From: Corynebacterium casei LMG S-19264
Lineage (GTDB): Bacteria; Actinomycetota; Actinomycetes; Mycobacteriales; Mycobacteriaceae
Length of the DNA stretch: 64,000 bases
Direction: 5' to 3'
Assembly: GCF_000550785.1 (NCBI RefSeq)
Contig: NZ_CP004350.1
Coordinates: 1,406,009-1,470,008, forward strand
How positions within the stretch are numbered: position 1 is the stretch's first letter; each line of letters starts with the position of its first letter. The notes below the pieces were generated by a model that saw only the letters and a program-made list of their open reading frames with translations, ran no database searches and was not told where the DNA came from. The translations under genes were made by a program, and so were the position numbers. Below, piece by piece: positions 1 to 64,000 of this stretch.

Positions 1-90
1 ATTGGTTTGGCCACGGCGGGAACCGCGGTCAACTTCCTTTTCGTTCTTCTCTGAAGCGTCATGGGAATTCTGGGCAGATGCGTCTGTCAT
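1..90 (-). CDS. sigB: RNA polymerase sigma factor SigB, N-terminal fragment (runs off the left edge)
   Basis: Only the first 30 codons lie in the window. They start at the ATG read from 90 downwards, with a good ribosome binding site GGAGG about 5 bases upstream. The peptide is hydrophilic and ends DRGSRRGQTN. That resembles the stretch just before region 1.2 of corynebacterial SigB, the non-essential primary-like sigma factor used in stationary phase and stress. No sigma domain is visible in the fragment, so the name rests on this short match, on an ECF-type promoter upstream (130-156), and on the location in the sigA/sigB neighbourhood of Corynebacteriales. Another protein with a similar N-terminus cannot be excluded. 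Confidence 0.6.
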   Translation of the reverse strand, partial: MTDASAQNSHDASEKNEKEVDRGSRRGQTN

Positions 91-129
91 CGTTGGCCTC
101 CTGAATTAATCGCCGGTTACATAATATCC

Positions 130-156
130 AACGGCACTGAAAGCTGATTAGTTCCC
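130..156 (-). promoter_or_regulatory. Candidate SigH/SigE-type (ECF) promoter of sigB
   Basis: Read on the minus strand, GGGAAC (156-151) is followed by 18 bases and then GTT (132-130). This fits the GGAA(C/T)-N17-20-cGTT pattern of corynebacterial and mycobacterial SigH/SigE promoters. It lies about 40 bases before the sigB start codon. Heat and oxidative-stress transcription of sigB by SigH is known in C. glutamicum. That it applies here is inferred from motif and position only. Confidence 0.55.
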
Positions 157-226
157 ACGCGATAAAAATTGTTCTCCCACACCGGAAAAAGACACCCTAA
201 TTTGGGGTAAGGGTTACCTAAATTGT

Positions 227-691
227 TTACGTCTCAACAAGAACAGTAAAGGGGCCATCGTTGACAGAAGCGACTTTCATCATCGCGCCAAAGCGTCCCT
301 CTTCGACATGAATATCCCGCGCACGCAGACTTTCAATCACTTTATTGATGATTGGTTCGGCGTCAGAACCAGGCGCCGCATCGGACCATGACGGGCGACG
401 GCCTTTGGCAGTGCGGCCATATAGGGTGAATTGACTCACTACCAGGACGGGGGCGCCCGCGGACTCCACGGAAGTCTCGCCATCGAGGATTCGAAGCTCG
501 GCAATTTTGCGAGCCATGGTGGAAATCTTATTGTCCAACACCGCCGGATCGTCTTTACCCGCCTCGACATCTTCGATGGAGACTCCGATGAGCGCCAGCA
601 GCCCGCCAGTCTCCGGAGCGTCGAAAGAGCCAACGACTTCATCGTCGACTGTGACAGAAGCAGAAAGACAACGGGTTAGTACTGCACGCAC
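227..691 (-). CDS. dtd: D-aminoacyl-tRNA deacylase
   Basis: DTD hydrolyses D-amino acids, and glycine mischarged on tRNA-Ala, from tRNA in the cytosol. The 154-residue length is typical of the family. The two signature motifs are present: SQFTLYG followed by KGRRPSW (about residues 86-102), which carries the conserved Ser-Gln-x-Thr site, and the C-terminal NDGP cis-proline motif (144-147) that enforces D-chirality selection. It starts MRAVL, the usual DTD N-terminus. It is on the minus strand downstream of the methyltransferase gene, with a gap of about 50 bases, and may be co-transcribed with it. No oddities seen. Confidence 0.95.
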
Positions 692-740
692 GTGGAAGAG
701 CGTCCTTTCTTAGGAACTTAGGTGGTCAGAGTTTGGGATG

Positions 741-2291
741 TTAGAGAACCGGGCCGAGTTCGGTGGGGTAGAGGAAGCCATGGCGCACGAGGTCGGTGAT
801 GGCCGGCAGCGCTGCGGTGAGGAGCTCCTCAGAGTCGTAGTCATTGGCCACGGCATATAGCTCGATGGTCTCGCGCAGGTTGAGCCCTTGGGGGTTGAGT
901 CCGGCGACGATGGAGGCAACGTGTTCATCCACTTCATGGGTCCACCGTGGTCCCTCGGTGCGGGTTAAGCGCATGGTTGTGCGGCTGAAACCGAAGCCGA
1001 CTTCAGCATTGGCCAAGGCAATGTCCTCGCGGGCAACACCCGGGCGCAGGCCAAATTGCTTATCCCCAATTTCATCAGGCAGGAGATTGCGCAGCCAGGC
1101 AGAGCGCATGAAGTGCTCCTCGATTTCTGGCCCTAGGGCGTCGTCGAAAGCCTGCGAAATTTCTTCCGCCGTGACCTCAGAAGTCAAAGAGTCATCGATC
1201 CGCTGCAAGGCGACGAATCCGAAGCCAATTCCGGTGACGTCATTGTCGCGGAAGTGCTCCAGCCACAGCCGGGCGCGTTCACGGCCTTCATCGCTGCGCG
1301 GGTCGATGGATTCATCTTTGAGCCAGGTGGACACATACAGTGCTGGGTCTGCGACATCGCGCTGCAAGATCCAAGCGCTCACCCCGGTCTTCGGAATCCA
1401 GGAAGCAACGCGCTGCTGCCATGCACCATCGGAGGTGTGCACCCAGGCAGCTAACAAGTGCGCGGTACCACCGGGGTTGAGGTGCTCAGCGGCTTCGGAG
1501 ATAACCAGCTCGCTGGCACCATCTAGATTGAGGCCAGAATCGCGATAGACGTGGCCTACTTCTGGCAGACCGACCACGAATGGTGGGTTGGCCACAATGC
1601 GGTCAAAGTGCTCTCCTGCGACTGGCTCAAACCAGCTGCCGTGGCGAAAGTCCACGTTCTTCGCACCCGTAGTGGCAATCGTTGCCTGCGCTAAGGCCAG
1701 CGCTCGCTCGTGGACGTCAGTGGCCACGATATTCTCCGCGCTGCCAAGCTGACCGAGTAGCTGCACACCAGAACCAGTGCCTAAGTCCAGCACGGAGTGA
1801 ACCGGGGTGGTTGGGGTGGTGCGCAGCAGGGACAAACTCGCCGCCCCAACGCCGAGGACGTGGTCAGGGCCAGGGACATGCTCGACTACCGATGCATCAA
1901 CGTCGGAGAACACCCAGCGGTTAGTGCCATCGATGATGTGGGACCGAATATCCAAAGCAATGCGGATTACCCCGTTGGGATCAGCAAGGGCAATGTTGGC
2001 ATCGACAAGCTTTGTTGCAAGAACGGAGCCAACCGCCGCGGCCAAATCCGTGGCTGGTGCCGGCTGATGCAACAAAAATAACCTGATGAGCAGATCCATC
2101 TGCGTGTTTGCGCTGGTGGCGACCTCGACCGCTGCTGGCTCACCACGATAAAGCGCCTCGGTTGCCTGCGGGCCTAAATGCGCGGCGATGCCATGGGTAT
2201 TAAACCCTGCTTCTGCAAAGACATCCACCAATTCCTGCGCGATGGAATGAAGTGGAACCTGCGGGTTAAGTGGCGGGCAAAAATCGGGCAT
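741..2291 (-). CDS. Class I SAM-dependent methyltransferase of the large actinobacterial RlmG/PrmC-like type
   Basis: A 516-residue cytosolic protein. After an alpha-helical N-terminal region of about 150 residues comes a Rossmann methyltransferase core. The SAM-binding motif DLGTGSG is at 169-175, the acidic loop TDVHERAL at about 191-198, and the catalytic motif IV NPPF at 235-238. NPPF/Y is typical of enzymes that methylate an amide or exocyclic amino nitrogen, such as the release-factor methylase PrmC and the rRNA guanine-N2 methylases RsmC/RlmG. The C-terminal 200 residues form a lineage-specific domain. The substrate cannot be read from sequence; rRNA is the best guess. The start codon directly abuts the stop of the upstream DUF3099 gene, so the two are probably co-translated. 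Confidence 0.8.
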   Translation of the reverse strand: MPDFCPPLNPQVPLHSIAQELVDVFAEAGFNTHGIAAHLGPQATEALYRGEPAAVEVATSANTQMDLLIRLFLLHQPAPATDLAAAVGSVLATKLVDANIALADPNGVIRIALDIRSHIIDGTNRWVFSDVDASVVEHVPGPDHVLGVGAASLSLLRTTPTTPVHSVLDLGTGSGVQLLGQLGSAENIVATDVHERALALAQATIATTGAKNVDFRHGSWFEPVAGEHFDRIVANPPFVVGLPEVGHVYRDSGLNLDGASELVISEAAEHLNPGGTAHLLAAWVHTSDGAWQQRVASWIPKTGVSAWILQRDVADPALYVSTWLKDESIDPRSDEGRERARLWLEHFRDNDVTGIGFGFVALQRIDDSLTSEVTAEEISQAFDDALGPEIEEHFMRSAWLRNLLPDEIGDKQFGLRPGVAREDIALANAEVGFGFSRTTMRLTRTEGPRWTHEVDEHVASIVAGLNPQGLNLRETIELYAVANDYDSEELLTAALPAITDLVRHGFLYPTELGPVL

Positions 2292-2750
2292 CTATTTGTC
2301 CTTTGAAGAATTGGGGTTATCGGTATCTACATGGTCAATAATGTCAGATTCACGGCGCGGGGAGTCGGTGTATTCCAACTGAGGATTGTTACCCGCCGCT
2401 AATGCCTCTGCACGGGCCTGGCGGGCAAGCGCTGGCTTATAGGTGTTGCGCTCACGCGGGTCACGCTTTTGGCCCCGAGCATTGGCAAAGACCACAGCAA
2501 TCCACGGCAGGGGAATGGTGATAGCGGAAATGAACGCGCCCAAAAGCCACGCGTTATAGGCATAGATGACCCACACCGTGAGAAGCAGCGAGGGAACACG
2601 CAGAAACATCAAAATGCCATAGCCGATCTCCCTGCGATGACGGTCTTGCCCAGGTGAAACCTCAGCGTCTGTGATCAACACAGACTCCTTACGTTTCCAC
2701 CAGGGCTTGGCACTGGATTTGCCTTTGCCTTTATTTTGACCGGAACTCAT
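2292..2750 (-). CDS. DUF3099 family small membrane protein
   Basis: A protein of about 152 residues (ATG at 2750; an in-frame TTG at 2771 would add MGLGLKT). The Lys-rich N-terminus is followed by a motif read as LITDAEVSP, typical of DUF3099. Two hydrophobic segments follow (RVPSLLLTVWVIYAYNAW, then a segment of similar length ending in IAVVFANARG), which indicates a small inner-membrane protein with two helices. The hydrophilic C-terminal tail is Asp/Glu rich. Function is unknown for the family. Its stop codon is adjacent to the methyltransferase start, so these genes form a minus-strand operon with dtd. It is divergent from the DUF3039 gene. Confidence 0.8.
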   Translation of the reverse strand: MSSGQNKGKGKSSAKPWWKRKESVLITDAEVSPGQDRHRREIGYGILMFLRVPSLLLTVWVIYAYNAWLLGAFISAITIPLPWIAVVFANARGQKRDPRERNTYKPALARQARAEALAAGNNPQLEYTDSPRRESDIIDHVDTDNPNSSKDK

Positions 2751-2844
2751 GGTTTTCAAGCCTAGACCCAATCACCGCCCAAATTCGATACGGCCCTACC
2801 TGCGGCTTGCCCATTTGATGGGGTTTTGGGGCAAGATAGAGGGT

Positions 2845-3087
2845 GTGAGTACGACGACAAAGACTATTGAGAGACCAGACATCCGTGAGGATGTAAGCAA
2901 CACCGACGATGACACCCCTAAGTTCTTTCACTACGTCAAAAAGAACCAGATTGTGGACTCCGCTGTGTCCGGCAAGATGGTTGTTGCGTTGTGCGGGGAG
3001 ACCTTCCCGGTGACCAAACAAGCCAAGCCGGGTTCGCCGGTCTGCCCTGATTGCGAACGGATTTACAAGGGCCTGCGTCGAAAGTGA
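2845..3087 (+). CDS. DUF3039 family small putative zinc-binding protein
   Basis: An 80-residue protein. I take the GTG at 2845 as start, because the ORF upstream of it runs through the divergent promoter region and has no family similarity. The C-terminal half carries CGE (Val-Ala-Leu-Cys-Gly-Glu) and then CPDCE, a two-half Cys arrangement that could bind zinc. DUF3039 proteins are conserved in Actinobacteria and have no assigned function. The last codons overlap the helicase start by 4 bases (GTGA), so the two proteins are probably made together. A nucleic-acid role is plausible from that coupling but is inference. Confidence 0.85.
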   Translation: MSTTTKTIERPDIREDVSNTDDDTPKFFHYVKKNQIVDSAVSGKMVVALCGETFPVTKQAKPGSPVCPDCERIYKGLRRK

Positions 3088-4871
3088 GTGCACAGACTTC
3101 CAGGAACAAGGGTCAACTACGTGCCTGGCAGCAAGCCGCACTTGATAAGTTTCTTGCCACCAAGCCGAAAGACTTCATGGCGGTGGCAACCCCGGGCGCG
3201 GGTAAGACTACTTTCGCGCTGCGCGTTGCAACCGAGCTTGTAGATTCGCGCACGGTTGAGCGCGTCATCGTGGTTGTGCCGACAGAGCACCTGAAGGTGC
3301 AGTGGTCGGCTGCAGCCGCACGCGTTGGTTTGTCGCTCGATCCGCATTTCACCAACTCGTCTGCCGTTAACCCTTCCTTCGACGGCATCGTGGTCACCTA
3401 TGCGCAGGTGGGCATGCACCCGTTTAAGCACCGTGCGGTGGCATCTGCCCGGCGCACTTTGGTGATCTTGGATGAGATCCACCACGCTGGTGACGCCAAG
3501 AGCTGGGGCGATGGTGTGCGTGAGGCATATGACGATGTGGTGCACCGTTTGTCCTTGACCGGTACGCCTTTTCGTTCCGATGATTCGCAGATCCCGTTCG
3601 TGCGTTATGAAGAAGATGGGGAAGGGCATTTAGTATCGCGCTCTGACCACACCTATGACTACGGGCATGCGCTTGCCGATGGCGTCGTTCGCCCCGTAGT
3701 CTTTCTCGCCTATTCCGGTGAAGCCCGGTGGCGTACCTCCGCGGGTGAAGAGTTTGCTGCACGCCTGGGGGATCCGCTCAATCCTGAACAAACTGCGCGT
3801 GCGTGGAAGACTGCGCTGGACCCGCGCGGCGACTGGATTCCATCGGTGCTGCAGGCCGCGCACACGCGTTTGATGCAGATGCGCCGCAACATGCCTGATG
3901 CTGGTGGATTGGTTATCGCTACTGACACGACGACCGCGCGTGCATACGCGAAGATCCTCAAGGAGCTGTCCTCCACGCCAGTGTCGGTCATTTTGTCCGA
4001 TGAGCCGGGCTCTTCTGACCGCATTCAGGAATTCTCTGATAGCCGCGATGAGTGGATGGTGGCAGTGCGCATGGTGTCTGAGGGAGTTGACGTTCCGCGC
4101 CTTGCCGTGGGTGTCTACGCAACCTCTGCATCGACGCCACTGTTTTTCGCGCAGGCGATTGGCCGTTTCGTACGTTCTCGTATGCCTGGTGAGACCGCAT
4201 CTGTCTTCCTGCCGTCCGTGCCGCGCCTTTTGGGCCTGGCGGAGAACATGGAGAAATCCCGCGACCACGTGCTTGGCAAGCCGGATCGCCCAGACGACGG
4301 CTGGGATGATGATCTACTCGCGCAAGCGAACAAGGAACAGACCGAGCCCGACCTGGAACCGTCCTATGAGTCGATCGGTGCAGACGCTGAGTTCTCGTCA
4401 CTTATCTACGACGGTTCCCAGTTCAACACCGCGGCACTGGATTCTGATGAAGACGCTGATTTCTTGGGCATCCCAGGACTGCTTGATGCGGACCAAGTTA
4501 AGGACTTGCTGCGTAAGAAGCAGGAAGAAGAAATGGATCAGCGCGCCGCTAAAGAACGCGAAGAACGCGCCGCCCAAGCAGCCGAGGAACACCGCCGCAA
4601 GATTCACGGACTGCCGTCCTCGCCTGCTAACCGGCGTCGCGCTTCAGGCAGTGACAGCGCAAGCACCGATGGCGATGCCCCAGTAGCAATTGATGAAGTA
4701 ACAGAGTTGCGCAAAGAGCTCAACACGATTGTCTCCATCACTGCCGGACGCACAGGGCGCCCACACGGCGCCATCCACACTGAAGCACGTAAAGCCTGCG
4801 GCGGGCCGCCCACCGCATTGTGCAACGCCGACCAACTTCGCGAGAGAATCGAATACCTTCGCAAGTGGTAA
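3084..4871 (+). CDS. DEAD/DEAH-box (superfamily 2) helicase
   Basis: A cytosolic ATP-dependent helicase-like protein of 595 residues from the GTG at 3084, which sits in a GTGA overlap with the DUF3039 stop. An upstream ATG at 3051 is possible but lies inside the previous gene. SF2 motifs occur in order: Walker A ATPGAGKTT (35-43), Walker B DEIHH (130-134), motif III SLTGTPF (157-163), and motif VI QAIGRFVRS in the second RecA-like domain. The C-terminal third is charged (E/K/R rich, probably coiled coil) and may contact partners. This resembles the type III restriction/RadD-like branch, but no nuclease domain or methylase partner is present. It is probably a housekeeping DNA or RNA helicase of Actinobacteria. 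Confidence 0.88.
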   Translation: MSAQTSRNKGQLRAWQQAALDKFLATKPKDFMAVATPGAGKTTFALRVATELVDSRTVERVIVVVPTEHLKVQWSAAAARVGLSLDPHFTNSSAVNPSFDGIVVTYAQVGMHPFKHRAVASARRTLVILDEIHHAGDAKSWGDGVREAYDDVVHRLSLTGTPFRSDDSQIPFVRYEEDGEGHLVSRSDHTYDYGHALADGVVRPVVFLAYSGEARWRTSAGEEFAARLGDPLNPEQTARAWKTALDPRGDWIPSVLQAAHTRLMQMRRNMPDAGGLVIATDTTTARAYAKILKELSSTPVSVILSDEPGSSDRIQEFSDSRDEWMVAVRMVSEGVDVPRLAVGVYATSASTPLFFAQAIGRFVRSRMPGETASVFLPSVPRLLGLAENMEKSRDHVLGKPDRPDDGWDDDLLAQANKEQTEPDLEPSYESIGADAEFSSLIYDGSQFNTAALDSDEDADFLGIPGLLDADQVKDLLRKKQEEEMDQRAAKEREERAAQAAEEHRRKIHGLPSSPANRRRASGSDSASTDGDAPVAIDEVTELRKELNTIVSITAGRTGRPHGAIHTEARKACGGPPTALCNADQLRERIEYLRKW

Positions 4872-5047
4872 CACGCGCGCCGGGCCCGAATGTGAACGTG
4901 TTCCGCAGCAGCTGTGGGAGCAAGTTCATATCCCGGGTCGGTGACGCGGCGGGGATTATCGGTAAACTGTTTCACTACACGCTCGGGCACTAGCTGGCTC
5001 CATCTGCCATAAGCTTGATTTACCAACAACCGTAAGGATTATCTTCT

Positions 5048-5659
5048 ATGTCTAACCCAAACAATAACCCGTACGACTCCACTGGAAACTCAGGCAATTA
5101 CGGCGATAATCAGCAGCCTTATGGCGAACAACCAAGCGGTGACTCCTACGGCGCTGGCGACTATGGTTCCGGCTCGGGTCTTCCTAGCTACGGTTCGGGT
5201 GCTCAACAGGGCCCAGCAGGTTCCCAACCTGGCGGCTACCAGCAAGGTGCCGGTGGCTACCAGGAACCAAACTTTGGCAGCTATGAGCAATACCAGGGCT
5301 ACCAGGGTGGCGGATTCGATGACGCGCCAGTGAAGAAGTCCGGCCTCGCCTTGGCTGCCTTCATCATCGGTATTATTTCCCTGCTGGCCACTATCACCGG
5401 CTTTTCCATCGTCCCAGGCCTCGTTGGCATCATCGTTGCGATTATCGCTCTGGTGGTCAACCGTAAGAAGCCAAAGGAAGCCCGCCGCACCTGGATGTCT
5501 GTCCTCGGCCTGATTTTCTCCATCATTGGTGTCATCGCAACCGTTTTGCTCTTCGGAATTGTGCTGGCAATCTTCGGTGACCCTGCGGTACAAGCCTGCT
5601 GGGATAACGCAGCTACCCAGGTTGAGTTCCAGGAGTGCTTCGAAGGCCTCGTGCAGTAA
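5048..5659 (+). CDS. DUF4190 family membrane protein with Gly/Tyr/Gln-rich N-terminus
   Basis: A 203-residue protein. The first 95 residues are low complexity (Asn, Gly, Tyr, Gln, Ser, Pro, with repeated SYG and GYQ units) and probably disordered in the cytosol. After a short KKSG stretch come two or three hydrophobic helices (GLALAAFIIGIISLLATITGF, then a second segment and LGLIFSIIGVIATVLLF). The KKPKEARR loop between them is typical of DUF4190. The C-terminus contains two cysteines (ACWDNA, QECFEG) likely outside the membrane, possibly a disulfide. Function unknown. It stands alone, followed by a large hairpin that probably ends its transcript. Confidence 0.8.
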   Translation: MSNPNNNPYDSTGNSGNYGDNQQPYGEQPSGDSYGAGDYGSGSGLPSYGSGAQQGPAGSQPGGYQQGAGGYQEPNFGSYEQYQGYQGGGFDDAPVKKSGLALAAFIIGIISLLATITGFSIVPGLVGIIVAIIALVVNRKKPKEARRTWMSVLGLIFSIIGVIATVLLFGIVLAIFGDPAVQACWDNAATQVEFQECFEGLVQ

Positions 5660-5754
5660 CCTCAATCACCTGAATTAGCTTGTAAATTGCGTCCTGCAAT
5701 AGCTCGGAGTAAAGCTAGTATGTAGCAAGACTGTGCACTACGTGTGCGCGCTCG

Positions 5755-5806
5755 GCGCCTGACACAGATTCGCTTGTGCGAAATACTGTGGCAGGCGCTG
5801 TTTCTG
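5755..5806 (+). terminator. Probable rho-independent terminator after the DUF4190 gene
   Basis: A long interrupted hairpin. GCGCCTG (5755-5761) pairs with CAGGCGC (5792-5798), CACAG with CTGTG, and an inner ATTCGC with GCGAAAT around a TTGT loop. It is followed by TGTTTCT. It lies between the DUF4190 gene and the FUSC gene. Confidence 0.6.
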
Positions 5807-5891
5807 TGGGAAGAGCCAGCACAGTCGAACAATTTCATCGACAATACGAATAGCAAATCGAATAAGTTGCGATGAAGGGGAGAGGTACGCA

Positions 5892-7598
5892 GTGAGTGAC
5901 GCGATACAGCCAGAGAAGAAGACACTGACAGTGGCTGACTGGTGGACCGCGTTTATTGCCGTCAACTCCACTGCCACCCGCTGGCCGGGCGCACTGCGCG
6001 CGGCACTAGCCATACTGATCCCCGGTAGCATCGCCATGCTCACTGGCGACAAAGAAGCCATTTTGCTCATTTGTGCCGGTGCATTCACCGTTATTTACGG
6101 CGAGGGCATTGTCTACCGCAAACGGTGGAAAGTCATGGCTGTTGCCGGCGCTTTGCTCTGGCTCGGCGCTTCCGTCGGCGCGCTCGTGGGTACCTTGGTG
6201 TTTGCTCCAGGCAACGGGCACTGGTGGCTATTGCTCACCGCGCTGTTCGTTACCGTTTTGGGTGCTGGTGTTGTCTTTATTCAAAACGCGTTGCGCCAGC
6301 CACCGCCGGGTGGCTTCTTCATTGTCATGGTCACCGGTGGTTCCACCATGTTGGCACGCTCGGGAATTGATCCACTGGAAGCAGCATTTTGGCCACTGAC
6401 CGCAATTGCCACTGCCTTAGTACTGGGTATGCTGCCAGCGCTTATTGATCCTCACGGTCCAGAACGCGCCACCGTTGCCACGCTGGAGCGCACGGCTAAA
6501 GTCTTTGAAGAATCTAAAGATGATGAACTAGCACGCCACCACCAGGCACAGACCGCGCTAGCTACGGCGTGGGAAGCTCTTGCCGATGCCGGCATCGTCC
6601 GCGCCGGCCGCGTTGTTATCACCTCGCAAAGTGACCTGGTGGAGCGCACACTGAACGCGCAGCGGAGCATCGTTAAGCACAATCGCTCTGGCGTGGACGC
6701 TTCATCCGAGGCACTATTTGAATCCGCGAACCTGCTCGACCCAGAACGTACCGTCATACCGCACTCGCGACCCACCGCGCAGTATCGCATCTATAGGTCG
6801 TTGACAGCAGACAGTCATGCGATGGTCACCGCCAAGAAAGTCGCGGTAGCGGGCCTTGCTACCGGCGTCATTGGTGTGGCCTTGGGATTAAACCGCCCCG
6901 ACTGGGGAGTTATCTCGGCCTTGCTGATTCTGCAGAACGGCCCAGAGAAAATCCCTGGCACCATCCGCGGCACCCACCGCGTGCTGGGCTCCATCTTGGG
7001 CCTGGGACTGTTTGCCTTGTTATACTTCTTTGGCGTTGAAGGCTGGACGCTGCTGGCTGCACTGGCAATCTGTCAGTTCTTTGCGGAAATTATGGTGGTC
7101 AAGAATTACGCCCTGTGTGTTATTTTCTCCACGCCGCTGGCGCTGCTCATGGGTGGTATTTCTGAACCACTCGGTGACTTGGTTGTCTCCCGCATCGCGG
7201 AAATCGCACTCTCAGTAGCATTCGCATTCCTGGTGCTGTGGTTTATGAGCAACGGCTCCAAGGCACGCGAATACATGCGCCTGCAATTGCGTAGCTACCA
7301 ATCCATGTCCACCGTGCTGGGCAGCCTTCTGACGGGCAAACCCGATGACGCTCTGGTTCAGCGCCGCGACCTGCAATATGAGCTGTTGTCAGAGCGCCGC
7401 GCCATTCAAACTTTGGCACTGGACCACCCCGAACAAGCACAACAGCACTGGGAAAAGCACCGCGCTATCCAGCACGCTGGCTATCAAATCTTGGACTATT
7501 GCTCACTTAGCCCCAACGTGATGATGGAATACGGCGCATTGGGCACACTGATTGAGTCCGTCCGAAAGGTCGCACCGGCGCAATCCGGAAAGCAGTAG
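5892..7598 (+). CDS. FUSC family integral membrane protein (aromatic acid exporter/YccS-like)
   Basis: A 568-residue polytopic membrane protein. The N-terminal half holds about five hydrophobic segments (for example in the stretches beginning ALAILIPGSIAML and LLWLGASVGALVG). A soluble helical region of about 150 residues follows (approximately 190-300). A second membrane block starts at VAVAGLATGVIGVALGLNRP and runs to about 430, and a cytosolic helical tail ends the protein. This duplicated membrane-soluble layout is the FUSC architecture, seen in the p-hydroxybenzoic acid efflux protein AaeB and in YccS. Substrate unknown. The pob catabolic remnants lie 4 kb away, but that link is speculative. 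GTG start at 5892 with GGGGAGAG upstream. Confidence 0.8.
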   Translation: MSDAIQPEKKTLTVADWWTAFIAVNSTATRWPGALRAALAILIPGSIAMLTGDKEAILLICAGAFTVIYGEGIVYRKRWKVMAVAGALLWLGASVGALVGTLVFAPGNGHWWLLLTALFVTVLGAGVVFIQNALRQPPPGGFFIVMVTGGSTMLARSGIDPLEAAFWPLTAIATALVLGMLPALIDPHGPERATVATLERTAKVFEESKDDELARHHQAQTALATAWEALADAGIVRAGRVVITSQSDLVERTLNAQRSIVKHNRSGVDASSEALFESANLLDPERTVIPHSRPTAQYRIYRSLTADSHAMVTAKKVAVAGLATGVIGVALGLNRPDWGVISALLILQNGPEKIPGTIRGTHRVLGSILGLGLFALLYFFGVEGWTLLAALAICQFFAEIMVVKNYALCVIFSTPLALLMGGISEPLGDLVVSRIAEIALSVAFAFLVLWFMSNGSKAREYMRLQLRSYQSMSTVLGSLLTGKPDDALVQRRDLQYELLSERRAIQTLALDHPEQAQQHWEKHRAIQHAGYQILDYCSLSPNVMMEYGALGTLIESVRKVAPAQSGKQ

Positions 7599-7636
7599 GC
7601 GGCATGAGGGCCGTTTTCAGCGCTCAGACGCCGTAC

Positions 7637-7686
7637 CTGTGGATAATTTCGCCTGTTGCGGGACGCGTCAACGTAGTTATCCACAG
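7637..7686. promoter_or_regulatory. Inverted pair of perfect DnaA boxes
   Basis: CTGTGGATAA (7637-7646) and its exact reverse complement TTATCCACAG (7677-7686) lie 40 bp apart, start to start. Each contains TTATCCACA, the strict DnaA-box consensus. They sit in the 141-bp gap between the FUSC gene and the broken HNH gene, about 55 bases before the latter. A role as a DnaA-binding or regulatory site is inference. Confidence 0.5.
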
Positions 7687-7739
7687 ATTTTCAGACTTCC
7701 TTTGGTGCCTGGTTGCGCTGTGGGTTTAGCGTCGAAGTT

Positions 7740-8846
7740 ATGGAACTACTTCAGACACTCAAACACTTCTATACCCAGGGCATAGGCGTTCTCCGCATTG
7801 CTTACGAGCACTCTCCGTATGACTTGGAGAGCTTCGGCATTGCTCTACCTAAGGCAAAGGAATACGCCAAGCTCGCCGATAGCCTTCTCGGCCCTGCCGA
7901 CTCTCCGCGCCTGCAGCGCGAATCAATAGTGCTGGCCGAACAACGCCAGTTAAGTCTTGACCATCTCGTGATGGTTAGTAGACACGCTAAGAAGCTCAAA
8001 CAACGCGGCGCAGCCTGGAAACTGCGCGCCGAGCTTATCGCCCACGAGGGCTCGTACAAGGAAGTTAATGCCTACGGCAATCGCCGGGTGAAAGAAATCC
8101 AAGGTGAGAAGCCGAAAGAGCCCGGTGTAAAAGTGATCCAGGCTAAGAACGGCATGGTCACTATGACCGTGACTGATACCCAACGCCGCATCACTGATTT
8201 TACGAAAACCCTCGACGCGATAGAAACCACTGAGCAGCCGAGGAAGAAAGCACTGTTGGAAGCGTTTTGGAAACTTATTGACGGTGGCGGTGGCATACTC
8301 AAACCGCAATAACGCACGGTCATCGCTATCGGCCTGGATCAATCCGCGCAGATCATCCGTGGCGAAGGCGACGAGTCCATCATCGGCGCCTCCGACGGCA
8401 CCACCATGACTGGTGCGGAAATCGTTAACCTTGCGATGTCCGGCGCCCTCGGCGACAAAATCTACGCCGGCCTCTTCCACCCAACTGCCGGGCCAGTCAA
8501 CCTGTACGAGGCGCGCTTCGCGTCATTTAAGCAGCGAACCCTGGCCAAGACAGAAAATCTGGTGTGTCCATGGCCGGAATGCAATGTACCAGCAGATCGC
8601 TGCCAGGTGCACCACATCGATGCGCATAAGAATAGCGGTCAGACGAACCCTTCGAATCTCTCCACGCTGTGTGCTTATCACAACGGTGTGAACGATGATG
8701 GTGATGTTCCGGGCAAGAACTTCACCAGACCAAAACGCGGCCGGACGGTACGCCACCGCGGCAAGGTCAAACTCTTAACGCCGGGCGGAAGGCTCGTGAG
8801 CAACACGCATGATTTGAGCACGATGGGGGCAATGAACTTAATCTAG
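7740..8846 (+). pseudogene. HNH endonuclease (13E12/DUF222-like) interrupted by one in-frame stop
   Basis: The reading frame runs from the ATG at 7740 to the TAG at 8844-8846, with a single internal TAA at 8310-8312. Both sides are in the same frame and together give a protein of normal layout. The N-terminal helical domain is of the kind found in corynebacterial HNH proteins, and the C-terminal part has CPWPECNVPADRCQVHHI, then NPSNLSTLCAYHN, an HNH nuclease site with its CxxC-like zinc ligands and catalytic His intact. The text after the stop (RTVIAIGLDQ...) continues the family without loss, so only one codon is wrong; a Tyr codon is the likely ancestor. The downstream half might still be made from an internal start (ATG 8406). 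The family is often multi-copy and mobile-like in corynebacteria. Confidence 0.8.
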
Positions 8847-8993
8847 TAGCCCCGTGCCCCCGGCTTGGCTTTTGGCCTTGGAGAACTTTTTGGAGGACAA
8901 TTTTTCGAGAAGTGCAGAGCGATCGCACCTGCTCTGGTTGATTGGTGAAAGTATTTCCTGCACAGAAACTTGTACTGTGCCACGATAGTGTTC

Positions 8994-10175
8994 ATGCCTT
9001 CAACGATTTATCTTGTTGCGCCCGCTGGCCATCCAAATTTCGGTGATGAATATATCGTTTCAGCGTGGTTGCGCGAGCTATATCGCAGGCGTCCGCATGC
9101 CCAAGTCATCTTGGACTGCCATACACCCGGTATTGCCTCAATCCTGCACGCGAATGTGCATCCGCACCTGACGGTGACGGATACCCTGTGGCACCTGGCG
9201 CTCAAGTGCGCTTCACCGGAAGAAGTGGTGGAATCGCTGGGAAATACCTACTCCAAGCCTTTGCTGACCACTGGGATGAACTTGGCTAAGACCGCCGATA
9301 TTGTGCACGTGCTCGGTGGTGGCTGGCTCAATGACACCTGGCCTCATCACCTCAAAGTGCTCGCCGGAGCGGCTTCATTGGGCAAAGACTTGAAAGTGAT
9401 GACCGGGCAGGGTTTCATTCCGGGGGAGAAGAGTAAAGATGAGCTTGGGCGGTGGCTGAAGCGCTTTGATCATGTTGTGGTCAGAGACGAGCCTTCTCAT
9501 GCGTTGTTCGCTGACGTCACACAGATGGACCGGGGTGTAGATGATGCATGGTTGGCGGCTGCGGAATCCACAACCCGCCACGGACTGGGCTGGGGTAATA
9601 CCGATGCCCGCGAGCGAGACTTTGTCATAGCCGCGCAGTCAGACCTGCTTGGCATTGAGATCGAAGAACTCGCACAACGCATCATGCGGCAGCTCAAGCA
9701 CTTCGGTGCGCAAGGACACCAGATTGCATATATCGAATGCATCCCTGAAGACGACTACAAGGTACTGGATGCACTTCGAGACATCGATGAAGACCTCATG
9801 CGGGAAACTCGAGTTATCGCATTTGATGAGCTGTGGGCATTTGGTCTGCCCACCCGTCAAGGACAAACCTGGATTTCCACCCGCTTTCATCCGCATCTTG
9901 TGGCGGCTGCGCGCGGCGTATCCGGCATTGCTATTTCCGTTCATGCTGGCATGTATTACTCGGTCAAGCATGCATCGGTAGGCTCGTCGTGGACAATCAC
10001 GGACTTGCTTGTACCCGTTGAGGCCGGCGCGGGGCTCTCGCCCCAGCACGCCGACGAAAAGAAAGAGCAGGCTGAGGAGTTAGCCGAGCTTATTTACCCC
10101 ATGACGCGGCGGCAGCAGGTCAAGATGGGCTTGAAAGACACCCTCCGCAGTGCAAAACGCCGCATCATCAAATAG
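8994..10175 (+). CDS. Polysaccharide pyruvyl transferase family protein
   Basis: A protein of 393 residues from the ATG at 8994; an upstream TTG-type start would add a poor N-terminus. The N-terminal GHPNFGDEYIVSAWL is the N-[LF]GD-x-[IL] signature of the polysaccharide pyruvyl transferase (CsaB/WcaK) fold. The middle has HVLGGGWLNDTWP and MTGQGFIPG, and the C-terminal half has TRFHPHLVAAARG, which matches the conserved S-x-R-x-H-x3-x-A motif of the second Rossmann-like domain. Members transfer pyruvyl or act as glycosyltransferase-like enzymes on cell-wall polymers; the acceptor here is unknown. No polysaccharide genes flank it, so it is an orphan. It converges on lplA with only 5 bp between stop codons. 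Confidence 0.8.
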   Translation: MPSTIYLVAPAGHPNFGDEYIVSAWLRELYRRRPHAQVILDCHTPGIASILHANVHPHLTVTDTLWHLALKCASPEEVVESLGNTYSKPLLTTGMNLAKTADIVHVLGGGWLNDTWPHHLKVLAGAASLGKDLKVMTGQGFIPGEKSKDELGRWLKRFDHVVVRDEPSHALFADVTQMDRGVDDAWLAAAESTTRHGLGWGNTDARERDFVIAAQSDLLGIEIEELAQRIMRQLKHFGAQGHQIAYIECIPEDDYKVLDALRDIDEDLMRETRVIAFDELWAFGLPTRQGQTWISTRFHPHLVAAARGVSGIAISVHAGMYYSVKHASVGSSWTITDLLVPVEAGAGLSPQHADEKKEQAEELAELIYPMTRRQQVKMGLKDTLRSAKRRIIK

Positions 10176-10180
10176 GGCGA

Positions 10181-11239
10181 TTAAGGCACGCGCTTGGTCC
10201 ATTCTTCGGTGGAGTATTTCTCATCCACCAGGGTTTGCACGGCCTGCAAGTCAGCGTCTGTGAGTTCAACTTCTTGGGCGCCATAGCGGGTGGAAAAGAC
10301 CGACTTGAGAGTCTGAATGATGTTCTCGCGGGAAGCGCCGGTCTGCCGGCGTAGCGGATCCACGCGCTTTTTCGCGCTGCGGATACCTTTATCAGAAATC
10401 TTGACCTTGCCAATGCGCAGAACCTGCGTCATCATGTCGGCGTCAATGTCATATGACATGGTGACGTGGTGCAACACAGCACCGCCACGACGCTTTTGCG
10501 CAGCGCCACCAATCTTGCCGCCGGTAGAGGTGATGTCATTGATGGGCACATACCAGGCATCCACGCCGTGTTCTTTCAGCGCGGCCAGACCCCAACGGTC
10601 AAGGTATTCATAGGATTGTTCGTAGCTCAGTCCGGCCACGAGGGATTCCGGAGCGTAGACGGAATAGGTGATGCAGTTGCCGCCTTCCATAAACATCGCG
10701 CCACCGCCGGACATACGGCGAACAACGGTCACGCCGTGTTCCTCCACGCCTTCGGGATGAAGCTCATTGACATAGGACTGGAAGCTGCCAATGACGGTGG
10801 CGCGGTCTTCCCAGTCCCAGATGCGCATGGTGGGTTTGCGCTCACCGTTGGCGACCTGTTCCAGGATCAGCTCATCCAACGCGACGTTGACTGGGGTGGG
10901 TAAGACGCCAGGATGCAGGATTTCCCATTCGAAATCTGTAAAGTCCTTCGCGCCAGTAACTGCACGTCGCACAGCTAGGGCCACGTCACTGGGCTGAAAG
11001 CCCTGCAGTTCCGCGCCGTCGAATTCAGCGAGGGCGGCATCAATCTTGTCGCGCAAACGATCCGCAGTATCGCTTGTCGATGCCCCCTTGAGCGCCCCGC
11101 TCAACGCAAAGAACGCCTCGTCTGGTTCGATGAAGAAATCACCCGAAATCTTTACATCGGTGATGGTGCTGCCGTCTGTATCAACGTCAACGACCACCAG
11201 TTTTCCACCCGGAACTTTTACTTCAAAATGCTTTGTCAT
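10181..11239 (-). CDS. lplA: Lipoate-protein ligase A family, accessory domain at the N-terminus
   Basis: Attaches lipoate to the E2 and GcvH lipoyl domains in the cytosol. The catalytic biotin/lipoate-ligase fold occupies about residues 105-350, with RRMSGGGAMF (174-183) for the lipoyl-AMP pocket and GGKIGGAAQ (240-248) carrying the catalytic Lys242. Residues 1-95, with pGGKLVVVDVD and ISGDFF (32-36), resemble the LplA C-terminal accessory domain or the archaeal LplB protein, but sit in front of the catalytic part. That is the reverse of the E. coli order. The start is ATG at 11239 (MTKHFEV) with a G-rich SD; a longer frame to 11323 lacks family similarity. Convergent with the pyruvyl-transferase-like gene. 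Confidence 0.85.
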   Translation of the reverse strand: MTKHFEVKVPGGKLVVVDVDTDGSTITDVKISGDFFIEPDEAFFALSGALKGASTSDTADRLRDKIDAALAEFDGAELQGFQPSDVALAVRRAVTGAKDFTDFEWEILHPGVLPTPVNVALDELILEQVANGERKPTMRIWDWEDRATVIGSFQSYVNELHPEGVEEHGVTVVRRMSGGGAMFMEGGNCITYSVYAPESLVAGLSYEQSYEYLDRWGLAALKEHGVDAWYVPINDITSTGGKIGGAAQKRRGGAVLHHVTMSYDIDADMMTQVLRIGKVKISDKGIRSAKKRVDPLRRQTGASRENIIQTLKSVFSTRYGAQEVELTDADLQAVQTLVDEKYSTEEWTKRVP

Positions 11240-11366
11240 AAGCCCCCACCCTAATGAATTTTCAAACTTTAGGTTGAGAGATCTCGTTCCAGCTTTGGGG
11301 GATCTGCTAGGCCTAAGAGACATAGTCCTAGCAGTGCAATTGTGGTGGACAATTAAATCGACTTGA

Positions 11367-12721
11367 TTATCCAGATGTAGGTGCCGTAGGAGACGCGGTT
11401 TGAATATCTTCAGGGCGCGTCTTCAGCGTGCGGCTGGTGGAGAAAATTGCGGCGCCGATAAGGCCTACGATGGCGAACGCAAAGAAACCCCATGGGTAGG
11501 CAAAGCCTTGGGCAACCAGCAAGCCACCAAGCATCGGCCCGGAAATCGCACCTAAGCGTCCCACACCGGCCGATAGGCCCATCGCGGATGCTCGGACGGA
11601 TGACGGGTGGTTTTCACCTACGAAGCCGTAGACCAGGACTTGGGAAGAGAAGACGAATACGCCGGTCAAGAAAATCATGATGTACAGCGCAATGAGCGGC
11701 AGTTTTACGGCAAGCAGCGCGAGGAAGACTGCGGATGCCACGAACCACACCAAACTCGTCTTGCGTGGGAGTACTTATCCGCAATCCGGCCAGAGATGAG
11801 CAGGCCAACCACAGCGCCGATATTGAGCACCATGAGGAAGGCAAGGGAATTGCCCAAATCATAATCAGCGTCGCGCATAATCTGCGGAAGCCAGGTGTTC
11901 ATGCCGTAGACCAAGAGCAAACCCATAAAGGATGTGCCCCAGATAGCTAGGGTGTTGCGGCGGAAGGTTGGGCCAAGCAGAACCTTCATGGTGTTGTTGT
12001 TTTCAATTTCTGCCGCGTGTTTAACGCCCAATTCATCCTCCAATGGGATGTTGAACTGCGCGGCAATCGCCTTAGCCTGGTCGACCCTGCCAACTGTCTT
12101 TAAATACTGCGGTGACTCTGGCAGCAGGAAGTACATTGCTGGGACCAGGACGAGCGCTGGTAGTGCACCCGCAATAAACAGTGAGTGCCAGCCCAGTGGC
12201 TCAATCATGATGATGCCCAAAAACGCGGTGGCAACGGCGCCCACGTGGTAACCAGTCATCAACGTTGTTGAGGCAGAACCAGACTTGGTGGCACCACGGA
12301 ATTCTGTCACCAGTGCAATAGCTGTTGGCAACGCGCCACCGAGACCCGCGCCCGCGAGGAAACGCAAAATGACGAACAAGCTCACGCTGTTAGTAAAGGC
12401 GAGGAAGAAGGTGAAGATGGAAAAGAGTGTTACCGCCAGCATGAGAACGCGCCGACGGCCGAACTTATCGGTGAGGAAAGAGATAATGAGCGCACCGAGC
12501 ATCATGCCCACCAAGCCGGCGGTGGAGACGAGTGTTGCTTCGGCTGCGCCAAAGTTCCATCGCGTGTCTTCCATCATGGACGGAATGGCAACGCCCAAGA
12601 CCACAAGGTCGAATCCATCGAGCAGCATTGCCAACCAGCACAGCACCGTGATGACAGCGGGTTTCTTAGCGCCGCGTGCGGCACGCACTGCGGCTGAAGA
12701 AGTAGAAGTAGATGAGTTCAT
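11367..12721 (-). pseudogene. Aromatic acid:H+ symporter (AAHS-type MFS transporter, PcaK-like), frameshifted
   Basis: The first 320 codons (start 12721) encode a typical MFS protein. Features are WLAMLLDGFDLVVLGVAIP, whose DGFD is the AAHS signature in helix 1, and the loop 2-3 motif DKFGRRRVL. In the frame starting at 12721, reading is lost after GRIADKYS at about 11767. The remaining four or five helices (LVWFVASAVFLALLAV onward, to the TAG at 11367) are in another frame. Restoring one base in the run of three C (minus strand; 11767-11769) gives GRIADKYSPRKTSLVWF without a break. So this is a 1-base deletion in a short homopolymer, either a real null allele or a sequencing error. It lies directly downstream of pobA, which fits 4-hydroxybenzoate or protocatechuate uptake. 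Confidence 0.85.
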
Positions 12722-12752
12722 GCGTTAGGAGGCCTTCCTTTTTGAAGGGGAC

Positions 12753-13969
12753 TTAGATGGCAGGGAAGTCCCAGCCGACGTATTGCTGCGCAAGAAGCTG
12801 GCGGCCGGCGTCGGAGGACACAACGGTGGAAAGCTCCGCTAGGCGGCGGTCGGTGTGGAAGGCAGAGGTCAATTCGTCTTCTGCTGGTACCGAGTGCAGC
12901 ATTGATGACATCCAGTAGCTAAAGTGCTGGGTCTTCCATACGCGCGGCAAGGCCCGATCGGTGTAGGTGCTCAGCAGCGAGCTTTCAGACTTTTTACCGC
13001 CTGGACCAAGCCCGGAGCCAAGGCGCAGATATCCGCCATGGCAAGGTTGAGGCCCTTCGCACCGGTAGGCGGCACGGTATGCGCGGCATCGCCGGCAATG
13101 AACAGCCGCCCGCGCTGCATTGGGTCAGTTACTGCGGAGCGAAAACGCAACACAGCCTTGTCAGTGATCTCACCTTCGGACACAATCACGCTGTCCGAAT
13201 CGGCGCGAAGGTGCAGTTGCTCCCAGATGCGCTCATCCGGCCACATCCCAGGTGTGTCACTGGGAGTGCACTGCAGGTAGTAGCGCTGCACGGATTCCGA
13301 ACGCGTGGAAATCAGCGCGAAACCTTCTGGGTGGGTTGCATAGATGAGCTCTGGTGCGGTTTGCGGTGCGTGGACCATCATCCCAAACCAGGCGAAGGGG
13401 TACTCGTGCTTCATGCGGCGCCCATCTTCGCCAGTAATCAGCTTGCGAGTAAGCGAATTGGAACCATCAGCGCCCACAACATAGTCGGCGCTTAGAACCG
13501 ACTCGCTGCCATCGGCCGTGCGGTAATGCACCTTCGGATTGTCGGACTCGTGGTCTTCGATGGAGGTGACTTCGGTGTTGAACCAGACTTCGCCGCTGTC
13601 GCTCAGGCGCTTGGCAATAAGGTCAATGAGCACCTCGTGCTGTGGATACACCGCGACATGTTTGCCGGTGTATTTAGCAAAGTCAATGCGGTGGCTTTCA
13701 CCCGCGATGGAGATAGATATGCCTTCATCGATTTCTGCTTCTCGGTCCAGGCGTTCTCCCACACCGGTCTTGCGCAGCAGGTTGATGGTGCCTTGTTCTA
13801 GGATGCCGGCGCGCACAGTGGTCTCAACTTCTTCGCGGGATTGCTTTTCGATGACCACAGATTCCACGCCCTGCAAGTGGAGCAGATGCGAAAACATTAG
13901 TCCTGCCGGCCCGGCGCCCACGATTGCTACCGGGGTATGTGATGATTCTGAACGCGAATGGATGCCCAT
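12753..13969 (-). pseudogene. pobA: 4-hydroxybenzoate 3-monooxygenase (PobA), frameshifted near the C-terminus
   Basis: A FAD- and NAD(P)H-dependent enzyme that converts 4-hydroxybenzoate to protocatechuate. The FAD-binding GAGPAG is at residues 18-23. RAGILEQGTINLL and the second FAD motif GDAAHTVPPTGAKGLNLA are intact. Just after them the frame runs into an early stop (12971). The true C-terminus (LPRVWKTQHFSYWMSSMLHS, ending at the TAA at 12753) continues in a different frame. Adding one A to the run of five A (minus strand, around 12985-12990) restores VKKSESSLLSTYTDRALPRVW, as in PobA relatives. The start is taken at 13969 (MGIHS), 7 bases after AGAGG; the ATG at 13975 is too close to that SD. 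Confidence 0.85.
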
Positions 13970-13975
13970 ATTCAT

Positions 13976-14533
13976 GCCTCTTTCGAACTAGGTCTTTAAC
14001 GACCGAAACCAGGGAGAGGAGAGGTCTCTATCTCCCACTGAAGCAACGGAAGTAAAAGTAGTGATAGAGACAATATAGTCAATGTGCGCAGTATGGGGTC
14101 ACAATTCGCTATGCGAACATGGGCCCTGGACGTTGACCTATGACCTGCACTTGAATGTGCCCTAAAGGTGGCGGTGGAATTATGGGGGCGGATTACTGGG
14201 GTGAAATATATCCCGCAGTAGACCTTTTCGTGCTTGAAATCATGCCGAGAACCGCCATTGATCGCTGAGAAAAAACATCGATTAATTAAGGTGGCGAGGA
14301 GCAAAGTCATATGTAATACTCGTAATTGTCAGCGCGCGGCCCCCGGTCCTTCACCCCCGATAGTTCCGGAGCGAGCCCCCTGACACGGAGACACTAGGAC
14401 ACCCCCCCGAGCCTGGTGTCTCCACTTAAGTTTTCACCCCAAACCGTGCCCAAATCTGAGACGGCGCGTGCGTAAGATGATGAGAAATACCGTTCAGACT
14501 CACCCGACGCAATCATGATTGGAAAACGTGGGC
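13976..14533. other. Gene-free stretch upstream of pobA with a long hairpin
   Basis: 558 bases with no convincing coding frame on either strand. The left part holds the pobA promoter and operator candidate. At 14387-14423 a 12-bp stem, GGAGACACTAGG with CCTGGTGTCTCC (one G-U pair), encloses a C-rich loop. Runs of C around it make this stretch compositionally unlike its neighbours. It could be the relic of a lost gene or mobile element; nothing recognisable remains. Confidence 0.5.
14024..14082 (-). promoter_or_regulatory. Candidate pobA promoter with an inverted-repeat operator
   Basis: On the minus strand TTGACT (14082-14077), a 16-base spacer and TACTTT (14060-14055) form a plausible housekeeping promoter. 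A perfect 9-bp inverted repeat, GTCTCTATC (14024-14032) and GATAGAGAC (14063-14071), flanks the -10 box. One arm is in the promoter spacer and the other lies just downstream of the expected transcript start. This suits repression by a dimeric regulator, but no regulator gene is adjacent. Confidence 0.45.
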
Positions 14534-15106
14534 ATGGACTTTCAAGAGTACGCATCCGAAATACTTCGGGGAGAAAAGATTCGCCTCCGCCCGCTGCAAG
14601 AAGGCGATCTTCCGCGGCTTGCTGCATGGTGGAATGATCCTGCGTGGATGGTCCTTCAGCAAGCGGCCATCTTCCCAACTCCCGAAGCATCAACCATTGA
14701 GATGTTCCGCAATTGGAGTGGCAATGATAATCCTCGAGGATTTGGCTTCTCTATTGAAGACATTGAGAGCGGCAAGCTACTTGGCCACGTCGCCGTCTGG
14801 GGAGTAGATCCGGTGGTTCGCGCAGGAACTCTCGGAATCATCATCGGCGGCGAATTCGTAGAGCAAGGCTTCGGCACAGATACGATGCGGGTTGTGCTCC
14901 GATACGCCTTTGAAGAACTTGGTCTAAACAAAATTGAGCTAAACGTCTGGAGATTCAACACACGTGCATTGCGCACCTACGAACGTGTTGGGTTTGTCGT
15001 TGAAGAAACTCGACGCGCGGCTGCATTCCACGCCGGAAAATTCTTGTCACAGATCCACATGGGGATTCTCAGGAGCGAATATCTCGAGGCACGCCAAAAG
15101 CCCTAA
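14534..15106 (+). CDS. GNAT family N-acetyltransferase
   Basis: A protein of 190 residues from the ATG at 14534 (MDFQEYAS); TTG at 14519 and GTG at 14528 are alternative starts in the same frame. It begins with GEKIRLRPLQEGDLPRLAAWW, the usual beta1-alpha1 of RimJ/RimL-type acetyltransferases. The C-terminal half has the acetyl-CoA loop region (EQGFGTDTMRVVLRYAFEELGLNKIELNV) and the strand-helix FNTRALRTYERVGF. It would transfer acetyl from acetyl-CoA to an amine of an unknown substrate (protein N-terminus, aminoglycoside or metabolite). It has no operon partner, converges on sigA, and sits beside an unusual C-rich gap, so horizontal gain is possible but unproven. Confidence 0.85.
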   Translation: MDFQEYASEILRGEKIRLRPLQEGDLPRLAAWWNDPAWMVLQQAAIFPTPEASTIEMFRNWSGNDNPRGFGFSIEDIESGKLLGHVAVWGVDPVVRAGTLGIIIGGEFVEQGFGTDTMRVVLRYAFEELGLNKIELNVWRFNTRALRTYERVGFVVEETRRAAAFHAGKFLSQIHMGILRSEYLEARQKP

Positions 15107-15155
15107 TTCTCGAACCTCCACGGCGAGTGAAGGAAGTAAGAATCAGGGCTTAAAA
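15098..15155. terminator. Bidirectional terminator between the GNAT gene and sigA
   Basis: AAGCCCTAATTCT (15098-15110) pairs with AGAATCAGGGCTT (15139-15151) with one mismatch. A-rich flanks give a T tract in both directions. The left arm overlaps the GNAT stop codon, and the sigA stop lies 20 bases to the right. Confidence 0.6.
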
Positions 15156-15175
15156 CGACAGGGAGGACTAGGCGT

Positions 15176-16594
15176 CTAGTCCAAGTAGTCGCGCAGAACC
15201 TGCGAACGCGATGGGTGGCGAAGCTTCGACATCGTCTTCGACTCAATCTGGCGAATACGTTCACGAGTAACACCGTAAACTTGACCGATTTCGTCTAAAG
15301 TACGCGGCATGCCGTCGGTCAGGCCGAAGCGAAGGCGTACAACGCCTGCCTCGCGCTCAGACAGAGTAGTCAACACGTCTTGGAGCTGATCCTGGAGCAG
15401 GGTGAACGAGACTGCATCGACAGCAATGACTGCCTCGGAGTCCTCAATGAAGTCACCCAGCTGGGAATCGCCCTCATCACCAATAGTCTGGTCAAGAGAA
15501 ATTGGCTCACGAGCGTACTGCTGGATCTCCAGCACCTTTTCCTCGGTGATATCCATTTCCTTCGCCAACTCCTGCGGGGTTGGCTCGCGGCCCAGATCCT
15601 GCAACAGCTCACGCTGGATTCGGCCGAGTTTGTTGATGACCTCAACCATGTGGACCGGGATACGAATAGTACGTGCCTGGTCTGCCATAGCGCGGGTAAT
15701 AGCCTGACGGATCCACCACGTAGCGTAGGTAGAGAACTTGTAGCCCTTGGTGTAGTCGAACTTCTCGACTGCTCGGATAAGGCCCAGGTTGCCTTCCTGG
15801 ATCAAATCCAAGAATGCCATGCCGCGGCCGGTGTAGCGCTTAGCCAGCGAAACAACCAGACGAAGGTTTGCTTCCAGCAGGTGGTTCTTAGCCTTGCGGC
15901 CATCACGGGCAATCCAACGAAGGTCGCGCTTTTGCGCAGGCGACAGCTTCGCAGCCGCGTCACCTTCCGCAATCAAGCGCTCCATGTCATCGAGACGGTG
16001 CTGTGCGTACAAGCCCGCCTCAATGCGCTCCGCGAGAGAAACCTCTTGCTCAGCATTCAGCAGCGCAACTTTACCGATCTGCTTCAGATAAGCACGGACG
16101 GAGTCAGCCGAAGCGGTGAGCTCAGCGTCCTTACGCGCCTGACGCAAGGTTGCGGATTCGTCCTCGTCCCAAACGCTAGCGCCAGCGTCCTCCTCGGACT
16201 CTTCCTCATCCTCCTCGGCTTCGAGCTCTTCATCCGGCTCGCCGAATTCGCCCTCATCCATCTCCGCTGCATCAGGATCGAAATCAGTTTCTTTCTGATC
16301 TACGTCTTCCTCGTTTGCGTCGACTTCCTGCTCTTCCAATGCCTCTTCGTCATCGGATTCTGCAGAAGCCTTCTCAGGAGAAGTTGCCTTTGAAGCTGCA
16401 GACTTACGGACAGTCTTTTTGGCCGTAGTCTTGCGAGCGGTTTTCTTAGCGGTCTTTTTGGCCGTTTTCTTCGCCGTCTTCTTAGCGGTTTTCTTGGCCG
16501 TTTTCTTCGCCGTCTTTTTGGCAGGGGTCTTTACTGCAGGAGCTTCCTCTGCACCCTCGCTGAAAGCCTGGTCTGAAGATTCAGTGGCTGCCAC
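15176..16594 (-). CDS. sigA: Primary RNA polymerase sigma factor SigA
   Basis: The essential housekeeping sigma factor, 472 residues. It has an unusual head: residues 26-52 are repeats of the unit KKTA, followed by a long acidic stretch (about 80-145, rich in Glu and Asp). The conserved core begins near residue 160 with [26 protein letters not shown] (region 1.2). Regions 2.1-2.4 follow, with [21 protein letters not shown] and [14 protein letters not shown] (-10 recognition), then regions 3 and 4, ending with the helix-turn-helix [21 protein letters not shown] (-35 recognition). A lysine-repeat head followed by an acidic linker occurs in other actinobacterial SigA/HrdB proteins. It converges on the GNAT gene; ppgK lies upstream in the same direction. 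Confidence 0.97.
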
Positions 16595-16900
16595 GTACGC
16601 CCTTTCGCCTAGACATGATTTGTTTGAAACTTAACACGCAGATTGCATAAAACCTGGATTTACACCCTCTAGGTGCGACAAATAATTAAAACGCCGAAGA
16701 GGGTGTTTTAATTTCCTGCCGCCAGATGAGAGGGGGTTGCAGTACTAACTGCATATCCCATCGCGTGCGGAGTTGCTCAATATTGAACGGTCGACCGCCC
16801 AGTATAGATGATGAATAAACATCATTGCCAGAACGGGTCGGCATTCTTACTATTATAGAGCGCTTTTTGAAATATTGGTTTGGACACTCAACATAATTGC
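16595..16900. other. ppgK-sigA intergenic leader with an internal hairpin
   Basis: 306 bases without a gene, upstream of sigA and downstream of ppgK (both minus strand). It should contain the sigA promoter or promoters, but I could not settle on -35/-10 boxes. The one clear element is the hairpin at 16684-16713. The stretch between it and the sigA ATG (16595-16683) is AT-rich. Confidence 0.5.
16684..16713 (-). terminator. Probable ppgK terminator or sigA leader attenuator
   Basis: AATTAAAACGCC (16684-16695) pairs over 12 bp (one G-U) with GGTGTTTTAATT (16702-16713). Read on the minus strand the descending arm is T-rich and runs into TTATTTG. It is almost 190 bases past the ppgK stop and 90 bases before the sigA start, so it either ends ppgK transcripts or attenuates sigA. 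Confidence 0.5.
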
Positions 16901-17653
16901 TTATGGCGCGATGTCACGAGTAACGGCCATCGCCGCGCCGATGATTCCTGCCTTATTGCGTAGATGAGCAGGAACAACCTCAGTCTTGATGGTCAAATGC
17001 GGTCCCCATTTTTCAAAGCGCCGCGAGATTCCTCCGCCGATAATGAACAGGTTCGGATTAAACAGCGCCTCATACTCGTGCAGCACGCGATTAACGTGCT
17101 TCGCCCACTTCTTGAACGATAGATCCTTGTCTTCTTTGACCGCCGATGATGCTTGGTGTTCTGCCTCATCATCGCCGACGATGAGATGTCCAAGTTCCGC
17201 GTTCGGCCACAACTTTCCGTCCAGCAATAAGGCTGAACCAATACCGGTGCCAATGGTGAGGAAGATGACTGGCCCTTCTTTTGCCTTGGTATCGCCGAAA
17301 GCAACCTCTGCCAGGCCGGCCGCGTCGGCATCGTTAAGCACTGAAATGTGCCTATCGGAACCTAGGTGGCGGTGGAAGAGCTCGTAGGCATCCACCCCAA
17401 TCCATGACTTATCAACATTGGCCGCTGAGAGGACCATCTGACCTTTCACGATGGAAGGCAAGGTGATGCCAACCGGGCCCTCCCAACCTGCCTGCTCCAC
17501 GATTTCTGCCACCGTGGATGCGACTGCCTCGGGAGTTGCCGGTTTCGGGGTTGAAATCTTGATGCGGTCTCCAACAAACTCGCCGGTGTCTAAATTGACT
17601 ACGGCGCCTTTGATGCCAGAGCCGCCCACATCAATGCCAAAAGAAGTTTTCAT
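16901..17653 (-). CDS. ppgK: Polyphosphate/ATP-dependent glucokinase
   Basis: Phosphorylates glucose to glucose-6-phosphate with polyphosphate (or ATP) in the cytosol. It has 250 residues from MKTSFGID (ATG at 17653); the frame upstream to 17701 crosses the divergent suhB start and is ignored. It shows the ROK/ASKHA phosphate-1 loop [13 protein letters not shown] (5-17), a central [12 protein letters not shown] (phosphate-2), and a C-terminal [11 protein letters not shown] (adenosine motif). The distance between these and the short length match PpgK of Corynebacterium and Mycobacterium. It is divergent from suhB by 34 bp, so the two promoters overlap. Confidence 0.93.
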
Positions 17654-17687
17654 GCGCACAAGTTTACAGAAGTGCACAATGGTTGGT

Positions 17688-18536
17688 ATGACTGAAATCA
17701 ATGTGCGTGAATTTCGTGACTATGCCGCAGGTCTAGCGCAACAGGCCGCGTCCCTCATTTTGACGAAGCGGGCTGAGATTACCGCGACCGATGACATTCG
17801 TTCGCACAGCCAGACAAAGACTTCTGCAGTCGACCCTGTCACCGAAGTAGATACTGCGGCTGAAGCGTTCATCGTGGACAGCATCCACCGCGATCGACCC
17901 GATGACGGAATCATTGGCGAAGAGGGTGCCGATATACCATCAAAATCTGGCGTCTCGTGGGTTATTGACCCCATCGATGGCACAGTGAATTTCATGTATG
18001 GGCTGGGGGAGTACGCAGTCTCAATCGGCGCAATGGTCGATGGGCAATATGTTGCCGGCGTGGTTATCAATGTGGTGAAGCAAACCTTGTACTCCGCCGC
18101 CGTGGGCCACGGTGCGACCGTGACCTATCGCGACGGCACAAGCACCATCTTGCGCTGCCGCCAAGAAACCGATCCACAGCTTTCTCTCATCGCCACTGGC
18201 TTTGGATATACCCAGACACGTCGCTCCGGACAGGCGAAAATCCTCCAAGAGGTACTACCACAAGTTCGTGACATCCGGCGCATGGGCTCAGCTGCCCTTG
18301 ATATGTGCCGGGTTGCCGAGGGCACAGTGGATGCCTACTACGAACATGGCGTGAAGATTTGGGATGTTGCTGCCGGCATCGTGATTGCACGTGAAGCAGG
18401 CGCTCAAGTGCGAGTGCCGGAAGTGTGGGAGAAAAACTCGGCCCGCGGCACACTGGTGTGGGCAGCATCAGCTGAATTAGCTCCTGCATTTGAACGGCTG
18501 CTTTCTTCCGTTGGTGCGAACGGCGAAATTGACTAG
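17688..18536 (+). CDS. suhB: Inositol monophosphatase family protein
   Basis: A Mg2+-dependent phosphatase probably acting on inositol-1-phosphate, which feeds phosphatidylinositol synthesis; the PI and PIM genes lie further along the window. It has 282 residues from the ATG at 17688 (MTEINV). The family metal ligands are visible: GEEG (77-80), DPIDGT (94-99) and the late WDVAAG. Fructose-1,6-bisphosphate or histidinol phosphate are alternative substrates in this superfamily and cannot be excluded. The ppgK-suhB arrangement matches the equivalent mycobacterial locus. It starts only 34 bp from ppgK on the opposite strand. Confidence 0.9.
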
Positions 18537-18791
18537 TTTTTAAGCCTCAAAATATTGGGTCAGACTTGAACGGCCCAGCAATTTTCACCCGCAGTAGGGG
18601 TAAAATCACATCACCGTTCGCTACCAGAGAACCTGCAGGTGAGGCTAAAAAATTGCGAGAAGAATATACGTGGTGGGGGTAAAAATCATACTTTGAAGCG
18701 TCAACGAGTATGACAGATGCAAAAATGTCCTTTAGTATGCGCGATCGACGAAACGTAAACCGTATGTTTAACGCTATTTAAGGACGCATCT

Positions 18792-19082
18792 ATGGCAACC
18801 GATTACGACGCACCACGTCGTCGAGTTGAGGACGAGCTCGAGACCGACTCTCTGGAAGGTCTCAAGGCTGCTGAAAACGACAACAACGGCATGGACGACG
18901 ACGGAGAAATCGTTGAGCCGTTTGAGCCACCAACAGTGGACCTCACCGGCGAAGAGCTCAACGTGACTGTTATCCCACGCCAGGAGAACGAGTTCACCTG
19001 TTCTTCTTGCTTTATCGTGCAGTCAAACAAGCGACTCTCACATGAGGAAGACGGCCAGCCAATCTGCCTTGACTGCGCTTAG
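18792..19082 (+). CDS. DUF4193 family zinc-ribbon-like protein
   Basis: A 96-residue acidic protein conserved across Actinobacteria at this position near sigA and dut. The N-terminal two thirds is rich in Asp and Glu. The C-terminus carries two Cys pairs, CSSC and CLDC, spaced like a zinc ribbon, with the KRLSHEEDGQP linker between them. No function is established. A 255-bp gap upstream separates it from suhB, and a perfect hairpin terminator follows, so it is probably a single-gene transcript. The start ATG at 18792 is preceded by AAGGACGC. Confidence 0.88.
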   Translation: MATDYDAPRRRVEDELETDSLEGLKAAENDNNGMDDDGEIVEPFEPPTVDLTGEELNVTVIPRQENEFTCSSCFIVQSNKRLSHEEDGQPICLDCA

Positions 19083-19121
19083 TCACTGCTTAGTCTGCAT
19101 TGAGGTTTAGTTCTCAATAAC

Positions 19122-19161
19122 GCAAAAGCGGCATCCCATTCTGGTGGGATGCCGCTTTTGC
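19122..19161. terminator. Bidirectional terminator between the DUF4193 and DUF3093 genes
   Basis: A perfect 17-bp stem, GCAAAAGCGGCATCCCA (19122-19138) with its complement (19145-19161), and a 6-base loop. The GCAAAAGC ends give a T4 run in either direction. It serves two convergent genes. Confidence 0.85.
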
Positions 19162-19198
19162 AACTCTCGAAACTATGTGAAGTGCTTCGAGGAATTAT

Positions 19199-19741
19199 CT
19201 AATTCTCGAGGTCCTTGATTGCATGGTCTGCTTGTCCCGGAAGGAAAGCTCGCAGCAGCGCCTCGGGGTTCTTGGAGCTGACAAGCCAATAAGGCGTTGG
19301 ATCCTCTGGGTCATCAAGCACCAACATAACCAATTCATTAACCCACTGGTGTGAGACAAGAAAAGCTGCTGGGTCTAATTGCGGCCCCAATGCGCTGCGG
19401 CGCGCAGTCTTTGGAACCGCCAAGCTGCGCGACACGATATCGTTCGGCAATTGAGCGCCCTTGACCGTGATCCACCGGGTTCCATCCGGATCTTTTTCGA
19501 CTTTGATGATCGTGCCGGACATGGAATACAACGCCCAAGCCATCAAGCCGAAAGCAATAAGGAACGTGATGATCGGCCAGATATCCATGCGGTTGATCCC
19601 CACAGTCGTCGCAAGCAACCCCGCTACAAACGCAGCTGCCAGCCACCAGTACCAAGGAACCCATTGATGTTCCTGGTATAAAACCTCGGCATTTTCGCCG
19701 GATGTTGTGCTGTCTGGTGTGGAATTAGCTGATGAAGTCAC
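19199..19741 (-). CDS. DUF3093 family membrane protein
   Basis: A 180-residue protein. A hydrophilic N-terminus (Ser/Thr rich) is followed by YQEHQWVPWYWWLAAAF and two hydrophobic helices (about 35-52 and 57-75). The soluble C-terminal domain has ITVKGAQLP and YWLVSSKNPEALLRAF, as in DUF3093. The family is restricted to Actinobacteria, and its gene is almost always divergent from dut, as here (213 bp apart). That suggests a shared or linked regulation, but the biochemical role is unknown. Likely inner membrane with the C-terminal domain in the cytosol. Confidence 0.87.
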   Translation of the reverse strand: MTSSANSTPDSTTSGENAEVLYQEHQWVPWYWWLAAAFVAGLLATTVGINRMDIWPIITFLIAFGLMAWALYSMSGTIIKVEKDPDGTRWITVKGAQLPNDIVSRSLAVPKTARRSALGPQLDPAAFLVSHQWVNELVMLVLDDPEDPTPYWLVSSKNPEALLRAFLPGQADHAIKDLEN

Positions 19742-19954
19742 AAAACACTAGTGTACTTGTTTCCTATTTTTTAGCGAACTACCTTGACCTACGCCACATC
19801 GCTAAGTGTCATGCCCGCTAGGTACGCCAAAATTCTGCTGGAGAAGCCAGAAGAACACCGTTGTTAATCCAATTCTTATGCTTTTAACGGCGCTCTATGG
19901 TGATGTTCGCATGAGAGTGACGGTATGGTGTGGGACGTGAATGGATGCGACAAA

Positions 19955-20452
19955 ATGACTGAGAACCTCGACAAAGCTGGCGCGCCAGCAGGTGCGCCAG
20001 CAGGTGCGCCAGCGCCGCTTGGTGATGTAGCAATTAAGCGTTTGGATAAGGAATTGCCTCTGCCGCACCGCGCCCACCGTGGTGACGCTGGTGCCGACCT
20101 TTACGCTGCTGAGGCCGTGACTCTGCAGCCGGGGGAGCGTGCACTTGTAGGAACCGGCATCGCTATCGCGCTGCCGCTGGGCACCGTCGGCCTTATTCAT
20201 CCACGTTCTGGGCTAGCGGCTAAGCAAGGCCTGAGCGTTGTCAACACTCCGGGAACCGTAGATGCGGACTACCGCGGCGAGATTAAAGTCTGCTTGATTA
20301 ATCATGACCGCCACGAGCCAATTGAGATCACGCGCGGGATGCGTATTGCACAGCTGGTCATTCAACGTGTTGAGCTCGTGGACTTTATTGAAGTTGAAGA
20401 ACTCGATCACACCGTTCGCGGCGCAGGCGGCTACGGCTCCACGGGCGTTTAG
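19955..20452 (+). CDS. dut: Deoxyuridine 5'-triphosphate nucleotidohydrolase (dUTPase)
   Basis: Hydrolyses dUTP to dUMP, keeping uracil out of DNA and supplying dTMP synthesis; it acts as a trimer. It has 165 residues from ATG 19955 (MTENLDK). Trimeric dUTPase motifs in order: GDAGADLYA (1), HPRSGLA (2), [14 protein letters not shown] (3), RGMRIAQLV (4) and the P-loop-like C-terminal arm [10 protein letters not shown] (5). All catalytic residues are present. The N-terminus carries a 12-bp tandem repeat encoding AGAP three times (19979-20015), absent from typical enzymes and probably a flexible extension. Confidence 0.96.
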
Positions 20453-20684
20453 ATGGCGTAACTGCGTCTACCCACCTTTGAGCGGCGGTTGCAAAAGCGA
20501 TGAAAAGTCGAAGAAATTGCGTTTGGACGATGAAAGTTTCTGCGGCTTCGTTAGGCTGGGTAGAAATACTTAAATATTTGCACTGGCTTTTGGCACGGGA
20601 TTTTCGCTCTTCACGCCACGGCCGCACCAATAGAACTGATTCAATACAGATTGATAATTTCATCTGAAGGGATGATCACACGTT

Positions 20685-21746
20685 ATGGCACTTTGGCCTT
20701 TCGGAAAGAATAAGAAGCAAGACAAAGAAGACCAAGCTGCACAGGCAGCTGAGGAAACCCGCGCTGCATCTGCTGGTGCTGTGGAAGACACCAGTGACAC
20801 TGGTTCAGAGGGATTAGCGGACGAGCAAGCATTGGGAGCAGATAGCGCAGCGCCATCTGATACCCCAGGTGATGCTGCCGCTGCACAAAACCTTGAGGTA
20901 ACCGTTCACCCGCATGACGCCATCAATGGCGATATGGGGCCATTCGACGGCGACTCCGTAGATATTGAAACCTTTGACTTCTCGGAATTCTCCAACGGCA
21001 TTCTGGATTTGAAGTCCATGAAGATTCCACTACCGAAGAAGTCCCAGGTGCAGGTGGAGATGGGCCCCAAGGGGCCGAAGATGCTTCACGTCATTACTGA
21101 GCACGGGCGTATTACCCCAGTCGCATTCGCTGCACCACGGTCTAGTGGTCAGTGGGAGTCTTCCGTCGGCGAATTGGTAGCAAATATCCATAAAGACGGT
21201 ATGGACACCGAACTAGAAGATGGCCCTTGGGGTACTGAAATCGTTGCCCAGAATGCCAACGGAATGATTCGCATCATCGGCATCGAAGGTCCTCGTTGGC
21301 TGCTGCGTCTCACTTTGGCTGCGCCAACTGGCAAGGAAGAAGGCTTGACCGAGCTTGCTCGTGAAGTAGCCTCCCGTGTATTCGTCTACCGCGGAGATGA
21401 CCCAATGCTGGCGGGTAACTCCTTGCCAGTGACCATGCCGCCACAGCTGGTGAAGCAAGTACAAGACGAGATGGAACGCCGAAAGAGCCAGGACTCTTCG
21501 CAGCAGACGAAGCCTGAGCAAAGTACTTCCGCTGCCAATAAAGCTTCGCAAGAAGCTGCAGCCCGTCAGCTTTTCCAGATGCTCGGCGGGAATGCAGCGG
21601 CACAGGCTGAGAAGAATAACCAGCCAACTGCCGCGGAAGCAGCAGCAAAGAACTCCGAGAATCATCCGGAAAATGAGCCTGATGTGCCATCAGATTCACA
21701 CGACGATGGTGTCGACGATACCGATAAAGGTACCGACTCCAAGTAG
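20685..21746 (+). CDS. DUF3710 family protein
   Basis: A 353-residue cytosolic protein of Actinobacteria, usually encoded just after dut as here. The Lys-rich start (MALWPFGKNKKQ) is followed by a Glu/Ala-rich disordered segment to about residue 75. A compact domain runs from about 80 to 265, with GPFD and then DFSEFSNGILDLKSMKIPLP, a Trp-rich middle, and GIEGPRWLLRLTL. The tail is again low complexity. No enzymatic motif is visible and the function is unknown. A terminator follows at 21761, so it is not joined to the next gene by transcription from here. Confidence 0.85.
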   Translation: MALWPFGKNKKQDKEDQAAQAAEETRAASAGAVEDTSDTGSEGLADEQALGADSAAPSDTPGDAAAAQNLEVTVHPHDAINGDMGPFDGDSVDIETFDFSEFSNGILDLKSMKIPLPKKSQVQVEMGPKGPKMLHVITEHGRITPVAFAAPRSSGQWESSVGELVANIHKDGMDTELEDGPWGTEIVAQNANGMIRIIGIEGPRWLLRLTLAAPTGKEEGLTELAREVASRVFVYRGDDPMLAGNSLPVTMPPQLVKQVQDEMERRKSQDSSQQTKPEQSTSAANKASQEAAARQLFQMLGGNAAAQAEKNNQPTAAEAAAKNSENHPENEPDVPSDSHDDGVDDTDKGTDSK

Positions 21747-21760
21747 AGTGAACCTATCTC

Positions 21761-21806
21761 TAGCGCCCGAGCAAACGCAATCATGCTTGCATAGGGCGCT
21801 AATTTT
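21761..21806 (+). terminator. Rho-independent terminator after the DUF3710 gene
   Basis: TAGCGCCC (21761-21768) pairs with GGGCGCTA (21794-21801), with inner GCAA/TTGC pairing, and is followed by ATTTTT. Confidence 0.65.
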
Positions 21807-21838
21807 TACTGTTCGATTGTGAAGGCAACTTATTAACG

Positions 21839-22735
21839 GTGAATAACCCAATTGAAGAAGACAGCAACGCTTCCGGTGCTGCTCATTCCAAAGCCAGCGC
21901 CAAAGCTAAAGCCAAACCAGAAAAGAAGCCGATTGAAGAGCAGACTCTGCTGGAACAAATGGGAGGCTGGCAAGGTCTAGTTTCTACGACTTTGCCAATT
22001 CTGGTGCTGGTACCTGTTAACAGCAGGTGTGGACTCGGCCCTGCGCTGATCGCAGCACTAAGCGTTGCTCTGCTTATTCTTGTATGGCGTATCATCCGCA
22101 AGGAAACTATCCAGCCGGCTATTTCTGGCTTCTTAGGTGTTGCCTTCTGTGCTGCTATTGCGTGGTTTACCGGTGATGCAAAGGGCTACTTCCTCTATGG
22201 CATCTGGGCTTCATTGGTCTTCGCCGTAATTGCTTTTGCGACAGTCTTGTTCAAATGGCCCGCAGTAGGCGTTATTTGGAAGGGTATTAACGGCGAGGAT
22301 ATGACCTGGCAGCGTGTTGCCAGTGCACGTCGGTCATACTCAATCGCGACGCTTGGATGGGTAGTTATTTTCCTGGCCAGGTTCTTTGTCCAGAACAATC
22401 TGTACAACTCAGCAGATACCGCGACACTGGGCGTGGTGCGCATCCTCATGGGCTGGCCACTTACTGGTGTTGTGACCATTTTGACGATCTGGATGGTTCG
22501 CCGCGCCAACAAGGCAGTGGAAGAAGCCATTGCACGTGGGGAAGTGACCCCGAAACCTAAGGTTTCAACCACCGAAGAGACTAACCCCGAGCAGTCCAAT
22601 GGCAGCGACGAGCACGCCGATCTAGCTAATGAAGAAGATGGAATTTCCGCAGGTGGAGATGCTGAAGTAACAGCTGAGACAATCACGGAAACACATCCTG
22701 AAGACACTATGAGAAACAACGAGGACGGACGATGA
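21839..22735 (+). CDS. DUF3159 family membrane protein
   Basis: A 298-residue polytopic protein with GTG start at 21839. A charged Ala/Lys-rich N-terminus is followed by LLEQMGGWQGLVSTTLPILVLVPVN, the typical DUF3159 entry, and about five hydrophobic segments up to residue 220 (for example ALIAALSVALLILVWRI and AFCAAIAWFTG). The last 75 residues are a hydrophilic Glu/Thr-rich tail. Function unknown; distant similarity to intracellular septation-type membrane proteins has been suggested for this fold. Its stop overlaps the next start by 4 bases (ATGA), so it is translationally coupled to the RNA methyltransferase. Confidence 0.85.
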   Translation: MNNPIEEDSNASGAAHSKASAKAKAKPEKKPIEEQTLLEQMGGWQGLVSTTLPILVLVPVNSRCGLGPALIAALSVALLILVWRIIRKETIQPAISGFLGVAFCAAIAWFTGDAKGYFLYGIWASLVFAVIAFATVLFKWPAVGVIWKGINGEDMTWQRVASARRSYSIATLGWVVIFLARFFVQNNLYNSADTATLGVVRILMGWPLTGVVTILTIWMVRRANKAVEEAIARGEVTPKPKVSTTEETNPEQSNGSDEHADLANEEDGISAGGDAEVTAETITETHPEDTMRNNEDGR

Positions 22736-24078
22736 GCGAAAAAGTAAGTCCACAGAACAACGACAATGCGGCTGCCGATGCAGCAGCAAACTCCGCGCCA
22801 GCTATCCAGGTAGGAGATACCTTTGAGTTGACCATCGAGCGCATGGCTCATGGAGGTGAAGGTATCGGCGTTGCACCTGATGGCCGCGTGGTCTTCGTGC
22901 AGGGCGGATTCCCAGGTGATGTTGTAAGCACTCAAGTGAGCAAGGCAAAGAAATCATTTGCACACGCAGTGTTGAAATCAGTCGTTAGTGCAGGACCACA
23001 CCGCACAACGTCATCATGTCCAGCCGCTGAGCTTGGTGCAGGCTGTTGTGACTTCGCCGAACTTGCTCCGACATCAGAAATTGGCATCAAGCTAGACGTT
23101 TTGGTGGACCAGCTGCATCGTGTAGCAAAAACTAACGATATCCCTGATATTGACACCATCAACCTCAACCCACAGCGCGGATGGCGCACTCGCGTGCGAC
23201 TTGGTGTCGACGAGCAGGGACGTGCTGGTACCCGCAAGCGTGGTTCGAATGAGATTGTGCATGAAGTTCCGTGTACACAATTGGTTCCCGGCCTTGTTGA
23301 TGGCCTCGTTGGCGCGGATGCGCGTCGATTTACTCCAGGTGCAGAGGTTATCGCTGTTCTTGACAGTGATGGCAAACGTCACGTTGTGGAAACATCGAAA
23401 GCCCCGCGTGGTCGGCGCGTGGAGAAAGTCACCACCGTTATCGAAGGCAGCGGTGACGTTAACCAAGAAGCTGATGGACACCGGTTCCATTTCCCGGCAA
23501 CCGCATTCTGGCAGGCACATGTCGACGCGCCAGATACCTATTCCACCGTTATCCGTGAGTTCTTGAAGGATTGCCCACAAACTGTGGGCCGTGAGCCACT
23601 TGGTTGGGACTTGTACGGTGGCGTCGGCGTCTTCGTTCCGGCAATTGCGCGAAGCCTCGGCTCTCCTCAAAAGCCTGCGCGTGTAATCTCAGTGGATTAC
23701 TCTCCAGCGGCTACTGCGCTGAACCAATCGGATCTTGAACAATATGAGGTCGATGTTGTTTCAGACCGCGTGGAAAAGGTCGCAGCTCAGCTTCCTGGCC
23801 CAACCGCCGTTGTTATGGACCCACCACGCACCGGTGCTGGCAAAGATGTTGTATCTACCGTTGCATCCGTATCGCCACAGCGCGTTGTCCACGTGGGTTG
23901 TGACCCGGCAACATTTTCTCGCGATATCGGCTACTGGAATGAGCATGGTTTCCGCATGCAGCGTCTCACACTCGTGAATGCTTTCCCAGGCACGCACCAC
24001 TTTGAGGTGATTGCACTTCTGGAGCCAGGCGTTGCAGAACAAGAAGACTCTGAGAATGAGGAAGCTTCAGCGCAGTAG
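22732..24078 (+). CDS. TRAM-domain 23S rRNA/tRNA 5-methyluridine methyltransferase (TrmA/RlmC/RlmD family)
   Basis: A SAM-dependent RNA methyltransferase of 448 residues. Residues about 25-85 form a TRAM RNA-binding domain (GDTFELTIERMAHGGEGIG). A Cys cluster (SCPAAELGAGCCDF, about 100-113) corresponds to the Fe-S region of the RlmD family, though its spacing (C-x8-C-C) is not the classical C-x5-C-x2-C. The methyltransferase core has WDLYGGVGVF (SAM motif I), MDPPRTGAG (motif IV) and VHVGCDPATFSRD with the catalytic cysteine. The target base and RNA cannot be decided from sequence. It overlaps the DUF3159 stop by 4 bases. Confidence 0.9.
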   Translation: MSEKVSPQNNDNAAADAAANSAPAIQVGDTFELTIERMAHGGEGIGVAPDGRVVFVQGGFPGDVVSTQVSKAKKSFAHAVLKSVVSAGPHRTTSSCPAAELGAGCCDFAELAPTSEIGIKLDVLVDQLHRVAKTNDIPDIDTINLNPQRGWRTRVRLGVDEQGRAGTRKRGSNEIVHEVPCTQLVPGLVDGLVGADARRFTPGAEVIAVLDSDGKRHVVETSKAPRGRRVEKVTTVIEGSGDVNQEADGHRFHFPATAFWQAHVDAPDTYSTVIREFLKDCPQTVGREPLGWDLYGGVGVFVPAIARSLGSPQKPARVISVDYSPAATALNQSDLEQYEVDVVSDRVEKVAAQLPGPTAVVMDPPRTGAGKDVVSTVASVSPQRVVHVGCDPATFSRDIGYWNEHGFRMQRLTLVNAFPGTHHFEVIALLEPGVAEQEDSENEEASAQ

Positions 24079-24295
24079 CGCTTTCGCCGACAGGTCTACG
24101 TTTGTTTGACCCCGCACGTATTTTCCGATGAATCATTCACGTTTTCTACCTTTCCCGGGGTACGGTGGAACCTAAAAGATCGCGCCCCGTAGCCGGCGGA
24201 AGTACCGTATATATTCACGAGCCGCGCGTGATAAACGTGAATTCTTCACACATTTTGCCCAGCACCGTCTTTAGTAAAGGGGTTCTAAACACTCC
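24079..24295. promoter_or_regulatory. dxs upstream region
   Basis: 217 bases between the methyltransferase gene and dxs. ATTCACG (24213-24219) and CGTGAAT (24236-24242) form a 7-bp inverted repeat with a 16-bp gap. It could be an operator for dxs. No confident -35/-10 pair was found. Confidence 0.3.
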
Positions 24296-26197
24296 ATGGG
24301 AATTCTCAATAAGGTGACCTCACCTCAAGACCTGAAGAGTTTGTCCGATGACAAAGTCGAGGAACTTGCCGCAGAGATCCGTCAATTCCTCATTGACAAG
24401 GTCTCAGTCACGGGTGGGCATCTCGGCCCTAACCTCGGCGTAGTTGAGCTGACTATTGCTTTGCACCGCGTTTTTGATTCTCCACGCGATCCCATTGTGT
24501 TTGATACCTCGCACCAGTCTTATGTGCACAAGATTCTGACCGGACGCGCTGACCAGTTCGATACTTTGCGTCAAAAAGATGGCCTGTCTGGATACACAGA
24601 CCGCGGCGAATCTGAGCATGACTGGACTGAATCTTCCCATGCTTCCGCAGCGATTTCCGTGGTTGATGGACTGAGCAAGGCATTTCGCATTAAGGGGGAG
24701 TCTCGTCGAAACGCAATCGCGGTCGTCGGCGATGGCGCACTTACCGGCGGCATGTGCTGGGAAGCGTTGAACAACGTCTCGGCGGACAATGAACGTAATG
24801 CGGTTATCGTAGTCAACGATAACGGCCGTAGCTACTCACCAACCATCGGCGGTCTGTCAGAGAACCTAGGGCGAATTCGCGCCCAACATGGCTATGACGA
24901 GCTGATGGAGCACGGCAAAAAGACGTTGAAGTCTTTGGGCTGGGTTGGCAATCGCACTTTCGATGCACTGCGCGCATTTAAGGAAGGCGTGAAGTCATCG
25001 GTCTTGCCAACTGAGATGTTCCCTGAGTTGGGCATGAAGTATATTGGCCCTGTCAACGGCCATGACCTTGAGGCGCTTGATCACGCACTCAGCTACGCGC
25101 GTGACTATGAGGGACCAATCATTGTCCACGTGGTGACTGAGAAGGGCCACGGCTTCGCTCCCGCGGTTAATGAGCCTCAGGATCAGATGCACTCCACCGG
25201 CGCGATTGATCCAGTCACTGGTGTTCCAAAAGGAAAGAGCCAGCCAGGTTGGACTGCAGTATTTTCTGAAGAGCTCATTGCGGCAGCGGAAAAGCGCGAC
25301 GACATCGTTGCCATTACCGCAGCGATGGCTGGTCCAACCGGCCTGATGCCTTTTGCTGATAAATTCCCGGACCGCTTCTTTGACGTGGGCATTGCAGAAC
25401 AGCACGCGATGGCGTCAGCTTCTGGCCTCGCATTGGGTGGCCTTCACCCAGTGGTTGCTATCTACTCAACCTTCTTGAACCGTGCGTTTGATCAGCTCTT
25501 GATGGATATTGCTCTTTTGAAGCAGCCAGTGACCATTGTCCTGGACCGCGCGGGTGTCACTGGCTCGGACGGCGCTAGCCATAACGGTGTGTGGGACATG
25601 TCTTTGACCACCATTATTCCGGGCATTCATGTTGCGGCACCACGCGATGGACAGCGTCTGCGGGAGCTATTCCAGGAGTCTTTGGACATTGATTCCGGCC
25701 CATCAGTCGTGCGTTTCCCAAAGGGCAACTTGCTGGAGGATATGGATGCCGTTGCGACTACCGATGACGGCGTGGACATTCTCTATGAGTCCTCGGAAGA
25801 AGTCTCGGACGAAGAGTCCGCGAAGAAGGTTCTGATCATCTCCATTGGTGCGATGGCTGCGCGTTCACTGGGCGCAGCTGACATCCTGGAAGGAAAGGGA
25901 ATGTCCGTCACCGTGGTTGACCCACGCTGGCTGTGCCCGGTTGCACCATCGCTGATTGAAATGGCCGATGCCCACGACATCGTCGTTGTGGCAGAAGACG
26001 GCATGATGCGCGCAGGTGTTGGCTCACTTTTCGACGAAGCGTTCTCAGCGGCTGAAGTAGATACTCCGCTGCGCCGAGTAGCTTTCCCAAGCATCTTCCC
26101 GAAGCACGGCTCACGCGGTGAAGTTCTTGAAGAGGTTGGTATGGATGCCGAAGGCATTGCAGCAACCGTTACTGAGTGGGTAGACAATCTACACTAG
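24296..26197 (+). CDS. dxs: 1-deoxy-D-xylulose-5-phosphate synthase
   Basis: First enzyme of the MEP isoprenoid pathway. It condenses pyruvate and glyceraldehyde-3-phosphate with thiamine diphosphate in the cytosol. The 633 residues match the family. Visible motifs are [10 protein letters not shown] and [19 protein letters not shown] near the active site, and the ThDP signature [16 protein letters not shown] ending in the expected [12 protein letters not shown]. The transketolase-type middle domain has [20 protein letters not shown] with the catalytic Glu, and the C-terminal domain is complete. Isoprenoids from this pathway supply menaquinone and the decaprenyl-phosphate arabinose donor used by AftC, encoded downstream. 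Confidence 0.97.
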
Positions 26198-26229
26198 CGG
26201 CCTGCATTAGTGCACTGGATTCAACAAAA

Positions 26230-26277
26230 CGATGCCGCTACAGCATGAACAGACGCTGTGGCGGCATCGCTGTTTCT
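26230..26277. terminator. Terminator between dxs and rnd
   Basis: A 15-bp stem with one G-U pair, CGATGCCGCTACAGC (26230-26244) against GCTGTGGCGGCATCG (26255-26269), followed by CTGTTTCT. The genes on either side converge. Confidence 0.75.
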
Positions 26278-26301
26278 ATCACCGGCTCTTACGGCTTGAA
26301 T

Positions 26302-27537
26302 TTAGAGCAGAGCTGATTCAAGAACTGGGGTGAGCTGCTCGACCTGCCAATTGCGCAGACCGTGTTCACGCAAGAATTCCTCGAGCTGAACCGTGGTGGT
26401 GACAGTTTGAGCTTTCTCGCCGTATTGAGGGCTTCGAATATCTCCGCGGGTCGCCCAGACAGCACTGCGCAAAACGGCGACGCTGACAATGGAATCAGGC
26501 ACCACGGCTATGTCCTCGCCGAGGTCATCGCGGTCTTCGCGCAGGACATTGACCAACTCATTGAGATCAGGGTGGTTGTTTTTTAAGAACTGCTTAGTAG
26601 GGTACTCATGATTCTCCACAGGAATTTCTGGCCAGGTTTTCGGATCTGAGTCGGCAGCTGTCGTGATAATGGTGACCCACTTTTTAAGCTCCGCCGCAGA
26701 TCGGTTTCGCAACTGAGAAATCCGTCGAAGTTGGTTTATGGAACGCGGGATATGCCGTGCAATATCAACAAGAGACGAGTTCGAAATAATTTGGCCAGGA
26801 GCAATGTCGGCATCGTAAGCCTGCTGCTCGCGTTCTTCCCATACAGCTTTGGCAACCGCTAAACCCTCAAGTTCATAGATTCCGCGAATCCCGCGGGAAT
26901 CTATCCATGACCGTGGGGCCGGCTCGGTGATACTTCCGAAGTGGTTAGCAATAGCCGCGAATTCTTGCCTAGCCCATTCGGCCTTGTCGTCTTGCTCAAG
27001 GTCATAGGCCATCTCTTCAGCAAGGTCAATCAGGGTTTCCACATCTAAAGCCGCATAAGCAAGTTGTGCCTTAGACAACGGAAAGCGCGACCAGTCCGTC
27101 GCCCCATAACCCTTATCAAGCTCAATCCCGAGGAATTCTTCAGTAACATAGGCCAAATTTGGATTAGGGATACCCAGGAGGCGTCCCGCCACTTCTGTGT
27201 CAAAGAGCTTTCCCGGATATAAACCTAACCAGGCTAAACACGTGAGATCAGTAGCCGCAGCATGGACAATCCATTCTTCGCCGTTGATAACCGGCGCGAG
27301 GAACTCACGGACATCGCTGCGAATACCTTCTGGAGCAATAAGAACGATGGGGGTATCTGGGCGGCGTAGCTGAATAAGAAAGGCCCGGTCATCATATCGA
27401 AACGACGACGCACGTTCAGTATCGATAGCGATTGGACCGGAGCCTTGTGCCAGGATTCGTGCTGCTTCAATTACTCCGTTGCGTGTTGAAAATACGGTAG
27501 GGATTCCACCTTCAGGGACGCGGCGCGGAGAATTCAT
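26302..27537 (-). CDS. rnd: Ribonuclease D family 3'-5' exonuclease with HRDC domain
   Basis: A 411-residue protein for RNA 3'-end processing in the cytosol. DEDD exonuclease motifs are readable: PIAIDTERAS (Exo I, catalytic Asp and Glu, about residues 35-44), HAAATDLTCL (Exo II) and the Exo III region YAALDVETLIDL. An HRDC nucleic-acid-binding domain follows (about 215-290, REEQAYDADIAPGQIISNSSLVDIA). The last 120 residues are an actinobacterial extension. It lies between dxs and the DUF3000 gene, as in Mycobacterium. With rnd on the minus strand, the 94-bp gap to the DUF3000 stop probably contains its promoter. Confidence 0.9.
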   Translation of the reverse strand: MNSPRRVPEGGIPTVFSTRNGVIEAARILAQGSGPIAIDTERASSFRYDDRAFLIQLRRPDTPIVLIAPEGIRSDVREFLAPVINGEEWIVHAAATDLTCLAWLGLYPGKLFDTEVAGRLLGIPNPNLAYVTEEFLGIELDKGYGATDWSRFPLSKAQLAYAALDVETLIDLAEEMAYDLEQDDKAEWARQEFAAIANHFGSITEPAPRSWIDSRGIRGIYELEGLAVAKAVWEEREQQAYDADIAPGQIISNSSLVDIARHIPRSINQLRRISQLRNRSAAELKKWVTIITTAADSDPKTWPEIPVENHEYPTKQFLKNNHPDLNELVNVLREDRDDLGEDIAVVPDSIVSVAVLRSAVWATRGDIRSPQYGEKAQTVTTTVQLEEFLREHGLRNWQVEQLTPVLESALL

Positions 27538-27583
27538 AAGTTAGAAGAGTAGTCCACCTGATAGACAATCTTGGGCACAGTGC

Positions 27584-27618
27584 AAGCCTGTTGCGAATAT
27601 TGCTTCGAATACAGGCTT
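27584..27618 (-). terminator. Hairpin between the DUF3000 and rnd genes
   Basis: AAGCCTGT (27584-27591) pairs with ACAGGCTT (27611-27618). There is no clear T run on the minus strand, so it is a weak terminator or a leader structure of rnd. Confidence 0.35.
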
Positions 27619-27631
27619 TTGTGCACCGTAG

Positions 27632-28297
27632 TTAGCGGGAAAGTTCGGTGATGCCCTCTGGTGGAAGCCCAGCGACATTAGCAAGCACGCGAGAAAACGC
27701 CTCAACATGCTTGGTCAGGTCGAGACCTTCAGCAGTCCACGATGCACGCATCTCCAGCTGATGTGCACGCGGTGGGCCACCAATCTCGCCGAAGCGAACT
27801 GAAGCAGTTGCCGTGACGGTGCCTCCAAGGTTGGTGTGGGTTGCTCCGCAGTCTTCCATCGACTCGGTCAGCCATTCCCAGGCCACATCCGGAAGCAATG
27901 GGTCACCAGCAACATCGGAGTCCATGTCGGCTTGGATATAGGCAACAAGGCGCATTGCGCCTTCCCATGCTTCTTCTGCGCCTGGATCATGAAGCAAGAT
28001 GAGGCGACCGAATGCGTCACCGTCAGTATCGACTGGAACGATGTCATCAGCACTGTTACCGCCAACTTCAAGGCCCACAGCGTGGCTAAACGGAGCCAAC
28101 TTTTGTGGTGGGCGAATGGTGCCCAAGGTAATCTCATCGCGCAGCTGTGCCGCGTGCATCGACTCTACAGCTTGCGAAAAGGCTGGTGGGGTCTTGTTTT
28201 CTGAATCGCCAGCAGTGCCTTGCGCTCCGTCCTGATTGCCTGAAATAGGCGTAGGGGCGCCAGTTGAGTGCTGGGTGGGTGCGTCGGAAATGCTCAC
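27632..28297 (-). CDS. DUF3000 family protein
   Basis: A protein of about 221 residues from the GTG at 28297 (VSISDAP); a TTG at 28306 is possible. The first 45 residues are low complexity. The domain from about 50 on has PPAFSQAVESMHAAQLRDEITLGTIRPPQKLAPFSHAVG, then GRLILLHDPGAEEAWEG and LLPDVAWEWLTESME, typical of DUF3000. The family is actinobacterial and uncharacterised. It sits next to hemQ (divergent, 134 bp) and before rnd, as in M. tuberculosis (Rv2680-Rv2676c region). A heme-related role is possible from context only. Confidence 0.87.
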   Translation of the reverse strand: MSISDAPTQHSTGAPTPISGNQDGAQGTAGDSENKTPPAFSQAVESMHAAQLRDEITLGTIRPPQKLAPFSHAVGLEVGGNSADDIVPVDTDGDAFGRLILLHDPGAEEAWEGAMRLVAYIQADMDSDVAGDPLLPDVAWEWLTESMEDCGATHTNLGGTVTATASVRFGEIGGPPRAHQLEMRASWTAEGLDLTKHVEAFSRVLANVAGLPPEGITELSR

Positions 28298-28431
28298 GAG
28301 TCTCAACCTATAGTTTAAAGTCCTGCAATCCGATTAGGCGCGCCGTGTCACATTTGGTGCATTTTTCAACCATCGAACTTATGATGGATGAGGTAGTTAT
28401 TCGTATTGATGAAAGGTTGGGGCGAAGTCAC

Positions 28432-29133
28432 ATGGCGAAGCTCGATTTTAAGGCGCTGAACGAGAAGCAGCAGTACTCACAGCATGCGGTCTTTAAAGTA
28501 CCGGCTGGCGCACTGGGTTCTGAGCGTGCAGACGTAATCTCTGAGGCGCAGCAGTTTTTCAATGCAGTGGAAGAAGCTGGAACCGTCATCATTCGTGGTA
28601 TCTACGACCTGTCAGGTATGCGTGACAGCGCCGATTTCATGATTTGGTGGCACGCCGAGGAATTTGAAGATATTCAAAAGGTCTTCAGCGAATTCCGTCG
28701 CACCACTGTGCTTGGACAGATTTCCGATGTCACCTGGATCGGCAACTCTCTGCATCGTCCAGCCGAATTCAACAAGTCTCACCTGCCTTCCTTCATCATG
28801 GGCGAGGAGCCAGAAGAGTGGATCGCGGTGTACCCGTTCGTTCGCTCCTTTGATTGGTACCTGCTTGAGGATGAAAAGCGTCGCAAGATTTTGATGGAGC
28901 ACGGCATGGCTGCCCGTGACTACCCAGATGTGCGCGCTAACACTGTTCCAGCTTTTGCACTCGGTGACTTTGAGTGGGTCCTGGCATTCGAAGCGCCAAA
29001 GCTCGACCGCATCGTGGATCTGATGTACGTCATGCGCTACACCGAAGCGCGTCTGCATGTTCGTGAGGAGATCCCATTCCACACCGGTCGTCGCGTCAAG
29101 GATGTTTCTGAACTGATTGAAATCCTTCCTTAA
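28432..29133 (+). CDS. hemQ: Coproheme decarboxylase (HemQ, chlorite dismutase family)
   Basis: Last step of the coproporphyrin-dependent heme pathway of Gram-positive bacteria: two oxidative decarboxylations of coproheme to heme b using H2O2. It has 233 residues from ATG 28432 (MAKLDFKAL); the longer frame from 28264 runs through the divergent promoter. The ferredoxin-like repeats are present. DFMIWWHAEEFEDIQ lies in the first half. PFVRSFDWYLL carries the Tyr region known to form the catalytic radical, and RYTEARLHVREEIPFHTGRR carries conserved charged residues. The protein lacks the distal Arg context of true chlorite dismutases as far as I can judge. Confidence 0.93.
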   Translation: MAKLDFKALNEKQQYSQHAVFKVPAGALGSERADVISEAQQFFNAVEEAGTVIIRGIYDLSGMRDSADFMIWWHAEEFEDIQKVFSEFRRTTVLGQISDVTWIGNSLHRPAEFNKSHLPSFIMGEEPEEWIAVYPFVRSFDWYLLEDEKRRKILMEHGMAARDYPDVRANTVPAFALGDFEWVLAFEAPKLDRIVDLMYVMRYTEARLHVREEIPFHTGRRVKDVSELIEILP

Positions 29134-29220
29134 TCCCAGACGAATGAAACCTAATCGGTTTGAGGGTATAAGTACATAGATGCATAATTTCGACTGCGGC
29201 TTAGTTGCATCGTTGTAAGA

Positions 29221-29272
29221 AAACAGCTGTGGGGCGAGACATCCGGATTAGATCCTCGCCCCACAGCTGTTT
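29221..29272. terminator. Bidirectional terminator between hemQ and msrB
   Basis: A perfect 18-bp stem (29221-29238 with 29255-29272), 16-base loop, with AAA at one foot and TTT at the other. The flanking genes converge. Confidence 0.8.
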
Positions 29273-29307
29273 GTAGGAAAATTAAGAAACTCGGCTTTAG
29301 CTTTAGC

Positions 29308-29757
29308 TTAAGCCTCTGCGTCCTCGAAGCTCATGGAGATGGAGTTAATGCAGTAACGCAGATCGGTTGGGGTGTCGTAGCCTTCACCAGCAAAGACGTG
29401 GCCCAAGTGTGAGTTGCAATTTGCGCAGAGAACCTCGGTGCGAACCATACCAACGGAGCGGTCTTCGCGTTCGATGATGCTCTCTCCAGCGAGTGGGGAG
29501 AAGAATGAAGGCCAACCGCAGTTGGATGCGAACTTTTCAGTAGAGCGGAAGAGCTCTGCGTTGCAGGCACGGCAGCGGTAGATGCCTTCTGCGGTGGTAT
29601 TGGTGTATTCACCAATGTGAGGACGCTCAGTGCCTGCTTGGCGCAGTACCTGGTATTCCTCAGGGCTAAGACGCTCACGCCACTGTTCTTCGGTGAGCTG
29701 AGAGAAGTCAGTTTCTGCTTCAGTGCCGGTTGATGGGGATACAAAGTTATCGGACAT
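29308..29757 (-). CDS. msrB: Peptide-methionine (R)-S-oxide reductase
   Basis: Reduces the R epimer of methionine sulfoxide in proteins and uses thioredoxin for regeneration. It has 149 residues. Zinc-site pairs CRAC and CANC are present. EKFASNCGWPSFFSP is the MsrB substrate pocket, and RYCINSISMSF supplies the catalytic Cys near the C-terminus; an earlier Cys (SNCGWP) may act as recycling residue. There is no signal peptide, so it is cytosolic. The start follows aftC closely (10 bp between the aftC stop and msrB ATG on the minus strand, in the order ribD-like, aftC, msrB), which suggests a three-gene operon, the same set as Rv2671-Rv2674 in M. tuberculosis. Confidence 0.95.
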   Translation of the reverse strand: MSDNFVSPSTGTEAETDFSQLTEEQWRERLSPEEYQVLRQAGTERPHIGEYTNTTAEGIYRCRACNAELFRSTEKFASNCGWPSFFSPLAGESIIEREDRSVGMVRTEVLCANCNSHLGHVFAGEGYDTPTDLRYCINSISMSFEDAEA

Positions 29758-29767
29758 AACAGTGAGT

Positions 29768-31096
29768 CTACGCCGGATTTTTTACTTGTAAACGCCACCA
29801 GCCCACGGCTGTCGCGGCGGTCACGGAGATGAGTAGCACCCAGCCGATAGTTCCAATGTAGGTGCCCATCCAGCGGCCGAAATCTGGCCACAGCGAGGAA
29901 GTCCAGCTGTTCGGAATCAAGAATAGAACTGCCGCCAGCCATGCTGGCCAGCTGTGGAAAGCGCTCCGGGATAACAGGACTGTAAATATCATGGGGAATA
30001 GCCACATGGAGTAATACTGTTGCCCCAGGGAGCTCAACGTGAATACGCCGACCATCAAAAGCCCGCTTGTGGTCAATGTCCACAACAAGGTATCCGTGGA
30101 CCGCCAACGCAGGAGAAAAATGACGCCGATCGCCACTGCCGCTGCAGTGAGCAGCCATACCGGAAAGTAAAGCGCGTTTGAAATATCGAAGTATGCTTGC
30201 CAGCCGGCCAGTGAAGAGTTTGCGTAGTCGCGGGTCTCACCGAGATAAGGAACGAGCTTGGTGAGGTAGTCACCAGCGCCAGGAATGATTGGCCATGCAG
30301 CGATATTCAAAAGCGCAGGGACCGCAATGCCGGTGCCTACGGTGCGCCAATCTAGGCGCATGAAGGGGATGAATAACAGGGGAGCGAACTGCGGCTTGAT
30401 GACAATGGCAAGGCCAATGGCCAAGCCAGCAATATAACGCAGGGCATGTGGCGATACCCGCGGTGACGAACTCTTTACGCCTTGGGCAGCCACAGCATTG
30501 TTCGCAGCGGAGTCGAAGGACCTAACAAAGCAGGCGAGGAAAACCGCTAGCAGCAAAAGCAAGATGCCATTGATGTTTGAAAAGGTCAGGGTATTGATGA
30601 CTGCTTCGGTAGAAAACGCCAGGGCAGTAGCCACTGGCAATACTGGGCCGCGCAGGCAATGGCCGACAAGCCTGGTCAAGATGGCGAGCGCCGCGATAAT
30701 GGCCAGACTATTGACCAGAATAAACGTGTACCGAGCAGCTTCGAAGCTGTCCACGGCTCCGATGGGAAGGAGCAACAGTGTTGCGCCTGGGTTGTACAAG
30801 TACAGCGGATCAACATGGTGATAGGCCTGGTCATATACAGGCGTGCCGGCTAATGCCCGTGATAGTGCGTTGTAAACCGTTGTGAAGTCATCGGTAGCTG
30901 TGCCGTTGAAGGCGGTGATTAAGGTGCGATGGAGAACTAACAGGATTGCCAGTGGCCACGCAGCTGCTGTCAGAACTCGCGGCAGACGAGACGGCGATGC
31001 TGGAACCTCATTGTGGGTTGCTGTATCAACCGTGGTGGTCAAGGGTTGTCTAGCTGACCACACGGATTCGAACCAGTTCTGAAATGCAGCTGTCAC
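29768..31096 (-). CDS. aftC: GT87-family membrane glycosyltransferase, probable alpha-1,3-arabinofuranosyltransferase AftC
   Basis: A 442-residue polytopic protein with about ten hydrophobic helices. The first extracytoplasmic loop has FNGTATDDFTTVYNALSRALAG, with an Asp-Asp pair of the GT-C type that uses polyprenyl-phosphate sugars, and YHHVDPLYLYNPG follows. In the family (DUF2029/GT87) AftC adds the alpha-1,3 branch to arabinan of arabinogalactan and LAM from decaprenyl-phosphoryl arabinose. The name rests on synteny, since the ribD-like, aftC, msrB and hemQ genes stand together as in mycobacteria. Other GT87 enzymes such as mannosyltransferases look alike. Confidence 0.72.
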   Translation of the reverse strand: MTAAFQNWFESVWSARQPLTTTVDTATHNEVPASPSRLPRVLTAAAWPLAILLVLHRTLITAFNGTATDDFTTVYNALSRALAGTPVYDQAYHHVDPLYLYNPGATLLLLPIGAVDSFEAARYTFILVNSLAIIAALAILTRLVGHCLRGPVLPVATALAFSTEAVINTLTFSNINGILLLLLAVFLACFVRSFDSAANNAVAAQGVKSSSPRVSPHALRYIAGLAIGLAIVIKPQFAPLLFIPFMRLDWRTVGTGIAVPALLNIAAWPIIPGAGDYLTKLVPYLGETRDYANSSLAGWQAYFDISNALYFPVWLLTAAAVAIGVIFLLRWRSTDTLLWTLTTSGLLMVGVFTLSSLGQQYYSMWLFPMIFTVLLSRSAFHSWPAWLAAVLFLIPNSWTSSLWPDFGRWMGTYIGTIGWVLLISVTAATAVGWWRLQVKNPA

Positions 31097-31107
31097 ACCG
31101 GCAGATA

Positions 31108-31863
31108 CTACGTGGTCGAAGCGACTCCGTACCGTAGAAACACCGTCGAGTCCGTATCAATGGCTACTTTCTCCAGCGTCATGCGAAGATTTGTATCCAT
31201 TGGAACTCCCACTGCAGAAGCGGCTTTGGCTGAGACTAAATTCTTCTCAACCTTTGGGGTTAGTTGGGGATCAAGAGTCAAATACATCTGGTTAATGGCT
31301 TTATCCGCGATGAATAATCCGAAGATTCCGGGGCCACCTTCGCAATCGATTTTGTTGAGTCCTCGTTTGCTCAGCTGCTCAACTATTTCTTTCGCAGTTC
31401 CGGTGCCACTGTCGATGAACTCCACTCCGACATCGAGAAGTTCCTGGCGTTTGGCCGAGAAGCCGGGGTCGTTGAGCGCGTCATTGTTCGCGATGACTAG
31501 GGCCGAAGTGATCGCTTCCTTGATGAACTTCGCATTCACATCAACGTTGAAAGAGTTGGTGATTACAGCAATCGGTGGTGGAGTCGGACGATTTTTCGTG
31601 GGCTGTGCTCCGCCGTAGTCTTCTTCCAACACTGTGCGGCTGCCGACGACGATGACATCAGAGCGCTCACGAATTCCCAGGAAGACTTCAGTATCCAGCT
31701 TGTTGCCCATCGCGCCACTGTTGCCGGATATGGCAGCGGACCCGGAGAGAGTTGAAACCTCAACGAAACGTACATGTGGGGTTGAAGGATCAGGAGCTGG
31801 GCCAATGATGTCCGCAGCAAGCGGGGAGGATTGGGGCAGTGGCGTAAAAGCTGAATCAGTCAT
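31108..31863 (-). CDS. RibD C-terminal/dihydrofolate reductase-like protein
   Basis: A protein of 251 residues from ATG 31863 (MTDSAF); GTG 31866 is one codon upstream. It has the DHFR-like Rossmann fold of the RibD reductase domain, with VRFVEVSTLSGSAAI near the N-terminus, SDVIVVGSRTVLEEDYG in the middle, and CEGGPGIFGLFI for NADPH binding. There is no deaminase domain, so it is not a complete RibD. In M. tuberculosis the equivalent gene (Rv2671) can act as a backup dihydrofolate reductase and affects p-aminosalicylate sensitivity; whether that holds here is inference. It is the first gene of the aftC-msrB operon. Confidence 0.8.
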   Translation of the reverse strand: MTDSAFTPLPQSSPLAADIIGPAPDPSTPHVRFVEVSTLSGSAAISGNSGAMGNKLDTEVFLGIRERSDVIVVGSRTVLEEDYGGAQPTKNRPTPPPIAVITNSFNVDVNAKFIKEAITSALVIANNDALNDPGFSAKRQELLDVGVEFIDSGTGTAKEIVEQLSKRGLNKIDCEGGPGIFGLFIADKAINQMYLTLDPQLTPKVEKNLVSAKAASAVGVPMDTNLRMTLEKVAIDTDSTVFLRYGVASTT

Positions 31864-32070
31864 CACACCAATCTAGCCTTCTTGAAAAGTTCGGTGTTGC
31901 CAGTGGCGTTAGTTCGGCCCGAAAAGTAAACAGCGCATGAATTACACTGGGGTAGTTAGTTTCCGGGATTTAGCGTTCGTGGAGGGCGGCTAAAGTGTAG
32001 TTGAGCGGGGGATTTGGAAACTAGGGCCGCAAAGGATAAAGTTTCATATCGCAACACAGCACAAGTGTTT

Positions 32071-32090
32071 CATGACTGTTTCAAGTCATG
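32071..32090 (+). other. Hairpin in the leader of the tRNA array
   Basis: CATGACT (32071-32077) pairs with AGTCATG (32084-32090) around GTTTCA, ending 27 bases before the first tRNA. It could guide 5' processing of the primary transcript. The rest of the 254-bp gap upstream shows no gene. Confidence 0.35.
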
Positions 32091-32117
32091 GAGGAAATAC
32101 TTGGCCTGGGAAGCATT

Positions 32118-32190
32118 GCGGATGTAGCGCAGTTGGTAGCGCATCACCTTGCCAAGGTGAGGGTCGCGAGTTCGAGTCTCGTCATCCGCT
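32118..32190 (+). tRNA. tRNA-Gly (GCC), copy 1
   Basis: A cloverleaf of 73 bases. Acceptor GCGGATG pairs with CATCCGC, the anticodon loop is CTTGCCAAG with anticodon GCC, and the T arm is GCGAGTTCGAGTCTCGT. Discriminator T; CCA is not encoded. Identical to copies 2 and 3. Confidence 0.97.
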
Positions 32191-32220
32191 CAAAGTTTCA
32201 CTACCATGAAACTTTCGTTA

Positions 32221-32292
32221 GCGCGATTAGCTCAGCGGTAGAGCACTACCTCGACACGGTAGGGGTCACTGGTTCAATCCCAGTATCGCGCA
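32221..32292 (+). tRNA. tRNA-Val (GAC), copy 1
   Basis: A cloverleaf of 72 bases. Acceptor GCGCGAT pairs with ATCGCGC, anticodon stem CTACC, anticodon GAC, T loop GGTTCAATCC. Discriminator A. CCA is encoded at 32293-32295, unlike in copy 2. Confidence 0.97.
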
Positions 32293-32314
32293 CCAAGGGT
32301 AAAACCTTGAAAAT

Positions 32315-32387
32315 GCGGATGTAGCGCAGTTGGTAGCGCATCACCTTGCCAAGGTGAGGGTCGCGAGTTCGAGTCTCGTCATCCGCT
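32315..32387 (+). tRNA. tRNA-Gly (GCC), copy 2
   Basis: Same 73-base sequence as copy 1. It is followed directly by CTGG, so CCA is not encoded. Confidence 0.97.
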
Positions 32388-32435
32388 CTGGTTCTTTTAC
32401 GGTTAGCCGTCAAAGTGCCTGAGGCGGTTCGCCAC

Positions 32436-32506
32436 GGTGGAATGGCCGAGTGGTGAGGCAACGGTCTGCAAAACCGTGCACACGGGTTCGATTCCCGTTT
32501 CCACCT
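32436..32506 (+). tRNA. tRNA-Cys (GCA)
   Basis: 71 bases. Acceptor GGTGGAA pairs with TTCCACC, anticodon loop CTGCAAA with anticodon GCA, T arm ACGGGTTCGATTCCCGT. Discriminator T; no encoded CCA. The only tRNA-Cys in the window. Confidence 0.96.
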
Positions 32507-32536
32507 CAATTTGTGCTGTCCTAGGGGCAGGTACAA

Positions 32537-32608
32537 GCGCGATTAGCTCAGCGGTAGAGCACTACCTCGACACGGTAGGGGTCACTGGTTCAATCCCAGT
32601 ATCGCGCA
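32537..32608 (+). tRNA. tRNA-Val (GAC), copy 2
   Basis: Same 72-base sequence as copy 1. The 3' flank is CACGG, so CCA is not encoded. Confidence 0.97.
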
Positions 32609-32660
32609 CACGGATAACCACTTCGGTGGCAAATCCTAGAAACCGGGCCTGGTTTCGTTT

Positions 32661-32733
32661 GCGGATGTAGCGCAGTTGGTAGCGCATCACCTTGCCAAGG
32701 TGAGGGTCGCGAGTTCGAGTCTCGTCATCCGCT
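32661..32733 (+). tRNA. tRNA-Gly (GCC), copy 3
   Basis: Same 73-base sequence as copies 1 and 2, but here CCA is encoded (32734-32736). Last gene of the array, followed by a strong terminator. Confidence 0.97.
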
Positions 32734-32739
32734 CCACTT

Positions 32740-32782
32740 AAAAGGTGGGTCATTTCTAAGAAAGAATGACCCACCTTTTCTC
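32740..32782 (+). terminator. Terminator of the tRNA array
   Basis: AAAAGGTGGGTCATT (32740-32754) pairs perfectly with AATGACCCACCTTTT (32765-32779); the descending arm ends in T4, then CTC. The hairpin lies 6 bases past the last tRNA and 3 bases after its CCA. Confidence 0.85.
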
Positions 32783-32795
32783 GTGCCCAAATGCC

Positions 32796-32820
32796 GGCCT
32801 ATATGCCAAAAGTGGTGTCT
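32796..32820 (+). repeat. Left terminal inverted repeat of the IS
   Basis: Starts GGCCTATATG and contains CAAAAGTGGTGTCT, shared with the right end. It is preceded by the target duplication at 32788-32795. Confidence 0.8.
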
Positions 32821-32843
32821 GGCGGCGTGTCGGGGTGGGGTGT

Positions 32844-34028
32844 TTAGCGGATGGTTCCTTTTCTGATTCCTACTGAGTGGTTGTATTCGGTTGGGATAGC
32901 ATTGTCGTAGAGGGCTGGCCTTCCGGTTTCGTGGTTGGTGTGGTTCTCGGTGTGGGTTAAGACGTGGACTTTGGCGAGTTGGTCTTTTCCCCAGTTCTGC
33001 TGTCTGGCGATCTTGCGTGGGTCGTCAGGCAGTGGTGTTTTGTTGTAGAGCCACCATTCGAGCATTTTTCTTTGCCGTTCCCCGCCGCGCCCGCGGTGGC
33101 AGCGAGCGATGAATTTCAGTTGCGAGTTGATGCCGCCTTCTAGGCTGTTGGTATTTGATGCCCAAGATTCTTTGTCTATGGCTTGCTTTGGTGGGGTGAG
33201 GTAGATAAATAGGTGTCCCTTTTTGTGCAGGTTAGTCAGCGAGTTATAGGCGCTGCGGACTCTGCGGTGGGTGAATTCATAGCGTTTGCCGGTGCGGTTT
33301 ATTTCTGGGGGCAAGGGGGTTTTCTCGTTGAGGAAATCGTGGTGTTTGATTCCATATTTGTGGAGGTCGACGGCCCATTTTCGGGCTTGTTGCACGGTTT
33401 CTCTGCTTGTTAGTTCTAAGGCGAGATTATAGATTTCGCGTCCGGCTTCGGTCCGTGGCCGGGAGGTGACGTAGCGGCGAACAACTCGTTGGGCATGGAT
33501 GAGGCAGCGTTGGATCAAGGTGTTAGGCCAGAGCTTTTTGATGGCGGCTTGAGCACCTTGTCCACCGTCGAGTACCACGCATAAGGGTGCTGCGAGTTTA
33601 GAGAGTAGCTGTGTGTAGGCGTGGGTGGTTTCGTGTTTGCACCAGTGCCAGCACAAGACGTGGTCGGAGGTTGAGGCTATGAGTAGACATCCGGCTGCGG
33701 TGTAGGTGCCGTCGATAAAGATTTGGTCGTGGATGCGGTGTTTGTCAGGGTTGTTGGGTATTTCGATAAGCCACAGTGGCTCGAAGTATCGGTATACGGT
33801 GCGGGTGGATACTTTCATCAGCCTGGCGCATTCGGTGATTGGGTAAATGCCGGTGACGTGGTTGTGGAAGTAGGTGAAGTGGCGCTTGGCAGTGATGTCT
33901 GGTCGGTGGGTTTGTTCGGATATTCCGCAGGTGGTGTTTTTACAGCGCCATCGGGTGCGTGCGTTTCTTTTCCCATTTTTCTTCATTTCCCCAGTGCATA
34001 GTGGGCATCGTGGTCGTATTTCGGGCAT
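32844..34028 (-). CDS. IS1249/IS256-type transposase
   Basis: 394 residues, apparently intact. An N-terminal zinc finger, CPLC and then CKNTTCG (about residues 8-35), is followed by a helix-turn-helix (CARLMKVSTRTVYRYF). The DDE catalytic domain has IFIDGTYTAAG with the first Asp, CVVLDGGQGAQAA with the second Asp, and SNTNSLEGGINSQLKF with the Glu, plus the RCLIHAQRVVRRY segment typical of IS256 relatives. No SD is visible before the ATG at 34028. Instead a terminator-like hairpin ends about 10 bases upstream, which probably keeps expression low. An alternative start further inside is less likely, because the zinc finger is at the extreme N-terminus. Confidence 0.92.
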   Translation of the reverse strand: MPEIRPRCPLCTGEMKKNGKRNARTRWRCKNTTCGISEQTHRPDITAKRHFTYFHNHVTGIYPITECARLMKVSTRTVYRYFEPLWLIEIPNNPDKHRIHDQIFIDGTYTAAGCLLIASTSDHVLCWHWCKHETTHAYTQLLSKLAAPLCVVLDGGQGAQAAIKKLWPNTLIQRCLIHAQRVVRRYVTSRPRTEAGREIYNLALELTSRETVQQARKWAVDLHKYGIKHHDFLNEKTPLPPEINRTGKRYEFTHRRVRSAYNSLTNLHKKGHLFIYLTPPKQAIDKESWASNTNSLEGGINSQLKFIARCHRGRGGERQRKMLEWWLYNKTPLPDDPRKIARQQNWGKDQLAKVHVLTHTENHTNHETGRPALYDNAIPTEYNHSVGIRKGTIR

Positions 34029-34036
34029 GAGAAATA

Positions 34037-34066
34037 CAAAACCGCACCTGTTAGCACAGGTGCGGT
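34037..34066 (-). terminator. Terminator-like hairpin in the transposase leader
   Basis: On the minus strand a 10-bp stem (ACCGCACCTG 34041-34050 with its complement 34057-34066, loop TTAGCA on the plus strand) is followed by TTTTG and, within 13 bases, the transposase ATG. It would stop transcripts entering the element from outside. Confidence 0.6.
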
Positions 34067-34163
34067 AGAAACTTCGGGATTGACCGAAAAACTCGTGTGT
34101 GCAAGCTTTTTGACCTTGCAGAGTATTGATTTAGCTATTGAGAGCTGCGGAGATTGCCGGATC

Positions 34164-34188
34164 TAGACACCACTTTTGTCACATAGCC
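34164..34188 (-). repeat. Right terminal inverted repeat of the IS
   Basis: Reads GGGCTATGTGA and then CAAAAGTGGTGTCT on the minus strand. It is followed on the plus strand by the second copy of the target duplication (34189-34196). Confidence 0.8.
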
Positions 34189-34200
34189 CCAAATGCCTTT

Positions 34201-34225
34201 CGGGTAGCGTCAACGACGCTACCCG
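34201..34225. terminator. Hairpin just past the IS, probably from the original tRNA-copper gap
   Basis: A perfect 11-bp stem, CGGGTAGCGTC (34201-34211) with GACGCTACCCG (34215-34225), and a 3-base loop, followed by CTGTGTTT. Before the IS inserted, it would have lain about 30 bp after the tRNA terminator, so it may be a second, backup terminator. Confidence 0.5.
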
Positions 34226-34379
34226 CTGTGTTTGATATCACCAGTGCGGCACACGAAAGCCGGGAAGAATTACTAAAGGCAATGGTGAGAATAAGTTCGC
34301 GCCGGCACAGTAGTGTGGCGTCAGCTTTCCCAAAGTACACCAAAGGAACTATTCTCAGCGGTGATACGACTAAATAGTT

Positions 34380-34441
34380 AGTACGCATTGAGCAAGCGTA
34401 CTTTGTCTAACACGTGGGCTCACGACAGGAATTTCTTCCTG
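34380..34441 (+). promoter_or_regulatory. copC leader with two small inverted repeats
   Basis: AGTACGC (34380-34386) and GCGTACT (34396-34402) form a 7-bp inverted repeat with 9 bases between, a possible operator. CAGGAA-TTTC-TTCCTG (34426-34441) is a small hairpin directly before the SD (AAGGAG) of copC. No match to a CsoR-type G-tract operator was seen. The binding protein is unknown. Confidence 0.35.
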
Positions 34442-34458
34442 GAGCCAAGGAGTGAAAA

Positions 34459-35061
34459 ATGATTCGATCATCGATCCATCTGGGACGGACCTTAACTGCC
34501 GGTGCACTTGTTGCGGGCCTGGGTTTGTCATCTGCCTTGTTGGCACCCGTTGCGTCGGCGCATGACACCGCCATCGGTGGCAGCATCACTGAAGGCGACG
34601 TACTGGATGAATTCCCAGAAGAGATCATGATTGAGTTCTCTGCAATTCCGCGCGACGGATTCAATAACTTCGCAATCACCGATCAAGCCACCGGCGAAGT
34701 GCTATTTTCTGAAGAACCAGAAATTAACGAGCGCGAGCTGACCATCACTACGCCAGAGGATCAAGACCCAGGCGATGGCGACTACATGTTCGGATTCCAA
34801 ATTACTTCCTCCGATGGGCATGCTACTCGCGGCGGTATCTCTTTCAGCGTTGAATCCGGTGAAGAAACCGCCAGTGCTTCAGAAACCGCCAACGGTGCGG
34901 CAGTTGACTCTGAAGGGGCCGAAACTCCTGCGGAAGCAGCAGAAGAAGCCGAAGGCATGAGCACCTGGATGAAGTGGGCACTTGCCGGAGTTGGTGTGCT
35001 GGCTGTTATCGCAGTCCTAGCGGTGATGCTGGCTAAGCGCCGCGGATACGACGCAGAGTAG
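34459..35061 (+). CDS. copC: CopC domain copper-binding protein, membrane-anchored
   Basis: A 200-residue exported protein. The signal peptide ends VASA, so the mature chain begins with His35 (HDTAIGG), the N-terminal copper ligand of CopC. The CopC beta-barrel (35-135) shows IMIEFSAIPRDGFNN and SSDGHATRGGISF with the second conserved Asp-His site. An Ala/Glu-rich linker leads to one C-terminal helix (WALAGVGVLAVIAVLAVML, about 172-190) and a basic tail, which anchors the domain outside the membrane. It is the first gene of the copper cluster. Its last 35 bases are the left end of the tandem duplication that copies the following gene. Confidence 0.88.
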   Translation: MIRSSIHLGRTLTAGALVAGLGLSSALLAPVASAHDTAIGGSITEGDVLDEFPEEIMIEFSAIPRDGFNNFAITDQATGEVLFSEEPEINERELTITTPEDQDPGDGDYMFGFQITSSDGHATRGGISFSVESGEETASASETANGAAVDSEGAETPAEAAEEAEGMSTWMKWALAGVGVLAVIAVLAVMLAKRRGYDAE

Positions 35062-35824
35062 TTTTCTTTCACAGAAGCTCGATTCATTTTTAACCTATAC
35101 GCCGCCTTAATGAAGGCGGAGAAAGTTTTATCGCAATGTTAAACCACCCTCGTATTTTCGTGTCCATCGTTGCTGCCTCAGCCTTGGCATTGGCAGGTTG
35201 TAGCAATTCTGAGCAGGACTCCACGCAAAATGATTCTGCGCCAGAAACCGCTGCGAATGCCTCTGCTGAATCAGACGATGATGACGCAGACGACAACGAT
35301 GACGCGGACGATGCTGACGATGCATTGGACTTTGAAGATGCAGTAGTCCGCGCGATGGCAGAAGACGCCGATATGACCGCTATCTTCGGCACGCTGGTCA
35401 ATGAGTCCACCGCGGATATTGAGGTTGTTGGATTTACTTCCAGCATCGAGGCGGGTGTAAATGAAATCCACGAGACCGTTGATGGTCAGATGCGTGAGAA
35501 GGAAGAACCCCTAATCATCCCAGCTGGTGAGTCTGTAACACTTGAGCCAGGTGGCGACCACTTCATGCCCATGGACGTTAGCGAGCCAGTCATGGCTGGC
35601 GATGCAATCACGCTGACCGTTGAACTTGCTGATGGCTCCACCGAAGAATTCGATGATATTCCGGTACGCACCATCGGTGCGGGCGATGAGAACTATGGCG
35701 ACCTTGGCCACGAAGGCCACGGTGACCATGACGATGCTGACGATGCCGGTGACCATGATGACCACGACGATCATGATGATCACGAAGGCCACTAGAGTAA
35801 TTCGCTGTGTTGATTAATTCGCTG
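35027..35824 (+). repeat. Tandem duplication, unit 1 (798 bp)
   Basis: Runs from TGCTGG inside the copC 3' end to just before the same TGCTGG at 35825. It carries the copC tail, the gap and a full PCuAC gene, and is near-identical to unit 2. Confidence 0.92.
35136..35795 (+). CDS. PCuAC-type copper chaperone lipoprotein, copy 1
   Basis: 219 residues. The lipoprotein signal peptide ends ALALAGC (lipid on Cys22). A very acidic linker (about 45-65, mostly Asp/Ala/Glu) follows. The PCuAC beta-barrel (about 75-180) has NEIHETVDGQM and then PGGDHFMPM, fitting the H-x-M...H-x-M copper(I) site. The tail is a His/Asp repeat (HDDADDAGDHDDHDD, then HEGH), probably an extra metal-binding arm. PCuAC proteins deliver copper outside the membrane, for example to cytochrome oxidase. 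A hairpin overlapping the SD precedes it. It has an almost identical neighbour created by tandem duplication; the only protein difference is one extra DDH triplet here. Confidence 0.88.
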   Translation: MLNHPRIFVSIVAASALALAGCSNSEQDSTQNDSAPETAANASAESDDDDADDNDDADDADDALDFEDAVVRAMAEDADMTAIFGTLVNESTADIEVVGFTSSIEAGVNEIHETVDGQMREKEEPLIIPAGESVTLEPGGDHFMPMDVSEPVMAGDAITLTVELADGSTEEFDDIPVRTIGAGDENYGDLGHEGHGDHDDADDAGDHDDHDDHDDHEGH

Positions 35825-36613
35825 TGCTGGCTAAGCGCCGCGGATACGACGCAGAGTAGTTTTCTTTCACAGAAGCTCGATTCATTTTTAACCTATACGC
35901 CGCCTTAATGAAGGCGGAGAAAGTTTTATCGCAATGTTAAACCACCCTCGTATTTTCGTGTCCATCGTTGCTGCCTCAGCCTTGGCATTGGCAGGTTGTA
36001 GCAATTCTGAGCAGGACTCCACGCAAAATGATTCTGCGCCAGAAACCGCTGCGAATGCCTCTGCTGAATCAGACGATGATGACGCAGACGACAACGATGA
36101 CGCGGACGATGCTGACGATGCATTGGACTTTGAAGATGCAGTAGTCCGCGCGATGGCAGAAGACGCCGATATGACCGCTATCTTCGGCACGCTGGTCAAT
36201 GAGTCCACCGCGGATATTGAGGTTGTTGGATTTACTTCCAGCATCGAGGCGGGTGTAAATGAAATCCACGAGACCGTTGATGGTCAGATGCGTGAGAAGG
36301 AAGAACCCCTAATCATCCCAGCTGGTGAGTCTGTAACACTTGAGCCAGGTGGCGACCACTTCATGCCCATGGACGTTAGCGAGCCAGTCATGGCTGGCGA
36401 TGCAATCACGCTGACCGTTGAACTTGCTGATGGCTCCACCGAAGAATTCGATGATATTCCGGTACGCACCATCGGTGCGGGCGATGAGAACTATGGCGAC
36501 CTTGGCCACGAAGGCCACGGTGACCATGACGATGCTGACGATGCCGGTGACCACGACGATCATGATGATCACGAAGGCCACTAGAGTAATTCGCTGTGTT
36601 GATTAATTCGCTG
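35825..36613 (+). repeat. Tandem duplication, unit 2 (789 bp)
   Basis: Starts at the TGCTGG junction, repeats the copC tail (now non-coding) and ends before the TGCTGG at 36614. It is 9 bp shorter than unit 1, owing to loss of one GAC/CAT-type triplet set in the His-rich tail. Confidence 0.92.
35934..36584 (+). CDS. PCuAC-type copper chaperone lipoprotein, copy 2
   Basis: 216 residues, identical to copy 1 by eye apart from the loss of three residues in the His/Asp tail. It has the same lipobox (LAGC, Cys22), the same PCuAC site and the same SD-hairpin (35900-35917). The upstream gap contains the copied last 35 bases of copC. Both copies look functional, which would double the dosage of this protein between CopC and the DyP peroxidase. 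Because the copies are near-identical, unequal recombination could collapse or amplify the array. An assembly artefact is unlikely, as the two units differ. Confidence 0.88.
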   Translation: MLNHPRIFVSIVAASALALAGCSNSEQDSTQNDSAPETAANASAESDDDDADDNDDADDADDALDFEDAVVRAMAEDADMTAIFGTLVNESTADIEVVGFTSSIEAGVNEIHETVDGQMREKEEPLIIPAGESVTLEPGGDHFMPMDVSEPVMAGDAITLTVELADGSTEEFDDIPVRTIGAGDENYGDLGHEGHGDHDDADDAGDHDDHDDHEGH

Positions 36614-36652
36614 TGCTGGTTAAGCACAGCGCTGAAGAAGGAGACAGTTTCC

Positions 36653-38017
36653 ATGGTTGAGCTCGACCGACGAGCCTTACTAGTTCGTGGTGGTCTAGCC
36701 AGCGGGCTCGCTGCGACTGGTGCGATTATTGCTGGGTGCAGCGACCCGAATGCTGCCAATTCCGGCGTGACCGCCCCTGGCGCGGGGGCGGGTGCTGCGG
36801 CGGAGCGTACGGGGGCATCGGAAAGCAATGCGGAAGCCCAATCTGTATCCGACCACGTCCTCGATGATGCAATGGTGCCTTTCGATGGTGACCACCAAGC
36901 CGGCATTACCGCTAACTCCCATGCGGTGTTGAACTTGCTTGGCTTTAACCTGAAAGACTCTGTTGGTAAACGTGAATTCACCAACCTGATGCGTTTGTGG
37001 ACCGCTGATGCGCGCGACTTGTGCACGGCTGAAACCCCGGCGGGCTCACTGGAGCCAGAGATGGTGGATACCCCGGCGAACCTGACCATTACGTGTGGAA
37101 TAGGCGAGCGCGTCTTTGACGTCATCGGTGCGCCCGTGCTGCGCCCGGAGTGGCTGCGGGATGTTGAAGCCTTTGACCGGGACAAGCTGTCACCGGAATG
37201 GGGGCAGACAGACATTGTCTTGCAGATCTGCTGCGATGACGCGGTGACCGCAGGCCATGCCATGCGGCACATGATTCGCGCGGGGCAAGACTATGCGCAG
37301 GTGGCCTGGTTGCAGCAAGGCTTTGGCCATGCCTATGCATCCGGCGGCAAAGAAAAGACCATGCGTAACCACTTTGGGCAGCTCGATGGCACAGTCAACC
37401 CCCGCTCCGATGAAGAAATGGACCAGCAGGTCTGGATCGATGAGGGCCCTGAGTGGGCACAAGGTGGAACATCCATGGTGGTGCGCCGCATTCGCATGAA
37501 TCTTGACACCTGGGAGAAGCTGGACCGCAATTCCCGTGAGAACTCCATCGGGCGCAAGCTTGATAACGGTGCGCCCTTGACTGGTGAGGAAGAGTTCGAC
37601 GAACCAGATTTCGATGCCGTGGACAAATATGGGCTTCCTACTATTGACCGCAATTCGCACATCGCGCGTGCCCAAGCGCCAGACGGCAAGCCTCAGGAGC
37701 GCATGCTGCGCCGTGCTTTTAACTACGATATGCGACCGGACTACGCGCCGATCTCAGAAACCGGCTTCGTTAATGACGAGGAAGAGCTCTCGGGTACCGA
37801 CGTGCAGCTATCGAATTCCGGACTGGTCTTTATTTGTTTCCAGAAAGACATGACCAAGGTTTTTGAACCGATGCAAAGGCGCATGGATGAAGTAGATTTG
37901 CTCAATGAGTGGATTACTCACATTGGCTCGGCAGTCTATTTCGTTCCACCGGGAGTCCACGCCGGTGCAACCACCGGTACCTTTTGGACCGAAACTCTAT
38001 TGGACGCGGTAGGATAG
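36653..38017 (+). CDS. Dyp-type heme peroxidase, Tat-exported lipoprotein (EfeB/DtpA-like)
   Basis: 454 residues from ATG 36653, with SD AAGAAGGAG. The N-terminus DRRALLVRGG is a Tat twin-arginine motif followed by a hydrophobic stretch and the lipobox IIAGC (Cys29), so the folded, heme-loaded enzyme is exported and lipid-anchored. The DyP signature GQLDGTVNP carries the catalytic Asp. MVVRRIRM supplies the distal Arg, and NSHIARA the likely proximal His. In Streptomyces lividans a DyP of this type works with a copper chaperone in copper trafficking and GlxA maturation. The copC-PCuAC-DyP order here fits a similar copper role rather than the EfeUOB iron system, as no efeU or efeO is present. 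Confidence 0.87.
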   Translation: MVELDRRALLVRGGLASGLAATGAIIAGCSDPNAANSGVTAPGAGAGAAAERTGASESNAEAQSVSDHVLDDAMVPFDGDHQAGITANSHAVLNLLGFNLKDSVGKREFTNLMRLWTADARDLCTAETPAGSLEPEMVDTPANLTITCGIGERVFDVIGAPVLRPEWLRDVEAFDRDKLSPEWGQTDIVLQICCDDAVTAGHAMRHMIRAGQDYAQVAWLQQGFGHAYASGGKEKTMRNHFGQLDGTVNPRSDEEMDQQVWIDEGPEWAQGGTSMVVRRIRMNLDTWEKLDRNSRENSIGRKLDNGAPLTGEEEFDEPDFDAVDKYGLPTIDRNSHIARAQAPDGKPQERMLRRAFNYDMRPDYAPISETGFVNDEEELSGTDVQLSNSGLVFICFQKDMTKVFEPMQRRMDEVDLLNEWITHIGSAVYFVPPGVHAGATTGTFWTETLLDAVG

Positions 38018-38089
38018 CCGGGTTAGATCTTGTACATCAGGGTGGCGGCCAGGTAAGCCGTTTTTCCCATTAGCGCAAAGGAGCGCAGC

Positions 38090-40165
38090 ATGTCAGAAGC
38101 AATCGCCGCCATTTCGGTCAACTATGAACCGTTTACCTGCCCAGCAGGCACAGCAGTAGGCGCAGCAATGAAGGAATTGGGTCTTCCTAATAAGGGCTCA
38201 GAGGCGGTTGTGGTGGTGCGTGATGCCGAGGGAACATTGAAGGACCTCGCACACGTGCCAGAAGAAGATGCTGTGTTCACCCCAGTCGCAGCCTGCGAAG
38301 ATGATGGCCGCGCTGTTATCCGCCACTCCTGTGCGCACGTGCTGGCACAAGCCGTACAGGCTGAGTTCCCAGGCACCAAGTTGGGCATCGGCCCGGCGAT
38401 TGAGAATGGTTTCTACTACGATTTCCAGACCGCGGAGCCTTTCACGCCTGAGGATCTCAAGACCATTGAAAAGCGCATGAAGAAGATCATCAAGACCGGT
38501 CAGCGCTTTGAGCGTGGTGTCTTCGCTTCCAATGAGGAAGCAGCATCAGCGCTCAAGGACGAGCCATTCAAGTTCGAACTGATTGAGGATAAGGGCAATG
38601 TTGACCCGAATTCCGATGAGGCAACCGAAGTTGGCGCTGGTGAGCTGACCTACTACGACAACGTCAACCCACGCACCAATGAGGTGGAATGGTCTGACTT
38701 GTGCCGTGGCCCGCACCTGCCAACCACCAAGTATGTTCCAGCATTTACCTTGACCCGTTCTTCCGCTGCCTACTGGCGCGGTGACCAAGACAACGCTGGC
38801 CTGCAGCGCATCTACGGCACCGCATGGGAATCCAAGGAATCCCTTGATGCCTACCAGTTGATGATGGAAGAAGCCGAAAAGCGCGACCACCGCCGTCTAG
38901 GGACCGAACTTGACTTGTTCAGCTTCCCGGATGACCTGGGCTCTGGCCTTCCTGTTTTTCACCCCAACGGTGGCATCATTCGCACCGAGATGGAAGACCA
39001 CTCCCGCCGTCGCCACATTGAAGCTGGCTACTCCTTTGTCAACACCCCGCACATCACCAAACAGGACCTCTTTGAGCGTTCCGGTCACTTGGGCTTCTAC
39101 AAGGACGGCATGTTCCCACCAATGCAGGTGGATGCGGAATATGACGAAGAGGGCAATGAGACCAAACCGGGTCAGGAGTACTACCTGAAGCCGATGAACT
39201 GCCCAATGCACAACCTGATCTTTGACACCCGTGGTCGTTCCTACCGTGAACTGCCATTGCGCCTGTTTGAGTTCGGCAATGTCTACCGTTACGAAAAGTC
39301 CGGTGTTATTCACGGTCTGACCCGTGCGCGTGGCTTTACCCAGGACGACGCGCACATCTACTGCACCGAAGACCAGCTCGAAGGTGAGCTGACCTCAGTG
39401 TTGGACTTCATTATTTCCTTGCTGAAGGACTACGGTCTGGATGACTTCTACTTGGAGCTGTCCACCCGTGACCCGAAGAAGTCTGTGGGATCTGATGAGA
39501 TTTGGGAGCGTTCTACGGAGATTTTGGCTCGCGTGGCTGAGAAGTCCGGTCTGGATCTGGTTCCGGACCCAGAAGGCGCTGCTTTCTATGGTCCAAAGAT
39601 TTCCGTTCAGGCGCGTGACGCTATTGGTCGTACCTGGCAGATGTCCACGGTTCAGTTGGACTTCAACATGCCAGAGCGTTTCAACCTGGAGTACACCTCT
39701 TCGGATGGATCGAAGCAGCAGCCAATCATGATTCACCGCGCGCTGTTCGGTTCCATTGAGCGCTTCTTCGGCGTACTGCTTGAGCACTACGCTGGTGCTT
39801 TCCCAGTGTGGCTCGCACCGCACCAGGTAGTTGGTATCCCAGTCTCTGAAGACAACGTGGGACACCTGGAGCAGGTCATCGCTAAGCTGCGCAAGAAGGG
39901 CATCCGCGCTGAGGTGGATACTTCTGATGACCGCATGCAGAAGAAGATCCGCAACCACACCACCGGCAAGGTGCCTTTCATGTTGCTGGCTGGTGCACGT
40001 GACGTGGAAGCAGACGCTGTGTCCTTCCGTTTCTTGGACGGCTCTCAGGCCAATGGCGTGCAGGTTGATGAGGCAGTCGAGCTGATTACCAACTGGATTG
40101 CAGAGCGTAATAACGCGCAGCCAAACCAGGAAAACATTGAGGCGCGACGCACCGAGAACGCCTAA
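38090..40165 (+). CDS. thrS: Threonyl-tRNA synthetase
   Basis: Charges tRNA-Thr in the cytosol. The 691 residues include an N-terminal TGS domain ([15 protein letters not shown]) and an editing domain with the [12 protein letters not shown] and CRGPHLP metal-site motifs. The class II core has motif 1, [16 protein letters not shown] (motif 2 neighbourhood with the zinc Cys), and the [26 protein letters not shown] region. [17 protein letters not shown] (motif 3) and an anticodon-binding C-terminus complete it. It heads the run thrS, HIT, pgsA, patA, pimA, the same order as in mycobacteria. No T-box leader was seen in the 72-bp gap before it. SD AAGGAG is 6 bases from the ATG. Confidence 0.97.
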
Positions 40166-40246
40166 GCACAAAAGCTACCCATACCAAGAATCTGCAGCCT
40201 AAGACTCGCCACTTGCAGGGCGAGAAGAAAGGACACGTCCTCAGTC

Positions 40247-40858
40247 ATGGCCAACTCCTCAGCCGAGAGCGAGAAAGAAGGACAAGAAGGAATGGACGTG
40301 TACGTGGATTCTGGTGTGGGTGAGCCAGACCGCCTCGAACGGCTGTGGGCCCCTTTTCGCATGGCGTACATTAACAAACGCACCAAGGACCCGTTTGTTG
40401 AAGCACCAAAGAAAGATGATGAGGAAGCACTCATCATCGCCCGCGGGGAACACGTTTATGCACTTCTGAACCTGTTTCCTTATAACGCAGGCCACCTGAT
40501 GGTGGTGCCTTACCGCAAAGAATCCAACTTCGAGGATCTCACCGAACCAGAGACGGCTGAGCTCATGGCGTTTGTGAAGAAAGCCATCCGAGTGCTTAAG
40601 AAGGTGTCACGGCCTGAAGCAATCAACGTAGGATTCAACCTAGGTAAGGCATCAGGTGGTTCGGTGGGAGATCATCTTCACATGCATGTCGTGCCGCGCT
40701 GGTCAGGTGATAGTAATTTTATGACTATTCTTGATGGAGCGAAGGTTTTGCCGCAGCTGCTGAAAGATACGCGGCAGGTGCTTGCCAAGGGCTGGCAAGA
40801 AATTGAGTTGGAGGATAGCCAAATGGAGACTTCTAAGAGGGAGAACCCCAGTGCTTAG
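40247..40858 (+). CDS. HIT family (histidine triad) nucleotide hydrolase/phosphorylase
   Basis: A 203-residue cytosolic enzyme acting on dinucleoside polyphosphates or nucleotide conjugates; its mycobacterial counterpart Rv2613c is an AP4A phosphorylase. The triad HLHMHVVPRW near residue 145 is complete, preceded by NLFPYNAGHLMVVPYRK. The N-terminal 35 residues are a charged extension, and MDVYVD (about residue 16) is an alternative start. The last 8 bases overlap the pgsA GTG start, so pgsA translation is probably coupled to it. Confidence 0.9.
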   Translation: MANSSAESEKEGQEGMDVYVDSGVGEPDRLERLWAPFRMAYINKRTKDPFVEAPKKDDEEALIIARGEHVYALLNLFPYNAGHLMVVPYRKESNFEDLTEPETAELMAFVKKAIRVLKKVSRPEAINVGFNLGKASGGSVGDHLHMHVVPRWSGDSNFMTILDGAKVLPQLLKDTRQVLAKGWQEIELEDSQMETSKRENPSA

Positions 40859-41510
40859 CGTCCATGGGCGCAAGCCTGCGGCGGTCGTTGTTGAGCCGGT
40901 TGCTCGCGCGTTCCTCAAAGTAGGTTTGACTCCCAATGCTGTTACCCTCATTGGCACTTTTGTCACCATCGCGATCACGGTGACTCTGATTCCAAGCGGA
41001 TATTTGTTCGCGGCAGCAGTTTTTTCGGGCCTTTTCGCTGCTTTTGACATGGTTGATGGGACCATGGCGCGGTTGAGCGGCGGGGGCACGAAGTTCGGCG
41101 CAACGCTTGATGCCAGCTGCGACCGTATTACTGACGGCGCATTGTTTGCTGCCATCATTTGGTACTTGATTTATCAGGACAATGCCCATCCGGCTACCAT
41201 TTTTGCAGCTCTCGTGGTGTTGGTGACCTCGCAGGTCATTTCCTATGTCAAAGCCCGCGGTGAGGCTTCAGGGTTTGCCATGGTCGGCGGTTTGATTGAA
41301 CGCCCGGAACGTCTCATCCTTGGCTTGGTTGGCATTGGTTTGGAAGGTCTTGGCGTGCCATATATCCTCCCAATCTGCTTGTGGGTCTTGGCCGTAGGTT
41401 CATGTTTCACCGTCTACCAGCGCCTCATGTTGGCTTTCAAACAGGACCAGCAGCAACAGGCCCAACAACGAAAGCCCAGTGGCGGCCCAAACCCCGCGAA
41501 GCCAGCCTGA
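40851..41510 (+). CDS. pgsA: Phosphatidylinositol phosphate synthase (CDP-alcohol phosphatidyltransferase)
   Basis: Makes phosphatidylinositol phosphate from CDP-diacylglycerol and inositol-1-phosphate in the inner membrane, the first step to PIMs and LAM. It has 219 residues from GTG 40851 (VLSVHGRK), which overlaps the HIT gene by 8 bases. The family signature D-x2-D-G-x2-A-R-x8-G-x3-D-x3-D is fully readable from DMVDGTMAR to ATLDASCD. About six hydrophobic helices follow the usual pattern, and the C-terminal tail is Gln/Pro rich. Inositol phosphate supply could involve the suhB product encoded in the same window. Confidence 0.93.
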   Translation: MLSVHGRKPAAVVVEPVARAFLKVGLTPNAVTLIGTFVTIAITVTLIPSGYLFAAAVFSGLFAAFDMVDGTMARLSGGGTKFGATLDASCDRITDGALFAAIIWYLIYQDNAHPATIFAALVVLVTSQVISYVKARGEASGFAMVGGLIERPERLILGLVGIGLEGLGVPYILPICLWVLAVGSCFTVYQRLMLAFKQDQQQQAQQRKPSGGPNPAKPA

Positions 41511-41518
41511 GAGGATAA

Positions 41519-42427
41519 ATGTTTAGCAAAGAAGACATCTCCGCGGCAGGCTACCTAGCTGGGTGGTCAGTGGTAAAGCACTTGCCGTTGCCGTTTGCCC
41601 GGTGGGTTTTTAACAAGGTCGCAGACAAAGTCTCCGACAATGGCAAGGGGATGGATCAGCTTCGCCGCAACCTCGCCCGCGTGGTGGGGCCGGGGAATGT
41701 CACCGCAGAGTTGGTGCGTAAATCCATGCGCTCATATATGCGCTATTGGATGGAGGCTTTTCGGCTTCAAACCATTCAGAAAGAACCAGACCTGCACCGT
41801 CAGCTTCTAGCAGGGTTGGAGGGCAAAGAGCTTATCGATGCCTCCTTGGCCTCTGATAAAGGCACCATCCTGGCTCTGACCCACAGTGGCAACTGGGATA
41901 TGGCCGGGGTTTTCTTAGTTGGCTATGACGGCCCATTTACAACGGTGGCTGAAAGGGTAAAACCTGAAAGGCTTTTTGAAGCCTTCGTGGAATACCGCGA
42001 GTCCCTGGGCTTTAAAGTTATTGCTTTAACCGGTGGGGAACAGCCTCCTTTTGAACAACTGAAGGAAGCGCTCAATGCTGGTGAAGTGGTGTGCTTGCTG
42101 TCTGAACGTGATTTAACGCGCAGCGGGGTAGAAGTAGATTTCTTTGGCGAGCCCTGCAATATGGCCGCGGGTCCGGCGTTGCTTGCGCAAGAAACCCGAG
42201 CTAATCTTCACGCAGTTCATTGCTTCTTCGATGACTCCACGCCTGGCTGGGGTATGACGGTCTCAGAACCGATTGAGGTCACGGACACGCAAGCCACAAC
42301 GCAGCGTATCGCGCATGCTTTTGAGGGATTTTTAAGGCGGCGCCCAGAAGATTGGCACATGTTGCAGCCACAATGGAATGTGGATGTTGAAGCGCGTCGC
42401 AGGCGGCGCAAACAGGGACAAAACTAG
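41519..42427 (+). CDS. patA: Phosphatidylinositol mannoside acyltransferase
   Basis: A 302-residue LpxL/HtrB-like acyltransferase on the inner face of the membrane that adds an acyl chain to the mannose of PIM1/PIM2. The catalytic H-x4-D motif is HSGNWDMAG (about residues 121-129). A second conserved block is LLSERDLTRSGVEVDFFG, and the C-terminus is Arg rich. It starts 8 bases after the pgsA stop and is followed 48 bases later by pimA, so the three form one operon with the HIT gene. Name assigned from the motif and the order pgsA-patA-pimA. Confidence 0.9.
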   Translation: MFSKEDISAAGYLAGWSVVKHLPLPFARWVFNKVADKVSDNGKGMDQLRRNLARVVGPGNVTAELVRKSMRSYMRYWMEAFRLQTIQKEPDLHRQLLAGLEGKELIDASLASDKGTILALTHSGNWDMAGVFLVGYDGPFTTVAERVKPERLFEAFVEYRESLGFKVIALTGGEQPPFEQLKEALNAGEVVCLLSERDLTRSGVEVDFFGEPCNMAAGPALLAQETRANLHAVHCFFDDSTPGWGMTVSEPIEVTDTQATTQRIAHAFEGFLRRRPEDWHMLQPQWNVDVEARRRRRKQGQN

Positions 42428-42475
42428 TCAAGTACTCAGTAATCAGGTGCGGTTTAGGAAGGTTTGGACACAACT

Positions 42476-43603
42476 ATGCGTATTGGATTGGTGTGCCCCT
42501 ATTCTTTCGACGAACCCGGTGGCGTTCAAGCCCACATGCTGGACTTGGCGTCAGTATTTTTGGACCAAGGACACTTTGTGCAGGTCCTAGGGCCTGCTTC
42601 AGCAAAGACGGAAATGCCAGACTTTGTGGTCAAAGGCGGCGGCTCGATCCCGATTTCCTACAATGGCTCGGTGGCTCGGCTTTCGGTGGGCCCGCAGGTG
42701 TCCAAGCGCGTGAAAAAGTTCATTCGCGAAGGCAACTTCGACGTCCTGCATATCCATGAGCCGAATTCCCCGAGTTATTCCATGCGGGCGCTGCGTATCG
42801 CGGAAGGACCCATTGTGGCGACCTACCATGCATCGGCAGCCAACTCGCGCCTTTTGCAGTTAGCCAAACCGATTCTCAACCCTATGCTGGATAAGATTCG
42901 TGGCGGTATTGCCGTTTCTGAAATGGCTCGGCGCTGGCAGGTCGAGCAGCTTGGTGGCGATCCTGTACTCATTCCGAACGGCGTGGACACATCCGTCTAC
43001 GCGGGTGCCCGCAAGCTGCATGAAGAAAAGCTCGCCTTGGCAGAGACCAGCGGTGAAAGTAGCAATGATCCAATCGAGATCGTTTTTCTGGGCCGCCTTG
43101 ATGAATCCCGCAAGGGTCTAGACGTGTTGCTGGATGCGCTGGAGCATATTCACCGCCCAATTCGGGTAACTGTCATGGGCGGAGGTCACGCTCGGTCCCG
43201 GCCTGGCGTGGACTTTGTGGGACGCGTTTCAGATTTGGACAAAGCTACGATTTTGGGCCGTGCGGATATCTACGTTGCGCCCAATAGGGGCGGGGAGTCC
43301 TTCGGTATTGTCCTGGTGGAAGCCATGGCTGCCGGTTGTGCTGTCGTCGCAAGTGACCTTGAAGCATTTGCTGCTGTCTGCGACGCAGATTCCCCGCAGC
43401 CGGCAGGGCTGCTATTTAAAAACGGTGATGCTCGAGACTTAGCCGCGAAAATCACGCATCTTATCGATGACGATGCGGCGCGCCACGAGTTGATTGCAGC
43501 AGGCACCAAACGTTCCCAGCAATACGATTGGGACCATGTGGCAGCGGCTGTCATGCAAGTTTATGAAACTGTTCAAGACGGCACGAAGGTTCGCATCGGT
43601 TAA
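42476..43603 (+). CDS. pimA: Phosphatidylinositol alpha-mannosyltransferase
   Basis: Adds the first mannose from GDP-mannose to phosphatidylinositol at the cytosolic side of the membrane. It is a GT4 enzyme of 375 residues from ATG 42476 (MRIGLVCPY); TTG 42464 is an alternative start. The N-terminal Gly-rich loop SFDEPGGVQAHMLDLA, HIHEPNSPSYSMRAL, and the C-terminal domain with FLGRLDESRKGLDVLLDA and the nucleotide-sugar motif E-x7-E (ESFGIVLVE) are all present. SD AGGAAGG lies upstream. Confidence 0.94.
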   Translation: MRIGLVCPYSFDEPGGVQAHMLDLASVFLDQGHFVQVLGPASAKTEMPDFVVKGGGSIPISYNGSVARLSVGPQVSKRVKKFIREGNFDVLHIHEPNSPSYSMRALRIAEGPIVATYHASAANSRLLQLAKPILNPMLDKIRGGIAVSEMARRWQVEQLGGDPVLIPNGVDTSVYAGARKLHEEKLALAETSGESSNDPIEIVFLGRLDESRKGLDVLLDALEHIHRPIRVTVMGGGHARSRPGVDFVGRVSDLDKATILGRADIYVAPNRGGESFGIVLVEAMAAGCAVVASDLEAFAAVCDADSPQPAGLLFKNGDARDLAAKITHLIDDDAARHELIAAGTKRSQQYDWDHVAAAVMQVYETVQDGTKVRIG

Positions 43604-43605
43604 CA

Positions 43606-44118
43606 ATGAACACAATATTGCTAATTATCGCCACGGTTGTCATCACCGTTATGGCGCTGTGGGCGTATTTCACCGCGCAGCGGCTCAACACCCTGCACAT
43701 TCGAACCGACGCTGCATTGGCACAGCTGCAAGCCATGTTGGATCGACGCGCAGCTGTAATCGGGGTGCTCATTCCGTCGATCGCGGCCACTGCCACAAAG
43801 GCCGAAGGGGTTCCCTTGCGCCACGGTCAGTTCGATGAGCGAGCACAACGCGAACGTGAGCTCAACCAGGCAGTTCACAGCTTCCTTGAGACAGAGCCTG
43901 GATTGGGATCTGACTTGGCGAGGGGAAACTCGATTTCGGCTAATCCGCAGCTTGTCGATGCCGAAACGCGCGTCCATCTAGCGCACCGCTTCTACAATGA
44001 AGCAGTCTCAGACACCCGCGGGCTGCGACTACGCCCAACGGTAAGGGTGCTTCGCCTCGGCGGCACAGCACCTTTACCGGAGTTTTTTGAGTACTCTTTT
44101 AAACTCGATCAGTCGTAG
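43606..44118 (+). CDS. Membrane-anchored protein with LemA-like helical region
   Basis: 170 residues beginning 3 bases after the pimA stop, so it is part of the PIM operon. One N-terminal helix (TILLIIATVVITVMALWAYF) is followed by NTLHIRTDAALAQLQAMLDRRAAV, a helical pattern like that of LemA proteins. The rest is a soluble helical domain. It is conserved next to pimA in corynebacteria as far as I can recall, without a known role. The last 20 bases overlap the 3' end of the convergent GT87 gene. Confidence 0.7.
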   Translation: MNTILLIIATVVITVMALWAYFTAQRLNTLHIRTDAALAQLQAMLDRRAAVIGVLIPSIAATATKAEGVPLRHGQFDERAQRERELNQAVHSFLETEPGLGSDLARGNSISANPQLVDAETRVHLAHRFYNEAVSDTRGLRLRPTVRVLRLGGTAPLPEFFEYSFKLDQS

Positions 44119-45556
44119 TGCCAGCATCCGGCTCTGGTCCCAACCTCGGCTCTGGAGTTTGCTTCGGCCCTGATTCTGGAGCTGCACCAAAATCTTCGTA
44201 TTGCGAAATTGGGCTGGCCGTAGAAACACCGACAGAGGATTCTGCTTCGGCGCCCTCTGATTCACTATCGCGCGGGGCAATAATGTCTTTGCCCGCGATG
44301 CCGCTCCTAGTGAGCTTCGCATCGCGCCAGGTTTCAATGGCGAGCCAGATAAGCGAGAGAACAGCCATCGCAACGATGAGTCCATTTCGGATAGCCAGTG
44401 CTAAGACAGGGCCGTACTCGACTCCGACATCGTTCCAGATGAAGTTGTACTTGGTTGGGTAGACATAAGTTCCCAAACCGGCGGCCACCAGAGTCATCAA
44501 TGCCAGAAGCCACAGCAAAATGCGTATGGCGATGCGTGCCTTTGGAGTGCCCTCGATTTTGGGCTGGCGGATTGCGACAGCGAGCAGAGGGCCGAACCAG
44601 ACGATGTACTGCGGGGAGAAGACCTTGTTGGTGGCAATCAGCAGAAGGACCATGACGGCAAAGAAAGCGATGGTGCTGCGTGGCTGCCAGCCGCCGGCGA
44701 AAAATCGCCAGAGTGCCCATAACAAAGCAAAGGCAACCACAGCCACCATTGCATAGGTTGACCAAGTGATTGCCTGCTCAACACCAGGGCCGGCGATTTC
44801 AAAGCTCTTAGAGCTGGCATAGCCCATGTCCCAGCGTTCAGGTTCAAAGAAAGCTTGGTAAACAAAGTACGTAGCGGGGATCGATTCGATCTGAAGTCCG
44901 CGATCACCTTGGTAGGTCAGCGGGCTAATGAGACGATCCCAGCCGCGGGTAAACACCGTGACGGCGCATAGCGCTACGAGTGCAGCGAAGAAGGACACCA
45001 GGCGAAACCAGGCTTTGCCCTTGGTGAAGCGACCCACCAGACCAGCGGCTAAGACGCCAGGCCACAGCTTCATGGTGGTGGCAAAAGCCAGCATTGCCGA
45101 CGCCAGGTTGGGCCAGCGCGTAATACATGCCGCGGCTGCAGCCACGGCAAGCGCTGGGAAAATATCAAGACGCATGTAAAAGACTTGACCCGCGAGGGTG
45201 CCAAACAATGCCCAAAACAAACCGGCGTAGAACACACGCGAATTGTTCTGATGCCCGCGAAGAACGAGGGCTAAGAAGAGGGCATCGAAAAGCATGCACA
45301 TCACCACGAAGGCGATGTAGAAAGCATCCAACCTGTCGCCGATGATGGCGGTAAGAATCTCAACTGGCCAAGTACCCGCATGCGGATACTCCGTCATCAT
45401 CGTTGGGTCATCGCCGAACTCCCCGAAGTAGTAATAAGCAACGTCACCACGCGGGGTGAAATTGTCCAAAATGATGAACCCAAGGGCAATTCGGGCGAGA
45501 ACCCAAGCTGTCCACACCGCAGGAACGGAAGCAAACAGACGCCTTAAAACTGGCAT
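44099..45556 (-). CDS. GT87/DUF2029 family membrane glycosyltransferase
   Basis: 485 residues with about eleven hydrophobic segments. The first outward loop, DNFTPRGDVAYYYFGEFGDD, has an acidic cluster typical of GT-C transferases using polyprenyl-phosphate mannose or arabinose. The C-terminal 70 residues are a hydrophilic Glu/Ser/Pro-rich tail. It lies by the PIM operon but on the opposite strand. An alpha-mannosyltransferase for PIM or LAM, or an arabinosyltransferase, is likely from family and context. A specific name (pimE, mptC and so on) is not justified. It overlaps the previous gene's 3' end by 20 bases. Confidence 0.75.
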   Translation of the reverse strand: MPVLRRLFASVPAVWTAWVLARIALGFIILDNFTPRGDVAYYYFGEFGDDPTMMTEYPHAGTWPVEILTAIIGDRLDAFYIAFVVMCMLFDALFLALVLRGHQNNSRVFYAGLFWALFGTLAGQVFYMRLDIFPALAVAAAAACITRWPNLASAMLAFATTMKLWPGVLAAGLVGRFTKGKAWFRLVSFFAALVALCAVTVFTRGWDRLISPLTYQGDRGLQIESIPATYFVYQAFFEPERWDMGYASSKSFEIAGPGVEQAITWSTYAMVAVVAFALLWALWRFFAGGWQPRSTIAFFAVMVLLLIATNKVFSPQYIVWFGPLLAVAIRQPKIEGTPKARIAIRILLWLLALMTLVAAGLGTYVYPTKYNFIWNDVGVEYGPVLALAIRNGLIVAMAVLSLIWLAIETWRDAKLTRSGIAGKDIIAPRDSESEGAEAESSVGVSTASPISQYEDFGAAPESGPKQTPEPRLGPEPDAGTTTDRV

Positions 45557-45641
45557 GCGTTAGTGGCCTTTATTGTTGTTGAAATAAACAGATGTCCGGT
45601 GAAAGCTCGAAAAGCGAGCTTTTTAAGGCTACAGCCTAGAA

Positions 45642-46130
45642 CTAGTTGGTCTGACCCTCAATGGCAGATTCCACATCCACTGGTGGTCCCAGCATGAGCA
45701 GAACACTGAAGACAATGACCACGACGATAAAGACGATGAGGATTGAGCGCACTGGGTGGCGGACAACCTGAGCTAAGACATTGTCGAAGAGACCATGGGG
45801 TTTCTCATCACGGTTGGTGTAGCGCCAATTGCCTTCCAACAGTCCCTTGCGGTCAGCCCACAATGCGAATGGAAGCGCTGCCCACGGAACGACGGATACA
45901 AAGAGCCCCAGCACGCCAATGCCGAAAGGCCACTTGTTGTTAATCCACACCAAGGTGGTGATGAAGATGAAGCACAGGAAGCCAAAGCCGTGGATGCCAC
46001 CGGCAATCGAAGTAACTGCGTCAGTAACTCCCGAATACTTGAGGATCATTCCCACGATGAGGAAGGTCCAGGTAAACATTTCCAGATATGCGACAATTCT
46101 GTGCAGTTTCTTCGGCGTCATAGGCAACAT
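45642..46130 (-). CDS. DUF3817 family membrane protein
   Basis: 162 residues from ATG 46130 (MLPMTPKKLHRIVAYLEMFTW); a second ATG lies 3 codons on. The ORF extends upstream to 46343 but that part lacks family similarity and overlaps the tesB promoter. It has four hydrophobic helices, with HGFGFLCFIFITTLVW in the second and a basic loop before the last helix. The family is small and uncharacterised and found in Gram-positive bacteria. The weak SD (TTGGA) suggests low expression. It is divergent from tesB. Confidence 0.8.
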   Translation of the reverse strand: MLPMTPKKLHRIVAYLEMFTWTFLIVGMILKYSGVTDAVTSIAGGIHGFGFLCFIFITTLVWINNKWPFGIGVLGLFVSVVPWAALPFALWADRKGLLEGNWRYTNRDEKPHGLFDNVLAQVVRHPVRSILIVFIVVVIVFSVLLMLGPPVDVESAIEGQTN

Positions 46131-46249
46131 CGTATCCAACAAACTTCCATACTGGTGCACTAGACAGGCAGGTGAGGGTTTACGATTGCTCACATAAGAT
46201 TGCGAGCCTTTTAGCTCCATATTGAAAGTAAGTATTAAAGGAGTATTCA

Positions 46250-47098
46250 GTGCCAACGAGTGCCTCACACACGGTAAGCGACATAGTTGAGATGAAACCA
46301 CTTGGCGAGGACGTATTTCAGGGGCCTGCAGTACCCACCGCATTTACCCGTACCTTTGGCGGACAAGTGGTCGCGCAGGCTCTTCGCGCCGCTTTGCTGA
46401 CTGTCGAAGGCAAGGATGCGCATTCCTTGCACTGTTATTTCCTGGAAGGCGGCGTAGCTGCCGAACCAATTGACTTCCACGTCGAGCGCATCCGCGATGG
46501 CCGTTCTTTTGCCGCGCGCCGCGTCGAAGGCTTTCAAAACGGCAAGCGCATGGTCATCATGTCCGTGAGCTTTCACCATGACCAAGACTCTGGTCCCGAA
46601 CATGCCACATCAATGCCGGATGTTCCTGGGCCTGAAGAATCCATTGACCACGTTGAGTTCCGCCCACAATCGGCAAAGAAGCGCGCCTTGGATTGGACCG
46701 ACTGGGATATCCGCGTGGTACCCAATGAGAAGCTTTCAGAAGAGCTACTCCATCCAGCAGGGCAGGCAACACATCAGTACCTGTGGATTAAAAACACGAG
46801 CGACATGGGTAATGACCAGGGTTCGCACCAGGCAGCCCTTGCGTATCTTTCCGATATGACGTTGCTGTACACGACACTATTGGACCACGATAACCCTGAT
46901 ATTCAGGCTGCCAGCCTCGACCATGCGATGTGGTTCCTTCGGCCCGTGCGCGTTGACGAGTGGTTGCTTATTGATCAGTATTCGCCTTCAGCCGGTAGCG
47001 GCATTGGTTTAAGTAAGGGAAATGTCTACAACCAACGGGGTGAACTGGTGGTAGTGCTGTCCCAGGAAGGGCTCATTCGCGCAAAGCGGACTTCTTAA
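46250..47098 (+). CDS. tesB: Acyl-CoA thioesterase II
   Basis: Hydrolyses acyl-CoA to free fatty acid and CoA. 282 residues with the double hot-dog architecture. The N-terminal half has AFGG-like TRTFGGQVVAQALRAA, then DAHSLHCYFLEGG and FAARRVEGFQNGKRM. The second half ends with LDHAMWFLRPVRVDEWLLIDQ, the conserved TesB signature, with the catalytic Asp of the LDH motif. The start is GTG at 46250 with AAGGAG about 7 bases upstream. Likely involved in fatty-acid or mycolic-acid turnover; substrate chain length unknown. Confidence 0.9.
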   Translation: MPTSASHTVSDIVEMKPLGEDVFQGPAVPTAFTRTFGGQVVAQALRAALLTVEGKDAHSLHCYFLEGGVAAEPIDFHVERIRDGRSFAARRVEGFQNGKRMVIMSVSFHHDQDSGPEHATSMPDVPGPEESIDHVEFRPQSAKKRALDWTDWDIRVVPNEKLSEELLHPAGQATHQYLWIKNTSDMGNDQGSHQAALAYLSDMTLLYTTLLDHDNPDIQAASLDHAMWFLRPVRVDEWLLIDQYSPSAGSGIGLSKGNVYNQRGELVVVLSQEGLIRAKRTS

Positions 47099-47235
47099 TC
47101 CGGCCATCCCTGGTCTTTGGGGATCAAGTTTTTGAGTTTAGTTTTGCCGTTTTCTGCGGGGGAGAAATACTGCGAACTGCAGAAGAACGTATAGTTGATA
47201 CAGAGCTAAATTTTCACGTACGAAAGGTAACTTGA

Positions 47236-47991
47236 ATGTCAGGCCACTCAAAGTGGGCAACTACGAAGCACAAGAAGGCTGCGAATGACGCTAAGCGTGG
47301 CAAAGAATTCGCGAAGCTAGTCAAGAACATCGAAGTTGCAGCGCGTACTGGTGGCGGTGACCCGGCGGCCAACCCAACCCTGGACGATATGATCAAGAAG
47401 GCTAAGAAGGCCTCCGTCCCGAACGATAACATCGAACGCGCGCGCAAGCGCGGCTCCGGCGAAGAAGCTGGCGGTGCTGACTGGGAAAACATCATGTACG
47501 AAGGTTATGGCCCGAACGGTGTTGCAATGCTGATCGAGTGTTTGACCGACAACCGCAACAGAGCAGCAACCGAGGTTCGTACCGCAATGTCCCGTAACGG
47601 TGGCAACCTTGGTGAGTCTGGTTCCGTTTCATACATGTTCACCCGCACCGGCGTTGTACTCGTGCAGAAGGGCGAGCTTGAAGTCGACGACGTCCTCATG
47701 GCAGTACTGGAAGCAGGCGCTGAGGATGTAGCCGACATCGGCGAATTCTACGAAGTTACGTGCCAGCCAACCGACATTTCTGCAGTCAAGGAAGCCTTGG
47801 TCGATGCAGAGATTGAAGTTGAAGATTCTGACCAGGATTTCCGGGCCTCCGTTGAGGTTCCACTGGGCGTTGATGACGCGAAGAAGATTATGCGTTTGAT
47901 CAATGCTTTGGAAGAGTCCGATGACGTGCAGAACGTTTACACGAATATGGATCTCTCCGATGATGTCATCGCAGCATTGGACGCTGACTAA
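47236..47991 (+). CDS. yebC: YebC/PmpR family DNA-binding or translation factor
   Basis: 251 residues with the invariant family start [41 protein letters not shown] and [22 protein letters not shown] follow, then the acidic C-terminal domain. YebC proteins were described as transcription regulators (PmpR), and more recent work links them to relief of ribosome stalling at proline stretches. It sits before ruvC, as in many Actinobacteria; the ruv genes have a separate terminator before them (48037). Confidence 0.95.
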
Positions 47992-48036
47992 TTCGAAATT
48001 AGATTGGCCTAAAAAGGGCTTTAGAAATTAAAAGAG

Positions 48037-48077
48037 TGCACCTACTTTCCAGGTTAGGGGAGTAGGTGCAGTTCTTT
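48037..48077 (+). terminator. Terminator after yebC
   Basis: TGCACCTACT (48037-48046) pairs with AGTAGGTGCA (48061-48070), 14-base loop, followed by GTTCTTT. Confidence 0.7.
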
Positions 48078-48180
48078 GTCTAGGTCCCGTGGTAGAACAT
48101 ATATGTGAGTTGGTGTCGTAAAATGCGACATTGGCGGGTAGCATGAATTTCTGAATCGGCGCGAGAGGACGGTGTGGCTA

Positions 48181-48744
48181 ATGAACCTTGAGGGTTTACG
48201 CGTAATGGGCATTGATCCTGGCCTAACCCGCTGCGGTTTATCCGTCGTTCAAGCTGGCCGTGGTCGTGCAGTTCTGCCCATTTCGGTGGGAGTTGCCCGC
48301 ACACCTCCAGAGGAAGAGCTCGCGCAGCGCCTACTTCGGTTGTCTAATGCTGTCGAAGAGTGGATGGATGACTATAAGCCGGATGTGGTGGCCATCGAGC
48401 GACTCTTCGAGCGTGGAAATGTCTCAACAGTCCTTTATACCGCTCATGGTGTTGGTGTGTTGATGTTGGCAGCGGCGAAGCGTGATATTCCGGTGTACAT
48501 GTACACCCCGTCAGAAGTGAAAAAAGCTATTTCTGGCAATGGTCGCGCTGATAAGAAGCAGATGACCACGATGATTACTCGAATCTTAGGCTTGAGTGAG
48601 GCGCCGAAGCCTGCGGACGCCGCTGATGCTCTGGCGTTGGCAGTGTGTCACTGCTGGCGTGCACCAGTCATTCATAGAGCTGAGCTAGCGCAGCAACAGC
48701 TGAAAGAACTTGAAGAACAGCGCCGCCAGAAGGCTGCGCGTTAA
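48181..48744 (+). CDS. ruvC: Crossover junction endodeoxyribonuclease RuvC
   Basis: Cleaves Holliday junctions as a dimer. 187 residues from ATG 48181; GTG at 48172 has an SD (GAGAGGA) too close and would add MWL. The RNase-H-like fold is clear: [12 protein letters not shown] with the first catalytic Asp, [13 protein letters not shown] with the catalytic Glu, and [12 protein letters not shown] with the late acidic pair. It is the first gene of the ruvC-ruvA-ruvB resolvasome group. The ruvA start comes 139 bases later. Confidence 0.94.
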
Positions 48745-48883
48745 TCAATCGGCGCAACGTCATGCAACCAATGGCCATTAATGGCAGTCAAAAACTATAT
48801 AGCTTGTAAAGATAGAACCAATGTTGGGCGAAACGTCCCACAGTCTGAACTTAGTTGAACGAAGAAATGGAGCTTGAGTCCAC

Positions 48884-49519
48884 GTGATTGCATCTTTGAG
48901 CGGTGAAGTTCTCACAATTGAGCTTGATCACGCTGTTATAGAGTGCGCCGGAGTCGGCTACCAGTTCTTGGCCACGCCTAGGACTCTGGGAACATTGACC
49001 CGCGGTGAGCATGCGCGGGTGATGACATCCATGACCGTCAAAGAAGACGCCATGACTTTGTACGGCTTTACCAACGCCGATGACCGGGCGATGTTCCACC
49101 AACTGCAGGCTGTTTCCGGCCTTGGCCCGAAACTAGCCCTTGCGTGTTTGTCGGTCATGGATGCTGGTGAAATTGCCATGGCCATTAGCAATGGAGATGC
49201 CAAGAAGTTGCAGACCATCCCTGGTGTGGGCAAGCGCATGTCGGAGCGCATGGCGTTGGAGTTGAAGGACAAAGTCAAGGGATTCGTTGGCCTTCCAGAT
49301 TCAGCAGAGGGAGCGGCTAGCCCAACACAGTCCAACTTGCCGGTGGGCAGCGGTGCCATCATCGACACTGTTGTCGAGGCTCTGGTTGGCCTTGGCTTTA
49401 CCGAAAAGGCAGCACGCCCTGTGGTCGAAGCACACGTTGGAGCATCAGAGGACCTTGAAAAGCTGGAGACCGCAGTGATTCTTCGTGCTTCCTTGTCCTC
49501 GTTGAGCGTCAGTAAGTAA
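48884..49519 (+). CDS. ruvA: Holliday junction branch migration protein RuvA
   Basis: 211 residues with GTG start at 48884 ([10 protein letters not shown]). The N-terminal OB fold binds the junction, the two helix-hairpin-helix motifs are [14 protein letters not shown] and [16 protein letters not shown], and a C-terminal three-helix domain (about 160-205) contacts RuvB. The acidic pin that separates strands lies in the OB region. Together with RuvB it moves Holliday junctions so that RuvC can cut. It ends 24 bases before the ruvB ATG. Confidence 0.95.
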
Positions 49520-49542
49520 TCCAGGGGAGATTGGGACAGCAC

Positions 49543-50622
49543 ATGTCAGATGTAGAACGTACAGAGTTTAACCTTCCTGATGAAGCCACGCGGACCTCTC
49601 CACTGCAGCGCAACGAGAACGTCGAGTCTGAGGCGCACACTGGTGAGCATGATATTGAGCGTTCACTTCGCCCGAAGGGCTTGGATGAGTTCATTGGCCA
49701 GCCGAAGGTAAAAGAGCAGCTCTCGCTGGTTCTCACTGGTGCGCGCAACCGTGGTGTAACTCCTGACCACGTTCTTCTCTCTGGTCCTCCGGGTTTGGGT
49801 AAGACCACCATGGCCATGATTATTGCGCAAGAAATGGGCACCAGTTTGCGCATGACATCCGGCCCAGCGCTAGAGCGTGCGGGTGACTTGGCGGCAATGC
49901 TGTCGAATTTGATGGAAGGCGATGTCTTATTCATCGACGAAATCCACCGTATTGCCCGTCCTGCAGAGGAAATGCTTTACATGGCGATGGAGGACTTCCG
50001 CATTGACGTCATCGTGGGCAAGGGGCCAGGCGCGACATCTATTCCTTTGGAAATCCCGCCATTTACTTTGGTGGGTGCCACCACTCGAGCTGGCATGCTG
50101 ACTGGCCCGCTGCGTGACCGCTTCGGGTTTACCGCGCAGATGGAGTACTACAACACCGATGATCTTGAGCATGTGGTCACGCGTGCTGCGCGCATCCTTG
50201 GTGTGGAGATTGATAAAGAAGCCGCCATTGAAATCGCCTCTCGTTCACGAGGTACACCTCGTATTGCGAACCGACTGTTGCGCCGTGTGCGTGACTTTGC
50301 TGAAGTCAATGGTGATGGTCGCGTCAACCTCGTAGCCGCACAGGGTGCACTGGAAGTCTTTGACGTTGACGATAAAGGGCTGGACCGTCTTGACCGCGCC
50401 GTCCTCGGTGCTTTGATTAAAGGTCACGGTGGTGGACCAGTTGGTGTCAATACGCTCGCGATTGCTGTCGGCGAAGAGCCCTCCACGGTTGAGGAAGTAT
50501 GTGAGCCCTACCTTGTTCGCGCAGGTATGATTTCGCGTTCTGCGCGCGGTCGAATCGCTACGCGTTTGGCGTGGAAGCATTTGGGAATGACCCCGCCAGA
50601 AACTGCAGCTGGGTTGTTCTAG
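49543..50622 (+). CDS. ruvB: Holliday junction branch migration helicase RuvB
   Basis: The AAA+ motor of RuvAB. It has 359 residues from ATG 49543 (MSDVERTEF); a TTG at 49531 is possible. It shows [19 protein letters not shown], Walker [10 protein letters not shown], Walker B LFIDEIHR, sensor 1 [10 protein letters not shown], the arginine finger region GPLRDRFGF, and a winged-helix C-terminus ([10 protein letters not shown] ... [13 protein letters not shown] ... [13 protein letters not shown]). The 40 residues before the core are a hydrophilic, acidic extension. No SOS box consensus was found upstream of the ruv genes. Confidence 0.96.
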
Positions 50623-50738
50623 GGATGTTACCTGGGAAAATCCCGGGTAGGGGACATGGCAACTATTTTGTTCGCGTGTAGAGAACAAAGCCAAATAGGG
50701 CAGAGATTGAAGCGTTATTCTGGCATTATGGTGTCATT

Positions 50739-51182
50739 ATGGAATTAGTATTTCTCGCACTCATCCTCGTCCTTTTCCTCCTTCCAAGTATTTTGATCGG
50801 CCGCAAGCAGCGCCAGCGTCAACGTGAAGTTCTTGACTTCCAGCAGAACCTGGTCCCAGGTCAGCGCGTAGCTACTGCGGGCGGAATTATCGGTACCGTT
50901 GTTTCCACCAATGAAAATGGAGTGGACTTGGAAGTCGCGCCAAACGTTGTCATCACCTTTGACCGCATGGGCATCCTGCGAAGCGCAGACGGAATTGGCT
51001 CCGCTGAAGCAACCGCAGTTGCTGGCCAGCAGGCTCCCGCTGAGGACGTTGCATCAGAGCAAGATTCCCTGCAGGATTCCTTCGGTGACCGCAACGTTCA
51101 TCCTGAGAACAATCCGGACAACTTCAGCTCCGGTGACTATGGTGAGGGCGACTACGGAAACTCCCCAGAGTCCAAAAATTAA
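50739..51182 (+). CDS. yajC: Preprotein translocase accessory subunit YajC
   Basis: 147 residues. A single N-terminal membrane helix, ELVFLALILVLFLLPSILIGRKQRQRQRE, is followed by the YajC domain, with VPGQRVATAGGIIGTVVST and a region reading as VVITFDRMGILRSADG. The last 50 residues are a low-complexity acidic tail. YajC joins SecDF in the Sec holo-translocase. It precedes secD, but a terminator and a 305-bp gap lie between them, so secD also has its own promoter. Confidence 0.92.
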   Translation: MELVFLALILVLFLLPSILIGRKQRQRQREVLDFQQNLVPGQRVATAGGIIGTVVSTNENGVDLEVAPNVVITFDRMGILRSADGIGSAEATAVAGQQAPAEDVASEQDSLQDSFGDRNVHPENNPDNFSSGDYGEGDYGNSPESKN

Positions 51183-51487
51183 CATAACCTAGCAATAGGC
51201 TACGTTGCAGCAAAGGCATCCGAGCGCCACCTGAAGAAGGTGCCGCGGGTGCCTTTTTTGATCACACCTTGTTAACTAAGGGTACGTTTACCTGCACAGC
51301 TTTGTTGATACGTCGTTGTAATTGTCACAAGCGACCAGAAATGCCATGGTCGGGTGCAGCTTAGCCACCAAGATGACGTACGATGATGGTTTGTGTTTGG
51401 TCTCAGAACTCTGCATTGAAAGATGTAGTACTTGTGGAGGCCACGAAAGATATATAACCAATAAAGTCAATCAGTGGGAGATTAGTC
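51183..51487. other. yajC-secD intergenic region (terminator plus secD leader)
   Basis: 305 bases. The left part is the yajC terminator (51212-51259). The right part should hold the secD promoter: TATATAAC at about 51449-51456 is a candidate -10 region, with no convincing -35 box. The SD GGGAGA (51477-51482) sits 6 bases before the TTG start of secD. No gene seen. Confidence 0.45.
51212..51259 (+). terminator. Terminator after yajC
   Basis: Nested pairing. AAAGGCA (51212-51218) pairs with TGCCTTT, and an inner CACCT/AGGTG plus GCG/CGC stem lies around GAAGA. It ends in a T6 run. Confidence 0.7.
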
Positions 51488-53488
51488 TTGTCCGCTCCTA
51501 ACCGCGGCGCGATCAGCAACAGCAGTCGCACCTGGCCAAAACGCGCACTGGCGCTGTTCGGCCTCATAGTGGTCCTTTTGTACGCACTAGTGCTGTTTAC
51601 TGGTGACCGTTCACTAAGCCCGAAGCTTGGTATTGATCTCCAGGGTGGTACCCGAGTAACTCTGGTTCCGCAGGGTGAAGAGCCAACGCAGGATCAGTTG
51701 GCACAGGCTCGTGTCATTCTGGAACAACGTGTCAACGGCATGGGTGTCTCTGGTGCAGAGGTTGTCACCAACGGCAACACCCTGGTGATTACGGTTCCTG
51801 GTGAAGACACCACTCAGGCACAGGCAGTGGGTGCTACGTCGCAGCTGCTGTTCCGTCCCGTAGCGGATCAGCCAATGCCAGATCCAGCAGCATTGGGCGA
51901 GACCATTGAAGAAATGGCTAACCGCTGGGTGGAATATGACGTCATCTCTGGCGAGGGTGCAAATGAAATCCTTGGCCAAGTTCATGACGCCATAAATCCA
52001 ACCACTGCGGAAGAAGGTGAGGAGGAAGCTGATGCTGCGGACGAAGGCTCGGATGCTCCAACCGTGACAGCGGAGCCTCTTCCGGAGCCAGAAAACTCCA
52101 TTGAGGCCGCCGACCGACGCGACGAGATGGCGGATATGCTCTTGCAAGACCGTCAGTCGGAAGACCCAACGGTTCAGGCAGCAGCTCTTTCTCTGATGCA
52201 GTGTGATGCCACCACTGACCCATTGGCTGGTGCTGATGACCCAGCGCTGCCATTTGTTACCTGTGATTACGCCAACCAGGCTCCTTACTTGCTGCAGCCG
52301 GCTCCACTGCTGACCGGCATTGAGGACCCTGAAGGTACCCGCCTGACTGGTAATGAGATTGACACGAACTCTCCAATCAACGGTGGTTTGAACTCCCAGA
52401 CCGGCCAGATGGAAATCAGTTTCTCCTTCCAAACTGGTGATGGTCCTTCCGGTTCTGAAACCTGGGCTAACCTGACTCAGGAGAATCTGCAGAAGCAGAT
52501 TGCTATCACCTTGGACTCCGCGGTGATCTCCGCTCCAGTTATTCAGGGTGCAACCCCTTATGGTTCCGCGACTTCCATTACGGGTCAGTTTACCCAGGAA
52601 GAAGCACAGAACCTGGCGAACAACCTGCGCTACGGCGCGTTGCCGTTGTCCTTTACTGGTGAAGACGGCGAATCCGGTGGTACCACCGAAATTGTTCCAC
52701 CATCCCTGGGCCACACCGCACTACAGGCAGGTTTGATTGCCGGCATCGTTGGTTTGATCATGGTTGCTCTGTACTCGCTGTACTACTTCCGTGCATTGGC
52801 CGGTGTCTCCATCCTGACTCTGGTTGGCGCAGCAATCCTGACCTACGGCTCCATTGTTCTGTTGGGCCGCTGGATTGGTTACTCACTTGACCTGTCAGGT
52901 ATTGCCGGTCTGGTCATCGGTATCGGTGCAACGGCTGACTCCTTCGTGGTCTACTACGAGCGCATCAAGGATGAGTTGCTAGAGGGCCGCACGTTCAGGT
53001 CGGCTGCTACGAAGGCTTGGGAGCGTGCACGCTCTACCATCGTCACCGGTAACGCCGTGACCCTGATTGGCTCCATCGTGGTTTACCTCCTGGCTGTCGG
53101 TGAAGTTAAGGGCTTCGCGTTCACCTTGGGTCTGACCACGGTATTCGACTTGGTCGTTTCCTTCCTGATCATGGCACCACTCATGCAGCTTGCAGCTCGG
53201 CGACCAGCGTTTGCAAAGCCTTCTATGAATGGCCTTGGCGGCATCTTCGCGCTTGCGCAAGAGCGCCGTGAGCAAGGATTCTTCTCCAAGTCTGGCAAGT
53301 CTGCTGGCGCGAACGTTGCCGCCGACAATGAGGCAGCGCCGGAAGAAGCACCAGAGAACAAACTCCGTAGTGTCGTAGGCCCAGCCGCGACTGGATCCGC
53401 CTCATCTACAGCAACCGAAAACCAATCCCGCGGGGATAGTGACTCCACGACGCCGTCGGAGCAGGACTCCCAGGATGAGGAGAAATAA
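51488..53488 (+). CDS. secD: Protein translocase subunit SecD
   Basis: 666 residues with a TTG start (51488; SD GGGAGA). It has one N-terminal membrane helix (ALALFGLIVVLLYALVLF), a large extracytoplasmic P1 domain containing DLQGGTRVTLVP, and then five C-terminal helices with LSGIAGLVIGIGATADSFVVYYERIKDE, the RND-type signature of the SecD/SecF family. It uses proton motive force to pull exported chains out of SecYEG. The extracytoplasmic part includes a long acidic insertion around residues 175-210. The C-terminal 80 residues are a cytosolic hydrophilic tail. secF begins 2 bases after the stop. Confidence 0.95.
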   Translation: MSAPNRGAISNSSRTWPKRALALFGLIVVLLYALVLFTGDRSLSPKLGIDLQGGTRVTLVPQGEEPTQDQLAQARVILEQRVNGMGVSGAEVVTNGNTLVITVPGEDTTQAQAVGATSQLLFRPVADQPMPDPAALGETIEEMANRWVEYDVISGEGANEILGQVHDAINPTTAEEGEEEADAADEGSDAPTVTAEPLPEPENSIEAADRRDEMADMLLQDRQSEDPTVQAAALSLMQCDATTDPLAGADDPALPFVTCDYANQAPYLLQPAPLLTGIEDPEGTRLTGNEIDTNSPINGGLNSQTGQMEISFSFQTGDGPSGSETWANLTQENLQKQIAITLDSAVISAPVIQGATPYGSATSITGQFTQEEAQNLANNLRYGALPLSFTGEDGESGGTTEIVPPSLGHTALQAGLIAGIVGLIMVALYSLYYFRALAGVSILTLVGAAILTYGSIVLLGRWIGYSLDLSGIAGLVIGIGATADSFVVYYERIKDELLEGRTFRSAATKAWERARSTIVTGNAVTLIGSIVVYLLAVGEVKGFAFTLGLTTVFDLVVSFLIMAPLMQLAARRPAFAKPSMNGLGGIFALAQERREQGFFSKSGKSAGANVAADNEAAPEEAPENKLRSVVGPAATGSASSTATENQSRGDSDSTTPSEQDSQDEEK

Positions 53489-53490
53489 TC

Positions 53491-54645
53491 ATGGCTGCAA
53501 ATAAATCTAAGATTTCACGCATGGACCGCCTCTACCTCGATGAGGGCGGGTTCGACTTCATCGGCCGTGCAAAGACCTGGTACGCCATCACTGCTGGCCT
53601 GCTCATCGTGGCTATCGCTGCAATCGCCATCCGCGGATTCACCCTGTCCCTGGACTTTGAAGGCGGCACCAAGGTCAGCCTGCCGGCTGCCAACCTCGAA
53701 GAACAAGCAGTAGGCGAGGTCTTCGAGGAAGCTACCGGCATTGAACCTGAACAGGTTCAAATCGTTGGTAGTGGCAACTCAGCCACCCTCGAGGTCAATT
53801 CCGAGCGATTGACCGAAGAACAGGCTGACGCCGCGCGTTTGGCCATCTACGAAGAGTTCGAGCCAGTTAATGCGATGGGTGAGTCCACTCCAGACGCAGT
53901 GGGTGTCTCCACCGTTTCTGAGTCCTGGGGTTCCACGATTACCCAGCGCATGGTTATCGCGATGATCGTCTTCCTAGTCATCGCAACCGCGTATGTTGCA
54001 TTCCGTTTGCAGCGCACCATGGCGATTGCGGCAATTCTTGCGCTGATCGCCGATGGTGTCATCATCGCGGGCCTGTACGCACTCTTTGGCCTGGAAGTAT
54101 CCCCAGCAGTAATCATTGGTCTGCTGACCGTTTTGACCTTCTCCATCTATGACTCAGTCATCGTCTTTGACAAGGTCAATGAAAATACGGAGGGGATTAC
54201 TGGGCAAAGAAATCGAACGTACGCCGAGCAAACCAACTTGGCTATTAACCAGACAGTAATGCGTTCGATCTCCACCTCGGTTATTTCCGCACTCCCAATT
54301 GTTGCGTTGTTCATTGTTGCCGTGTGGATGATGGGTATTGGTACCTTGCGTGACTTGGCGCTGATTCAGCTGATCGGTGTGATTGAAGGTATCTTCTCTT
54401 CCATCTTCTTGGCCTCGCCACTGGTTGTCTCCTTGGCTAACCGCAGCAAGAAGATTCAGCAGCACAACAAGGACGTCGCAGAGTACCGTGCGAGCGCGGA
54501 ATTCACGGAGGAGCAAGAAGCTGGCGCCGGCTCCGAATCAGACCACGGCACCAAGCGTCAGGTCGTTTCTCCAACCAAGCAAGTCACCAACCTGGAAGGA
54601 ACCCAAGCAAACCGCACTGGTTCCTCGTGGCGCCCCGGGCGCTAA
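53491..54645 (+). CDS. secF: Protein translocase subunit SecF
   Basis: 384 residues with ATG at 53491, only 2 bases after the secD stop. It has an N-terminal helix, a short extracytoplasmic domain with LDFEGGTKVSLP, and five helices with YDSVIVFDKVNEN. The C-terminal 75 residues form a charged cytosolic tail with Lys and Arg. It forms the SecDF complex with SecD and YajC. A terminator at 54673 closes the operon. Confidence 0.95.
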   Translation: MAANKSKISRMDRLYLDEGGFDFIGRAKTWYAITAGLLIVAIAAIAIRGFTLSLDFEGGTKVSLPAANLEEQAVGEVFEEATGIEPEQVQIVGSGNSATLEVNSERLTEEQADAARLAIYEEFEPVNAMGESTPDAVGVSTVSESWGSTITQRMVIAMIVFLVIATAYVAFRLQRTMAIAAILALIADGVIIAGLYALFGLEVSPAVIIGLLTVLTFSIYDSVIVFDKVNENTEGITGQRNRTYAEQTNLAINQTVMRSISTSVISALPIVALFIVAVWMMGIGTLRDLALIQLIGVIEGIFSSIFLASPLVVSLANRSKKIQQHNKDVAEYRASAEFTEEQEAGAGSESDHGTKRQVVSPTKQVTNLEGTQANRTGSSWRPGR

Positions 54646-54672
54646 AGCTTGGCTCTAGCTAGCTAATTTCTT

Positions 54673-54708
54673 ACAGCACCGCTCATTTTTGGCGGTGCTG
54701 TCTTCTTT
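54673..54708 (+). terminator. Terminator after secF
   Basis: A perfect 10-bp stem, ACAGCACCGC (54673-54682) with GCGGTGCTGT (54692-54701), and a 9-base loop, followed by CTTCTTT. Confidence 0.75.
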
Positions 54709-54807
54709 AGTGTCTGCTTTACTGAGGTTGATTGAATTCCACGGTTGATTATTGGTCTAAGAAGCACGGCAGTAGTAAAATTCCAGGCTTGTGAAGGAGA
54801 CGTGGGC

Positions 54808-56514
54808 ATGACCAAAAAGGCAGGGAAGATGCCAGGTACAACAGGTGCGAATGCGCGTGGTTCGCGTGCATGGCGCAGCCGTGCCGGTGTAGCGCTTCTA
54901 GCCGCGATGTCGGTGGCATTGACCGCATGTTCCTCCGGTGCTGACCAAGGCAGCGAGGACGAGCTGGGGCCGCAGGAGAAGAAGGCTTCGGAATACCCGG
55001 GTTATCTGGCGAACTCTGAGCTGACAACCGTGAACGCTGGATCCGCGTTCGGTACGGCCTCTGTCGCCTCGCAGTTGTCTGGGCGTTTATACCCAGGTGC
55101 ATTTGTCCCAGGGCCAACGGGACAGTTCGTCCCCAATTCAGACTTGGTGACTACGCAAGAGTGGATGGACGGCGATCAGCGCAATGTCTTGTACACCATC
55201 GCCGAAGACGCAATCTACTCTGACAACACCCCGGTTACCTGTGATGATTTCCTCTTGTCGTACACCGCCGGGCAGATGCAGGAAATGTTCGGCTCCAACA
55301 TGCCGTTGATGGATCAGGTTGAGTCCGTGGCTTGCGCGCCTGAAAACAAGAAGTTCTTGGTCAAGTTCCAACCAGGACAAGGTGGCCAGTGGCGCTACAT
55401 GTTTAGCCCCGGCACCATTATGCCGGCGCACAAGGTCGCTGAACGTGCTGAGATGAGCAGGGAAGAACTAGTCAGCGCATTGTTCTCCCAGGACCCTAAC
55501 CAGTTGGGTCGCATCGCAGAGATTTGGCGCTTTGCTTTTGGACTAGAGAACTTTATCCCTGAGATGCACGTTTCCTACGGCCCATTCACCATTGACAGCG
55601 TCGGCGAGCAAGGCGAGGTACTGCTTAAGCGCAATGAGAATTATTACGGTGATCAGGCAGCGGTGGAACACCTAGTGGTGTGGCCTATTCAGTCCGATGT
55701 CTCTGAAGTAACTGAGCAGGACAACCTGTTGATTGCAGACGCCGCGGTCTCTGAGCCGCAGTGGTATAACGCAGAGACCATGGCCGATGATTTTGAGATC
55801 GAAGACGTCGTGGGTGACCTTACTGACTCGCTGATATTCTCCGATTCCGGCGTATTCGAACAGCAGTGGGCTCGCCAAGCATTTGCCAGCTGCATCGACC
55901 ACAATGAGATTGCCCGTGTGAGTTCAGAAGCCTCCGGCGTTGAGGTGCCAGCTGTTTATACCCACGCGGTCAACCACAATGATCCGCTCGCACGCACGTT
56001 GACTTCAGTAACCGAAGAACACCAGGGCACTGATATGGACACCGCCGGACAGCTAGCCGGCATGACCATCCGCATTGGCTACCTAGGTGAAGATCAACGC
56101 CTCCAAGCCATGGTGGACTCCATTCGCCAGCAGTGCGAACGAGCTGGGATCACTGTGGAGGAAGTCTCCGGCGCAAATGTCTCCGCCGCCTTCCTTGAGA
56201 TGGACCCAGAGACCTGGCTGCCAAGCATCGATGCTTTCCTCGGCCCGATTGATTCGCGTTCGCAGTACGGAGTGTCATCGGCAAGCTTGGCGCGCGTGGA
56301 TGAGCTGCGCGATGAAGAACGCCAATTGTGGGAAGACCTTCCAGGCCTCCCATTGTCGGCTGAACCGCACACCTTCTTTATCTCCCCACAGGTGGCCAAC
56401 GCCGTGCCTTATACCGGTAGCTCCGGAATTGGCTGGAACATGGACCGTTGGTTTGTGCGCGAAGCCGAAGCCAGCGAAGAGACCTCCACTAACTCCGCTG
56501 AGAACGGCGACTAA
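54808..56514 (+). CDS. dciAE: Family 5 solute-binding lipoprotein (DciAE, oligopeptide/dipeptide-binding type)
   Basis: 568 residues from ATG 54808, SD AAGGAGA 7 bases upstream. The signal peptide is Arg-rich with the lipobox VALTACSS (Cys about 39), so the protein is anchored at the outside of the membrane. It has the two-lobed SBP_bac_5 fold, with AEDAIYSDNTPVTCDDFLLSY (typical of the first lobe) and EVLLKRNENYYG. No permease or ATPase genes are nearby. In C. glutamicum this gene, dciAE, stands before apt and rel, and in M. tuberculosis the same place is taken by lipoprotein Rv2585c. The bound solute is unknown. Confidence 0.82.
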   Translation: MTKKAGKMPGTTGANARGSRAWRSRAGVALLAAMSVALTACSSGADQGSEDELGPQEKKASEYPGYLANSELTTVNAGSAFGTASVASQLSGRLYPGAFVPGPTGQFVPNSDLVTTQEWMDGDQRNVLYTIAEDAIYSDNTPVTCDDFLLSYTAGQMQEMFGSNMPLMDQVESVACAPENKKFLVKFQPGQGGQWRYMFSPGTIMPAHKVAERAEMSREELVSALFSQDPNQLGRIAEIWRFAFGLENFIPEMHVSYGPFTIDSVGEQGEVLLKRNENYYGDQAAVEHLVVWPIQSDVSEVTEQDNLLIADAAVSEPQWYNAETMADDFEIEDVVGDLTDSLIFSDSGVFEQQWARQAFASCIDHNEIARVSSEASGVEVPAVYTHAVNHNDPLARTLTSVTEEHQGTDMDTAGQLAGMTIRIGYLGEDQRLQAMVDSIRQQCERAGITVEEVSGANVSAAFLEMDPETWLPSIDAFLGPIDSRSQYGVSSASLARVDELRDEERQLWEDLPGLPLSAEPHTFFISPQVANAVPYTGSSGIGWNMDRWFVREAEASEETSTNSAENGD

Positions 56515-56630
56515 AGAAACTTCCCAGTCCACTTGATAATCTGCTTGTGCTCGCACTTCCCAGCTATTACATCCGCCCCATTTCCACAACATATCCAATC
56601 CGTTGAGATTAGGTTTTAAGGTTTAAAAAC

Positions 56631-57179
56631 GTGAATTCCAAGTATGCCAATGCCCGCGAAGCTATCAAGGACAATATCCGCTACGTGCAGGATTTCCCAG
56701 AAAAGGGTGTGCTCTTTGAGGACCTCACTCCGGTCTTGGCTGATGGTGCAGCCTTCTCCGTGGTCATCGATGGGCTCGCCGATGAATGCGAGAAGCTCGG
56801 CGCTGACTTGATTGCGGGCTTGGATGCGCGCGGTTTCCTCTTGGGCTCTGCTGCGGCCTACAAGCTTGGTACCGGCGTGCTCGCCGTGCGCAAGGCCGGA
56901 AAGTTGCCTCCTCCAGTGCTGCACCAGGAGTACTCCTTGGAGTATGGTTCGGCGGCGTTGGAGATTCCCGCAGACGGGGCAATGATTAAGGGCTCCAAGA
57001 TCGCTCTTGTCGATGACGTCTTGGCCACCGGCGGCACCCTAGCCGGAGCACGTCAGCTGTTGGAGTCAGCTGGTGCTGAGGTCGTTGGAGCCGTTGTGGT
57101 CTTGGAAGTTGATGGTTTGGGTGGCCGCGAGAAGTTCGGGGATCGCCCAATCAGTGTGCTGAATGCCACATCTGAATAA
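56631..57179 (+). CDS. apt: Adenine phosphoribosyltransferase
   Basis: Salvages adenine to AMP with PRPP. 182 residues with GTG start at 56631. [15 protein letters not shown] and [23 protein letters not shown] are present in the N-terminal half. The PRPP-binding motif [14 protein letters not shown] lies near residue 125. It is the second gene of the dciAE-apt-rel group conserved in Corynebacterium, and precedes rel by 122 bases. The pairing with rel may link purine supply with (p)ppGpp metabolism; that is inference from gene order. Confidence 0.95.
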
Positions 57180-57301
57180 GACGCGCTAAACTAGATACAT
57201 TAAGGATTCGGTTACTGCCATTATGTTCCCCACAGTGGCAGATAATAGATAGCTTCTGGGAAGCTTTCGAAGCCGGTCGTGTAGTGAGTGAAAGGGCGCA
57301 T

Positions 57302-59596
57302 ATGACGAATAATAGGTCTACGAAACGCCCAGCGAGCAGTGGCGTTCGCAGTATGTCAGCCCGCCTTGCGCGTTCGCTGACAGGGGGCCGCGTCAAGGTA
57401 AATCCGGTCTTGGATCCGTTGCTGTCTATCCACCGGCAGTTCCATCCCCGCGCTGATGTAGAACTTCTCAATAATGCATATTCAACTGCGGAGAAGCTGC
57501 ATGTTGGTGTGTTTAGGAAGTCGGGGGAGCCGTATATTACTCACCCGCTGGCGGTGGCAACCATTGCCGCGGAGATCGGCATGGACACCACCACTGTGGT
57601 GGCGGCATTGCTCCATGACACGGTGGAGGATACCGACTACTCACTCGAGGACATCACGGCTGATTTTGGTCCTGAGGTGGCGCGTCTGGTTGATGGTGTG
57701 ACCAAGCTGGACAAGGTCGCGCTTGGCGCGGCCGCTGAGGCGGAGACAATCCGCAAGATGATTGTCGCCATGGCGCATGACCCGCGCGTGCTGGTCATCA
57801 AGGTTGCGGACCGTTTGCACAACATGCGCACCATGCGCTTTTTGCCGCCGGAAAAGCAGGCTAAGAAGGCGCGGCAAACCCTTGACGTGATTGCACCACT
57901 AGCGCACCGCCTGGGCATGGCTAACGTCAAATGGGAGCTCGAGGACCTTGCCTTCGCCATCTTGTACCCGAAGAAGTACGACGAGATCGTGCGCATGGTT
58001 GCTGACCGCGCACCTTCACGTGACCGGGCACTAGCCGAAATCAAGGAACAGGTTTCTTCTGCTCTGAAAGAAAACGGCATTGAAGCTGAAGTGATGGGCC
58101 GACCAAAGCACTACTGGTCGATTTATCAAAAGATGATTGTGCGTGGCCGTGACTTCGCAGAGATCTTTGACCTCGTGGGCATCCGCATCCTGGTCGATGA
58201 CGTGAACAATTGCTACGCAGCTATCGGCGTCGTGCACTCGCTGTTTCAGGCTCTTCCGGGGCGTTTCAAGGACTATATTTCCTCGCCGCGCTTCGGTGTT
58301 TATCAGTCTCTGCACACCACGGTGATTGCTGGGGAGTCCACCCTAGAAGTCCAGGTGCGTACACACGAGATGCACTACAACGCCGAATTCGGTGTGGCAG
58401 CGCACTGGCGATACAAGGAGATGAAGGGCAAGAACTCTGGCAACAATGAAGAAGTTGACCAGATGGCCTGGATGCGTCAATTGCTGGATTGGCAGAAGGA
58501 AGCAGCCGATCCAAATGAATTCCTGGATTCTTTGCGCTACGACCTGACGTCGCAGCAGATTTTCGCGTTTACCCCGAAGGGTGATGTGGTCACGCTGCCG
58601 GCAGGTTCCACCCCTGTGGACTTTGCCTATGCCGTGCACACGGAGGTTGGTCACCGTTGTATTGGCGCCAAGGTCAATGGCAAGCTAGTCGCGCTGGAAT
58701 CGGAGTTGAAGTCCGGTGACAAGGTAGAAATCTTTACTTCCAAGGATGCCAATGCCGGTCCATCACGGGACTGGCAGGAGTTCTTGGTGTCACCGCGCGC
58801 GAAGGCGAAGGTTCGCCAGTGGTTTGCCAAGGAGCGCCGTGAGGAGCACCTTGAGGCAGGCCGTGACGCTTTGGCCACGGAGGTGCAGCGCGGTGGCTTG
58901 CCGATGCACCGTCTGTTTACTGCAAAGTCGATGAAACAGGTTGCGGAGCAGCTGCATTTTGAGGATGTAGATTCGCTGTACACCGCGATTGGTGCTGGCC
59001 ACGTTTCCGCGCAGCATGTGGCTAATCAGTTGATGGCACTGTTCGGTGACCGTGATGATGCTGCCGATGCTCTTGCTTCGCGTACTCCTCTATCTGAGCT
59101 GGAGAGCTCCCGCGCGAAGCAGCAGACTGAAGACTCCAAGAATGGCTCCGGCATTCTGGTTGAGGGCAGCCCTGATGTGCTGGCCAAGCTGGCGAAGTGC
59201 TGCCAGCCGGTGCCGGGTGATGAAATCTTTGGCTTTGTCACCCGCGGTGGCGGTGTCTCTGTTCACCGAGTGGATTGCACGAATGCAGAGAAGCTCAAGA
59301 GCGAACCTGAACGCATGATGCAGGTGGAATGGGCCCAAGGAAAGTCTTCCTCAGGTGCTTTCGCCGCAACCTTGCAGCTCGAGGCTCTTGACCGTCAAGG
59401 TCTGCTGTTCGAGGTGACCAAGATCTTCAGCGAGTCCAAGCTGAATGTCTTGTCCATGCGTTCTAGCAGGGGAGAAGACCACATTGCCACGTTGCAGTTC
59501 ACCTTCTCTGTCTCTGACACCAAGCAGCTGGGTGCGCTTATGACCACGCTGCGAAACACCGAGGGTGTGTTTGACGTCTACCGTGTGACGGCTTAG
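57302..59596 (+). CDS. rel: Bifunctional (p)ppGpp synthetase/hydrolase Rel
   Basis: Synthesises (p)ppGpp under amino-acid starvation and degrades it otherwise. 764 residues from ATG 57302 (SD AAAGGG; a GTG at 57284 would add six residues). Domain order: HD hydrolase ([12 protein letters not shown]), synthetase ([39 protein letters not shown]), TGS ([31 protein letters not shown]), zinc-finger-like helical region with [13 protein letters not shown], and ACT ([14 protein letters not shown]). Both active sites look intact, so it is a RelA/SpoT homologue of the single-enzyme type usual in Actinobacteria. Confidence 0.97.
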
Positions 59597-59658
59597 GCAG
59601 GGACGCACGACAGTCGACGCAAGGACAGCTTTCAGTTAGCAGTGAGGGCGTTGCCAAA

Positions 59659-59696
59659 CTAAGGAGGGGGCTTGTACCGGCAAGCCCCCTCCTTAG
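59659..59696 (+). terminator. Hairpin terminator between rel and ushA
   Basis: A perfect 16-bp GC-rich stem, CTAAGGAGGGGGCTTG (59659-59674) with its complement (59681-59696), and a 6-base loop. No long T run follows, so efficiency is uncertain. The remaining 168 bases to ushA are AT-rich, with no gene. Confidence 0.6.
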
Positions 59697-59864
59697 GGGT
59701 AGTTAGGCTTCTAATATATTTCGGGTGCATGTCCACAACGTGAACTGTTGAGAACCCAAAGGTAAATACGCAGGTGGGGTGTAATCGTTGCACTGCCGAA
59801 TCGTTTCTTAGGCGTTATAAAGAACTCTTGTAAGCAAACTTTTATGATCCTCACAGGAGAACCC

Positions 59865-61988
59865 GTGTCTAAGTTCCGTCATTTCGGCCGCCTATTGGCT
59901 GCTACCACCGTTTCCGCCACCATCGTTGTTGGCGCACCTGTTGCTTTCGCACAGGAAGGTGACGTTGTCGATTTCTCCGTCACCAACATCACCGATTTCC
60001 ACGGCCACCTTTCTTTCGAAGAAACCGAAGAGCCAGGCGCTAACTCTGAAATGGGTGCGGCGAAGCTGAAGCCCCTGATTGAATACGTCAACCAGGACCA
60101 GGAATTCATCATGACCACCTCCGGCGATAACGTCGGCGGCACCGCATTCGTTTCTGCAGTGGCAAATGATGAACCAACCTTGGACATCCTCAACCTGTTG
60201 GGCGTTGATGTCTCTGCTGTTGGCAACCATGAGTTCGACCAGGGCCATGAGGATCTGACTGGCCGCATTGTTGAGGGCTCTGACTACCCAATTCTCGGCG
60301 CTAACGTCACCTTGAACGGTGAGCCACTGCTGGATGCGTCCAAAGTTATCGAAGTTGACGGCGTGAAGGTCGGCTTCGTTGGTACTGTGACCACTTTGAC
60401 CAAGAACAAGGTCGCTCCGTCTGCAATCGAGGGCGTTGAGTTCACTGACCCAGTAGCTGCTACCAACGCAGAAGCTGACCGTTTGACCGAATCCGGCGAA
60501 GCAGATGTTGTTGTCGCGCTGATGCATGAGGACGTGGAGCAGTACGCAGAGGGCTTCAACAACAACGTTGATATCCTCTTCGGTGGCGACTCCCACGTGC
60601 GCAGCAGCGGTGAGGTTGCACGCGAAGGTGCACTGCCACTGTACTGGGCTCAGGGCCACGAGTACGGCAAGGTTCTGCAGGACGCAGACATTAAATTCAA
60701 CAAGGACACCAACGAGATTGAGTCCATTGAGATCAATCAGTGGGATCGTTCCATGCCAGAGGTTGAAGCTCTCGAGCCTGATGCTGAGGTAGCGGCGCGT
60801 GTTGCTGCAGCCGAGGCAGAGGCTAAGGCGCTTGGCGCTGAGGTTGTTGGCCAGATGGAGTCCGCAACCTTCCGTGGCCAGGATGCTGGCGCTGGCTCCG
60901 GTTCTAACCGTGGCGTTGAATCCACCTTGAACTCCCTGATTGCTGACGCTAACCGCGCATCCCTGGAACAGCAGATCGGTGTGGACATCGATTTGGGCAT
61001 CATGAACGCCGGCGGCGTTCGCGCTGACCTGCCTGAAGGCGACGTCACCTTTGAGGACGTTCTTACCGTGCAGCCATTCGGCAACTCTGTTGCTTATGGC
61101 ATCCTGACCGGCCAGGACATCCTGGATGCTCTGGAGGCTCAGTGGCAGCCAGGTGCTTCCCGTCCACGTCTGGCATTGGGCATGTCCGCAGGCTTTGAAT
61201 ACGTATACGATCCGTCTGCAGAGCAGGGTGAGCGCGTTATCTCCGCAACCTTAAACGGTGAAGAGATTGACCCAGCCGCTGACTACACCGTGGCAACCTC
61301 CACCTTCCTATTCGACGGTGGCGACGGCTTTACCTCACTGGCTAGTGTTCAGGGGCTAACCGATGTGGGATACATGGACTACTCCGTGCTCAATGACTAC
61401 ATCGCGGCTGGTGCTGATATCCAGTCCGGACAGACCGATATCGGCATCTCCGCTGAGGGCACCGTTGCACCAGGCGAGGCAGTTACCTTCAACCTGACTT
61501 CCTTGAACTACACCATGGAAGAAGACCCACAGGCCACTACCGCGACCGTTGCAGTTGGCGATGTTTCTGAGACCGCTGACGTTGACACCGAGTGGAACGC
61601 TGAGGAAGACAACCAGCTCAACGAGTTCGGCCGCGCAACCGTTGAACTGATTCTGCCAGAGGACGCTGTGGAGACCGACCTGGTCACCATAACCACCGAT
61701 GCAGGCACCGAAATCACCGTCCCACTGAGCGAGCTTGGATTCACCGAGGACACCGATGGCGATGAGCCAGGAACCCCTTCTGAGGGTTCTGCTGAGGGCT
61801 CCTCCGAAGGTTCTGCCTCCGGCTCCGCTGCAGGTCTTGGCTTCGCCGGTGTACTGGCAGCGATTGCTGGCATCGCAGCATTCGTTGGTCTAAGCGGTCA
61901 GTTCGACCAGTTCATCCCAGCTAACATGCAGCGTACTCTGAACGACCTGCGCCGTCAGATCAACACTGTCAGCCCAATCCAGTTCTAA
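59865..61988 (+). CDS. ushA: Secreted 5'-nucleotidase/metallophosphatase (UshA-type)
   Basis: Hydrolyses extracellular nucleotides or UDP-sugars. 707 residues from GTG 59865 (VSKFRHF), SD AGGAG. The signal peptide ends VAFA|Q. The calcineurin-like phosphoesterase domain has NITDFHGH, TSGDNVGG, GNHEFD and VALMHEDVEQ with the metal ligands. The 5'-nucleotidase C domain runs from about residue 335 to 535 (RADLPEGDVTFEDVLTVQPFGN; FLFDGGDGF near its end). A Ser/Gly/Glu linker and one C-terminal helix (GVLAAIAGIAAFVGL) with a basic tail anchor the protein. In C. glutamicum UshA serves phosphate acquisition; regulation here is not visible from sequence. Confidence 0.92.
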   Translation: MSKFRHFGRLLAATTVSATIVVGAPVAFAQEGDVVDFSVTNITDFHGHLSFEETEEPGANSEMGAAKLKPLIEYVNQDQEFIMTTSGDNVGGTAFVSAVANDEPTLDILNLLGVDVSAVGNHEFDQGHEDLTGRIVEGSDYPILGANVTLNGEPLLDASKVIEVDGVKVGFVGTVTTLTKNKVAPSAIEGVEFTDPVAATNAEADRLTESGEADVVVALMHEDVEQYAEGFNNNVDILFGGDSHVRSSGEVAREGALPLYWAQGHEYGKVLQDADIKFNKDTNEIESIEINQWDRSMPEVEALEPDAEVAARVAAAEAEAKALGAEVVGQMESATFRGQDAGAGSGSNRGVESTLNSLIADANRASLEQQIGVDIDLGIMNAGGVRADLPEGDVTFEDVLTVQPFGNSVAYGILTGQDILDALEAQWQPGASRPRLALGMSAGFEYVYDPSAEQGERVISATLNGEEIDPAADYTVATSTFLFDGGDGFTSLASVQGLTDVGYMDYSVLNDYIAAGADIQSGQTDIGISAEGTVAPGEAVTFNLTSLNYTMEEDPQATTATVAVGDVSETADVDTEWNAEEDNQLNEFGRATVELILPEDAVETDLVTITTDAGTEITVPLSELGFTEDTDGDEPGTPSEGSAEGSSEGSASGSAAGLGFAGVLAAIAGIAAFVGLSGQFDQFIPANMQRTLNDLRRQINTVSPIQF

Positions 61989-62008
61989 TTAGCTGCTAGC
62001 TACTCACC

Positions 62009-62052
62009 GCGGGTGGTTCATCCTCAGCAATGGGGAAGAACCACCCGCTTTT
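62009..62052 (+). terminator. Terminator after ushA
   Basis: GCGGGTGGTTC (62009-62019) pairs perfectly with GAACCACCCGC (62038-62048), followed by TTTT. Confidence 0.8.
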
Positions 62053-62090
62053 ACATGGCCCCAGGCAACAGGCAAGGTAACGTAGATGAC

Positions 62091-62678
62091 GTGAATTGGA
62101 CTGATACGTTGATGGAACATGCCCGCGAGCAGCTCTATATTGACCCGCCGCGTATTCCCATCGTCATCTTGGCGGCAGTCCTGATTTATATCGCGTTCCT
62201 ACTCTTAGTGAAGATCTTCGGCTCGCGCGTACTGACGTCAATGTCAGCGTCTGATGCAGTCATCATCATTATGTTCGGCGCAGTCGCCGGGCGCGTCATC
62301 CTCGGCCATCCACCCACGCTGGCAGCTGGCATCATTGGGCTTGCAACCCTGATGGTCCTAGAAGCCTTTTTCGGAATCCTGCGGGAGAAGAGCGGACTTG
62401 GGCACCTAATAGACCGTGAACCGATTTTGCTGATGTTTGAAGGCGCTATTGTGACCAACGCTCTTCGCAAGTCGCATTTTTCTTATGACGATGTCAGAAC
62501 GTCTATTCGCAAGGCGGGGATTGGAAACTTCGCAGATGTCCAAGCAATGATTCTAGAGGCCTCGGGTGACGTCTCCATCATCCGTGCAGGCAGCCCCCTT
62601 GACCCAGAAATGCTTAAAGACGTGCGTGGAGCAAAAGAACTCCTTGAGGCACCCGCCCAAAATCCTCACACTAAATGA
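62091..62678 (+). CDS. DUF421/YetF-like membrane protein
   Basis: A protein of about 195 residues from GTG 62091; ATG 62112 (MEHAREQLY) is an alternative, and starts further upstream fall in the ushA terminator. Three hydrophobic helices come first (VILAAVLIYIAFLLLVKIFG; SASDAVIIIMFGAVAGRVIL; LAAGIIGLATLMVLEAFFG). The cytosolic domain then has REPILLMFEGAIVTNALRKSHFSYDDVRTSIRKAGI and VQAMILEASGDVSII, characteristic of the YcaP/YetF family. Function unknown; in Bacillus, YetF-type proteins are linked to spore or envelope properties. Its promoter must lie near 62053-62090. Confidence 0.85.
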   Translation: MNWTDTLMEHAREQLYIDPPRIPIVILAAVLIYIAFLLLVKIFGSRVLTSMSASDAVIIIMFGAVAGRVILGHPPTLAAGIIGLATLMVLEAFFGILREKSGLGHLIDREPILLMFEGAIVTNALRKSHFSYDDVRTSIRKAGIGNFADVQAMILEASGDVSIIRAGSPLDPEMLKDVRGAKELLEAPAQNPHTK

Positions 62679-62715
62679 GCTCCCGGTCTAAGCCACTGAT
62701 CCAAGCCAGTGATCC

Positions 62716-62752
62716 AAAAATCCGGCTCACCCGTAATAACGAGCCAGCCGGA
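62716..62752 (-). terminator. Terminator for the first small secreted protein gene
   Basis: On the minus strand TCCGGCT and AGCCGGA (62752-62746 and 62727-62721) form a 7-bp stem, followed by TTTTT (62720-62716). The YetF-like gene converges from the other side. Confidence 0.55.
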
Positions 62753-62770
62753 ATGCCTTGAGCAAAGTGC

Positions 62771-63079
62771 TTACATAGACAGGAAGCTGTCCATGGTGCG
62801 CAGCAAGGAGTTGATGGTGTTGATCCAGGTGGTGAATTCCTTTGGATCCAATTCGCCCTCATCATTGGTGGAGCCGTAGAAGAGGTTGTAGACGAAGGAA
62901 TCCTCAGAGGAGACGTCGGCATTAGCGTTGTTGCCGTTGCCGGTGTTCTCTCCTTCCGCAGTGGTGGATTCGGAGCTACCGGCGAAGCTGCTCTGTGCGT
63001 TTGCAACAGCGGTTCCAGAGAAGGTCAAAGCAACAGCGGTAGCGCCTGCAACAAGAGCCTTACGGGAGAAGAGAGTCAT
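62771..63079 (-). CDS. Small secreted protein, paralogue A
   Basis: 102 residues. The signal peptide MTLFSRKALVAGATAVALTF ends VANA|Q, leaving about 75 residues. The middle is Ser/Asn/Glu rich and disordered (SSESTTAEGENTGNGNN). The last 35 residues carry DPKEFTTWINTINSLLRTMD, predicted as one amphipathic helix. It shares the signal-peptide core (LFSRKA, VAGATA) and the DPK-x2-T-x-WI motif with paralogue B at 63301, so the two arose by duplication. It has no cysteine. It resembles the class of small corynebacterial surface or porin-like peptides, but I do not recognise a named family. Confidence 0.75.
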   Translation of the reverse strand: MTLFSRKALVAGATAVALTFSGTAVANAQSSFAGSSESTTAEGENTGNGNNANADVSSEDSFVYNLFYGSTNDEGELDPKEFTTWINTINSLLRTMDSFLSM

Positions 63080-63150
63080 GAAACAATCCTTTGATATTCA
63101 AGTTTTAAGTGCCCAGAAGAAGTCTACTCTAATGTAATTATTTTTCGACA

Positions 63151-63160
63151 CACATATGTG
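63151..63160. promoter_or_regulatory. CACATATGTG palindrome upstream of paralogue A
   Basis: A perfect 10-bp palindrome 72 bases before the start of paralogue A. A TACATT (-10-like, minus strand) lies between it and the gene. It could bind a dimeric regulator. It does not match the full GlxR consensus TGTGA-N6-TCACA. Confidence 0.3.
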
Positions 63161-63241
63161 AAATTGAACCAATCTCACACTTTCATGACTCGGCAATCGG
63201 GTTAGTTTGCTTAACCCGTGTTGAGCGAGTCCAAAAACGAC

Positions 63242-63274
63242 TAAAGCTGCTGAGTCAATGTCCCAGCAGCTTTA
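63242..63274 (-). terminator. Terminator for the second small secreted protein gene
   Basis: TAAAGCTGCTG (63242-63252) pairs with CAGCAGCTTTA (63264-63274), 11-base loop. On the minus strand it is followed by GTCGTTTTTGG, a T5 run 4 bases from the stem. Confidence 0.6.
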
Positions 63275-63300
63275 AGCTTGTTTACTTCACAGGAAGCAAA

Positions 63301-63615
63301 TTAGCCCATGAAGTCAAAGTGCTTGTTAGCGAAGGTGAACAGTGTGCCCACTGCACCAACGACTGCGGTGAAGACGGAGATCCAAGCAGTGATGTCCTTG
63401 GGGTCCGTGGAGGAACCCTCTTCCTTCTCATCATCCTTGTCGCCTTCAGCTGGAGCTTCGGATTCCTTGGAGGTTGGAGTCTCAACCGAGGTCTCGTCGG
63501 TGGTGGTGGTGACGGTGGTCTCGTCTTCTTGAGCGACGGCTACGGAGGTACCTGCGAAGGTGACTGCGAGTGCGGTTGCGCCGGCAACGATTGCCTTGCG
63601 GGAGAAAAGCTTCAT
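63301..63615 (-). CDS. Small secreted protein, paralogue B
   Basis: 104 residues. The signal peptide MKLFSRKAIVAGATALAVTF ends VAVA|Q. The mature part begins with a Thr/Glu-rich acidic segment (DETTVTTTTDETSVE, KDDEKEEGSS), then DPKDITAWISVFTAVVGAVG leads into a hydrophobic C-terminal helix ending HFDFMG. The hydrophobic C-terminus is longer than in paralogue A and could insert in the mycomembrane or cell membrane. A clear promoter (63658-63686) and its own terminator (63242-63274) make it a single-gene unit. Confidence 0.78.
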   Translation of the reverse strand: MKLFSRKAIVAGATALAVTFAGTSVAVAQEDETTVTTTTDETSVETPTSKESEAPAEGDKDDEKEEGSSTDPKDITAWISVFTAVVGAVGTLFTFANKHFDFMG

Positions 63616-63657
63616 GTGGAAATCCTTCAGACTTCGTAAGTTCTAGTAGACGCCATG

Positions 63658-63686
63658 ATATTAACGTGACCTTAAGGCTATTGCAA
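63658..63686 (-). promoter_or_regulatory. Promoter of the paralogue B gene
   Basis: On the minus strand TTGCAA (63686-63681), a 17-base spacer and TAATAT (63663-63658). SD GAAGGA lies about 8 bases before the ATG at 63615. This gives a leader of about 35 bases. One of the best sigma-A-like promoters in the window. Confidence 0.65.
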
Positions 63687-63804
63687 GAGATCTATGAAGT
63701 TTTGTTAAGAGTGTGACATCCAACACTTACTGTCTGTGAGCTGTGAAAACTGGACGATCTTAGTTTGTTGCGGCTAAGTATTTGATGTATTTCGCGACGT
63801 GGTA

Positions 63805-63837
63805 AAGCAAAACCCGCTGGAATATAAATCCAGCGGG
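63805..63837 (-). terminator. Terminator of ppiB
   Basis: A 9-bp stem, CCCGCTGGA (63813-63821) with TCCAGCGGG (63829-63837), 7-base loop. On the minus strand it is followed by TTTTGCTTT, 42 bases after the ppiB stop. Confidence 0.75.
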
Positions 63838-63878
63838 CACGCTAAATGTCTAAATATTTCCGCACAAGGCGATTGACC

Positions 63879-64000
63879 CTAGGCGAGGGTAGCGGATTCG
63901 ATACGAACCTCTTCCGCAGGAGCGCCGTCGCTGGCGCCGCCCTCAACACCGGTCTCGGCGATTGCGTCGAGAGTTTCAAGTCCCTCTTCGGTGACGTTGC
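63879..64000 (-). CDS. ppiB: Peptidyl-prolyl cis-trans isomerase (cyclophilin), C-terminal fragment
   Basis: Only the last 39 codons lie in the window. The peptide ends ETGVEGGASDGAPAEEV followed by RIESATLA and a TAG stop. This acidic tail, with VTEEGLETLDAIAETGV, matches the end of actinobacterial cyclophilins, in which a strand with RIESAT closes the barrel. The gene order rel ... ppiB is the one found in M. tuberculosis (Rv2583c-Rv2582). The catalytic core is outside the window, so the call rests on the tail and context. Confidence 0.75.
   Translation of the reverse strand, partial: NVTEEGLETLDAIAETGVEGGASDGAPAEEVRIESATLA

Follow-up and report, generated by a model that had tools for sequence, protein, structure and literature searches.

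In Corynebacterium glutamicum, the PCuAC-type protein Cg1883 is encoded in one operon with the CopC protein Cg1884, and Cg1883 probably functions in CuA assembly for the cytochrome bc-aa3 supercomplex (PMC9145763). According to a model based on Bradyrhizobium that is presented in the same article, PCuAC holds one Cu(I) in its folded domain and one Cu(II) in its tail (PMC9145763). Expression of cg1881, cg1883 and cg1884 is elevated in the presence of indole, and a copper-starvation response is mentioned in the same report (PMC7764795). The product of cg1881, which is raised by indole together with those of the other two genes, is a predicted iron-dependent peroxidase (PMC7764795). Repetition of a copper-chaperone gene has been described for copZ of Haemophilus influenzae, where the copies sit inside a copper operon and survival of copper stress was suggested as the reason for their presence (PMC10187127). 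The authors of that study stated in 2023 that they were aware of no such report from other bacterial systems (PMC10187127).

The locus described here lies in the genome of Corynebacterium casei LMG S-19264, within a window of 64,000 nucleotides (contig NZ_CP004350.1, positions 1,406,009 to 1,470,008), which is the whole stretch of DNA that was analysed; all coordinates refer to it. It contains a copper-related gene cluster with two adjacent PCuAC genes, which lies downstream of a tRNA cluster and an insertion sequence. Its features are:

32118 to 32736, plus strand: cluster of six tRNA genes (Gly, Val, Gly, Cys, Val, Gly), predicted with ARAGORN
32796 to 34188, minus strand: IS1249-family insertion sequence, transposase at 32844 to 34028 (NCBIfam NF033544, 452.3 bits, cut-off 300)
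34189 to 35026, plus strand: presumed imported tract between the insertion sequence and the duplicated unit, comprising the copC upstream region and most of copC (13 substitutions relative to the sister species G178 in 34197 to 35026)
34459 to 35061, plus strand: copC, first gene of the cluster, encoding a CopC-domain protein with a hydrophobic C-terminal segment (Pfam PF04234, 49.8 bits, cut-off 23.3)
35027 to 35824, plus strand: duplication unit 1, 798 bp
35136 to 35795, plus strand: PCuAC copper-chaperone lipoprotein gene, copy 1, 219 amino acids (Pfam PF04314, 92.9 bits, cut-off 29.4)
35825 to 36613, plus strand: duplication unit 2, 789 bp, whose first bases repeat the copC 3' end
35825 to 36075, plus strand: right end of the presumed imported tract in its unit 2 copy (5 substitutions relative to G178; the unit 1 counterpart is 35027 to 35277)
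35934 to 36584, plus strand: PCuAC copper-chaperone lipoprotein gene, copy 2, 216 amino acids (Pfam PF04314, 93.0 bits, cut-off 29.4)
36609 to 36631, plus strand: hairpin CGCTGTGCT-GGTTA-AGCACAGCG with a 9-bp stem, between PCuAC copy 2 and the Dyp gene (folding z -3.2)
36653 to 38017, plus strand: Dyp-type peroxidase/EfeB-like gene, last of the cluster (Pfam PF20628 and PF04261)

Against NCBIfam's narrower CopC model, the copC product fails to reach the cut-off (31.3 versus 95). The product of the Dyp gene lies above the cut-off of TIGR01413 and below that of the EfeB-type model TIGR01412 (306.9 versus 428); its reading frame is open from 36596, and the relatives share the ATG at 36653. A Dyp-type match is found downstream of PCuAC at all of the 30 loci that scored best in a raw protein search, the C. 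casei locus included. The insertion sequence, of which the genome holds six copies that are at least 98% identical, this one included, is flanked by a 9-bp target duplication, CCAAATGCC, at 32787-32795 and 34189-34197, and this motif is single at the corresponding site of G178. The element lies inside the presumed imported tract and has no contact with the duplication.

The two units had initially been annotated as near-identical over their whole length, and a global alignment bears this out: the 789 aligned bp contain no mismatch and a single 9-bp gap. The gap falls into the region coding for the Asp/His-rich tail (unit 1 offsets 723-732, approximately 35750-35758), where its placement can slide within a GAYCAYGAY-type repeat. 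Unit 2 does begin inside a copy of the copC 3' end, as had been proposed, since the last 35 bases of copC (35027-35061) recur identically at 35825-35859. The hexamer TGCTGG is likewise present at the three places where it had been noticed, namely 35027, 35825 and 36614, together with its extension to GCTGG(C/T)TAAGC at the parental sites. The upstream parental site, within copC, reads TGCTGGCTAAGC, the downstream one reads TGCTGGTTAAGC, and the junction between the units has the upstream form. A short-junction tandem duplication is defined by units that follow each other head to tail, by the retention of both parental flanks and by microhomology where the units meet, and it is considered recent if the copies are near identical and absent from relatives. 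At this locus, the units are arranged head to tail, both parental flanks are present, there is microhomology at the join, and the near-identical copies are absent from the relatives.

Among 197,572 random pairs of breakpoints drawn within the window at a spacing of 600-1000, only 345 (0.17%) share a microhomology of at least 6 bp. When the region from the copC start to the PCuAC start was compared with the 616 bases after PCuAC, TGCTGG(C/T)TAAGC was the longest direct repeat with one mismatch that flanks PCuAC (12 bp; the next best has 11). Longer exact repeats in the same flanks were left unused, one of 9 bp and several of 8 bp; TGTGCTGG at 34995/36612 is one of these repeats. The initial annotation had attributed the duplication to slippage or illegitimate recombination at a microhomology. 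The join at a short microhomology is supported by these data, whereas slippage as the detailed route is opposed by the unused repeats of 8 to 9 bp.

The intact reading frames of both PCuAC copies are well supported by the sequence. Both had been described as retaining an open frame, a lipobox and a Shine-Dalgarno sequence, and the open reading frames of 219 and 216 amino acids indeed share the motif ALALAGC, which we take to be a lipobox from its agreement with the consensus, and an upstream GGCGGAG stretch. Copy 2 is three residues shorter than copy 1, the difference lying in the Asp/His tail. PCuAC proteins are exported and often possess an unstructured His/Met-rich tail, and both copies carry an N-terminal signal-like segment and an Asp/His-rich tail. 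Since the duplicated unit holds the PCuAC leader and the ribosome-binding stretch, translation of copy 2, provided that it is transcribed, should resemble that of copy 1. The ligand pattern H-x6-M-x22-H-x-M is found in both copies and thus has the order H..M..HxM. The PCuAC ligand motif has been written H(M)X10MX21HXM (PMC9145763), and neither copy matches the exact X10/X21 spacing; the first spacing (x6) is the shorter one of SCO3965 (3zja). All of the 16 genus PCuAC sequences that were aligned, a set that leaves aside 14 further loci on the opposite strand, retain the H, the first M and the H-x-M. The loss of a copper ligand was considered for a lysine in MREKEE, where the three nearest relatives have methionine (MREMEE, MQEMEE and MQEMED). 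This was rejected because the position is either K or M in 16/16 aligned sequences and the H, M and HxM residues are kept.

The three nearest relatives, G178, G150 and G110, possess one PCuAC gene each. In a set of 242 Corynebacterium genomes, which contains one genome per species including that of C. casei, a PF04314 match is present in 240, and eight have at least two match rows. Apart from C. casei itself, no genome of this set has a neighbouring pair of full PCuAC domains, a count that is a lower bound since draft assemblies can collapse tandem repeats. The seven other candidates were rejected as tandem pairs: in G003, G136, G160 and G176 the copies are on different contigs; G121 has three copies, the nearest two of which are 12.4 kb apart; the second match of G191 is below the cut-off and far off; and the two rows of G201 are halves of one domain in different frames. 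A raw protein search gave at least two matches in 26 of 201 genomes, 20 of which have a single PF04314 match. In a plasmid collection, which may omit entries from the C. casei genome itself, no match to the duplicated locus was found. The duplication had been proposed to be recent, with its occurrence in several non-neighbouring species named as the observation that would speak for an old event; the same two units were sought among the 242 genus genomes and were not found. A recent origin is therefore supported, because the units are free of mismatches over 789 aligned bp, the nearest relatives are single-copy, and no other neighbouring pair was detected in the genus set.

The DNA in which the left breakpoint lies appears to be foreign to C. 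casei. From the tRNA cluster through copC to approximately codon 48 of PCuAC, the sequence differs from that of G178 at 19 of 1,765 sites (98.9% identity; the insertion sequence and unit 1 are not counted, and the ends of the tract were set by eye), and at 18 of 1,139 sites if the tRNA cluster is omitted. In the same alignment, the adjoining flanks are 63% identical just to the left and 75% just to the right, and BLAST comparisons with G178 mostly give 69-79% identity for pieces of the window. The proportion of synonymous differences (pS) to G178 follows the same pattern, with 0.013 for copC and 0.000 for PCuAC codons 1-48 versus 0.715 for PCuAC codons 60-190 and 0.581 for thrS. Identity within the tract is thus far above that of the flanks, synonymous sites included, as is typical of homologous import between species. 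A query with 34188-35300 against the 242 genus genomes gave matches over most of its length only in G178 (98%), G150 (96%) and, distantly, G110 (72%); other genomes matched in short pieces only. G178 and G150 differ from each other at 44 of the 1,765 sites (2.5%), compared to 4.5% over the region. This divergence is ordinary, which argues that the tract is native to that lineage and that C. casei is the likely recipient; G110 is equidistant, with 370 differences each to C. casei and to G178. Taken together, the import of copC and the 5' end of PCuAC from a sister lineage close to G178 is well supported by these comparisons.

The ends of the tract can be placed with different precision. On the left, there is one substitution relative to G178 between 32111 and 32795 and there are many before 32111, so the crossover probably lies inside the tRNA cluster; its exact position is unreadable because the tRNA genes are so conserved, in G110 too. 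On the right, an 18-bp gap and then dense differences follow position 36075, which places the donor-native junction in or just past the acidic linker of PCuAC. Two patches further to the right, one inside the Dyp gene (37673-37912) and one ahead of thrS (38033-38092), are again 97-100% identical to G178, and the import may thus have been a longer mosaic. A few 200-bp pieces outside the tract (starting at 2801, 2901 and 47301) reach 93-94.5% identity to G178. High identity by itself therefore does not set the import apart; values as high as those of the tract recur only in the patches within and behind the Dyp gene.

The two events can be put in order. The copC remnant and the leader that open unit 2 are of the donor type, with 2 differences from G178 at 109 sites and none in 35825-35894, and the same donor-native junction is present in both units. 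Import first and duplication second is therefore the simplest reading and is well supported. The copC remnant in unit 2 is under no obligation to keep its sequence. In the proposed course of events, homologous recombination would have swapped in DNA from a lineage near G178 between the tRNA cluster and the 5' end of PCuAC, an imported stretch of approximately 1.77 kb if the insertion sequence and the second unit are not counted. This would have produced a hybrid PCuAC gene, in which a donor leader, signal peptide and acidic linker precede the native copper-binding domain. Later, a unit of approximately 0.79 kb, reaching from the imported copC 3' end to the native hairpin past PCuAC, would have been doubled in tandem. 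The join would have formed at the 6-bp microhomology (12 bp if one mismatch is allowed), most likely because replication slipped or switched templates close to the hairpin. This would have left the order copC-PCuAC-PCuAC-Dyp, in which both chaperone genes are intact and all but identical; their tails would have come to differ when one 9-bp Asp/His repeat was gained or lost.

The hairpin enters this scheme since the downstream breakpoint, within TGCTGG at 36614-36619, coincides with its left arm and loop. Only one of 200 shuffled sequences folded as well as the hairpin (z -3.2). At the junction after PCuAC copy 1, where the right arm is replaced, 30 of 200 shuffles were as good (z -1.0), and the folding energy of the imperfect, weaker structure is -17.1 kcal/mol versus -23.2 kcal/mol at the downstream hairpin. 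The fold at the upstream break in the imported copC is little better than that of its shuffles (z -1.3; 23/200 as good). Special structure is thus present on one side only, where the hairpin may coincide with the break by chance. If the hairpin played a part in the downstream break, as we infer, stalling or a template switch at this structure, with re-pairing at TGCTGG(C/T)TAAGC, would be the likeliest route. A hairpin conserved throughout the genus was considered and rejected, as a perfect stem of at least 6 bp was found in the gap between PCuAC and the Dyp gene at only 6 of the 30 best-scoring loci (8 of 600 shuffles, which kept base composition only and were counted only where a stem was found, reached the length found). 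Four of these six represent the complete nearest clade, within which the stems differ, and two more come from outside it; at 11 of the 30 loci the gap is below 20 bases or negative and hardly leaves room for a hairpin. The structure is at most limited to the clade.

Overall, we assign a probability of roughly 0.82 to the explanation that sister-species DNA was imported and that a tandem duplication at a microhomology followed, which would raise the dose of the chaperone. The locus is known from a single assembly, and tandem repeats of this size are hard to resolve with short reads; two contig ends that each carry one unit could thus have been joined head to tail although only one copy is real. 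An assembly error of this kind is nevertheless unlikely, as the copies differ by 9 bp and meet at a 6-bp microhomology that random breakpoints would rarely provide. The reference record of H. influenzae did give a wrong number of annotated copZ repeats; however, that error was an under-counting (two annotated, six found) and not a false duplication (PMC10187127). Import and duplication could also have happened together, with the donor DNA recombining by homology on the left and being joined illegitimately on the right. The left duplication breakpoint does fall within the imported sequence, and G178 and G150 both have its microhomology partner TGCTGGCTAAGC in the same form, but the occurrence of one and the same junction in the acidic linker of both units would then need a further conversion step, which makes a combined event distinctly improbable. 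Least credible is an old duplication whose copies were held identical by gene conversion. Tandem copies can convert each other, so that identity alone gives no date; the single copies of the three nearest relatives and the lack of a second neighbouring pair in the genus set speak against great age, and the identity reaches the non-coding ends, including the copC remnant.

Import followed by tandem duplication leaves the question of benefit, which is a separate one. Going by homology, PCuAC would supply the CuA site of the cytochrome bc1-aa3 oxidase with copper, and this presumed role would make an extra copy, by raising the chaperone dose, matter most under copper scarcity. Such a dose effect, like the co-transcription of the cluster, is a prediction. 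The C. casei genome encodes one Caa3_CtaG-domain protein, a family that is also present in the C. glutamicum control genome, and a SCO1-SenC match that is weak and just above the cut-off (24.1 versus 22.8 bits); given this weak match, the copper pathway may differ from that of C. glutamicum. Conversely, the second copy could be a short-lived variation in copy number, confined to one strain and unrelated to copper, a view that is compatible with the two-event explanation. Bacterial tandem duplications arise often and are easily lost, and no other species of the 242-genome set has the pair; frames, signals and ribosome-binding stretch are intact, but a very young neutral copy would look the same, so that their state does not tell the two views apart. 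A neutral and an adaptive variant are about as likely as each other. More speculatively, and with little probability in our estimate, the doubling might have been compensatory: the imported copC/PCuAC leader and signal peptide, having taken the place of the native ones, would have cut PCuAC output or its fit within the operon, and amplification of the hybrid gene would have restored the dose. If true, natural gene amplification would here have repaired the replacement of a gene by that of another species, and a single locus would record both steps.

Independently of this question, the locus would represent a clean stacking of two steps of genome change in readable order at a metal-homeostasis cluster, that is, replacement by sister-species DNA and then, at the border of the exchanged segment, tandem doubling of a chaperone gene. 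Should the second copy prove important, respiratory copper supply would be tunable through the chaperone dose; if it is without effect, it is a routine copy-number variant.

A literature search of listings and abstract openings, which gives a weak negative, found no published report of a tandem PCuAC duplication and none on the copper genes of C. casei. In bacterial chromosomes, the direct units of short-junction tandem duplications are joined at microhomologies of a few bases. The C. casei duplication shows no evident difference from these, beyond the fact that one of its breaks lies in a hairpin and the other in a recent import. CopZ and PCuAC belong to different protein families. Like the PCuAC genes of C. 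casei, the copZ genes of H. influenzae are near-identical tandem copies of a small copper-chaperone gene; however, they number three to seven depending on the isolate and their partner is a copper-efflux ATPase (PMC10187127), whereas PCuAC of C. casei is predicted to be exported, is present in two copies in one genome and is thought to function in oxidase metallation. Two PCuAC proteins per cell are also known from Paracoccus denitrificans, where PCu1 and PCu2 are distinct paralogs (PMC9145763), in contrast to the practically identical neighbours of C. casei. The cluster also resembles cg1884-cg1883-cg1881 of C. glutamicum, in which CopC, PCuAC and a Dyp/iron-dependent-type peroxidase are encoded under neighbouring gene numbers. 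One PCuAC protein is described for C. glutamicum (PMC9145763), whereas C. casei has two in tandem, together with a copC that was probably imported and a PCuAC that appears to be a hybrid.

The imported tract is 98.9% identical to G178, a sister-species genome, versus 63-75% in the flanking stretches. Its left end lies in the conserved tRNA cluster and its right end in the acidic linker of PCuAC, the copper-chaperone lipoprotein. The features of this region are:

32111-32795 and 34189-35277, imported tract, with its right end copied at 35825-36075
32796-34188, IS1249-family element with a 9-bp target duplication, CCAAATGCC
36609-36631, hairpin in the interval between PCuAC and the Dyp-type peroxidase gene

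The IS1249-family element, which is present in six near-identical copies genome-wide, is located between the tRNA cluster and copC.

Two short patches further to the right, 37673-37912 within the Dyp-type peroxidase gene and 38033-38092 before thrS, are 97-100% identical to G178; given these patches, the import from a G178-like lineage may be a discontinuous mosaic. Outside the tract, 200-bp pieces with 90-94.5% identity to G178 were found at 2701-3200, 15601-15800, 47201-47500 and 54101-54300, which may reflect conserved genes or further exchange.

Hairpins that differ in sequence are also present at the same PCuAC-Dyp position in the three nearest relatives. The open reading frame of Dyp extends upstream to a GTG at 36596, while the start conserved in the relatives is the ATG at 36653.

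Among other Corynebacterium genomes, G201 has a PCuAC domain divided between two frames (G201:C1:184754-185037), which may reflect a disrupted gene or an error in sequencing, and G121 encodes three PCuAC domains, two of which are separated by 12.4 kb (G121:C3:240211-252922).
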